NCBI GenBank assembly: GCA_003158895.1 | Contig: PMLO01000024.1 | Coordinates: 1 to 42,147, forward strand | Direction of reading: 5' to 3' | Length of the DNA stretch: 42,147 bases | Source: Propionibacteriaceae bacterium | Lineage (GTDB): Bacteria > Actinomycetota > Actinomycetes > Propionibacteriales > Propionibacteriaceae | Shown here: positions 1-42,147 of the stretch, piece after piece | Layout: the number at the start of each line of letters is the position of its first letter | Numbering within the stretch: the first letter of the stretch is position 1 | Translations under genes and position numbers: made by a program | Notes under the pieces: model-generated | Database searches by the model: none | What the model was told of the DNA's origin: nothing | Seen by the model: only the letters and a program-made list of their open reading frames with translations

Positions 1-3000
1 AAGAAGAGATGAGACCGGGCACGAGACCGTACCCACCTTGGAGTCGCTGACGCCGACGGTCGTCAGCGACACGTTGCCGGTGTTCTTCACGACGAACGAG
101 TACGGAAGGGTGGCGCCTGCCACGCTGCCGCTCAGCGCGCCTGCCGACTTCACCAGCGAGATCGTGGCGGTGCGGGTGATCGTCGTGCTTGTCGAGTCGG
201 TCGCCGTCACAGCCGCGCCGGTCGGCGGCGTGCCGGAGGCGCTCGCGGTGTTGTTCACGACGCCGGCATCCGCGTCCGCCTGGGTGAGCGTGTAGACCTT
301 CGTGCACGTCGTGAACGCACCGGGCAACAAGGTCGTCGGCGCGCAGGTGACCGTACCGACTCGTGCATCCGTCACACCGACCGTGGTGAGCGTGACGTTG
401 CCGGCGTTGGTGACGAGGAAGGTGTACGTGATCGTCGAGCCGGCGGTCATTCCGCTCGGTGTACCGGCCTGCTTGTGCAGCGTGATCGCCGGGACCCTCG
501 CGATACCAGTGTCAGTCGAGTCCGTGGCGGGCGGCACGGTCGTCCCCGACGGCGGCGTGGCGTTGGCAGTCGCCGTGTTCGCGACGTGCCCGGCGTCGAC
601 GTCCGTCTGCGTGATCGGGTACGTCGCCGTACAGGTCGCTGTCGCTCCCGGCGCCAGCGTCGCGGGGCAGGACACCGAGCCGACCTTCGCATCGGACACC
701 GACAGCGACGTCAGCGTGACGTTGCCGGTGTTGTGGAAAACGAACGAGTAGGTGATCGTCGACCCTGAGGTCGTACCGGTGGGGGTACCCGCCTGCTTGT
801 CGAACGTGAAAGCGGGCGTCCGCGTGATGGGTGTGGAGACCGAGGACGTCGCCTGTACCGAGACGTTGGACGGGGACTTCCCGCTGGCTGTGGCGGTGTT
901 GGCCACAGAGCCGGTGTCGACGTCAGCCTGCGTGAGCGTGTACGTCTTCGTACACGTCGTCGTCGCGCCCGGGACGAGAGGGCTCACCGGGCAGCTGACC
1001 GATCCGACCTTCGGATCGGAGACGCCGACGCTCGAGAGCGTCACGTTGCCGGTGTTCTTGACGACGAACGAGTAGGCGATCGTCGAACCCGGGGTGTTAC
1101 CGGTCGGCGTTCCCGCCGTCTTGGTCAGCGTGATCCCCGGTCCGGGCGTCACGGTCGTGTCCACCGAGTCGGACGCTGTGACGGCCGCACCGTTTGGACC
1201 GTAGCCCGTTGCCGTGGCGGTGTTGAGCACGTGGCCTGCGTCGATGTCGGCCTGGGTCAGCGTGTGCGAGCCTGTACACGTCGTCGCTGCACCGACGGCG
1301 AGCGTCGTGGTCGGGCAGCTGAAGCTGGGCACATTGGCATCCAGCAGCCAGATGCCGTTCAGCGTCACGTTGCCGGTGTTGCTGATGACGAACGAGTAGC
1401 TGATAGTGCTGCCGGCCGTCTGCCCCGACATGCCGCCGTACTGCTTGTCGAGCGAGATCGCCGGGTTGCGCGCCAGCGTCGTTGTGGTCGACCCGTTGGC
1501 GGTCGGAGCCCCCATGCCGTTCGGCGGCGTACCGGTCACGGTCGCCTGGTTCGTCACGGTGCCCGCGTCGATCTCGGCCTGGGTGATCGTGTGCGATCCC
1601 GTACAGGTCGTGCTGGCACCGGGCAGCAGCGTGGTGGTCGGGCAGGTGTAGCTCGTCACCTTGGCGTCCGCGATCACGATGCCGGTCAGCGTGACGTTGC
1701 CGGTGTTGGTGACGAGGAACGAGTACGCCAGGGTCGATCCCGCGGTCGTACCGGACGGCGTGCCCGCGCTCTTGGCCAGCGTCATCGTTGCGGTACGAGA
1801 GGTGTAGATCGTGGCGGAGCTCGTCGACGTGACATTCACCGAGGCCGGGGAGGTGCCCGCGGCCGTCGCGGTGTTGACGAGCGTGCCGGCATCCACATTG
1901 GCCTGGGTGAGCGTGTACGACTTCGTGCAGGTCATCGAGACGCCCGGGTCGAGGGTCGTCGCCGGGCAGGTGACTGTACCGACCGTCGGGTCGCTCACGC
2001 CCACCGACGTCAGCGGCAGGTTGCCGTTGTTCAGCACGACGAACGTGTACGTCACGGTCGAGCCCGCGGTGTTGCCGGTCGGGGTGCCGGCGGTCTTCGC
2101 GAGGGCGATCTTCGGGTTGGCCGGGATCGTGACGGTGTTCGTGTCGCTCGCCGTCAACGCGGCGCCCGTCGGCGGGTTCGCCGTGACGCCTGCGGTGTTC
2201 ACCACCGAGCCGCTTGTCACGTCGGCCTGCGTCAGCGTGTACGTGGCGGTACAGGTGGTGTTGGCCCCGACGGCCAAGGTGGTCACCGGGCAGGAGATCC
2301 CCGTGACCTTGGGGTCGGTCACGACGATGCCCGACAATGACGTCTGGCCGTTGTTGGTGACCACGAACGAGTACGGGATCTGGTCGCCGGCATCCGGGCC
2401 GTTTCCGTCCAGGTCGATGATCGCGCCCGCCTGCTTGTCGAACGTGAGGCCGGGCTTGGCGTTGGTGTAGGCGCACGTGATGACCGCGCCGGGGACGACC
2501 GCGCTTGCCGGGATCGTGTACGTGGCGCCGGACGCGCTGCCGACTGTCCCGCTCGCGTTCGTACACGTCGCAGTAGTCACCGACCAGCCGCTCAGCGCGG
2601 CTTCCGTGATCGTCACTGGTGTCCCGACCGTGGTGGCCGTGTACGCCTGAGTGCCGGTGGTGGTCGTGTCGCCGTCGACCTGTACGGCGGTACCGGCAAC
2701 CGTCGTTGTCACCGTGCCCGTAGCCTGGGAGGTGTTGGTCAGTGTGTACGTGAACGGTCCACCCACAGCGCCGGTCGTGGTCTTGGTAAGGGTGATCTGC
2801 GGCCTGGCCAGCATCGAGATCGGGTAGTCCTCGACCTCGCCGGAATCGGCCAGCCCGGTCGGCGACTGCACCTGCGCCGCGGTGTAACCGAGCCGGAACC
2901 GGGCATTGCTCGAGCCGATGCTGACGTCGCTGGGAACCGTCCACGTCAATGTCGCGGAGGTGGCTCCGGCGGCGGGCGTTGCGCACTGCCGCTCCGTGGC

Positions 3001-4095
3001 GCTGTCGAACGTGCCGTTGCGGTTGAAGTCGATCCAGCCGCACAGGGTCGCCGACTTGCTGAGGCCTGCGATCGGGACGGTCAGGCTGTAGGACGCCCCG
3101 GGCTGAGCGACGACGTTGGGCACCGAGCTGAACGCGTCCTCGCCGACATCGCCATTCGCCGCCGCGGACGCCCACGGAGCTGTCGTGGAGTTCCGGACGG
3201 TGGTGTTGTCTTCGTCGGACGTCGCGCCGAGCGTCAGGTTGCTCAGCACGTGGGCCGGAGCCTGCGAGCCGTTGTACGAGGTCGGCCCGTCCGAGTAGTC
3301 CTGCGGCAACGTGACGGTCATGTCGAAGGCGTCGGCCGCGGCGGTCCCGAGGTAGGACCCGGTCGTGTTCGGGTTCGGGTTCGTGGAGAGGATGACACCC
3401 GTATTGAAGGTGAGGGTCGATACCACTCCGTTGACCCGCACGCTCCCGCAGACGGCCGGAGCGGCCGCGTCGTACGTCAACGTGGTGCTCTTCGTCGTGC
3501 AGTCGTAGGACGTGTCGTCGGTGATGGCCGTGATCCGCGTGCCGGAGGTCACCTGCAGGTTGCCGGTCGCCGTGAGGGCCGTCATGGTGAGCCCGGCGGT
3601 CGCCAGGTCCAGGAAGGCGTGAAGATCTGTCTGCCGCGTCCCGAGCGCCGTGCCGGCCCCGAGTCCCGCCAGCTGGAGGACGGGATTGCGGACGGGCTGG
3701 CTGAAGGCGATGGTGATCGTGCCCAGACCCGTACAGGTCCCGGGGTTGGTGGCACAGGAGTTGGCGGCGACCTGGATGTTCAAAGCTGTGTCGCCGGTGA
3801 GCATCGTGGAGGGCGAGAAGAACGCGGAGTTCCATCCCCGGCTCCCCAGAGTGGCTGTCCCTGACAACGTCGTCAAGCCCGAGACTGTGACGACCGCGGA
3901 TGTGCCCGAGGCGGTCGTGAGTGTGCTGGTCGTGGCGGTCGTCCCGGTCCACCCGGTGACGAGGTCGTACGCGGCTGCCTTCGGACTGGCTCCGAACGTG
4001 AGGACGCTGATGAAGAGAATGAGCGCGGACAGCCAGGTCAGGGCACGAAAAGGCAGCGCCCACGTGGTGCGCGCACGCCACAACGGTGCAGACAC
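1..4095 (-). CDS. Large secreted surface protein: signal peptide, GEVED domain, tandem DUF11 repeats (C-terminus runs off window)
   Basis: Minus-frame translation from GTG at 4095: MSAPLWRARTTWALPFRALTWLSALILFISVLTFGASPKAAAYDL..., ...LCGWIDFNRNGTFDS...GLADSGEVEDYPI..., then at least 8 repeats like ISYSFVISNTGNVTLNGI...SCPTTTLAVGAATTCTGSHTLTQADIDAGHVLNTATATG about every 324-327 bp. SD-like AAGGGA upstream. Frame stays open in the stretches translated. Confidence 0.9.
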   Translation of the reverse strand, partial: MSAPLWRARTTWALPFRALTWLSALILFISVLTFGASPKAAAYDLVTGWTGTTATTSTLTTASGTSAVVTVSGLTTLSGTATLGSRGWNSAFFSPSTMLTGDTALNIQVAANSCATNPGTCTGLGTITIAFSQPVRNPVLQLAGLGAGTALGTRQTDLHAFLDLATAGLTMTALTATGNLQVTSGTRITAITDDTSYDCTTKSTTLTYDAAAPAVCGSVRVNGVVSTLTFNTGVILSTNPNPNTTGSYLGTAAADAFDMTVTLPQDYSDGPTSYNGSQAPAHVLSNLTLGATSDEDNTTVRNSTTAPWASAAANGDVGEDAFSSVPNVVAQPGASYSLTVPIAGLSKSATLCGWIDFNRNGTFDSATERQCATPAAGATSATLTWTVPSDVSIGSSNARFRLGYTAAQVQSPTGLADSGEVEDYPISMLARPQITLTKTTTGAVGGPFTYTLTNTSQATGTVTTTVAGTAVQVDGDTTTTGTQAYTATTVGTPVTITEAALSGWSVTTATCTNASGTVGSASGATYTIPASAVVPGAVITCAYTNAKPGLTFDKQAGAIIDLDGNGPDAGDQIPYSFVVTNNGQTSLSGIVVTDPKVTGISCPVTTLAVGANTTCTATYTLTQADVTSGSVVNTAGVTANPPTGAALTASDTNTVTIPANPKIALAKTAGTPTGNTAGSTVTYTFVVLNNGNLPLTSVGVSDPTVGTVTCPATTLDPGVSMTCTKSYTLTQANVDAGTLVNTATAAGTSPASVNVTSTSSATIYTSRTATMTLAKSAGTPSGTTAGSTLAYSFLVTNTGNVTLTGIVIADAKVTSYTCPTTTLLPGASTTCTGSHTITQAEIDAGTVTNQATVTGTPPNGMGAPTANGSTTTTLARNPAISLDKQYGGMSGQTAGSTISYSFVISNTGNVTLNGIWLLDANVPSFSCPTTTLAVGAATTCTGSHTLTQADIDAGHVLNTATATGYGPNGAAVTASDSVDTTVTPGPGITLTKTAGTPTGNTPGSTIAYSFVVKNTGNVTLSSVGVSDPKVGSVSCPVSPLVPGATTTCTKTYTLTQADVDTGSVANTATASGKSPSNVSVQATSSVSTPITRTPAFTFDKQAGTPTGTTSGSTITYSFVFHNTGNVTLTSLSVSDAKVGSVSCPATLAPGATATCTATYPITQTDVDAGHVANTATANATPPSGTTVPPATDSTDTGIARVPAITLHKQAGTPSGMTAGSTITYTFLVTNAGNVTLTTVGVTDARVGTVTCAPTTLLPGAFTTCTKVYTLTQADADAGVVNNTASASGTPPTGAAVTATDSTSTTITRTATISLVKSAGALSGSVAGATLPYSFVVKNTGNVSLTTVGVSDSKVGTVSCPVSSLL

Positions 4096-4226
4096 TGCTG
4101 TCCCTTCACACCACGCCGGAGCAACCGGAGCAGAGCGATCGTCCCCCCGGGCACCTACTTGTACCCCGCGATCAGCAGATAACCTAGACCAAACTTCAGG
4201 TCCACCAGTTCAAAATGTGAGTGTTT

Positions 4227-4754
4227 TCACGTCGTGTCGTTTGTCACCCTGACAAGGGGTTGCGCTGGAATTGTCGAGACCCGCCAGCTCTCGGGCTGTC
4301 CGTCGCGGTAGGGCATGACGCCATGGAACTGAGCCACCGTCTCGTCGAACACCAGGGGCAGAAAGAAGCGGTCCCCGGGCCACAGCTCGAGGTCGAAGTC
4401 GAGGAGTCGCGTTCGGGGGATCCACTCGAGGGTTCCCTCGTGGTTCTCGAAGCTCAGGTCACCGGTCCACGAGTCCGCGACGAAGATGAACCCGAACCAG
4501 TCCTCGCCGTCCGCACCGAATCCGGGCCAGGAGATCGTGCCGCGTAGGCGCGGCGCATCGAGAACGATCCCGGCCTCCTCGCGTACCTCCCGGACGACCG
4601 ATGCCACGACGTCCTCATCCGGCTCGACCTTGCCACCGAGGCCGTTGTACTTGCCGAGGTGCAGGTCGTCGGGTCGGCCCTCGCGGTGGATCATGAGCAC
4701 GCGATCGCCCTCGAGGACATAGCAGAGCGTGCCGAGGATCGGCGTGTACGGCAT
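4227..4754 (-). CDS. Nudix hydrolase (8-oxo-dGTP diphosphatase-like)
   Basis: Start [17 protein letters not shown]; Nudix box GGKVEPDEDVVASVVREVREEAGI. ATG overlaps the tsaD stop (TGATG). Confidence 0.92.
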   Translation of the reverse strand: MPYTPILGTLCYVLEGDRVLMIHREGRPDDLHLGKYNGLGGKVEPDEDVVASVVREVREEAGIVLDAPRLRGTISWPGFGADGEDWFGFIFVADSWTGDLSFENHEGTLEWIPRTRLLDFDLELWPGDRFFLPLVFDETVAQFHGVMPYRDGQPESWRVSTIPAQPLVRVTNDTT

Positions 4755-5797
4755 CAGACGACGATGGTCGACACCGGAAGGCCCGAGTCGACGCCGATGT
4801 CCAGGGACGACGGCCGTACGCCGGCGACCATCGCCGCACCACCGACGACCGCAATCATCGCGCCGTTGTCCGTACACAGTCCTGGTCGCGGACGACGCAA
4901 CCGGATCCCGGCAGCGGTTGCACGCTCCTCAAGCAGCGATCGCAACCGGAAGTTGGCGGCAACCCCGCCACCGATCAGCAGATCGTCGATCCCCTCGGCT
5001 TCGCACGCGGCGATCGCTTTCGCGGTCAGCACGTCGCAGACGGCTTCCTGGAACGAGGCCGCGACATCATTGACGGAGAAGTCCTCGCCGTCGCGCCGCC
5101 GCGTCTCGACCCAGCGCGCCACGGCGGTCTTCAGGCCCGAGAAGGAGAAGTCGAAGCGGTGCTTCGCGAGGTCCTTTGTCGCGGTGAGCCCACGCGGGAA
5201 CGCGATCGCCCTCGGGTTGCCGACCTGAGCGGCCTTGTCGATGACGGGGCCACCGGGGTAGGGAAGTCCGAGCAGGCGCGCGACCTTGTCGTACGCCTCC
5301 CCCGCCGCGTCGTCGATCGTCGACCCCAGCTCGCGCACGCTGGTGGCGATGTTGTCCACGCGTAGCAACGACGAGTGGCCGCCGGACACGAGCAGCGCGA
5401 TCGCGGGGCTGGGCAAAGGCCCGTGGTCGAGCACGTCGACGGCGACGTGGCCGATGAGGTGGTTCACGCCGTACAGCGGCTTGTTGAGTGCGACGGCCAA
5501 CGCCTTCGCGGTGGCGACGCCGACAACGAGTGCGGAGACCAGGCCTGGCCCAGCCGTCACGGCGATCGCGTCGACCTCGCTGAGGTCGACGCCGGCGTCC
5601 TCGCACGCGCGCTCGAGTGTCGGAAGCATGGCTTCGAGATGGGCGCGAGACGCGACCTCGGGCACGACGCCGCCGAAGCGGGCGTGGAGGTCCACCGACG
5701 ACGCCACCTGGTTGGCGAGCAGCTCGGTCCCGCGGACCAGCCCAACGCCGGTCTCGTCGCAGCTCGACTCGATGCCGAGCACCAGCGGAGCGGTCAT
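4754..5797 (-). CDS. tsaD: tRNA N6-adenosine threonylcarbamoyltransferase TsaD
   Basis: [21 protein letters not shown]..., [33 protein letters not shown] overlap with rimI. Confidence 0.97.
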
Positions 5798-6276
5798 GAC
5801 GCCACCTCGAGCGGGGATCCGGGTGAGTACGAGAGGGCCTCGATCGGGAGCTCCATCACCAGGGCGTGGAGTCCGGTCCCGTAGTAGTCGCGGCGCCGGT
5901 CGATGGGTGAGAAGCCGAGTCGCGTGTACACGGCGTGTGCCGGCGCGTTGTCCTCCTCCACCTCGAGAAGGATCCGTACGGCTCCAGACGCCTGGGCCAT
6001 GAGGATGCTCGCGATGAGCAGCTTGCGGGCGATGCCCTGCCCGCGGCGCTCGGGCGCGACCACGACGCGGAGGAGGTCGCCGAAGTCCTCGATGAGGTGG
6101 AGCGTCGCCACGGCGACGAGCCGGTCGTCGGCATCGCGGTACGCGAGCACCTGTCGGTCGGACGCGGTCAACTCCCCGGCCCACGAGTCGCGCGACCAGC
6201 CGGCGTGGTCGAAACCGGTGGCCTCGAGGTCCATGATCGCGTCCAGGTCGTCGAGCCGGGCACGGGAGACGATCAT
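5794..6276 (-). CDS. rimI: Ribosomal protein S18-alanine N-acetyltransferase RimI
   Basis: GNAT motif [16 protein letters not shown]; located between tsaB and tsaD; ATGA overlap with tsaB. Confidence 0.93.
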
Positions 6277-6926
6277 GATGGCCTCCCGGTGAGCACGGTC
6301 TTGATCGACGTGGAGACCTGTGCGTCGGGACGTCGTAGGTACAGAGGTTCGGTCCCGAGGTCGGCGAGCCGCGTCGGGGCGACGGCGATCGCACCGGGGT
6401 CGAGCGCGACGACGACCCGCTCCCCCGCCAGCTCGTACAGATCTGCAGCCGGTCCGACGATCAGGCCCGTCGGTACGTCGCAGGGCAGCGTCACGTTCGG
6501 CCCGTCGAGCCGCTTGCCACTCGGCTCGTACGTGGCCCAGTACAGCTCTTTGCGCCGCGCGTCGCTGATGACGGTGAAGCCGCGTGAAGGGTGCGTCGCC
6601 GCGAAGGTGAGCGCGACGATGTCGAGGCTGCACACGCCGCGTACAGGCACGTCGAGCACGTACGCAAGAGTCTGCGCGGTCACGATGCCCACCCGCAGGC
6701 CGGTGAACGGTCCGGGCCCGATCCCCACGACGATGCCGGCCAGGTCGGCCAGGACGTGTCCAGACGCGGCCATGACCTCGCTCACGAGCGGCATGAGCTG
6801 CTCGACATGGACGTTCGTGGCGGTCACCGCGCGTGAGGCCAGCACGTGCCCTGGCCGGGCGAGAGCGGCGGTGACACTGGTCGACGTGTCGATGCCCAGC
6901 CACAGGCCGCTGTCGGATTCACTCAT
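6273..6926 (-). CDS. tsaB: tRNA threonylcarbamoyladenosine biosynthesis protein TsaB
   Basis: [13 protein letters not shown]..., [35 protein letters not shown]. Confidence 0.95.
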
Positions 6927-7006
6927 CGATCCCCCGCTCGCACTCAGTCATCGATCCCCCCGCTCGCCGCGGCGGCCGGAGCTCGCTGCGCTCGCACTCA
7001 GTCATC
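6923..7006. repeat. Short direct repeats in the tsaE-tsaB gap
   Basis: CGCTCGCACTCAGTCATC at 6935-6952 and 6989-7006; TCATCGATCCCCC(C)GCTCGC at 6923-6941 and 6949-6968. Confidence 0.8.
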
Positions 7007-7495
7007 CAGCTCCTCGGGAGTCGCGTCGACGGCGAGGTCGATCCCAGCCCAACGGGACCCGATGCCGATCAACGTCACCGTACGTGTCTCGTCCTCGGGG
7101 TTGCTCGAGCGCTCGATGACCACGTCCAGGCGGGCGTCGCTGAGCTGCTCGGCCTTGCCCTGGCCCCACTCGACCACCGTCACCGAGTCGGCGAGCGAGG
7201 CATCGAGGTCGAGGTCTTCGACCTCGGCGAGATCGGCGAGCCGGAACGCATCGACGTGCACGAGTGTGGGGCCGCCACTGCGCGAGCGGTGGACCCGTGA
7301 CAGCACGAAGGTCGGCGAGATCACGGCGCCCTGGACGTCGAGCCCGGCACCGATGCCCTGGGTGAGCGCGGTCTTGCCGGCGCCCAGCTCACCGCACGCG
7401 AGTACGAGGTCGCCCGGTTGGAGCAGCGTGGCGAGACGTCTGCCGAGAGCATGCATGCTCTCGGCAGTCGGTACGACGATGACGCTTGGCTCCAC
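6998..7495 (-). CDS. tsaE: tRNA threonylcarbamoyladenosine biosynthesis ATPase TsaE
   Basis: P-loop GELGAGKTALTQGIGAGL, SPTFVL, HVDAFRL, VVEWGQG. Confidence 0.95.
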   Translation of the reverse strand: MEPSVIVVPTAESMHALGRRLATLLQPGDLVLACGELGAGKTALTQGIGAGLDVQGAVISPTFVLSRVHRSRSGGPTLVHVDAFRLADLAEVEDLDLDASLADSVTVVEWGQGKAEQLSDARLDVVIERSSNPEDETRTVTLIGIGSRWAGIDLAVDATPEELDD

Positions 7496-7525
7496 TCAGA
7501 CCTCCCTCAACGGACGGCCAACATG

Positions 7526-10024
7526 CTACGACCTGCGCTGCCATCCACCCTGCCGGGGCGAGCGCGGTCCGGAACGCGGACGGCGGTGGAGTACCGGCGG
7601 CGCAACGATCGCTGCGTACTGCGCCTCCGACACGACCTCGCCCGGATCGCCGGCGCCGGCGATGTCGGTCACGCGGGGGTCGTCGGGCGTCATCTCGACG
7701 AAGTCCGCCTTCACACCCGCCTGCTGGGCGAGCATCGCGACCTGACGGCGCTGGTGGCGCAGCAGGAGGCTGACGACGACGCCGTCCTCGCCGGCCCTGG
7801 CCGTACGGCCGGAGCGGTGCAGGTAGTCCTTGCCGTTGGCTGGCGGGTCGATCTGGAGCACGAGCGTCACGTCGTCGACGTGGATGCCGCGGGCGGCGAC
7901 GTCCGTCGCCACGAGCACCGGGAGACGCCCGTCCTTGAACGCCGCGAGCACCCGGGCGCGGGCGCCCTGGGTGAGGCCGCCGTGCAGGGCGCCGGCGAGG
8001 ACGCCCGACTCCCGGAACCGCTCGGCGATCCGCTCGGCGCCTTGCTGCGTACGAGCGAAGACGAGCGTACGGCCGCCGCGGCTGGCCACCCGGTTCGACA
8101 TGTCGTTCTTGTGGTGCGGCGCGACGAGCCAGAACTCGTGACGCATCGTGGAGATCGATGCCTGGTCAGAGTCGACCTCGTGGTGGACCGGGTCGTGCAT
8201 GTAGCGCTTGACGAGGTTGTCGACCGCACCGTCGAGTGTCGCCGAGAACAGCAGTCGCTGTCCGTCCGCGGGGGTCTCGTCGACGATGCGGGTGACGGCC
8301 GGCCAGAAGCCGAGGTCGGCCATGTGGTCGGCCTCGTCGAGGACTGTGACCTCGACGTTCGCGAGCGACGCGGCGCCCTGGTCGAGGAGGTCAACGAGGC
8401 GGCCCGGTGTGGCGACCACGACATCGACGCCACGCTCGAATGCGCGCAGCTGCGGTCCGTACGGCATGCCGCCGGCGACCAGCGTCACGTCCAGGCCGGT
8501 GGCCCGAGCGAGTGGTGCGAGCACGTCGGCGACCTGCATCGCGAGCTCACGGGTCGGCACGAGCACCAGGCCGCGGACCCCCATTCCACGCTTGGTCGAG
8601 AGCCGGGTGAGCATCGGCAGACCGAACCCGAGCGTCTTGCCGGATCCGGTACGACCCCGGCCGAGCACATCCTTGCCCTCGAGCGCGTCGGGGATGGTGG
8701 CGGCCTGGATCGGGAACGGCTCGGTGATGCCCATGCCGTTGAGCACGGCGGTCAACTCTGACGGTACGCCGAGGTCGGCGAAGCCGGTCCCCGTCGCCGC
8801 AACGGCTTTCACCTCAGGAGCTGTCCACTCCATCTGGTCGGCGTTGGGCTCGTTGTTGCCCTGCCTGCCGGCCCCATGGCCATGATCGGCGACCGATCGA
8901 GCGCGGTCCATGCCAGGCCTGCGGTCCTCCCACGGGCGGTCCGGACGCTGCGGCCGGTCGCGCCGGGAGTCATCGCTGCGGTAGCGGGGGCGGTCGTTGC
9001 TGGAGCTCGGACGGTCGTTGCTGGAGCTCGGACGGTCGTTGCTGTAGCTCGGACGATCGTTGGTGCCGTAACGCGGACGGTCGCCCGTCGCGGGGCGGTC
9101 ACTGTGCTCTGATCCGCGCCAGGGCGGCGTACCGGTCTGGGGCCGGTCGTCGCTGCGGCGCGGAGCCGAGCTCTCACGGCTGTCGCGGGCGTCGGCCCAG
9201 CGACCCGAGGAGCCGACCTGGTCGCGGCGTGCGTTCTCGTCCGACCAGTTGCGGGACTTGTTGTCGCGCCCGGCCTGCCAGCGGCTGTTCGGCAGCTCGC
9301 GGGCGCGGCCCGAGTCGGCGCGGTCGCGGTTATCGGAGCGGTTGTCGGTGCGGTTCTCGTAGCGCGGGCGGTCGTCCGTACGACCCGTGCTCGAGCGGTC
9401 GCCGTAGCGAGGACGATCATCCGTACGGCCGTTGCTGGTGCTGCTCGACCCATATCGCGGGCGGTCCTCGGTACGGCCGCTGCTCGAACGATCCCCGTAG
9501 CGAGGACGGTCATCCGTACGGCCGGTAGCGGGACGGTCGTAGCGGGGGCGGTCGTCCGCACGGGGAGCGCTGGAGCGGTCGCCGTAGCGGGGGCGGTCCT
9601 GGCGGTCGTCGGTACGCGGGGCGCTGGACCGATCTCCATAGCGAGGGCGGTCATCGCTGCCTGCGGTCGCCGGCCGGTCGCCGTAGCGGGGGCGGTCATC
9701 GCTGCCTGCGGTCGCCGGCCGGTCGCCGTAGCGGGGGCGGTCCTGGCGGTCGTTGGTACGCGGGGCGCTCGAGCGATCTGCGTAGCGAGGGCGATCCGGG
9801 CGCTCAGTGGAAGGGCCGCGGTCGTTGCGGTCGGCGAAGCTGTTGCGGTCGGTGGTGCGTCCGTTCACCGGCCGGTACTCGCTACGTCCCGTACCCTCAC
9901 GACGGTCGCTCCCCCGCCCGGCGCCGGACGTGGGCCGTGGAGCGCTCGTACGCATCTTCTTCTGGGAGGCCGTCCAGCGCTGCTTGGGACCTTTGGACGC
10001 GCGGCGAGAAACAGACTCGGCCAT
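7526..10024 (-). CDS. DEAD-box RNA helicase with long repetitive Arg/Asp/Tyr-rich N-terminal extension
   Basis: Helicase motifs FPIQAATIPDALEGKDVLGRGRTGSGKT, PTREL, VLDEADHMADLGF, SATL, HRSGRTARAG; N-terminal part made of RPRYGDR-type repeats. Confidence 0.95.
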   Translation of the reverse strand: MAESVSRRASKGPKQRWTASQKKMRTSAPRPTSGAGRGSDRREGTGRSEYRPVNGRTTDRNSFADRNDRGPSTERPDRPRYADRSSAPRTNDRQDRPRYGDRPATAGSDDRPRYGDRPATAGSDDRPRYGDRSSAPRTDDRQDRPRYGDRSSAPRADDRPRYDRPATGRTDDRPRYGDRSSSGRTEDRPRYGSSSTSNGRTDDRPRYGDRSSTGRTDDRPRYENRTDNRSDNRDRADSGRARELPNSRWQAGRDNKSRNWSDENARRDQVGSSGRWADARDSRESSAPRRSDDRPQTGTPPWRGSEHSDRPATGDRPRYGTNDRPSYSNDRPSSSNDRPSSSNDRPRYRSDDSRRDRPQRPDRPWEDRRPGMDRARSVADHGHGAGRQGNNEPNADQMEWTAPEVKAVAATGTGFADLGVPSELTAVLNGMGITEPFPIQAATIPDALEGKDVLGRGRTGSGKTLGFGLPMLTRLSTKRGMGVRGLVLVPTRELAMQVADVLAPLARATGLDVTLVAGGMPYGPQLRAFERGVDVVVATPGRLVDLLDQGAASLANVEVTVLDEADHMADLGFWPAVTRIVDETPADGQRLLFSATLDGAVDNLVKRYMHDPVHHEVDSDQASISTMRHEFWLVAPHHKNDMSNRVASRGGRTLVFARTQQGAERIAERFRESGVLAGALHGGLTQGARARVLAAFKDGRLPVLVATDVAARGIHVDDVTLVLQIDPPANGKDYLHRSGRTARAGEDGVVVSLLLRHQRRQVAMLAQQAGVKADFVEMTPDDPRVTDIAGAGDPGEVVSEAQYAAIVAPPVLHRRPRSGPRSPRQGGWQRRS
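8990..9790 (-). repeat. Degenerate coding repeat (about 45-bp units, RPRYGDRxxxxxxDD)
   Basis: Repeated DDRPRYGDRPATAGS, DDRPRYGDRSSAPRT and SNDRPSS units; two adjacent near-identical copies near 9650-9740. Confidence 0.88.
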
Positions 10025-10146
10025 GGGGGAAACTCATCTCTACAACAACGGGCGCAGACCAGCGCCATCACCCGTTGCGGACGCACCCGGGCTGGTCCAA
10101 CTCTACCATCCGCCCGCTCGCGCCCTCCCCGACCGGCGAGCCCGCA

Positions 10147-10230
10147 GGTTGAGGAGAGCACCTATCCGTTTGGGGAGAGGACTTGTACGGGCGAGGAGAG
10201 GACCTGTGCGCTCGAGGAGAGGACCTGTAC
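10147..10230. repeat. Four head-to-tail 21-bp repeats upstream of the DEAD-box helicase
   Basis: GGTTGAGGAGAGCACCTATCC / GTTTGGGGAGAGGACTTGTAC / GGGCGAGGAGAGGACCTGTGC / GCTCGAGGAGAGGACCTGTAC, contiguous at exactly 21-bp spacing. Confidence 0.9.
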
Positions 10231-10244
10231 CGCTCGACGACCCC

Positions 10245-10586
10245 TCAGCCGGTGACCCACAGCAGCAGGAACAACCCGCAACCGACGAGACCGACTGCGC
10301 CACCAGCCGTACGCCAGCGTTGCTTCTGGTCCGGGTCGACCCACTGGAGGAAGGTGAAGGGCAAGGCCACCAGCGCGGTGGCCAGCAGGGCGAGCACCAC
10401 GTAGACCGAGACCTCGGACTCGACGCGCGAGTGGCCGTGCTCGAACCCGACGTGCCAGGCGTTCCACGCGACGAGCCCCGCGCCGATCCAGCTCACGACA
10501 CCGGCCGCGACCACACCGCCGATCACGACCGTGCGCGGCACGGCGCGCGGTGCGACGGGCCTGGGCTCCGGCTCAGAGGTGCTCAT
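10245..10586 (-). CDS. Small membrane protein (three predicted TM segments)
   Basis: MSTSEPEPRPVAPRAVPRTVVIGGVVAAGVVSWIGAGLVAW...; start directly after the preceding gene's stop. Confidence 0.75.
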   Translation of the reverse strand: MSTSEPEPRPVAPRAVPRTVVIGGVVAAGVVSWIGAGLVAWNAWHVGFEHGHSRVESEVSVYVVLALLATALVALPFTFLQWVDPDQKQRWRTAGGAVGLVGCGLFLLLWVTG

Positions 10587-10587
10587 C

Positions 10588-10884
10588 TCAGACGGTGACG
10601 AAGTCGTACTCCTGGAAGGCAGCCACCTCATCACGCCACCGGGACGTGGTGAAGGCGACGTGGGCGGGATGGGTGTTGTACGCGTCGTAGGCGTCCTGGT
10701 CGACGAACACCATCGAGAACTGCCAGGTCAGGTCGCTCTTCGGGTTCACCTGTCGGTTGATCGTGAACTCGGTGACCCCCGGGATCGCGGTGAGCGTTGT
10801 GCGCGCTGTGCTCAGGAACTCGGTCTCGGCCTGCGAGCCGGCCTCATGAGCGAGCCGGAACACCACAGTGTGCTGGATGGACAT
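10588..10884 (-). CDS. Dabb (stress-responsive A/B barrel) family protein
   Basis: MSIQHTVVFRLAHEAGSQAETEFL...TSDLTWQF-type Dabb pattern; GAGAGAGG SD before ATG 10884 (alternative start 10911). Confidence 0.75.
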   Translation of the reverse strand: MSIQHTVVFRLAHEAGSQAETEFLSTARTTLTAIPGVTEFTINRQVNPKSDLTWQFSMVFVDQDAYDAYNTHPAHVAFTTSRWRDEVAAFQEYDFVTV

Positions 10885-10917
10885 GGAAGAAGCCTCTCTC
10901 GTACGACTCATGACGGG

Positions 10918-13900
10918 TCAGTCGACCCAGACCCTCGCGTTGCGGAACATCCTCTGCCACGGGCTGACCTGCTCGAGCGGAGCCGAGCTCCAGGACAGCT
11001 GCGCATTCCTGGCGACCCGCTCCGGATGCGGCATCATCGCCGTGAATCGCCCATCAGGCGTTGTCACCGCGGTAAGGCCGTCCGGGGAGCCGTTGGGATT
11101 GGCCGGGTACGACACAGCAGGCGTCCCGTCGGCGTGTACGAACCGTACCGACCGCACCACGGAACCCGCATCGCCCTGCGCCGAGAAGTCGGCCAGCCCC
11201 TCGCCGTGCGCGACGGCGATCGGCATGCGACTTCCGGCCATGCCCGCGAGGAACAGCGACGGCGACTCGAGCACCTCGACGAGGCTGAGACGCGCCTCGA
11301 ACTGCTCCGACCGGTTCCGCGTGAACCGGGGCCACGCCTCGGCCCCGGGGATCAGGTCGGCCAGCGCGCCGAACATCTGGCACCCGTTGCAGATGCCGAG
11401 CCCGAACGTGTCCTCGCGGTGGAAGAACGCCTCGAACGCGTCAGTCAGCCGCGGGTTGAACAGTACGGATCGCGCCCAGCCCTCGCCCGCGCCGAGCGTG
11501 TCGCCGTACGAGAACCCGCCGCACGCCACCACGCCCACCACGTCGGCCAGGTCGAAGCGGCCCGTCTGGAGGTCGGTCATGTGCACGTCGTACGTGGCGA
11601 AGCCGGCCGCGTGGAACGCGTATGCCGTCTCCACGTGACTGTTCACACCCTGCTCGCGCAGGATCGCGACCTTCGGCCGCACGCCCCGCGCGATGTACGG
11701 CGCGGCCACATCACGCACAGGGTCGTACGACGGCGCCACGATCAACGTCGGTGCCTCGGCCCCGACGGCGGCGTGCTCTTCATCGGCGCACTCGGGGTTG
11801 TCCCGCAGCCCCGCTATCCGCCAGGACACCTCATCCCACGCCTGCGCCAGGTCGGTCAGATCCTCGTCCAGGACCTCTTCGCCCACGATGTCCACCCGCA
11901 CCCGGCGATCCTCGGTGGTGTGACCCACGACACGGCTCAGCTCCCCGAGTCCGTGGTCCCCCAGCACCTCCAGGACCCGCCCCGCGTCGGCTTCAGCGAC
12001 CCCCAGTATGACGCCCAGCTCCTCGCTGAACAGCGCTGCGACTCGGCTCACGTCGATCTCCACGCCGGTCGCGCCCGCGAACGCCAGCTCGCAGGCCGCG
12101 GCCCACAAACCGCCGTCGGAACGGTCGTGATAGGCCGTGACGAGCCCTTCGGACCGCAGTGCCCCCAGCGCAGATGCCAGCGCGACAAAGCGCGACGGGT
12201 CGTCGAGGTCGGGTACGACATCGCCGTACTGCCCATTCACCTGCGCCAGCATCGACCCGCCGAGCCGGTCCCTGCCTGCGCCGAGGTCGACGAGGACCAA
12301 TGCCGACCCAGGCCTCAGCTCCGGCGTCCAGGTACCAGCCACACTCGGCAGCGACGCGAACGCCGACACCACGAGTGACACCGGCGACGTGACCTGCCGA
12401 GACTCCCCGGACCCATCCACCCAGCGCGTACGCATCGACAGCGAGTCCTTGCCCACGGGCACCGACACCCCGAGGGCGGGGCACAGCTCCATGGCGACGG
12501 CCTGCACCGTGTCGTACAGTGCCGCGTCCTCACCGTCCTCGCCGCAGGCGGCCATCCAGTTGCAGCTCAGCTTGACGCCGGACAAGGTCACGGGCGCCGC
12601 GAACAGGTTCGTCAGCGCCTCGCCGACGGCCATCCGTCCGGACGCGGGCGCGTTCACCGACGCCAGCGGCATCCGCTCCCCCGACGCCATCGCCTGACCG
12701 GCGAGACCCGTGTAGTCGGACAGCGTCACTGCCACGTCGGCCACGGGCACCTGCCACGGACCGACCATCTGGTCGCGGTGGTTGAGGCCTCCGACCGTAC
12801 GGTCTCCGATCGTGATGAGGAACCGCTTCGACGCGACCGACGGATGCCGCAGGATCGCGTACGCGGCATGGCGCAGGTCGACTCCCGCGAGGTCGAGCTC
12901 GGGCGCGTGGTGTGCGACACGACGAACGTCCCGCGTCATCCGCGGCGGCTTGCCGAACAGCACCTCCATGGGCATGTCGATCGGCCGGTCGTCACCTGGA
13001 GAGTCGGCAGCCCCTGGCGCCAGCACCAGCAGCCCGTCGTCGCGGGCGGCGCCGACCACCGAGTACGGGCACCGCTCCCGCTCGCACAGCGCCGCGAACC
13101 CCTCCAGCGACTCGGGGGCGATCGCCAGCACGTACCGCTCCTGGCTCTCGTTGCTCCAGATCTCCTTCGGCGCGAGACCCGACTCCTCCACCGGCACCGC
13201 CGACAGGTCGAACCGGGCGCCGAGCCCGGCTCCGTCGACGAGCTCGGGGAACGCGTTGGACAGGCCGCCCGCTCCGACGTCGTGGATCGAGAGGATGGGG
13301 TTGTCGGCGCCCATGCGCCAGCAGTGGTTGATGACCTCTTGGGCGCGGCGCTGGATCTCGGGGTTGCCGCGCTGGACGGAGTCGAAGTCGAGCTCGGCCG
13401 CGTTGGCGCCGGACGCCATCGACGACGCCGCACCGCCGCCCATGCCGATCCGCATGCCGGGACCGCCGATCTGTACCAGGAGCGTGCCCGCTTCGTAGGA
13501 GATCTTCTCGGTCTGGCCAGCACTGATGTACCCGAGCCCGCCGGCGCTCATGATCGGCTTGTGGTAGCCGCGGCGCACGCCGTCGACCGTCTGCTCGTAC
13601 ACGCGGAAGAAGCCCCCGAGTCCGGGCCGGCCGAACTCGTTGTTGAACGCGGCCGCGCCCAGCGGCCCGGCGATCATGATGTCGAGCGGGGTGGCGATGT
13701 GGTCGGGCGCGCCGTAGGGGTCGCGCTCCCACGGCTCGTCCGTACCGGGTAGGTGGAGGTTCGACACGGCGAACCCCGTGAGGCCCGCTTTCGGCGCCGA
13801 GCCGCGGCCCGTCGCGCCCTCGTCGCGGATCTCGCCCCCGGACCCGGTCGCCGCGCCCGGGAACGGGCTGATGGCGGTCGGGTGGTTGTGGGTCTCGACC

Positions 13901-14802
13901 TTCATGAGCACGTGGACCTCGTCGGACGTCGCCACGTATTCGCTCGGCCCGTCGCTCTCCTCCGGCGCCCACCGGGTGATGAGGCCGCCCTCCATGACAG
14001 AGGCGTTGTCCTTGTACGCGACCACCGTGCCATGGCCGTTCATGGCCTCGGTGTGGCGGATCATCGCGAACAGCGACCTGTCCTGCGGCACTCCATCGAC
14101 GATGAAGTCGGCGTTGAAGATCTTGTGGCGGCAGTGCTCCGAGTTCGCCTGCGCGAACATCATGAGCTCGACGTCGGTGGGGTTGCGCTCGAGGCCTGTG
14201 AACGCGGTGACGAGGTAGTCGATCTCGTCGTCGGACAGCGCCAGCCCGAACGCGACGTTGGCCTCTTCAATGGCGGTACGACCGCGTCCGATCACATCGA
14301 CGTGAGCCATCGGCTCGGCCTCGCGCTCATCGAAGAGCCTTGCCGCGTCGGCGATGGACGCGAACGCGGACTCCGTCATGCGGTCGTGGAGAAGGTCGGC
14401 GCAGGTGGCCCAGTCGGCATCGGAGAGGAGCGCGTCGCTGGCGAGCGTGTACTCGACGACCCGCTCCACCCGTCGTACCGCCACCCCACAGCTGTGCGCG
14501 ATGTCGGTCGCCTTCGACGCCCACGGTGAGAGCGTGCCGAGGCGGGGAGCGACGACGACGGTGGCGGTGGCGGACCCGGTTGCGACCGGACCTGCCTGCG
14601 GTCCGTACGTGAGGAGGCGGGTCACCGTCTCGGAGGTTGGGGCGTCAAGCGCCGCGTCGCTGGCGACCTGGTGCACGTATCGGGCGGTCACCTCGCTCAC
14701 CGCGGGTACGGCCGCGTGCAGGCGCCGTACGAGCGCGGCGGCCCTGAACGGCGACAAGGCATTGCCGCCTCCGACTGAGGTCAGCACGTACGCGTGGGGC
14801 AT
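10918..14802 (-). CDS. purL: Phosphoribosylformylglycinamidine synthase, single-chain form
   Basis: 1294 aa; [55 protein letters not shown]-terminal glutaminase [36 protein letters not shown]. Confidence 0.97.
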
Positions 14803-14898
14803 GGCAGCTCCGGATCAAGTCGGTCGGTCGGCGCCGCCAACACTAGTGCCCGGCACCGGTCCCGCCGTCACAGGATCCGGCCCCAGGGGCCATGCCCA

Positions 14899-16107
14899 TC
14901 AACCGGATACGCGCTCAGGTAACCGGCGTCGTTGCTGGTTGTCAGGCATGCCGATGATGACGAATGCGAGCATCATGAGCACAACGCAGAAACCGATCAA
15001 GGTGGGTACCAGGTACCCTGCCACCGTCACGACAAGGAGCGCCGGGATCCCGATGGCGGGACGTCGGATCGCCAACAGAACGCAGGCGACCACGAGAAGC
15101 AACAGGTGGTGGGTCCAGGTGATCTCGGTGACCAACCCAGCCGAGATTCCCATGATCAGGGTGGCTTCCAACTCTTGGCCGCGCACGAAGAGCCTTCTGG
15201 ACCGCCATGCGGCGAAACCAAGAACAATGGCTGAGCCGACGACCCAGCTGATGTTGAGCGGCGAACCGATGAGGCCGAGCCGGGACAGGACTCCGTAGAT
15301 TGACCAGTTGTCCCACCGGGCGAGATCTCCCATCGAGTTGCCGATCACGTCACGCTGGAGCCAGTAGCGCTCACTGTCCGGCCAACGAAAGACCGCGCCT
15401 ATCACGGCGGCAACGCCGAAGGCTCCGCACGCGTTGAGTGCTGCGCGCCACTGTCTGGTCACCAGGTAGTACGGCACCAAGATCATCGGTGTCAGCTTGA
15501 TCGAGCCGGCCAGTCCTACAAGCACGCCTCGCCAACGGGGCGGGAGTAGCGTCACATCGATCAGCACCAGAGCAGCGACCGCGAAGGATATCTGCCCGAA
15601 CTGCATGTTCACCACAGCCGGGATCGAGGTAGCTATCAGCATCGAGACCCCGACCCAGATGAAGAGTGAGACCGCCTTACGGCCCACCGCCTCCCGGCGT
15701 GCATCGACGACGCTGTAACAACCGACAAGCGCAACCACCACGAGAACTGTAGTGACGACCGCCAGCAGCATCTTGCTGGCGCTGGAGGAAACCAGGGCAA
15801 GAGGAAGCATCACCAAAGAGGCGAATGGTGGATAGACAAAGCCCATATTCGCATTCTGCTTAGGCATAGAGACGTAGAAGGTGTAAACGCTGTTGCCGTG
15901 AAGCATGTCGGTCAGAGCGCCGCGATAGATCCCCAAATCGATGTTCTCACCCCAGATGCCGAGGGACACCATGAAGACCCCCAAAGGGAGTATTGCGAGT
16001 ATCAGGCCCATCAGACGTCGAGGAGGGTTGGTGGACGCAACCAGCGGCTGGATGTCCTGATCGGTCTGCGGCACGATGTCAGACTCGTGAAGATGAGAGA
16101 CCGTCAT
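14899..16107 (-). CDS. GT87/DUF2029-type polyprenyl-phosphate-dependent glycosyltransferase (membrane)
   Basis: Multiple TM segments; DLGIYRGALTDMLHGNSVYTFYV...GFVYPPFASLVMLPLALV, characteristic of the DUF2029 family. Confidence 0.82.
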   Translation of the reverse strand: MTVSHLHESDIVPQTDQDIQPLVASTNPPRRLMGLILAILPLGVFMVSLGIWGENIDLGIYRGALTDMLHGNSVYTFYVSMPKQNANMGFVYPPFASLVMLPLALVSSSASKMLLAVVTTVLVVVALVGCYSVVDARREAVGRKAVSLFIWVGVSMLIATSIPAVVNMQFGQISFAVAALVLIDVTLLPPRWRGVLVGLAGSIKLTPMILVPYYLVTRQWRAALNACGAFGVAAVIGAVFRWPDSERYWLQRDVIGNSMGDLARWDNWSIYGVLSRLGLIGSPLNISWVVGSAIVLGFAAWRSRRLFVRGQELEATLIMGISAGLVTEITWTHHLLLLVVACVLLAIRRPAIGIPALLVVTVAGYLVPTLIGFCVVLMMLAFVIIGMPDNQQRRRLPERVSG

Positions 16108-16201
16108 GACGGATCACCCGAGCCGCCACCCAACAGGCCGGTCTCGTGATCCGGGAAGGACGGACCCAACGACGTCGGGAACTTGTACGCAGTCTTGACC
16201 G

Positions 16202-16387
16202 CTACCACAGCCACCCCCCATCTGCTCGTACGGCTACAGCGTCACATTCCGATTCGAAGGTGATCGACGTCTCGGTCTCACGGGGCTTGACGCCCAGGAA
16301 CAGCGTCACCGGCAAGGTGCTGCCCCTCTCGTCGAAATTCATACCAGCGACGTGGATCTTCTCCCGTGGATCAGTCAGTTTTCTCAT
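16202..16387 (-). CDS. Candidate small ORF, unknown function
   Basis: MRKLTDPREKIHVAGMNFDERGSTLPVTLFLGVKPRETETSITFESECDAVAVRADGGWLW; protein-like composition, no recognised family. Confidence 0.3.
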   Translation of the reverse strand: MRKLTDPREKIHVAGMNFDERGSTLPVTLFLGVKPRETETSITFESECDAVAVRADGGWLW

Positions 16388-16599
16388 GAGGCGTCATCTC
16401 TTCCCGCAGCCGGCGGCGTTGCGACAGGCCAGCTGACGACCGGTCGCGCTTAGCGCCAGCCGACGCGACGCTGCCGACAGCGCCGCCCCAGGCTGCACGT
16501 GGGGATGGCCTCGTCAGCGTGATCGTATGGCCGGCTGTGTTCACCTCCAGATCACGTGGTCGTCGATTCGTCAGCGGCGGGGTTCTCCCAGGCGGGGTC

Positions 16600-16612
16600 T
16601 AGCATCGGGAAC
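16600..16612 (+). promoter_or_regulatory. Candidate leaderless -10 (TAGCAT-N7-GTG) for GT4
   Basis: TAGCAT 16600-16605, 7 nt, GTG 16613. Confidence 0.5.
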
Positions 16613-17746
16613 GTGCGCGTGGCGATTGTTGCGGAAAGCTTCCTCCCCCAGGTGAACGGGGTGACGAACTCGGTTCTGCGCGTGCTCGAGCACCTGCGCG
16701 ACCGTGGGCACGAGGCGCTCGTCATCGCGCCACAGGACGAGGGGGTCCCCGACGAGTACGCCGGGTTCCCCGTCATCGCCCTCGCCGCCATGAGCCTGCC
16801 GGGCTACGCGGACGTACGGATCGGGCTGACACCGACCTCGCAGTTCGAGCGGATCTTCGCCGACTTCGCGCCCGACGTCGTCCACCTCGCGGCGCCGTTC
16901 TCGATGGGCTACAGCGCCGTACTGGCCACCAGCCGCATGTCGATCCCCAGCGTCGCCGTGTTCCAGACCGAGATCGCCGCGTACGCGACGAGCTACGGCT
17001 GGGCCCGCATCACCCCGGTTCTGTGGCACCGGTTGCGCCGTATCCACAGCCTCGCGACGCTCACGCTCGCGCCCAGTACGTACACGGCCCAGACGCTCAT
17101 GGAGCGGGGCGTGCCGAGAGTACGGATCTGGGGCAGGGGCGTGGACTCCGTACGGTTCAGCCCGTCGAAACGGGATGAGGTGCTGCGCGCCGAGCTGGCG
17201 CCGAACGGCGAGGTCATCGTCGGCACCATGGCCCGGCTCGCGCCGGAGAAGCGGGTCGCAGACCTAGCCGTGCTCGCCGACATCCCGGGCAGCAGGCTCG
17301 TCATCGTCGGCGACGGTCCCCTACGCGCGGAGCTCGAGGAGCTGCTCGGAGAGGCGTACTTCTGCGGCAAGCTCGACGGCGACGAGCTGCCGCGCGTGGT
17401 CGCGAGCATGGACGTCTTCGTCCACCCCGGTGAGCTCGAGACCTTCGGCCAGGCGATCCAGGAGGCCGAAGCCTGCGGAGTGCCGGTGATCGCTCCCGCC
17501 GTGGGAGGGCCGCTCGACCTCATCGAGCCTGACGTCACGGGGCTGCTCTATCCCCCCGGCGACCTCGCTGAGATGCGGGCGCAGGCGGAGGCGCTGGTCA
17601 ACGACCCCGTACGACGCGACCGCCTCTCGGCAGGAGCTCACGCCGCCGTGGAGCACCGCACGTGGTCGTACATCTGCGACCAGCTCATCGCCCACTACGA
17701 CGATGCCTGCAGCACGGTACGACATGGGGAGCTAGAGGTCGTGTAG
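16613..17746 (+). CDS. GT4 glycosyltransferase (MgtA-like mannosyltransferase)
   Basis: VRVAIVAESFLPQVNGVTNSVLRVLEHL..., VFHPG-like VFVHPGELETFGQAIQEAEACGVPVIAPAVGGP. Confidence 0.92.
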   Translation: MRVAIVAESFLPQVNGVTNSVLRVLEHLRDRGHEALVIAPQDEGVPDEYAGFPVIALAAMSLPGYADVRIGLTPTSQFERIFADFAPDVVHLAAPFSMGYSAVLATSRMSIPSVAVFQTEIAAYATSYGWARITPVLWHRLRRIHSLATLTLAPSTYTAQTLMERGVPRVRIWGRGVDSVRFSPSKRDEVLRAELAPNGEVIVGTMARLAPEKRVADLAVLADIPGSRLVIVGDGPLRAELEELLGEAYFCGKLDGDELPRVVASMDVFVHPGELETFGQAIQEAEACGVPVIAPAVGGPLDLIEPDVTGLLYPPGDLAEMRAQAEALVNDPVRRDRLSAGAHAAVEHRTWSYICDQLIAHYDDACSTVRHGELEVV

Positions 17747-17788
17747 CCCTCCTCACCCCCAGTCACTGGCACATGCGCACCCGCTGTC

Positions 17789-17819
17789 GCGGATACGGCA
17801 TCGGTGGGCCCGTATCCGC
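17789..17819. terminator. Hairpin between convergent GT4 and nnr
   Basis: GCGGATACGG-N11-CCGTATCCGC, 10-bp perfect stem. Confidence 0.65.
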
Positions 17820-17846
17820 CACTGCATGTGGATCGACCGGGTGGCG

Positions 17847-19244
17847 TCAGCCCTGCAGGGACGCGATGGTCTCAGGGAGCATGCGGGCGAGGTCCTGTGG
17901 AGGGTACGGACCGGGGTGAGCGGTGGCGGTCATGGCTTGGATCGAGGCGGCACAGATGGCGGCCTCGATGGGGTCGAGGCCAGCAGCCAGCATCGTCGTA
18001 CAGATGCCCGCGAGCACATCGCCCGATCCCGCTTGCGCTGTCCACGCCGGACCGGGAACCGCGAGGTGTACGCGGCCGTCGCCGGGGCCCGACACGTACT
18101 GGGTCGCACCCTTGAGCAGCACCGTCGTGCCGAAGCGCTTCACCGCGGCGCGTACCGCTCCGATCGGATCCGCCGTGACCTCGCCCCGCTCCCTCCCCAG
18201 AAGCCTCGCCAGTTCCCCCGCGTGCGGTGTCAGCAGGACGTCGCGACGCTTGAGTCCGACCGGTACCTGCGACAGCCCATCGGCATCCACGACCATCGGG
18301 AGCCCGGTCTCCAGCAGCTCGGACAGCCGGCCGTCGTGGTGGCTCCCCCAGCCCGATCCGGCCAGCCACGCCTGAACGCGGCCGTCGGCTCGAACCACAT
18401 TGGGCAGGATGCGCGAGACAGCCTCGAAGACTGCCTCGGCGCCGAGGCTGCGGACCATGCCGGCCCCCGCGTACACGGCGCCGAGCGTCGACAGGAGGCC
18501 TGCGCCCGGGTAGTCCGGTGACCCGGTGTCCACACCGACCACGCCGCGCGCGTACTTGTCGCTCGTCGCGTCCGGGAACGGCCAGGCATTCGCCACGTCG
18601 TCCCGCTGCCAGGCGACGACCTCAGCCGCCGACGGCTCCAGCCCGATGTCCACGAGCGTCACCTCGCCGCAGCGTGAACGCGCCGGCTCGAGGAACTGGC
18701 ACCGTTTGTACGTGCCGAAGGTGACGGTACGAGCGGCGGCGAACGCATCTGCCGGCACGACGCACGAGTCTGCTTCGAGTCCCGACGGCATGTCGACGGC
18801 GACGATCCGCGCGTCGGACTCCCGGCAGGCAGCCGCCAGCGAAGTCACCGGCTCCGGGAGACCCGCCCGCGCCCCGACCCCGTACACGCCATCGACGACG
18901 ATCCCCGCGGAGCCGAGCAGACCCCGGGCCCGCGCGTGGTCGACCTCGCGACCACCCGCGTCCACGAACGACTCCCAGCCACCCATGTGGCACGAGTCCG
19001 ACGCCCGCCACGCGCTGACGGACACGCCGCGCGTGGCGAGCATGGCCCCTGCGTACAACGCATCTCCGCCGTTGTTTCCAGGCCCGACAAGCAGCAACAC
19101 GCTCGAAGTTCGGTCGGCCAGCTCCTCGCGAAGAACGTCCGCCAAGCCTCTCGCCGCCCGCTGCATGAGCTCGCCGTCGGGCAGCACGCCCATCGCGGCG
19201 GCGTCCGCGGCGCGTACCTGCCCGGCCGTGTGGATCGGCAACAT
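17847..19244 (-). CDS. nnr: Bifunctional NAD(P)H-hydrate epimerase / ADP-dependent dehydratase
   Basis: VGPGNNGGDALYAGAMLA (epimerase) and LLTPHAGELARLLG...AGSGDVLAGICTTML (dehydratase). Confidence 0.95.
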   Translation of the reverse strand: MLPIHTAGQVRAADAAAMGVLPDGELMQRAARGLADVLREELADRTSSVLLLVGPGNNGGDALYAGAMLATRGVSVSAWRASDSCHMGGWESFVDAGGREVDHARARGLLGSAGIVVDGVYGVGARAGLPEPVTSLAAACRESDARIVAVDMPSGLEADSCVVPADAFAAARTVTFGTYKRCQFLEPARSRCGEVTLVDIGLEPSAAEVVAWQRDDVANAWPFPDATSDKYARGVVGVDTGSPDYPGAGLLSTLGAVYAGAGMVRSLGAEAVFEAVSRILPNVVRADGRVQAWLAGSGWGSHHDGRLSELLETGLPMVVDADGLSQVPVGLKRRDVLLTPHAGELARLLGRERGEVTADPIGAVRAAVKRFGTTVLLKGATQYVSGPGDGRVHLAVPGPAWTAQAGSGDVLAGICTTMLAAGLDPIEAAICAASIQAMTATAHPGPYPPQDLARMLPETIASLQG

Positions 19245-19600
19245 CAGAGCGCCTCGCAGATCACGAACGCCGACGCGATTCCGCTGTCGTGGGTGATGGA
19301 GAGGTGTACGTGGGTGACGCCGAGCTCCTCGGCACGCGCAGCGACGGTGCCGGTGAGCCGGAACGACGGCCGCCCCAGTGTGTCGACGACGACCTCAGCG
19401 TCCTGCCAGCCGAGCCCTCCGGGGGCGCCGAGCGCCTTCGCCAACGCCTCCTTGGCGGCGAACCGTCCGGCCTGAGAGGTGTGGTTGAGCGTCGCCTCGG
19501 CGGGGGTCAGCAGCCGGTCGACGGCGCCGGGCCGACGCGCGACCATCTCGCGCCACCTGCTGATGTCGCACACATCGACGCCGATCCCGACGATCATCAC
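19244..19600 (-). CDS. acpS: Holo-ACP synthase
   Basis: MIVGIGVDVCDISRWREM...RFAAKEALAKALG...HLSITHDSGIASAFV. Confidence 0.96.
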   Translation of the reverse strand: MMIVGIGVDVCDISRWREMVARRPGAVDRLLTPAEATLNHTSQAGRFAAKEALAKALGAPGGLGWQDAEVVVDTLGRPSFRLTGTVAARAEELGVTHVHLSITHDSGIASAFVICEAL

Positions 19601-21441
19601 TCCACCGTGACGGACTTCGCGAGGTTGCGCGGCTGGTCGACGTCATGTCCGAGCAGCGTGGCCAGCTCGCAGGCGAAGAACTGGAGCGGGATCACCGCGA
19701 CGAGCGGCTGGAACAGCGTGGGCACCTTGGGCAGCTCGACGAAGATGTCGGCGTACGGCCGAGCCTCGTCGTCGCCCTCCTCGGCCAGTACGACAGTGAG
19801 CGCACCCCGAGCCCGTACCTCTTGGATGTTCGACACGACCTTGTCGTGCAGCTGGTCACGTCCCTGCGGAGGCACGACGACGAACACCGGCAGACCGTCC
19901 TCGACGAGCGCGATCGGACCGTGCTTCAGCTCGCCCGCCGGGAAGCCTTCCGCGTGCAGGTAGCTGAGCTCCTTGAGCTTCAGCGCGCCCTCGAGCGCGA
20001 CGGGGTAGCCGACGTGGCGGCCGAGGAACAGCAAGGACTTGCAGCCGATGAAGTCCCGGGCAAGACCGGCCATCTGGTCGAGGCCGTCGAGCACGTGCTG
20101 CATCTTCGCCGGAAGCTGCTCCAGCTCGCTGAGAAGGTCGCGGATCTCGTCGCCGTACTTGGTCTCCTTGACCTGCGCCAGGTACAGCCCGAGCAGGTAG
20201 CAGGCGACGATCTGAGTGGTGAAGCCCTTCGTCGAGGCAACCCCGATCTCGGGTCCGGCGTGCGTGTAGATGACTGCGTCCGACTCGCGAGGGATCGTCG
20301 CGCCGTTCGTGTTGCAGATCGCGATGACCTTCGCGTGCTGCTCCCGCGCATGCCGGATGGCCATGAGCGTGTCGGCGGTCTCGCCCGACTGGGAGATCGT
20401 CACGACGAGCGTGGTCGGGGTGATGATCGGGTCTCGGTAGCGGAACTCGGAGGCGATCTCGACCTCACAGGGCACGCGCGTCCAGTGCTCGATGGCGTAC
20501 TTCGCGACCATTCCGGCGTAGAACGCGGTCCCGCACGCGACGATGACGATCTTGTCGACGCGGCGCAACTCGGCGTCGTCGATGCGGATCTCGTCGAGGA
20601 CGAGCCGGCCCTCGCCGTCGAGGCGCCCGAGCAGCGTGTCAGAGACGGCGCGCGGCTGCTCGAAGATCTCCTTCCTCATGAACCAGTCATAGCCGCCCTT
20701 CTCGGCAGCCGAGAGGTCCCAGTCGATGTGGTACGGGTGGGAGGGAGCCGCTTCGCCGGTGAAGCTGGTCACCTCGTAGCCGTCAGGGGTGACCTCGACG
20801 ACCTGGTCCTGGCCGAGCTCGACGGCCTCGCGGGTGTACTCGATGAACGCCGCGACGTCGGAGGCGACGAACATCTCCCCAACGCCCACGCCGACGACGA
20901 GCGGCGAGTTGCGGCGGGCGGCGACGATCCGGCCGGGGGAGAGCGCGTCCACCGCGACCAAGGTGAATGCGCCTTCGAGCCGGTTGCACACGGCCCGCAT
21001 CGCATCGACGAGCGATCCCGCCCGCTCGACCTCGCGGCCGAGCAGCTGGGCGGCGACCTCGGTGTCGGTCTCGCTGGCGAAGGTAACGCCCTCGGCCTCC
21101 AGATCCGCGCGCAGTGAGGCGAAGTTCTCGATGATGCCGTTGTGGACGACCGCGACCCGGCCGGTCTGCGAGGCGTGCGGGTGGGCGTTGCCATCCGTCG
21201 GACCACCGTGCGTAGCCCAGCGCGTATGGCCGATGCCCTGGGTGGACGGCGGCAGCGGGCTCTCGGCGAGCTCCGCGACGAGGTTGGCGAGCTTGCCTGC
21301 CTTCTTGGCCAGCGCGAGGCCCGCATCAGCGACGACGGCGATGCCGGCGGAGTCGTACCCCCGGTACTCCATACGGCGCAGACCGCCGATGATGACGTCC
21401 TGAGCTTGTCTCGGGCCCACGTACCCAATGATTCCGCACAT
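19597..21441 (-). CDS. glmS: Glutamine-fructose-6-phosphate aminotransferase
   Basis: MCGIIGYVGPRQAQDVIIGGLRRMEYRGYDSAGI; C-terminal LAKSVTVE. Confidence 0.97.
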   Translation of the reverse strand: MCGIIGYVGPRQAQDVIIGGLRRMEYRGYDSAGIAVVADAGLALAKKAGKLANLVAELAESPLPPSTQGIGHTRWATHGGPTDGNAHPHASQTGRVAVVHNGIIENFASLRADLEAEGVTFASETDTEVAAQLLGREVERAGSLVDAMRAVCNRLEGAFTLVAVDALSPGRIVAARRNSPLVVGVGVGEMFVASDVAAFIEYTREAVELGQDQVVEVTPDGYEVTSFTGEAAPSHPYHIDWDLSAAEKGGYDWFMRKEIFEQPRAVSDTLLGRLDGEGRLVLDEIRIDDAELRRVDKIVIVACGTAFYAGMVAKYAIEHWTRVPCEVEIASEFRYRDPIITPTTLVVTISQSGETADTLMAIRHAREQHAKVIAICNTNGATIPRESDAVIYTHAGPEIGVASTKGFTTQIVACYLLGLYLAQVKETKYGDEIRDLLSELEQLPAKMQHVLDGLDQMAGLARDFIGCKSLLFLGRHVGYPVALEGALKLKELSYLHAEGFPAGELKHGPIALVEDGLPVFVVVPPQGRDQLHDKVVSNIQEVRARGALTVVLAEEGDDEARPYADIFVELPKVPTLFQPLVAVIPLQFFACELATLLGHDVDQPRNLAKSVTVE

Positions 21442-21531
21442 GGCCAGGACTCTACTTGTCCCCGACGCCCACGCTCCGGCGGTGCCCGGAACCACCGGGG
21501 TGAGAACGGTTCGCGTCGGTAGTCTGGCCAG

Positions 21532-22146
21532 GTGATCCAGAGCCCAGCCATGGCGACGCCCGCACGCGAGATCCTCGCCGCCTTGGACACGTGGTCACCG
21601 GTGGCACCGGCTCAGCGACAGCTGAAAGGTGAGTACGAGTCCTTCGTGCGTACGACGGGCGACCCGGCGCTCGCCCGACATGGTGGCCCGGAGCACCTCA
21701 CCGGCAGTTGCTTCGTCCTCACGCCCGACCTGTCCAGGGTGCTTCTCTGCTTCCACCGCAAGGGCCAGTTCTGGGTGCAGCTGGGCGGCCACGTGGAACC
21801 TGGAGACGTCTCAGTCGCCGCAGCGGCCTACCGGGAAGCCCGCGAAGAGGGTGGCATCACCGAACTCCGTTCGTTCGGCGGTGTGCCTCTGGACCTCGAC
21901 CGCCACTCGCTGAGCGGTGGCTTCGGGGCGTGTCGGGTCCACTGGGATGTGGGGTATGTGGCATTCGCCGACGTAGACGCCGTACCCGTGGTCAGCCTCG
22001 AGAGCGAAGCAGTCGCATGGTTCGATGTGGAAGAGCTCCCGACGCAGGTACCCGAGGGCTTCCCTGCGCGACTGCGCACGGTTCTCGATGAACTGACCCA
22101 CAGACGAGGCTCCGACGGGGTCGACGTTGCGACCACGGTGTCGTGA
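21532..22146 (+). CDS. Nudix hydrolase
   Basis: GGHVEPGDVSVAAAAYREAREEGGI Nudix box; GTG start with TAGTCT-N6 upstream. Confidence 0.9.
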   Translation: MIQSPAMATPAREILAALDTWSPVAPAQRQLKGEYESFVRTTGDPALARHGGPEHLTGSCFVLTPDLSRVLLCFHRKGQFWVQLGGHVEPGDVSVAAAAYREAREEGGITELRSFGGVPLDLDRHSLSGGFGACRVHWDVGYVAFADVDAVPVVSLESEAVAWFDVEELPTQVPEGFPARLRTVLDELTHRRGSDGVDVATTVS

Positions 22147-22274
22147 TCCTGGCCGTCTATCACCGCGTGTCTGCCCGGTCTTTCGCGCCAAGGCGCGGGA
22201 CAGATGCCATCCGTTGTCGTGTCGGATGGACAGGCATGGTCGGCGCTTGAGAGGGTTCCGGCGGGAGGTGGCAC

Positions 22275-23222
22275 ATGGACGAGCCGGAGGACGACCCGTA
22301 CGGGCCGTACCTGACCCTTCGCCGAGCCCACTGGGCCGAGCTCGCACGGCATCACGAGCTCGACCTGTCCGAGCAGACGCTCGCCAACATCCGCTCCACG
22401 GGCGACCCGATCGACCTCGATCAGGTACGTCAGGTCTACCTGCCCCTCACCGAGCTCGTGAACCTCTACATCGAGCACAAGGGCCTTCTCTATCGCGACC
22501 AGAACGAGTTCCTGCGCTTGTCGGAGCGCAAGACGACATTCGTCATCGGCGTGGCCGGCTCGGTCGCGGTCGGCAAGTCGACCACGTCTCGGCTGCTGCG
22601 CGAGCTGCTGCGCCGCGAGGGCGCGACCGTCGACCTGGTCACGACCGACGGCTTCCTCCTCCCCAACGCCGAACTCGAGCGGCGGGGGCTGCTGGAGCGG
22701 AAGGGATTCCCCGAGTCGTACGACAGGCGCGCGCTCGTACGGTTCGTGCGCGACGTGAAGTCCGGCGAGGAGGGCGTGACCGCGCCCGTCTACTCGCACC
22801 TCGTGTACGACATCGTGCCGGGCGAGACGATCACCGTGAACCAGCCCGACATCCTCATCGTCGAGGGCCTGAACGTGCTGCAGCCGCCGCGGCCCCGCAA
22901 GGACGGCTCCGGAGCGCTCGTCGTCAGTGACTTCTTCGACTTCACGGTGTACGTCGACGCCTCGGAGCGGGCGATCCGGAACTGGTATGTCGAGCGCTTC
23001 CTCCACCTCCGCGAGACCGCGTTTCGCGACCCCAGCTCGTACTTCACCCGCTTCGCGGAGCTCACCGAGGACGTGGCGGTCGAGACCGCCGGTGCCGTCT
23101 GGGACTCGATCAACGGGCCCAACCTCGTGCAGAACATTCGCCCGACCCGAGGACGCGCCACGGTCGTACTGCGCAAGGGACTGGCGCACAACATCGAATG
23201 GGTACGGATCCGCAAGGTCTGA
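22275..23222 (+). CDS. coaA: Pantothenate kinase type I
   Basis: VIGVAGSVAVGKSTTSRLL, VTTDGFLLPN, PDILIVEGLNVLQ; GGGAGG SD. Confidence 0.96.
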   Translation: MDEPEDDPYGPYLTLRRAHWAELARHHELDLSEQTLANIRSTGDPIDLDQVRQVYLPLTELVNLYIEHKGLLYRDQNEFLRLSERKTTFVIGVAGSVAVGKSTTSRLLRELLRREGATVDLVTTDGFLLPNAELERRGLLERKGFPESYDRRALVRFVRDVKSGEEGVTAPVYSHLVYDIVPGETITVNQPDILIVEGLNVLQPPRPRKDGSGALVVSDFFDFTVYVDASERAIRNWYVERFLHLRETAFRDPSSYFTRFAELTEDVAVETAGAVWDSINGPNLVQNIRPTRGRATVVLRKGLAHNIEWVRIRKV

Positions 23223-23325
23223 CCGTGTTCTTCTACCTGCCTCCGACAAGGCGCGTAGCGTTGCATCGCTCTGAGTCTCGCTGACGCGTTCGACGCCACC
23301 GGGTCAGACGTCCTAGGAGAACGAC

Positions 23326-23784
23326 ATGACCGCCCACCCGCCGACGACTCCGCCCGTGTCGCTGTCACAGCCGTACTACGGCGCCACCTTCCCCATCGCC
23401 GTCAAGCGGTTCTGGCAGAAGTACGCGACGTTCAGCGGCCGTGCCAGCCGGAGCGAGTACTGGTGGTGGTCGCTCGTCAGCGGCATCGTCGGGGCGATCG
23501 TCCTGTCGATCTACATCCCGTCGCTCCTGGCCGCCAGAACCGGTGGATACGGCCTGCAGATCAATACCGGCATTGTCATCGTGCTCGTCGTCGGCCTGCT
23601 CTGGTTCCTGGCGACGGTCGTACCGACGCTGGCTCTCCTCCTGCGAAGGCTCCACGACGCGAACCTCAGTGGATGGTTCTGTCTGTTGGGACTCATTCCG
23701 ACGGCGGGATGGCTCTTCATTCTCATCTTCACCCTCCTGCCCTCGAACCGTGCCGGCGCACGCTTCGACCAGCCGGCCGCGTAG
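23326..23784 (+). CDS. DUF805 family membrane protein
   Basis: FSGRASRSEYWWWSLVSGIVGAIV...LALLLRRLHDANLSGWF. Confidence 0.92.
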   Translation: MTAHPPTTPPVSLSQPYYGATFPIAVKRFWQKYATFSGRASRSEYWWWSLVSGIVGAIVLSIYIPSLLAARTGGYGLQINTGIVIVLVVGLLWFLATVVPTLALLLRRLHDANLSGWFCLLGLIPTAGWLFILIFTLLPSNRAGARFDQPAA

Positions 23785-23807
23785 GCAGGAGCGCTCAGGA
23801 GCCCCAC

Positions 23808-24422
23808 CTAGCCGGCGTGCGGTCCCTTGACGTCGATCCCGCCGAACATGGCCAAGCCCTTGATGATGATCCGCTTGCTGCCGGGCGTGGTGCGCTTCAC
23901 GGACGTGCCGCCGAAGATGGCGAACGTGTGGTCGATGACCTCGACGCCTGCCGGCACCTTGACGTTGACGCCGCCGAACACCGCATAGGCGTCGATGACG
24001 ATCTCGTCGGAGGTCCAGACGGCGTCCGTGACGTCGATGTCCACGCCCCCGAAAGCGGCGTAGCAGTGCAGCTGACTCGGGGTGTCCCATCTGCCCGCCA
24101 GCGTGGCGCCGCTGAAGAACCCGACCTTGACGATCGAGTCCTGAGCGTTACCGGACGGGCGCGCCACGGCGTTCGCGGTCGGCACCTGGGAGTAGGTGAC
24201 CGGGTTGTGCGTGACGTTCGCGAGGTCGCGTGTCACCGGCCGGAGGTCGTCGCGGTTCGCGGCCGACCTGACCGCCACCGAGCGGTTCTCGTACTCATCG
24301 GCGCTGAGGTAGCCGTGCGTCCGCGCCGCCTCGAGCAGTGCCATCGCGTCCGCACGGTCCGCTTCGGTCACCGGCAGGTGACCCCCGTACTTGGGTCCAA
24401 CATCCGAAGGCTCCATCGTCAT
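23808..24422 (-). CDS. DUF1707 / LiaF-like cell-envelope stress protein
   Basis: ADRADAMALLEAARTHGYLSADEYENRSVAVRSA (DUF1707) and AAFGGVDIDV...AVFGGVNVKVP repeats (LiaF C-terminal-like). Confidence 0.85.
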   Translation of the reverse strand: MTMEPSDVGPKYGGHLPVTEADRADAMALLEAARTHGYLSADEYENRSVAVRSAANRDDLRPVTRDLANVTHNPVTYSQVPTANAVARPSGNAQDSIVKVGFFSGATLAGRWDTPSQLHCYAAFGGVDIDVTDAVWTSDEIVIDAYAVFGGVNVKVPAGVEVIDHTFAIFGGTSVKRTTPGSKRIIIKGLAMFGGIDVKGPHAG

Positions 24423-24448
24423 ACGACCAGGCTATTCGCGCCACGTTC

Positions 24449-24462
24449 CGGGGTGCACCCCG
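24449..24462. promoter_or_regulatory. 14-bp perfect palindrome upstream of the DUF1707/LiaF-like gene
   Basis: CGGGGTGCACCCCG. Confidence 0.5.
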
Positions 24463-24468
24463 AGGTCC

Positions 24469-25380
24469 TCAGATGTCCTGCATCGCCTTCGCGATGGTGA
24501 TGTTCCTCGTGGTCGACTCGCGTTGGGAGTCGCTCAGCGGACGACCGGCCGCTGCGACGTGCGCCCAGGACACGTTGATGACCGACCGCACGACCACCCA
24601 GTCCCGGCAGCGGCGTTCGTCGAGCCCCGATGCATCGACCAGCGCGTAGAAGCGTTCCCGGATGCCCGCGCCCGGGTCGTCGCCGAGCTCGGACCAGCGG
24701 TTCCAGAGCATCGGGGCGAGCTCGTACGCGGGATCGCCGGCCAAGCCTTTCGGGTCGATGACGAGCCAGGGCCGGCGCTCGCCGCGAAGGACGTTCTCGT
24801 AGTGGAGATCACCGTGGATGACGGCGCTCGGTTCCTCGGCCAGAAGGCGGGGAGCCGCAGCGAGCGCCTGCTCGACGAACCGTGATGCCATGGCGTCTCG
24901 AGGGAGCGCACGGACGTCGTCGAGCCAGGGGCCGAGCAGCTCCCGCAGGTCGGTCAAACGGGGGCTCGACGGACGGTGGATCAGACCGTACAGCTCACCG
25001 ACGACCTCGCAGGCTTCCAGGACGTCGATGCTGGTGAGGTCGCCGGGCCCCAGCCGCTCCATGAGCGTGGCTCCGCGCCGAGGGTCTGCGGTCCACAGCT
25101 CGACGGCTCCCCGACCTGCCCACAGCTGAAGCGCGACCGGCTCACCGTAGGACTCCGGATCGATGAGGCCGATCTTCAGCATCCCTCGGCGACCAGCGTC
25201 GGTGAGTACCGGCATGACGAGTCCGGTGTACCCGAAGCTCGGCTCACCGTCGTACGACAGGGCCCACTCGTCTGTGATCCGGTCGGCCAGCTGCGGGAGG
25301 CGCCGAGCGAAGGAGGCTCGGTCCGGATCCAGAGGCGCCTGTGCGGCGAAACCGGGCGGGACCTGGTACGGAAGCTTCAT
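24469..25380 (-). CDS. APH(6)/hydroxyurea phosphotransferase family kinase
   Basis: VIHGDLHYENVLRGERRPWLVIDPKGLAGDPAYELAPMLWNRW; ATGA overlap with upstream gene. Confidence 0.88.
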   Translation of the reverse strand: MKLPYQVPPGFAAQAPLDPDRASFARRLPQLADRITDEWALSYDGEPSFGYTGLVMPVLTDAGRRGMLKIGLIDPESYGEPVALQLWAGRGAVELWTADPRRGATLMERLGPGDLTSIDVLEACEVVGELYGLIHRPSSPRLTDLRELLGPWLDDVRALPRDAMASRFVEQALAAAPRLLAEEPSAVIHGDLHYENVLRGERRPWLVIDPKGLAGDPAYELAPMLWNRWSELGDDPGAGIRERFYALVDASGLDERRCRDWVVVRSVINVSWAHVAAAGRPLSDSQRESTTRNITIAKAMQDI

Positions 25381-25601
25381 GAGCTCTTGCGGCGTGCCCG
25401 AACGACGACCGCGCACCCGCCACCGACAAGAGCGACGCCGATGACCGCCGTCACCCCGCCGAGGCCGAGGAGGAGGCTTCCGACGTCCGGCTCGCTGAGG
25501 CCCGCATACGCGTAGGAGATTCCCAGTACGGCGAACACGAGCCCTGCGACCGCGAGCAGCGTCCCCGCGACCGTGCCGACGAGGCGCTGCCGGGGGGTCA
25601 T
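25377..25601 (-). CDS. Small two-TM membrane protein
   Basis: [35 protein letters not shown]...; ATGA overlaps with glmM and with the downstream kinase. Confidence 0.78.
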
Positions 25602-26956
25602 GCCAGGCTGACCCGAGCCTTGACGATGCCGGCGAGCTCCTCGCAGACCTCTTGGGCCTCGTCGAACGTGGTCGCCTCCACCATGACGCGTACGACTGGC
25701 TCCGTACCCGACGGCCGCAGCAGCACCCGCCCGGAGTCGCCCAGCCGCTTCGTCGCGGCGCTCACGGCCACCTTGATCTCAAGGTCGGACCCGGCGCGCA
25801 GCTTGTCGACGCCACGCACGTTGATCATCACCTGCGGCAGGCGCGTCATCACCTCGGCCAGGTCGGCGAGTGACGTGGCTGTACGAGCCATGCGCGCGGT
25901 CAGGTGCAGCCCTGTCAGCACGCCGTCGCCGGTCGTCGCGAACTCGCTCATGATCACGTGGCCCGACTGCTCGCCGCCGAGGGTGAAGCCGTTGGCGTTC
26001 ATCGACTCCAGCACGTACCGGTCGCCGACCTTCGTCTGGTCCACCCGGATCCCCTGGGCCCTCATCGCGTGCAGGAAGCCGAGGTTGCTCATCACGGTCG
26101 CCACGACGGTGTCGGACTGGAGCTCGTGGCTCTCTCGCATCGCGACCGCGAGGATCGCGAGGATCTGGTCGCCGTCCACGAGCGCCCCTGTCGCGTCCAC
26201 CGCGAGGCAGCGGTCCGCGTCGCCGTCGAGCGCGATGCCGAGGTCGGCGCCGTGCTTCACGACGGCCTTCTGCAGGTCGTCCATGTGGGTCGAGCCGCAG
26301 CGGTCGTTGATGTTGAGACCGTCAGGCGTGTGGTGGATGCCGATCACGGTGGCGCCCTGCGCGGCGAACGCGGAGAGTGCCGTCGTCGAGGCCGCCCCGT
26401 TGGCACAGTCGATGACGATCGTCACGCCCTCAAGGCTCGCGTCGACGCCGAGCGACGCGACGAGGTGGGCGATGTACGCGTCCACCAGGCCCGGGTCGTC
26501 CGTGACGCGGCCCACACCGGCGCCGGTCGGACGCTGCCACGTCTCGCCCATCCGCAGCTCGATGGCGTCCTCGAGGTCGTCGTCGAGCTTGATACCGCCG
26601 CGCGCGAAGAACTTGATCCCGTTGTCGGGCATGGGGTTGTGCGAGGCCGAGAGCATCACACCGAGGTCGGCACCCGTCGAGGCGACCAGGTAGGCGACTC
26701 CGGGGGTGGGGACGAGGCCAACCCGTACGACATCGACGCCGGCGCTCGCGAGTCCTGCCACCACAGCGGCTTCGAGGAACTCCCCGGAGGCACGCGGGTC
26801 ACGACCGACCAGAGCCCGCGGCCGACGCCCGCCCGCGAACGCGCCAGCCTCTCCGAGGACGTGGGCAGCCGCGACGGACAGGTCGAGCGCAAGTTCGGCC
26901 GTGAGGTCGCCGTTGGCGACCCCGCGCACACCGTCAGTACCGAAGAGACGACCCAT
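25598..26956 (-). CDS. glmM: Phosphoglucosamine mutase
   Basis: [41 protein letters not shown]. Confidence 0.98.
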
Positions 26957-26974
26957 GACAGGGGCGTCCTTTGA

Positions 26975-27496
26975 TCAGCGCTTGCTGTACTGAGGAGCCT
27001 TGCGGGCCTTCTTGAGACCAGCCTTCTTGCGCTCCTTGATCCGGGAGTCGCGGCTGAGCATGCCGGCCTTCTTCAGCGCGGGGCGCGAGGCCTCGGCGTC
27101 GGCGGCGTTGAGCGCACGGGCCACGCCGAGACGCAGGGCGCCGGCCTGACCGGTCACGCCGCCGCCGTTGATGCGGGCGATGACGTCGTACGACCCGGCA
27201 ACCGCCGCGGTCTCCATCGGCTCGGTCGCGATCTGCTGGTGCACCTTGTTCGGGAAGTAGTCCTCGAGGGTGCGGCCGTTGATCGTCCACGTCCCCGTAC
27301 CCGGGATCAGCCGGACGCGGGCGACCGCTTCCTTGCGACGGCCGGTGCCACCGGTCTTGGTGACGACAGCCGGGCGGCTCGAGGGGGACGCGCTCGAGGG
27401 GACAGCCTCAGCGCGGTACGCGATCTCACGGTCGCTCTCGTCGGTGAAGGAGGCGATCTCTTCGCCCTCGGGCTCGACGATTTCGGTCACAGACAC
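26975..27496 (-). CDS. rpsI: 30S ribosomal protein S9 (N-terminally extended)
   Basis: [26 protein letters not shown]...[26 protein letters not shown]. Confidence 0.97.
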
Positions 27497-27512
27497 TGGC
27501 AGTTCCTCAATC

Positions 27513-27956
27513 TCACTGGGCGATCTGGGTGATCGTGTACGGCTTGGGCTGCTGCGCAGCGTGCGGGTGCTCGGGGCCTGAGTAGACCTTGAGCTTGCCC
27601 AGCAACTGACGGCTGAGCTTGTTCTTCGGGAGCATTCCCCAGACTGCGCGCTCGACAGCCTTGCGGGGATCCTTGTCCAGCAGCTCGCCGTACGGAACGG
27701 CCTTGAGGCTGCCCGGACGGGTCGTGCTGCGGTACGCCATCTTGGTGGTGCGCTTCGACCCCGTCAGGGCGATCTTCGACGCGTTGACGATGACGACGAA
27801 GTCGCCGGTGTCGACGTGTGGCGCGTACGTGGGCTTGTGCTTGCCACGCAGGAGGGTTGCGGCAGTCGTAGCGAGGCGACCGAGGACAATGTCCTGGGCA
27901 TCGATGACGTGCCAGTTCCTGGTGATCTCGCCAGGCTTCGGGCTGTACGTAGACAC
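27513..27956 (-). CDS. rplM: 50S ribosomal protein L13
   Basis: GTG start [30 protein letters not shown]...[19 protein letters not shown]. Confidence 0.97.
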
Positions 27957-28034
27957 GGGTCGAACCAATCTCTCGCTTGAGCTATCCAGACTGCGGGCGC
28001 CACGGGTCGAATACACCGGGCACAACAGCCGCTA

Positions 28035-28063
28035 ACACTACCGCCGGGGCAACGGAACGGCAA
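28035..28063 (-). promoter_or_regulatory. Candidate housekeeping promoter for rplM-rpsI-glmM
   Basis: TTGCCG-N17-TAGTGT on the minus strand. Confidence 0.55.
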
Positions 28064-28071
28064 AACGTCGG

Positions 28072-29088
28072 CTACACGAACCGTACCCAGTTGGCCCCGT
28101 TACCCGTCTCCTGACGATCCACCGCGGTCAGCTGGGCATCAGCCCCGATCTCGTACAGGGTCGCCGTCGTCGACCGCTCCCCCACCGCCAGCAGGTACTT
28201 GCCATCAGGCGTCACGCCGAAGCCACGAGGCTGTGGCTCCGTCGGGGTGAACGCCGTCGCGGGCCCCGGTTCCCCGCTCAGCCCCAGGGGCAACGTGGCG
28301 ATCGTGGACGCGCTGCGTTCGCTCGCCCAGGCCCACCGACCGTCCGACGCCAGCTGGACGTCCGCGCCCCAGATGAGGTGCTCAGCCGCCGGATCGGCGC
28401 CGTACCGGCTGTGGGTCAGCCCAGCCGAGGGATCGACGATCGACTGCTGCGACGTGAGCGTCAGCTCCCCTGTGGCGCTGTCACGGGCGTAGTGGAGCAC
28501 CTCGCCGGAGAACTCCGTCACGACGAACGCGCTGGTCTCTGCGGCGTTGAGTACGACGTGTCGCGGGCCGGATCCCGCCGGCGCGGCCGCGGGGATGCCC
28601 TTGGTCAGTGCGCCGTCCCGGCCGAGCTCGTACCGGATCACGGCGTCCTCGCCGAGGGAGACCAGGTACGCATGCCGCGTGTCCTTGGTGACGACGACGC
28701 TGTGCGAGCTGGCGTGGAAGACCGCCGGTGACGGATCCCCGAGGTGACCGTTGTCCACCCGCCAGCACATCCCGTACCCCTCGTGGTAGAACACGCCGAG
28801 CAGTCGGTCGCCGTGCGGCGTGAGCGTGAGGTACGTCGGCGAGCCCGGCACCGTCATCTCGTCCCAGGTGGTCAGCGCTCCTGTCGTGGTGTCGAGAGAA
28901 CTGGTCACGATCGACGAAGGCTTGGCGCCGGAGTACAGGAGGTGCCGTTCCGGGTCGATGGCGAGCGTCGAGCAGCCCGGTCCGACGGCGCTCACCGCCA
29001 ACCGCTCCAGGCGGCCGTCCGCGATCCGGAACGTGCTGACCGTGCCGTCTACCGCGTTCGCGACCAGCGCGAGGACAGGGGTGCTCAT
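28072..29088 (-). CDS. Lactonase-family (6-phosphogluconolactonase-like) beta-propeller
   Basis: MSTPVLALVANAVDGTVSTFRIADGRL..., SGPRHVVLN, PRGFGVTPDGKYLLA. Confidence 0.88.
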   Translation of the reverse strand: MSTPVLALVANAVDGTVSTFRIADGRLERLAVSAVGPGCSTLAIDPERHLLYSGAKPSSIVTSSLDTTTGALTTWDEMTVPGSPTYLTLTPHGDRLLGVFYHEGYGMCWRVDNGHLGDPSPAVFHASSHSVVVTKDTRHAYLVSLGEDAVIRYELGRDGALTKGIPAAAPAGSGPRHVVLNAAETSAFVVTEFSGEVLHYARDSATGELTLTSQQSIVDPSAGLTHSRYGADPAAEHLIWGADVQLASDGRWAWASERSASTIATLPLGLSGEPGPATAFTPTEPQPRGFGVTPDGKYLLAVGERSTTATLYEIGADAQLTAVDRQETGNGANWVRFV

Positions 29089-29179
29089 GCTCGTCACTCT
29101 AGAGCGCGCGATGAGAGGTGTGCGCGCCCTTGTGGGGTACGTGCCACGGCCAGTGGGTGGGCCGTGTATCTTCCCGAGC

Positions 29180-31279
29180 ATGAGTTCGAAGACGAACGCA
29201 CCGCTTGCGCGTATCGATGATCCGTCGGCCATCCGCAACGTCGTCCTGGTCGGTTCCAGTGGCTCCGGGAAGACAACCCTGTTCGAGCACCTAGTGCGCA
29301 CGAACGTGGCCAGCTACCGAGGCGAGAAGGAGGACCTGGAACGGAGCTCGGCGCTGCAGCTGGCGGCGTTCCGTACGGGTGACATCGTTCTCAACCTGCT
29401 CGATGCGCCGGGGCATCCCGACTTCGTGGGCGAGCTCCGCGCGGCCCTGCGTGCCGCCGATGCGGCCGTGTTCGTGGTCGCGGCCGGTGACGGCATCGAC
29501 GCGGCGACCGCCGCGCTGTGGCACGAGTGCGCCGCTGTCGGCATGCCGCGCGCCATCGTGGTGACCAAGCTCGACGACGGCCGGACCACGTTCGACGTGG
29601 CGCTCGGTGACCTGCAGTCGGTTTTGGGCAAGTCCGTACAGCCCGGATACGTACCGCTGGTGTCCGGCGGGCAGATCACCGGCAACCTGTCGCTGGTCTC
29701 GCAGCAGGTCCACGACTACAGCTCGGGCAGCCTCGTGACGCGAGCCGCCGACGCGGCCGAGCTGGGCATCATCGAGCAGTACCGTTCCGAGCTCATCGAG
29801 GGGATCATCGAGGAGTCCGAGGACGCCGATCTCATGGACCGCTACCTCGAAGGTGACGAGCTCAAGGAGAACGAGCTGCTCGCCGACCTGCTCACCGCAA
29901 TCCTCCATGGCCGCTTCCACCCCGTCGTACCGATCAACTCCCTCAACGGGATCGGCACCGACCAGCTGCTGACCGTGATCGAGAACTCGTTCCCGCAGCC
30001 CGGCACGCACCGGCTCCGCGTCGCGGCACCCAACGGCAAGGAGCTCGAGTCGCTGTCCGGCGACCCGAGCGGCCCTCTCGTCGCCGAGGTCATCCGCACC
30101 ACGTCCGACCAGTTCGCGGGCCGCCTGTCGCTCGTACGCATCTACAACGGCACGCTGAAGGTCGACGACGTCGTCCACGTCTCGGGCCACCGCAGCCTGT
30201 TCACCGGTGCCGCCGACCCCGCACACCCCGACCACGACGACGACGAGCGGGTGGGACCGCTGTCGGTGCCGTCCGGGATCGAGACGACGCCCGTGGAGGT
30301 CGCGATCGCCGGCCAGCTCGTGTACGTGTCGAAGCTCTCCAAGGCCGAGACCGCGGACACGCTGTCCGCGAAGGATCGACCGGCCACCGTCGAGCCGTGG
30401 AACCTGCCGGAGCCGCTGCTGCCCGTCGCCATCCGTGCCGCGTCGCGCAACGACGAGGACAAGCTGCCCGGTGCGCTGGCCAGGCTCGCGGTCGAGGACA
30501 CGACCGTACGGCTGGAGCGCACTGTCGAGACCGACCAGATCGTTCTCTGGACGATGGGCCAGGGCCACGTCGACCTGCTCCTCGGCCGCCTCGTCCAGCG
30601 CTATGGCGTGAAGGTCGAGCCCGAGGAGCTGAAGGTGCCGCTACGCGAGACGTTCATCGCGAAGGCGTCGGCCCAGGGCCGCCACGTGAAGCAGTCGGGC
30701 GGCCACGGCCAGTACGCGGTGTGCCAGCTCGAGATCGAGCCGCTCGACCGCGGCGCGGGCTTCGAGTTCGTCGACAAGGTCGTCGGCGGTGCCGTACCGC
30801 GCCAGTTCATCCCGTCCGTCGAGAAGGGCGTCCGGGGTCAGCTGGAGAAGGGCGTGCTCGCCGGTTACCCGCTGGTGGACGTACGGGTGACGCTGGTCGA
30901 CGGCAAGTCCCACTCGGTGGACTCGTCCGACATGGCGTTCCAGACGGCAGGCTCGCTGGGCCTGCGTGAGGCGGCGAACGCGAAGACTGTGACGCTGCTG
31001 GAGCCGATCGACGAGGTCGTCGTGACCGTCGGCGAGGAGTACATGGGCGCGGTCATGACCGACGTCTCCGGCCGCCGAGGCCACGTGCTCGGCACCGACT
31101 CCGACGACGCCCACCACGCGATGATCCGGGCGCTCATCCCCGCGAGCGAGCTCAGCCGGTACGCGATCGACCTCCGTGGCCTCGCTCACGGCTCCGGCTC
31201 GTTCACCCGGACCTTCCACGGCTACGAGCAGATGCCCCAGAACCTCGTCGACGAGGCCGTCAAGGCGCACCACAGCTGA
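29180..31279 (+). CDS. EF-G-like translation-factor GTPase (FusA2 type, divergent switch I)
   Basis: [42 protein letters not shown]-terminal EF-G domains [19 protein letters not shown]...[12 protein letters not shown]. Confidence 0.93.
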
Positions 31280-31281
31280 GT

Positions 31282-31372
31282 CCGTACAGACGAACGTACC
31301 TATCGCGCCCACTCGTCCCTGCGCCCCCTCGTGACGCTGCGACGAGAGGGCAGATCGGTACGTTCCTCTGGA
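31282..31372. repeat. Imperfect inverted repeat (copies A and B) after the EF-G-like gene
   Basis: A CCGTACAGACGAACGTACCTA (31282-31302) faces B CAGATCGGTACGTTCCTCTGGA (31351-31372); the flanking arms also pair imperfectly. Confidence 0.8.
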
Positions 31373-31438
31373 CCCGTGCCGGCGTGAGCCTGTGCATAAC
31401 CTCCCCGCAGCGCCACGGGGACGGTCCACGCTTGACCT

Positions 31439-32349
31439 GTGTCCGCGGTGGAGGTGCTCGAACGACTGGGTGGCGTCGCCACCTGGTCCGCCCTGAGCCG
31501 CCGCTGCAGTCAGGCGGGGATCCGACGTCTCGTGGCTTCGGGGGACCTCGTGCTCGATGCGCGTGGCCGGTACGACTGCCCCACGCCGACGCATCATTGC
31601 GCACCGCGGCCCGTCTGTCCGCGGTGCTCTCCCATCGCAGCGCGGCCCAGTTCCATGGCTGGGAACAGAAGTCCCCACCCACGCTCCCCGAGGTCACCGT
31701 TCCGAAGAACCGCCACGTCGCGGTCGGGCAGCGACGAGGCGTCCAGGTGCATCGGGCGGAGCTCGAACCGTCCGACATCGACGGTCCCGCGACGTCGATG
31801 AGGCGCACCATCGCCGACTGTCTGCGGTCCCTGCCTGAGGACGAGTCGCTCGCGATCGCCGACTCGGTACTGCGTTCCCACGCGGAGACCCCGTCGTCGC
31901 TGCGGGCGTTCGTGGCGACCCTCCGTGGGCCGGGGAGCGGCCAGGCTCGCCGCGTGGCTGCCAGCGCGAACGGACTGTCAGCGAACCCTTTCGAAACCGA
32001 GCTGCGTCGCCTGGCGATGATTGCCGGCCTCAACGTCAGGCTTCACGTCCCCCTGCACGCGGAGCACTTCATCGGGAAGCCCGACCTCGTCGACGTCGAT
32101 CGCAGGATCATCCTCGAGGCCGACTCTTTCGAGTGGCACGGATCCCGCCGGGCACTCGTACGGGACGCGCGCCGCTACAACAGCTTCGTCGTCGCGGGCT
32201 GGGTGGTGCTCCGTTTCTCATGGGAGGACGTGATGCACCACCCGGACGACGTGCTTCGCGTCTTGAGGGCCGTTGCGTCACAAGGACGTACCGACTGCGA
32301 CTGCTGCGGCCTGAGCCATGCGCGTGGCCCGCACCGCGGGTCCCGTTAG
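31439..32349 (+). pseudogene. AbiEi-like winged-helix + DUF559 (Vsr-like nuclease fold) gene with -1 frameshift
   Basis: Frame 2: MSAVEVLERLGGVATWSALSRRCSQAGIRRLVASGDLVLDARGRYDCP; continues in frame 1 from 31582: HADASLRTAARLSAVLSHRSAAQFHGWEQ...GKPDLVDVDRRIILEADSFEWHG. Switch at CCCC 31579-31582. Confidence 0.85.
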
Positions 32350-32367
32350 GTACGTTCTTCTGTACGG
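32347..32367 (-). repeat. Copy C of the GAACGTACC repeat, directly after the marC stop
   Basis: Minus strand CCGTACAGAAGAACGTACCTA; 20/21 identical to copy A in opposite orientation. Confidence 0.9.
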
Positions 32368-32985
32368 TCAGCGCCCCATGAAACCCATGACGCCGTCGGC
32401 CATCATCTGTACCGCGATGGCGCTCAGGACGAGGCCTGCGATGCGGGTCAGCAGCGTGATGCCGGCCTCCTTGAGCACACGGCGGATGACCTCGGCGAAC
32501 CGCAGCGTGAGGTACACGCCGAGCATCGCGGTGAGCAGCGCCACGGCGACGACGACGTAGCCGAGCAGCGTCGACTCCGACTGCACCGCGATCATGATCG
32601 CCACGATGACACCTGGGCCGGCGAGCAGCGGCGTCCCCAGCGGCACGATCGCCACGTTCACGTTGGACTCGGGGGCATCATCGGAGGGGGACTCGTCGAA
32701 GTGTCCTGTGAGCAGCTGGAGCGCGACGAGCAGCAGGAGCAGGCCGCCCGAGATCTGGAGCGCACCCACCGACACGTGCAGGTAGTCGAGGATGAACCGC
32801 CCGAACATGCCGAACAGCCCGGTGACGGCGAGTGCGACGAGCGTCGCCCGTCGCGCGGCCACATTCCGATGCCGCGGGGACATCCTGCGGGTGAGCCCCA
32901 GGAACACGGGCAGCAACCCTGGCGGGTCAAGAATCACCCACAACGTCAGCACCGTGGAGGTGAAGACATACCCGTACGAGCTCAC
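32368..32985 (-). CDS. MarC family integral membrane protein
   Basis: VLTLWVILDPPGLLPVFLGLTRRM...VNVAIVPLGTPLLAGPGVIVAIM; AAGGGAG SD before GTG 32985. Confidence 0.92.
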   Translation of the reverse strand: MSSYGYVFTSTVLTLWVILDPPGLLPVFLGLTRRMSPRHRNVAARRATLVALAVTGLFGMFGRFILDYLHVSVGALQISGGLLLLLVALQLLTGHFDESPSDDAPESNVNVAIVPLGTPLLAGPGVIVAIMIAVQSESTLLGYVVVAVALLTAMLGVYLTLRFAEVIRRVLKEAGITLLTRIAGLVLSAIAVQMMADGVMGFMGR

Positions 32986-33067
32986 AAGCACTCCCTTCGC
33001 GAGGGATCACGCTAGTCGGGCCGGGCCGTGTCCTTCACGTCGGTCCCCCTGCACGGGCACCCATACA

Positions 33068-33101
33068 CGACCGGACAGGCATCTCGATGCATGTCCGGTC
33101 G
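33068..33101. terminator. Strong hairpin downstream of yccF-like gene
   Basis: CGACCGGACAGGCATCTCGATGCATGTCCGGTCG; 10-bp outer and 4-bp inner stem. Confidence 0.65.
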
Positions 33102-33125
33102 CGGTTCTGCCTGTCCGGTGGCAGG

Positions 33126-33536
33126 TCAGAAGGAGTGCAGGGGGCGCTGGCCGGGGGCGAGGCTCGAGCGAGGGACGATCTCCTTGCCGAAGGGGAAGCA
33201 GGTCACCGGGATCATCTTGATGTTCGCCAATGCGACCGGGATGCCGACGATCGTGATGGTCTGGGCCAGCGCCGTGACGACGTGCCCGATGGCCAGCCAC
33301 ACACCGGCGACGAGGAACCAGATCACGTTGCCGATCGCCGATCCCGCACCGGCACCGCGCTTCTCGACGACCGCGCTGCCGAACGGCCACAACGCGTACT
33401 TGGCCATCCGCAGCGATGCAACCCCGAACGGGATGGTCACGATCAGCACGCAGGCGAGGAGTCCGAAGACGAAGTAGCCGATCGCGAGCCAGAGCCCGCC
33501 GAAGACCAGCCAGATGAGATTGAGCAAGGTACGCAT
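33126..33536 (-). CDS. YccF domain protein
   Basis: MRTLLNLIWLVFGGLWLAIGYFVFGLLACVLIVTIPFGVASLRMAKYALWPFG. Confidence 0.93.
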   Translation of the reverse strand: MRTLLNLIWLVFGGLWLAIGYFVFGLLACVLIVTIPFGVASLRMAKYALWPFGSAVVEKRGAGAGSAIGNVIWFLVAGVWLAIGHVVTALAQTITIVGIPVALANIKMIPVTCFPFGKEIVPRSSLAPGQRPLHSF

Positions 33537-33677
33537 GTGTCCCGCGCCAGAGTGGCGCGCCCTTCCTGATACCAGTGAACACGGCCGGCAGCCTCTGGCG
33601 CGTCATGGGCAGCCCCAGTCCTACCCCGGCACGGTGCAACCTGCGGTCAGGGCCGCCCGCTGGATAGGGTGTCGCGC

Positions 33678-34388
33678 GTGGTGAGTGCCGAGGCCCGTCC
33701 GCATCGGGACGTTGTGAGCTTCGTCCGCCGCAGCGCCCGCATGAACCCGTCACAGCAGCGCGCATGGCGCGACCACCGCGACACCTACCTCGTCGACATC
33801 CTCCGCGACTCCATGTCCACCTCCGTGGCGCCTCAGGTGCCGCTGGACTGGTCGGCGATCTTCGCTCGTACGGCTCCGCTCATCGCCGAGATCGGGGCCG
33901 GCAACGGCGACTCGCTCGTGGCGACCGCGGCGGCTCATCCGGACATGGACATCGTCGGCTTCGAGGTCTTCGAACCGTCGATCGCGTCGACCGTGGGCAA
34001 GCTCGCCGCGCAGGGCCTCACCAACGCACGCGTCGTGCTCGCAGACGGCGTACAGGGTCTGCGCCACCTCGTACAGCCGGCATCCCTCGACGCCGTCCAC
34101 GCGTTCTTCCCTGACCCCTGGCACAAGTCGCGGCACCACAAGCGACGCCTGATCTCCCCGGAGACCTGCGTGCTCATCGCGGATCGCCTCCGGCCCGGCG
34201 GCCTGTTCCGCGTGGCGACCGACTGGGAGGACTACGCGCTCGCGATGCGCGACGTGCTCGACGCGTCGCCGCTCACTGCGATGTACGACGGCTGGGCGCC
34301 CCGCTTCGACGAGCGGCCCATGACCAAGTACGAGGCCCGCGGGATCGCTGCAGGCAGGGCGGTGTACGACCTGTGCTACCGCCGATGA
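33678..34388 (+). CDS. trmB: tRNA (guanine-N7)-methyltransferase
   Basis: IAEIGAGNGDSL..., FFPDPWHKSRHHKRRL; TAGGGT-N7-GTG suggests the start at 33678 rather than 33669. Confidence 0.94.
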   Translation: MVSAEARPHRDVVSFVRRSARMNPSQQRAWRDHRDTYLVDILRDSMSTSVAPQVPLDWSAIFARTAPLIAEIGAGNGDSLVATAAAHPDMDIVGFEVFEPSIASTVGKLAAQGLTNARVVLADGVQGLRHLVQPASLDAVHAFFPDPWHKSRHHKRRLISPETCVLIADRLRPGGLFRVATDWEDYALAMRDVLDASPLTAMYDGWAPRFDERPMTKYEARGIAAGRAVYDLCYRR

Positions 34389-35239
34389 GTACCGACCTTG
34401 TCCGTTGGCGGCTCGACATCGCCTATGACGGCACCGCCTTCATCGGCTGGGCCGCGCAACCCGGACAGCGCAGCGTCGAGGGGGATCTCGCCGGCTGGGT
34501 CGGGCGCATCCTCTCCCTCGACGAGCCACCCCGCCTGACGTGCGCCGGCCGTACGGACGCCGGCGTTCACGCCCGCGGCCAGGTCGTCCACGTCGACCTT
34601 CCCGCGACGACGGAGACGGGACGTTCCGAGATGCGTGACACTGGCGCGGTCCTCGCCCACCGACTGCCGCGCGCGCTCCCCGCCGACATCGCCGTACGAG
34701 GCGTGACCCGGGCGCCTGACGGCTTCGACGCCCGGTTCTCGGCGATCTGGCGTCGCTACGTGTACCGGCTGTGGGACGACCCGGCTGATGCGGATCCGCT
34801 GCGCCGCTACCAGGTCGTACGACATCCCGAGCCGCTGGACGTCTCCCTCCTCGCCGACGCGGGCGCGGATCTGATCGGGCTCCACGACTTCGCCGCGTTC
34901 TGCAAGCGCCGCGACCAGGCGACGACGATCCGCACATTGCAGCGCGTCGAGGCTGTACGGCTCGGAGACCGCACGATCGAGGTCACCGTCCAGGCGGATG
35001 CGTTCTGCCACTCGATGGTGCGCTCACTGATGGGAGCGTTGACCGCTGTCGCCGCCGGACGCAAGGACCGTACGTGGCTGCAGGGTCTGCTCACGCGCAC
35101 GGAACGCGCGAATGACGTCACCGTGCTGCCCGCTCATGGCTTGACCCTCGAGGAGGTCGGTTATCCGGCCGACGCCGAGCTCGCCGCGCGCGCCGCCGAG
35201 GCCAGGACGACCCGCAGCCTGCGCGAGGAGCGAGCATGA
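34385..35239 (+). CDS. truA: tRNA pseudouridine(38-40) synthase
   Basis: LDIAYDGTAFIGWAAQPGQRSVEGDL, CAGRTDAGVHARGQVVH; ATGA overlap with trmB. Confidence 0.96.
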   Translation: MSTDLVRWRLDIAYDGTAFIGWAAQPGQRSVEGDLAGWVGRILSLDEPPRLTCAGRTDAGVHARGQVVHVDLPATTETGRSEMRDTGAVLAHRLPRALPADIAVRGVTRAPDGFDARFSAIWRRYVYRLWDDPADADPLRRYQVVRHPEPLDVSLLADAGADLIGLHDFAAFCKRRDQATTIRTLQRVEAVRLGDRTIEVTVQADAFCHSMVRSLMGALTAVAAGRKDRTWLQGLLTRTERANDVTVLPAHGLTLEEVGYPADAELAARAAEARTTRSLREERA

Positions 35240-35829
35240 GCCACTACTTCGAGACCCCCACTGGCAAGGCCAACACGTTCCGCGTCCCCATGCGGCTCTG
35301 GGAGGCCGACGTCGAGCTCGAGAGTTCGCGAGGGGTCTTCTCCGGAGGTGGCCTGGACCTCGGTACGGCCATGCTGCTGCGCTCCACGGAGCCGCCCGCC
35401 GGTCCCGTACAGCTCCTCGACCTCGGGTGCGGCATCGGGCCGCTCACGGTCGCGCTCGGACTGGCGGACCCGGAGGCCCGGATCACGGCGGTCGACGTCA
35501 ACGAACGCGCCCTCGCGCTGACCCGGGCCAACGCGGACCGGCTCGGCATCGGCGACCGGGTCTCGACGGCGCTGCCCCAGGACGTACCGGCCGGCGAGCG
35601 CTACGACGAGATCTGGTCCAACCCGCCGATCCGGATCGGCAAGGCCGCCCTCCACGAGCTCCTGACCACGTGGCTCGACCGGCTTCGCCCAGCGGGCACC
35701 GCCCGGATGGTCGTCGCTCGGAACCTGGGAGCCGACTCGCTGACGACCTGGCTCGAGGACCAGGGCTGGGACTGTCAGCGCGTCGCGAGCGCCAAGGGCT
35801 TCCGGGTGTTAGCCGTTCGGCGGCGCTGA
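35236..35829 (+). CDS. Class I SAM methyltransferase, RsmC-like
   Basis: LLDLGCGIGPLTVALGLA, IWSNPPIRIGKAALHELL; ATGA overlap with truA. Confidence 0.88.
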   Translation: MSHYFETPTGKANTFRVPMRLWEADVELESSRGVFSGGGLDLGTAMLLRSTEPPAGPVQLLDLGCGIGPLTVALGLADPEARITAVDVNERALALTRANADRLGIGDRVSTALPQDVPAGERYDEIWSNPPIRIGKAALHELLTTWLDRLRPAGTARMVVARNLGADSLTTWLEDQGWDCQRVASAKGFRVLAVRRR

Positions 35830-35928
35830 TTCTGCAAAGCACCGCCGATGGCCCGTCGCTCATGCTATGAACTGACTCGGATGAACTGCCGGTCGTCGGC
35901 GGTTACCACCAGGCCGTAAGGAGCACAC

Positions 35929-36144
35929 ATGGGATTCGCTGATGAGCTGAAGGCGAAGGCCTCAGAACTTCTCGACGACGCCAAGGATGTCTTCGAGGAC
36001 GCTAAGGACAAGGCTGGGGAGCTCTACGAGGGCGCCAAGGACAAGGTCGAGGACATCTTCGACGGCGACGCCGAGGCTGCCAAAGACAGCGCCGCGGATG
36101 TCGCAGAGAAGGCGCCGGACGCCACGGAAGCGCCCAACAGCTGA
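35929..36144 (+). CDS. Small acidic LEA-like repeat protein
   Basis: MGFADELKAKASELLDDAKDVFEDAKDKAGELYEGAKDKVEDIFDGD...; AAGGAG SD. Confidence 0.8.
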   Translation: MGFADELKAKASELLDDAKDVFEDAKDKAGELYEGAKDKVEDIFDGDAEAAKDSAADVAEKAPDATEAPNS

Positions 36145-36157
36145 CGCAACATACTTT

Positions 36158-36193
36158 CACGAGGGCACCGATCGTACGGTCGGTGCCCTCGTG
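36158..36193. terminator. Bidirectional hairpin terminator
   Basis: CACGAGGGCACCGA-TCGTACGG-TCGGTGCCCTCGTG, 14-bp perfect stem between convergent genes. Confidence 0.88.
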
Positions 36194-36199
36194 GCCGTT

Positions 36200-37801
36200 T
36201 CAGCGCTTGTACGTCACCTCGCGGAGCACCTCCGGCCAGTGGCGATCGAGCCGCCGGCCACCCATGACCACGCCCCACGCGATCGTGGCGCCAGCGGTCG
36301 CGAGGGCGATCGGCAACGCTGCGTACCGGGCCCAGACGGCGCTGTACGAGAGGGCGCCGACCACAATCGCCGGCGCGGAGACCAGGAGCGCGAGCACGAT
36401 GGTCAGCAGGCTCACGACGACCGACAGCGGGCCTCCGCCGGAGCCCTTGCCGAACGGGTTGCTGCCTGGTGGCGGCACCGGTACCTGGATGATGCTGCCC
36501 AGGTGCGACCCGACACCGAGCGCGGCGCCGGTCACGGCGATCGTCGCGGCGGCGAACGGGATCAGATGATCGGACCCGGTGACGACGACACCCATGAGCA
36601 GGACGAGGGTCACGATGGGCAGCGCGACCGTGCTGAAGCCCAGGAGTCGGCCGAGCCTGTCCTCCCAGCCCTTCACCGACGTGGTGATGTGGGTCCACAG
36701 CGCGCTGTCGTCGTACGAGATGTCGAACGCCAAGGTCGGGCCGAGGAGCATTCCGAGCAGCGGCGCGACGAGCAGCAGCGAGATCCCCCCGGCGTGGCCT
36801 CCAGCGGCGGTCACCCCGGCGACGGACACACCGACGAGCACCGGCGCGAGCATCATCGAGAAGACCGACAGCAGTCGGCGCGGGTCGCGGCGGTAGTAGC
36901 GCAGCAGCCGTCCGGCGACGACGGCCGTGGACGACCCCGAGAACCACCGGTCGACGAGACTGTCGCGGGTCACGCGGCCGACGACGTCGGGGACGTCCAG
37001 CGGTGTCGTGAGCGCGCGGCGCAGGGCCGCCCACCACCCCAGGAGCAGCGCACCGAGCGTCACCAGGGCCACGGTGCCGTGACCAAGTGCTGCCCCCACG
37101 TCCCCCTGAGCCACGTCGGCGGGTAGCACCCATGCGGCGCCGAAAGGGGTCCAGGACAGGACGGTCGCGGCGTGGTCGAGCGCGGCCACCACCGCTTCCG
37201 AGCCGGAGGAGCGGCTGATGGCCGAGCTGGCCAGTTGCAGGACGACCGTGATGCCGACCGCAAAAACGACCATGGCGAGACCCGTGATGTCTCGGAACCG
37301 TCGTGACCCGAGCGCTCCAGAGAAGGCCGTGGTGAGCACGTGTGGAAGGAGCGTCGCAGTGACAACGCCGAGGATCATTCCGGCCAGTCCGGCGATGAAG
37401 ACGGGAAGGCTCCTCGCCCAGCCGATCACGCTGGAGATACCCACAAGGATCGTCAGGAAGGAACCGAGGCCGAGCAGGCCTGCGACGTACAGCCCTGGGA
37501 TGAGCCGTGACGCTCGCACCGGCAGCAGCGCGAACCGGCTAGGCGACAGCGCGTCGTCGGTGCCCGTGAGGAACAGGGGCAACCAGATCCAGGCGATCAT
37601 GAGCGCGAAGCCGATGAGCACCGTAAGTGCCCTGGCCACCACCAGGTCGGTCCGGCTGAGGACGATCAGGACGAGGCAGAAGGGCGCGGTGAACAGCAAC
37701 GAGATGATCGCGACTGCCGTCAACGCGGCCCGCTGTCGAGTTCCGCCGGCGAGGCTACGTCGTAGCAGCCGGAACCGGAGGCCTACGAGGAGTGCAACCA
37801 C
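36200..37801 (-). CDS. ABC-2 type exporter permease
   Basis: Many TM segments; GTG start 37801 with GGAG upstream, overlapping the ATPase end. Confidence 0.85.
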   Translation of the reverse strand: MVALLVGLRFRLLRRSLAGGTRQRAALTAVAIISLLFTAPFCLVLIVLSRTDLVVARALTVLIGFALMIAWIWLPLFLTGTDDALSPSRFALLPVRASRLIPGLYVAGLLGLGSFLTILVGISSVIGWARSLPVFIAGLAGMILGVVTATLLPHVLTTAFSGALGSRRFRDITGLAMVVFAVGITVVLQLASSAISRSSGSEAVVAALDHAATVLSWTPFGAAWVLPADVAQGDVGAALGHGTVALVTLGALLLGWWAALRRALTTPLDVPDVVGRVTRDSLVDRWFSGSSTAVVAGRLLRYYRRDPRRLLSVFSMMLAPVLVGVSVAGVTAAGGHAGGISLLLVAPLLGMLLGPTLAFDISYDDSALWTHITTSVKGWEDRLGRLLGFSTVALPIVTLVLLMGVVVTGSDHLIPFAAATIAVTGAALGVGSHLGSIIQVPVPPPGSNPFGKGSGGGPLSVVVSLLTIVLALLVSAPAIVVGALSYSAVWARYAALPIALATAGATIAWGVVMGGRRLDRHWPEVLREVTYKR

Positions 37802-38673
37802 GCCAACGACTCCGACTCGAGGTGGCGGGCACCGACAAGGTCCAGGAACTTGTCGGTGAGGCTGTCGCCCTGCCGTACGTCGTCGAGAGTTCCCGCCGCC
37901 TGTACCCGGCCGTGGGCCACGACCGCGAGCGAGTCGCACAGCGCCTCGACGACCTCCATGACGTGGCTGGACAGCAGCACGGTGCCGCCGGACGTCACAA
38001 ACGCTTTGAGGATCTGGCGGATCATGTCACCGGAGACGGGATCCACGGCCTCGAACGGCTCGTCGAGGATGAGCAGCCGTGGGGCGTGGACGAGCGCGCA
38101 CGCGAGCCCGATCTTCTTCGTCATGCCCGCCGAGTAGTCGCACACGAGCAGCTCGGCATCCTCGGCGAGACCCAGGGCGCTCAGCAACTCATCTGCCCTG
38201 GTCTCGGCGACGCGCCGTTCCAGCCCGCGCAGCAGGGCGACGTAGCGGATGAGCTCCCGCCCGCTCAGCCGATCGAAGACATGCAGCCCGTCAGGCAGCA
38301 CCCCGATGAGCGCCTTTGCGGCGACGGGATCGGACCAGACATCGTGGCCCAGTACCTCGACGTTTCCCGCGTCCGGACGGAGCAGGCCCGTGATCATCGA
38401 CAGGGTCGTCGTCTTGCCCGCACCGTTGGGACCGACGAGCCCGTACATCGAACCTGGCTCCACGAGAAGGGAGAGCCCATCGACCGCACGCTTGTCGCCG
38501 AACGACTTGACGAGATCGGTGACGCGGAGTGCTGGCACAGCCGAATTGAACACCCGACCGTCCGCCAGGTGATAGTCGGGGCCCTGTCTGGTGAACACTT
38601 TCTCCCATTCCCGCGACGGGAACGCCCGCCAGGACAGACGGAATAGCCCGGCCTGGGACAGGGTTGTGCCCAT
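37783..38673 (-). CDS. ABC transporter ATP-binding protein
   Basis: [57 protein letters not shown]. Confidence 0.93.
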
Positions 38674-38739
38674 CAGATGGGTATAGAACGACAGAGAACC
38701 CCAGACACCGACGAAACACCGACCCTTGAAGGAGACACT

Positions 38740-39357
38740 ATGGCCGTCTACACGCTGCCCGATCTCGACTACGACTACGGAGCACTCGCACCGCACATCA
38801 GCGGCGAGATCATGGAGCTGCATCACAGCAAGCACCACGCCGCGTACGTGGCGGGCGCCAACACCGCGCTCGACAAGCTCGCCGAGGCGCGCGACAAGGA
38901 CGACTTCGCTGCCGTGAACAAGCTCGAGAAGGACCTCGCGTTCCACCTCGGCGGACACATCAACCACTCGGTGTTCTGGAAGAACATGTCGCCCGACGGC
39001 GGCGGCGAGCCGGCAGGGTCGCTCGCGTCCGGGATCGCGGAGACGTTCGGCGGCTTCGCCAAGTTCCAGCGCCACTTCACCGAGACTGCCAATGGCATCC
39101 AGGGCTCTGGCTGGGCGATGCTCGTCTGGGACACGCTGGGCGGGCGCCTGAACATCAACCAGCTGTACGACCAGCAGGGCAACCTGCCCGCCGGCCAGGT
39201 GCCGCTGCTCCAGCTCGACATGTGGGAGCACGCGTTCTACCTGCAGTACAAGAACGTCAAGGCCGACTACGCCAAGGCGTGGTGGAACGTGGTCAACTGG
39301 ACAGACGTCCAGGCCCGGTACGACCGCGCCGTGACCCAGACCGCCGGCCTGATCTGA
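38740..39357 (+). CDS. sodA: Superoxide dismutase [Fe/Mn]
   Basis: [37 protein letters not shown]..., [28 protein letters not shown]. Confidence 0.97.
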
Positions 39358-39376
39358 TCGCCTGATCAACCTCGAA

Positions 39377-39407
39377 GGTCCCCGTCAGCAACTGCTGGCG
39401 GGGATCC
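39377..39407. terminator. sodA terminator hairpin
   Basis: TCCCCGTCAGC-AACT-GCTGGCGGGGA, 11-bp stem with one G:U. Confidence 0.8.
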
Positions 39408-39551
39408 GTCGTTCTCACCCCAGGACGCCCAGCACCGTGATCGCCGCGGCCGCCGACCATGCCTGAGGCCGACAGGCGGCGGGGTAGGGGATCGGCGTCC
39501 CATAGACGGTGGCCGCATCGCCCGCATGAAGCTCCGTCTCGCTGCCACGCC

Positions 39552-39641
39552 AGCGCCCTGATGCCCATCCCTGTCGCGGTCGTGTTCTTCATCTTCCAGC
39601 GGCGCATCATGAACGCCGCCCGTGGAGCGGTGAAGGAGTAG
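39552..39641 (+). pseudogene. C-terminal remnant of a carbohydrate ABC transporter permease
   Basis: SALMPIPVAVVFFIFQRRIMNAARGAVKE-stop matches the usual MalG/UgpE-family tail (FFxFQRxxxxGxxxGAVKG); no upstream permease sequence. Confidence 0.55.
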
Positions 39642-39654
39642 CCATACTGAGCGG

Positions 39655-40224
39655 GTGCCCCGAACGCTCGACGACCTGTCGTGGCCGGTCCTCACCGAAC
39701 GCCTGCTGATCCGCCGGGTCACACCTGAAGACGCCGCCGCGATCTGGCGGTACCGGCAGCTGGCCGACGTGTACGACTGGATCACCACTGCACCAGCCGA
39801 CCAGGCGGCCTTCGACGCGTACTTCGCCGACCCACACCGGCAAGCCGTGACGCTGGCCGTCGAGCAGAACGGGCTCGTCATCGGCGACCTCTACCTCAAC
39901 GTCGAGGACGCGTGGGCGCAGACGGAGGCCAAGGACGCCGCACGCGGAGTGCAGGCCGAGATCGGGTGGGCTTTCGACCCCGCGTACGGCGGTCAGGGCC
40001 TCGCGACCGAGGCTGTGGAAGCCATGCTCAGCATCTGCTTCGAGGGGCTCCGCCTGAGACGTGTTCTCGCCGAGTGCTTCGCCGACAACGCGCCGTCCTG
40101 GCGACTCATGGAGCGCGTCGGGATGCGGCGGGAGCTGCACGCCGTGGCCGAGGCGCTGCACCGGTCAGGCCGCTGGCTGGACGGGTACGGCTATGCGCTG
40201 CTCGCCGAGGAGTGGAAGGCCTGA
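39655..40224 (+). CDS. GNAT acetyltransferase (RimJ/RimL type)
   Basis: LTERLLIRRVTPEDAAAIWRYR..., IGWAFDPAYGGQGLATEAVEAML, NAPSWRLMERVGM. Confidence 0.93.
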   Translation: MPRTLDDLSWPVLTERLLIRRVTPEDAAAIWRYRQLADVYDWITTAPADQAAFDAYFADPHRQAVTLAVEQNGLVIGDLYLNVEDAWAQTEAKDAARGVQAEIGWAFDPAYGGQGLATEAVEAMLSICFEGLRLRRVLAECFADNAPSWRLMERVGMRRELHAVAEALHRSGRWLDGYGYALLAEEWKA

Positions 40225-40227
40225 CCG

Positions 40228-41328
40228 CTACGCCCCTGCGGCGGAGACCTCGGCGTGGACGCCGAGCATGCGCTGCGCCGAGGTGTCCCACGAGTACAGC
40301 TCGGCGCGTCGGCGGGCCGCCTGACGCAGTGCGTACGGATCCGCCACCAGCCGTACGTGGAGCCGCTCCACGGCGTCGGCGAGCGCCGACGCCCGAGGGG
40401 CTCCCCAGTCCGCACAGCTGGAGTCGACGAGCTCCCGGGCGCCGCCCTGGTCGGCCGTCACAACGGGTGTTCCGCACGCCAGGGCCTCCAGCACCGCCAG
40501 CCCGAATGTCTCGGTAGGTGCCACCGACAACGAGATATCAGCCGCTCCGTACAGGCGGGCCAGCTCGTCACGTCCGTCGACGTAGCCGAGGAAGCGCACC
40601 GGCGCGTCCTCGGCCTGCTCGCGAAGCCACGCCAGGTGCGGGCCCGTGCCTGCGACGGTGAGCTCCACCGGCGCGCCGCGGCGCCGGAGCTCAGCGGTGG
40701 CGGCGATCGCCAGCTGTGGGTACTTCTCGCGCGACATGCGTCCTGCGTGGATCAGCCGGATCACGGGCCCCGGGTCCGATCGCTCGGCAGGCGGCTGGAA
40801 CGTCTCGAGGTCGACGCCGAGCGGAACCGTGACCAGCCGCGCGCTCGTGCCGGCCCACTCCCCCGCGGAGTAGCTCGTCGTGACGACCACACGGTCGAAG
40901 TCCTTGGCGAGAGCACGGTTCCGTACGTGCACGAGTGGACGTACACCGAACCGCAGGAAGTCCGACGCCATGTCGTCGAGCCGCTCGTGGCTGAACAGGA
41001 TGCTGCCCACCCCCCGGCGACGCGCCCAGGGGCCGACGCCGGCGAGCGTCCACTTGTCCGAGACCTCGACGGAGGTCGGCGCGAACTGTTCGAGAGCCGT
41101 GAGGACGCCGCGCATGGCGAGGATGATCCGGTAGCCGCCGGTGACCCGTACGCCACGCACCTGGGCGACGATGCCCGCCGGGCTCTCCGTCACCCTGTCC
41201 TCGGGACCGGGGATGATCAGCAGCCGCTCGTGACCTGCTGCCACGTACCGCTGGCCGAGCTGGTCGATCGCGCGACGCATGCCACCGGACGTCGGCCCGA
41301 CGAAGTTCGCGAGCTGCGCGATCCGCAC
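40228..41328 (-). CDS. GT4 glycosyltransferase
   Basis: MRIAQLANFVGPTSGGMRRAIDQLGQRY..., HAGRMSREKYP, VAPTETFGLAVLEALACGTPVVTADQGG; GGGAGGAG SD. Confidence 0.92.
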   Translation of the reverse strand: MRIAQLANFVGPTSGGMRRAIDQLGQRYVAAGHERLLIIPGPEDRVTESPAGIVAQVRGVRVTGGYRIILAMRGVLTALEQFAPTSVEVSDKWTLAGVGPWARRRGVGSILFSHERLDDMASDFLRFGVRPLVHVRNRALAKDFDRVVVTTSYSAGEWAGTSARLVTVPLGVDLETFQPPAERSDPGPVIRLIHAGRMSREKYPQLAIAATAELRRRGAPVELTVAGTGPHLAWLREQAEDAPVRFLGYVDGRDELARLYGAADISLSVAPTETFGLAVLEALACGTPVVTADQGGARELVDSSCADWGAPRASALADAVERLHVRLVADPYALRQAARRRAELYSWDTSAQRMLGVHAEVSAAGA

Positions 41329-41374
41329 TGTCGGTCTCCTCCCTCCGGTCCCTGCCGCCGCGACTCTATCGACG

Positions 41375-41409
41375 CACGAGGCGCCCCCGGATCCCGGGAG
41401 CGCCTCGTG
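41375..41409. terminator. Terminator hairpin downstream of rplQ
   Basis: CACGAGGCGC-CCCCGGATCCCGGGA-GCGCCTCGTG. Confidence 0.85.
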
Positions 41410-41426
41410 GGTGAATCAGATCAGAC

Positions 41427-42137
41427 CTACTCGGACTTCTCGTCGTCGTCCTTCTCCGCCACAGCGGGGACGAAGCCGGCGGCCTCGGCAGCCTCGGTCG
41501 TGTTGAACCAGACCTCGGCGATCGTCCGTCCGTACCACGGCGACTCGAGGGTGTGGTACTTCATCGAATCGGCGTTGCCCTTGATGTCGTACCCCTCCGG
41601 CGGGTTCTCCCCGACGTAGGAGCCCTCGCCGTACGTGCTCTCGGCCGCCTCGACCTCGACGTCCTCGGCGACCGGCTCGGTCTCCTCGACCTCCACGGCC
41701 TTGGCCTTCGGAGCGGCCTTGGCAGCCTTCGCGGGCTCGGCCTTGGCGGCCCGACCCCGGTTCTTGCGACCCTCCTCGACCGACTCGGTCACGATCTCGA
41801 TGACGGCCATGGGGGCGTTGTCGCCCTTGCGGTTGCCGACCTTCGTGATCCGGGTGTAGCCGCCCTCACGATCCGCGAGCGCCGGGGCGATCTCGGTGAA
41901 GAGGACGTGGACGACATCGCGGTTGGTGATCGTGGCCATCACGAGCCGACGCGCGTGGAGGTCACCGCGCTTCGCCTTCGAGATGAGCTTCTCGGCGAGC
42001 GGACGTACGCGCTTGGCCTTGGTCTCCGTCGTCGTGATGCGACGGTGCTCGAACAGCTGGCTCGCCAGGTTGGCGAGAAGCATCCGCTCGTGCGTCGGGC
42101 TACCGCCCAGACGAGGACCCTTTGTGGGTGTAGGCAT
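41427..42137 (-). CDS. rplQ: 50S ribosomal protein L17 with long acidic linker and additional C-terminal domain
   Basis: [52 protein letters not shown]...; tail [41 protein letters not shown]. Confidence 0.96.
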
Positions 42138-42147
42138 TCTTGTTCTC

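Follow-up and report, generated by a model that had tools for sequence, protein, structure and literature searches.

The window analysed here, a 42,147-nt stretch of DNA from a Propionibacteriaceae bacterium, contains a solitary gene for an AbiEi-DUF559 protein, i.e. an AbiEi-like protein with a putative nuclease domain, which is placed between two copies of a short palindromic element. We hold it to be fairly probable that this locus is a REPtron-like unit, in which the gene product recognises the very palindrome that surrounds its own gene. At the level of sequence, our comparisons show that genes of this type are associated with such repeats across the order Propionibacteriales, the one order within which this coupling was examined, and the data suggest that small palindromic repeats are spread or maintained by a kind of enzyme not described before.

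Two palindromic elements around a putative nuclease gene

The two elements lie between convergent genes, i.e. an EF-G-like translation factor gene on the plus strand (28820–31279; Pfam EFG_IV, GTP_EFTU and EFG_C; the open reading frame from 28820 is long and the true start is probably near 29180) and a gene for a marC-family membrane protein on the minus strand (32368–32991; Pfam MarC, E = 2.5e-50). The original prediction had noticed matching inverted arms, A and C, just past both stop codons, and this holds: CCGTACAGAMGAACGTACCTA occurs exactly at 31282–31302 on the plus strand (arm A) and at 32347–32367 on the minus strand (arm C), with no further match in the window at up to three mismatches and a match in 0 of 100 dinucleotide shuffles. 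Arm A starts 2 nt past the EF-G-like stop (reading frame end 31279), and the last base of arm C, 32367, adjoins the marC stop. The proposed inner partners are real as well, with 31284–31304 inversely repeated at 31353–31373 (86%) in the case of A and B, and 32279–32301 more weakly at 32340–32362 (74%) in the case of C′ and C. What does not stand is the grouping of A and C as a single bracket, as A+B and C′+C form two separate 84-nt palindromes; since eight further paired elements occur in the genome, these two are regarded as complete elements of one family.

Element 1 extends from 31282 to 31373 (arm A 31282–31302, arm B 31351–31372, family core of 84 nt at 31287–31370) and is recovered in its own genome by covariance model R1 with E = 7e-14. 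Element 2 covers 32279–32367 (arm C′ 32279–32294, arm C 32347–32367, family core 32279–32362; E = 2e-14 with the same model). The nuclease reading frame ends in this element, which contributes its final ~22 residues and its TAG stop (32347–32349), the latter lying inside arm C. Rfam gave no meaningful match within 31000–32700. Integron attC sites were rejected on inspection, the arms having no GTTRRRY-type core.

The nuclease gene itself runs from 31439 to 32349 on the plus strand. Its first part is in frame from 31439 and the rest, from about 31590, is in the frame of the open reading frame 31384–32349, so that the gene, read in two frames, carries one frameshift; this single change of frame, near 31585–31600, may represent decay, an assembly error or recoding. 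By profile comparison of the Pfam type, the protein matches DUF559, with MTES_1575 and AbiEi_1 staying below their cut-offs, and it is also matched by PADLOC AbiEi models (4e-10). Alignments of its homologues stop near residue 300, i.e. at the start of element 2. Three acidic residues, E204, D234 and E245 (P0001 numbering), are invariant in 84 homologues and D247 is mostly conserved, with all four present in the window protein. With a structure model of a homologue (pLDDT 92), Foldseek retrieved AbiEi (6y8q, E = 2.9e-5) and Rv2827c (1zel, E = 1.9e-4), and the last third of this model matches the homing endonuclease I-Bth0305I (3r3p, TM 0.80 to the target), 3hrl and Vsr (1vsr). As judged from the model, the protein has the predicted fold of an AbiEi antitoxin, i.e. 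a winged-helix start followed by the AbiEi second domain, and ends in a putative nuclease of the DUF559/Vsr-like type, with PD-(D/E)XK acidic residues and the corresponding fold. In difference to type IV AbiE systems, no AbiEii (DUF1814) toxin gene is adjacent at the window locus, where the neighbours encode the EF-G-like protein and MarC.

The genome of the window also encodes another, distantly related DUF559 homologue (L040, C166:8199–8849), which has imperfect palindromes on both sides (61–67%). Plasmid and phage collections yielded one weak homologue match and one of 44%; the latter resides on MT837367.1, an unannotated 'Bacteriophage sp.' contig from human faeces that is possibly bacterial DNA, and similar stretches flank the gene there.

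The repeat family and its orthologous sites

In the assembly to which the window belongs (3.59 Mb, 286 contigs), the arm occurs nine times at up to three mismatches and a reversed-pattern control not at all. The family comprises ten full elements of 83, 84 or 94 nt, plus one arm cut at a contig end, with inverted arms CAGAMGAACGTACCTAACG / CGWTAGGTACGTTCKTCTG of which ~19 nt are conserved and with a variable centre. The covariance model recovers the identical ten elements (E between 1e-16 and 3e-12) and one additional match at chance level. The two elements of 94 nt, on C230 (L004:1423–1516) and C248 (L005:1506–1599), are longer by 10 nt, which is about one helical turn of DNA and could be chance.

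A few copies each are found in two of six genomes of the same genus, and the family is absent from all 51 searched genomes of other genera in the same family and order. Searching the genome and its relatives, as had been proposed, showed that the arm is not a single occurrence. Among the GAACGTACC pairs by which the family was sought more widely, there were none in viral contigs and five matches in genome contigs, one being the G004 contig and the rest judged to be at chance level. The elements are located mostly directly past stop codons, several of them between converging genes. The original prediction of a REPIN-like family of 3′-end repeats is borne out by these dispersed, genus-restricted palindromes directly past stop codons and by empty orthologous sites (see below). 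No GTAG or CGTC tag stands out in an alignment of the elements (A1). With respect to folding, their centres do not stand out from shuffles (mean z −0.47). Among the families tested, only that of G043 has 5′ and 3′ halves that are complementary to each other above the halves of other copies, weakly so (115 of 5000 permutations), the own halves in the other tested families being no better complementary than those of other copies; upkeep of the hairpins by compensatory change is therefore not established.

Comparison of orthologous sites, which covers some of the copies, reveals both presence and absence. The gap between the EF-G-like gene and marC consists of a 7-nt spacer in G006, where the 1.09-kb segment is missing, as had been anticipated for an empty site; it contains one palindrome in G001, and two palindromes plus the gene in the window. 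At the C155 site, the element is shared with G004 while G001 and G005 are empty, and at the C214 site it is shared with G001 and absent in G004, G006 and G003. The flanks of these junctions are too diverged to resolve a target-site duplication. The single element in G001 may be a hybrid of A and C, against which it scores 29.5, versus 17 against A/B and 15.5 against C′/C, but an unrelated element of the window's genome also reaches 26. Of the earlier idea that A and C are the ends of a mobile unit, the absence of the 1.09-kb stretch in G006 and its replacement by a single palindrome in G001 remain, but A and C themselves are the outer arms of separate palindromes.

Palindromes or hairpins of other kinds occupy the EF-G/marC gap in four genomes, i.e. 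G002, G003, G005 and G013. In G002 (L090), unrelated elements of the GACAGGCA family are situated where the window has GAACGTACC elements, and repeated GGGACATAAGGGGACGGTTCCTGTTACGTCCC-like sequences occur downstream of the EF-G-like gene at the marC site of G013 (L094). Likewise, at the site of element C137, G004 (L150) has a different palindrome, CATTCAGTGG...CCACTGAATG, in the position of the GAACGTACC element.

Homologous genes and their own palindromes

Similar flanks on the two sides of the gene were already seen repeatedly in the first loci compared. Our survey of homologues then covered 80 regions, each at most 20 kb long, with 84 homologues from 21 Propionibacteriales genomes, and flanks were scored as paired when the similarity between upstream and downstream flank exceeded the 95th percentile of 730 control genes. 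Such pairing was found for 49 of the 84 homologues in comparison to 37 of 730 control genes (p = 1.7e-32), and for 8 of 173 control genes with non-coding flanks (p = 1.3e-21 versus the homologues). When flanks of mismatched homologues were compared, 11 of 1008 pairs (1%) were above the threshold. At least one flank-paired homologue is present in 18 of the 21 genomes; for about 40% of the homologues no repeat pair was detected, the windows as well as the gene starts having been approximate. The paired flanks typically are palindromes of 60–120 nt. In the 35 strongest cases, the upstream copy ends a median of 61 nt ahead of the gene start and the downstream copy starts a median of 1 nt past the stop; in 17 of these 35 it starts at or before the gene end, as in the window.

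A homologue in G002 (45% identity) has two palindromes per side, which belong to a different family, GACAGGCA...TGCCTGTC, with 36 copies in G002, five in G001, four in G004, one in the window's genome and none in three others (reversed control, none). The G004 homologue has one GACAGGCA-family palindrome downstream, with its upstream side running off the contig. More generally, element similarity above 18 is seen for 8 of 29 homologue pairs with at least 50% protein identity versus 0 of 868 pairs below, and among 48 pairs of paralogues from the same genome a repeat is common to one only, whose members are 56% identical. By sequence similarity, the repeat tracks the nuclease lineage.

These lineage-specific ends are also informative about the possibility that the palindrome–gene–palindrome unit moves as a whole, with DUF559 as transposase and the single palindromes as MITEs or solo ends. 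Similar ends do bracket the gene, solo copies are dispersed and G006 has no 1.09-kb segment, all of which is as expected for such a transposon, but two near-identical gene units were seen in none of the genomes examined, paralogues within a genome have unrelated ends, each of these ends is a whole palindrome and not a simple terminal repeat, and G002 has two elements on each side. We regard such a transposon as improbable.

The sampled 20-kb loci being too sparse to assess dispersal, a genome-wide search with 18 repeats was used. Among the matches listed, there are at least 30 dispersed copies in G048, at least 27 in G043, at least 17 and at least 11 for two repeats in G040 and at least 8 in G020; for the G010 repeat, the matches listed are the two copies at its gene only. 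Among fetched copies with classifiable neighbours, 12 of 18 in G043 are located between converging genes (background 0.20, p = 2.8e-5), as are 7 of 20 in G048 (background 0.14, p = 0.013), and the G048 copies are near-identical (89–100%).

Could these palindromes rather be operators and terminators? The AbiEi-like part might repress its own gene at the upstream palindrome, while the downstream copy terminates transcription and the dispersed copies represent a regulon or shared terminators. AbiEi and Rv2827c bind pairs of 23-bp inverted repeats in promoters and thereby autoregulate (PMC7319586), and the median distance to the gene start as well as the many copies just past a stop codon could be understood in this way. 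For an operator, however, one would not expect a further, near-identical copy that lies at the stop codon or overlaps it; the dispersed copies prefer converging 3′ ends over promoters; presence and absence at orthologous sites, together with near-identity as in G048, resembles spreading; and the protein has an invariant putative nuclease site. A purely regulatory role thus appears unlikely, if a little less so than movement of the whole unit.

Finally, convergent 3′ gaps may be hot-spots in which palindromes accumulate independently of nuclease genes, so that the gene would be cargo, or a defence gene that landed in repeats. The other palindromes and hairpins in the EF-G/marC gap of four genomes would be in line with this, as would the PADLOC AbiEi matches and the three homologues that match the NCBIfam anti-phage ProA model. 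Yet each nuclease lineage has repeats of its own, flanks of mismatched homologues hardly ever match and the pairing recurs in nearly all genomes surveyed, so that this explanation is strongly disfavoured.

A candidate enzyme partner of short palindromes

With homologues throughout the order being bracketed by their own, different and dispersed palindromes, the gene is more likely to be the enzyme partner of the repeats than, as also considered originally, the cargo of a non-autonomous unit. Returning to the REPtron-like reading, we infer, as the economical explanation, that AbiEi-DUF559 proteins bind their palindromes and cut DNA, and that this leads to copying of the repeats. The AbiEi-like part may bind the pair of inverted arms, much as AbiEi antitoxins do with their pairs of 23-bp inverted repeats; the Vsr/I-Bth0305I-like domain would then nick or cut at the palindrome or at a target site, and through repair or transposition a copy of the short element would arise at a further intergenic position, in many cases where two genes converge. 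The short repeats would multiply in this way, whereas the gene, as is the case for RAYT genes, would seldom change its place. At the locus described here, an element would have entered the gap that separates the stop codons of EF-G and marC, with the gene either having come with the element pair or later having been lost from between the pair. In addition to these activities, the protein may regulate its own gene through the upstream copy.

REP/REPIN repeats with RAYT tyrosine transposases form REPtrons and TIRtrons (PMC3733652). The likeness to REPtrons includes short dispersed palindromes, often intergenic and variably present between relatives, as well as a solitary enzyme gene flanked by its own repeat, with repeat families differing by enzyme lineage; by sequence, a gene flanked by a dispersed palindrome is found in the window, in G002 and, going by flank similarity, in the 49 paired homologues. 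In contrast to REPtrons, the enzyme combines an AbiEi-like part with a PD-(D/E)XK Vsr-like domain and is unrelated to the RAYT HUH Y1 transposase, as the protein matches DUF559/MTES_1575/AbiEi and its genome contains no match to PF01797; moreover, the elements are single palindromes of 60–120 nt in which no GTAG or CGTC tag is obvious.

With AbiEi and Rv2827c of type IV toxin–antitoxin systems, the protein shares the predicted fold of its first two thirds and membership of a family that binds inverted-repeat pairs, but it has an extra putative nuclease domain, and its repeats flank the gene upstream as well as downstream and are also found genome-wide. Homing enzymes with the I-Bth0305I-type fold mobilise genetic elements through cleavage at target sites. 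With DUF559 and Vsr-like endonucleases including I-Bth0305I, the protein has in common the predicted fold of its catalytic domain and the conservation of acidic residues, but its gene is located outside an intron or intein, has no adjacent methyltransferase gene in the window and is associated with palindromic repeats. MITEs are likewise short, non-coding palindromes with inverted ends that are dispersed between genes; in contrast to MITEs, a transposase of a known family that could act as partner was not identified here.

Overall, we lean, if only slightly, towards AbiEi-DUF559 proteins being a second, independently evolved class of enzymes for short palindromes, in which each lineage would spread its own palindrome by nicking or cutting in a homing-like or transposition-like manner, using PD-(D/E)XK rather than HUH chemistry. 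In the open-access literature (titles, abstracts and joint searches, with subscription papers and preprints outside this scope), we recognised no link between DUF559 and palindromic repeats. For many families of bacterial palindromic repeats, we know of no enzyme. If many such repeats have AbiEi-DUF559 proteins as their partners, a role could be assigned to a multi-copy 'domain of unknown function' family, and AbiEi-like genes now counted as defence genes may need re-annotation. The origin of REP-like repeats in high-GC actinobacteria would then also become directly testable.
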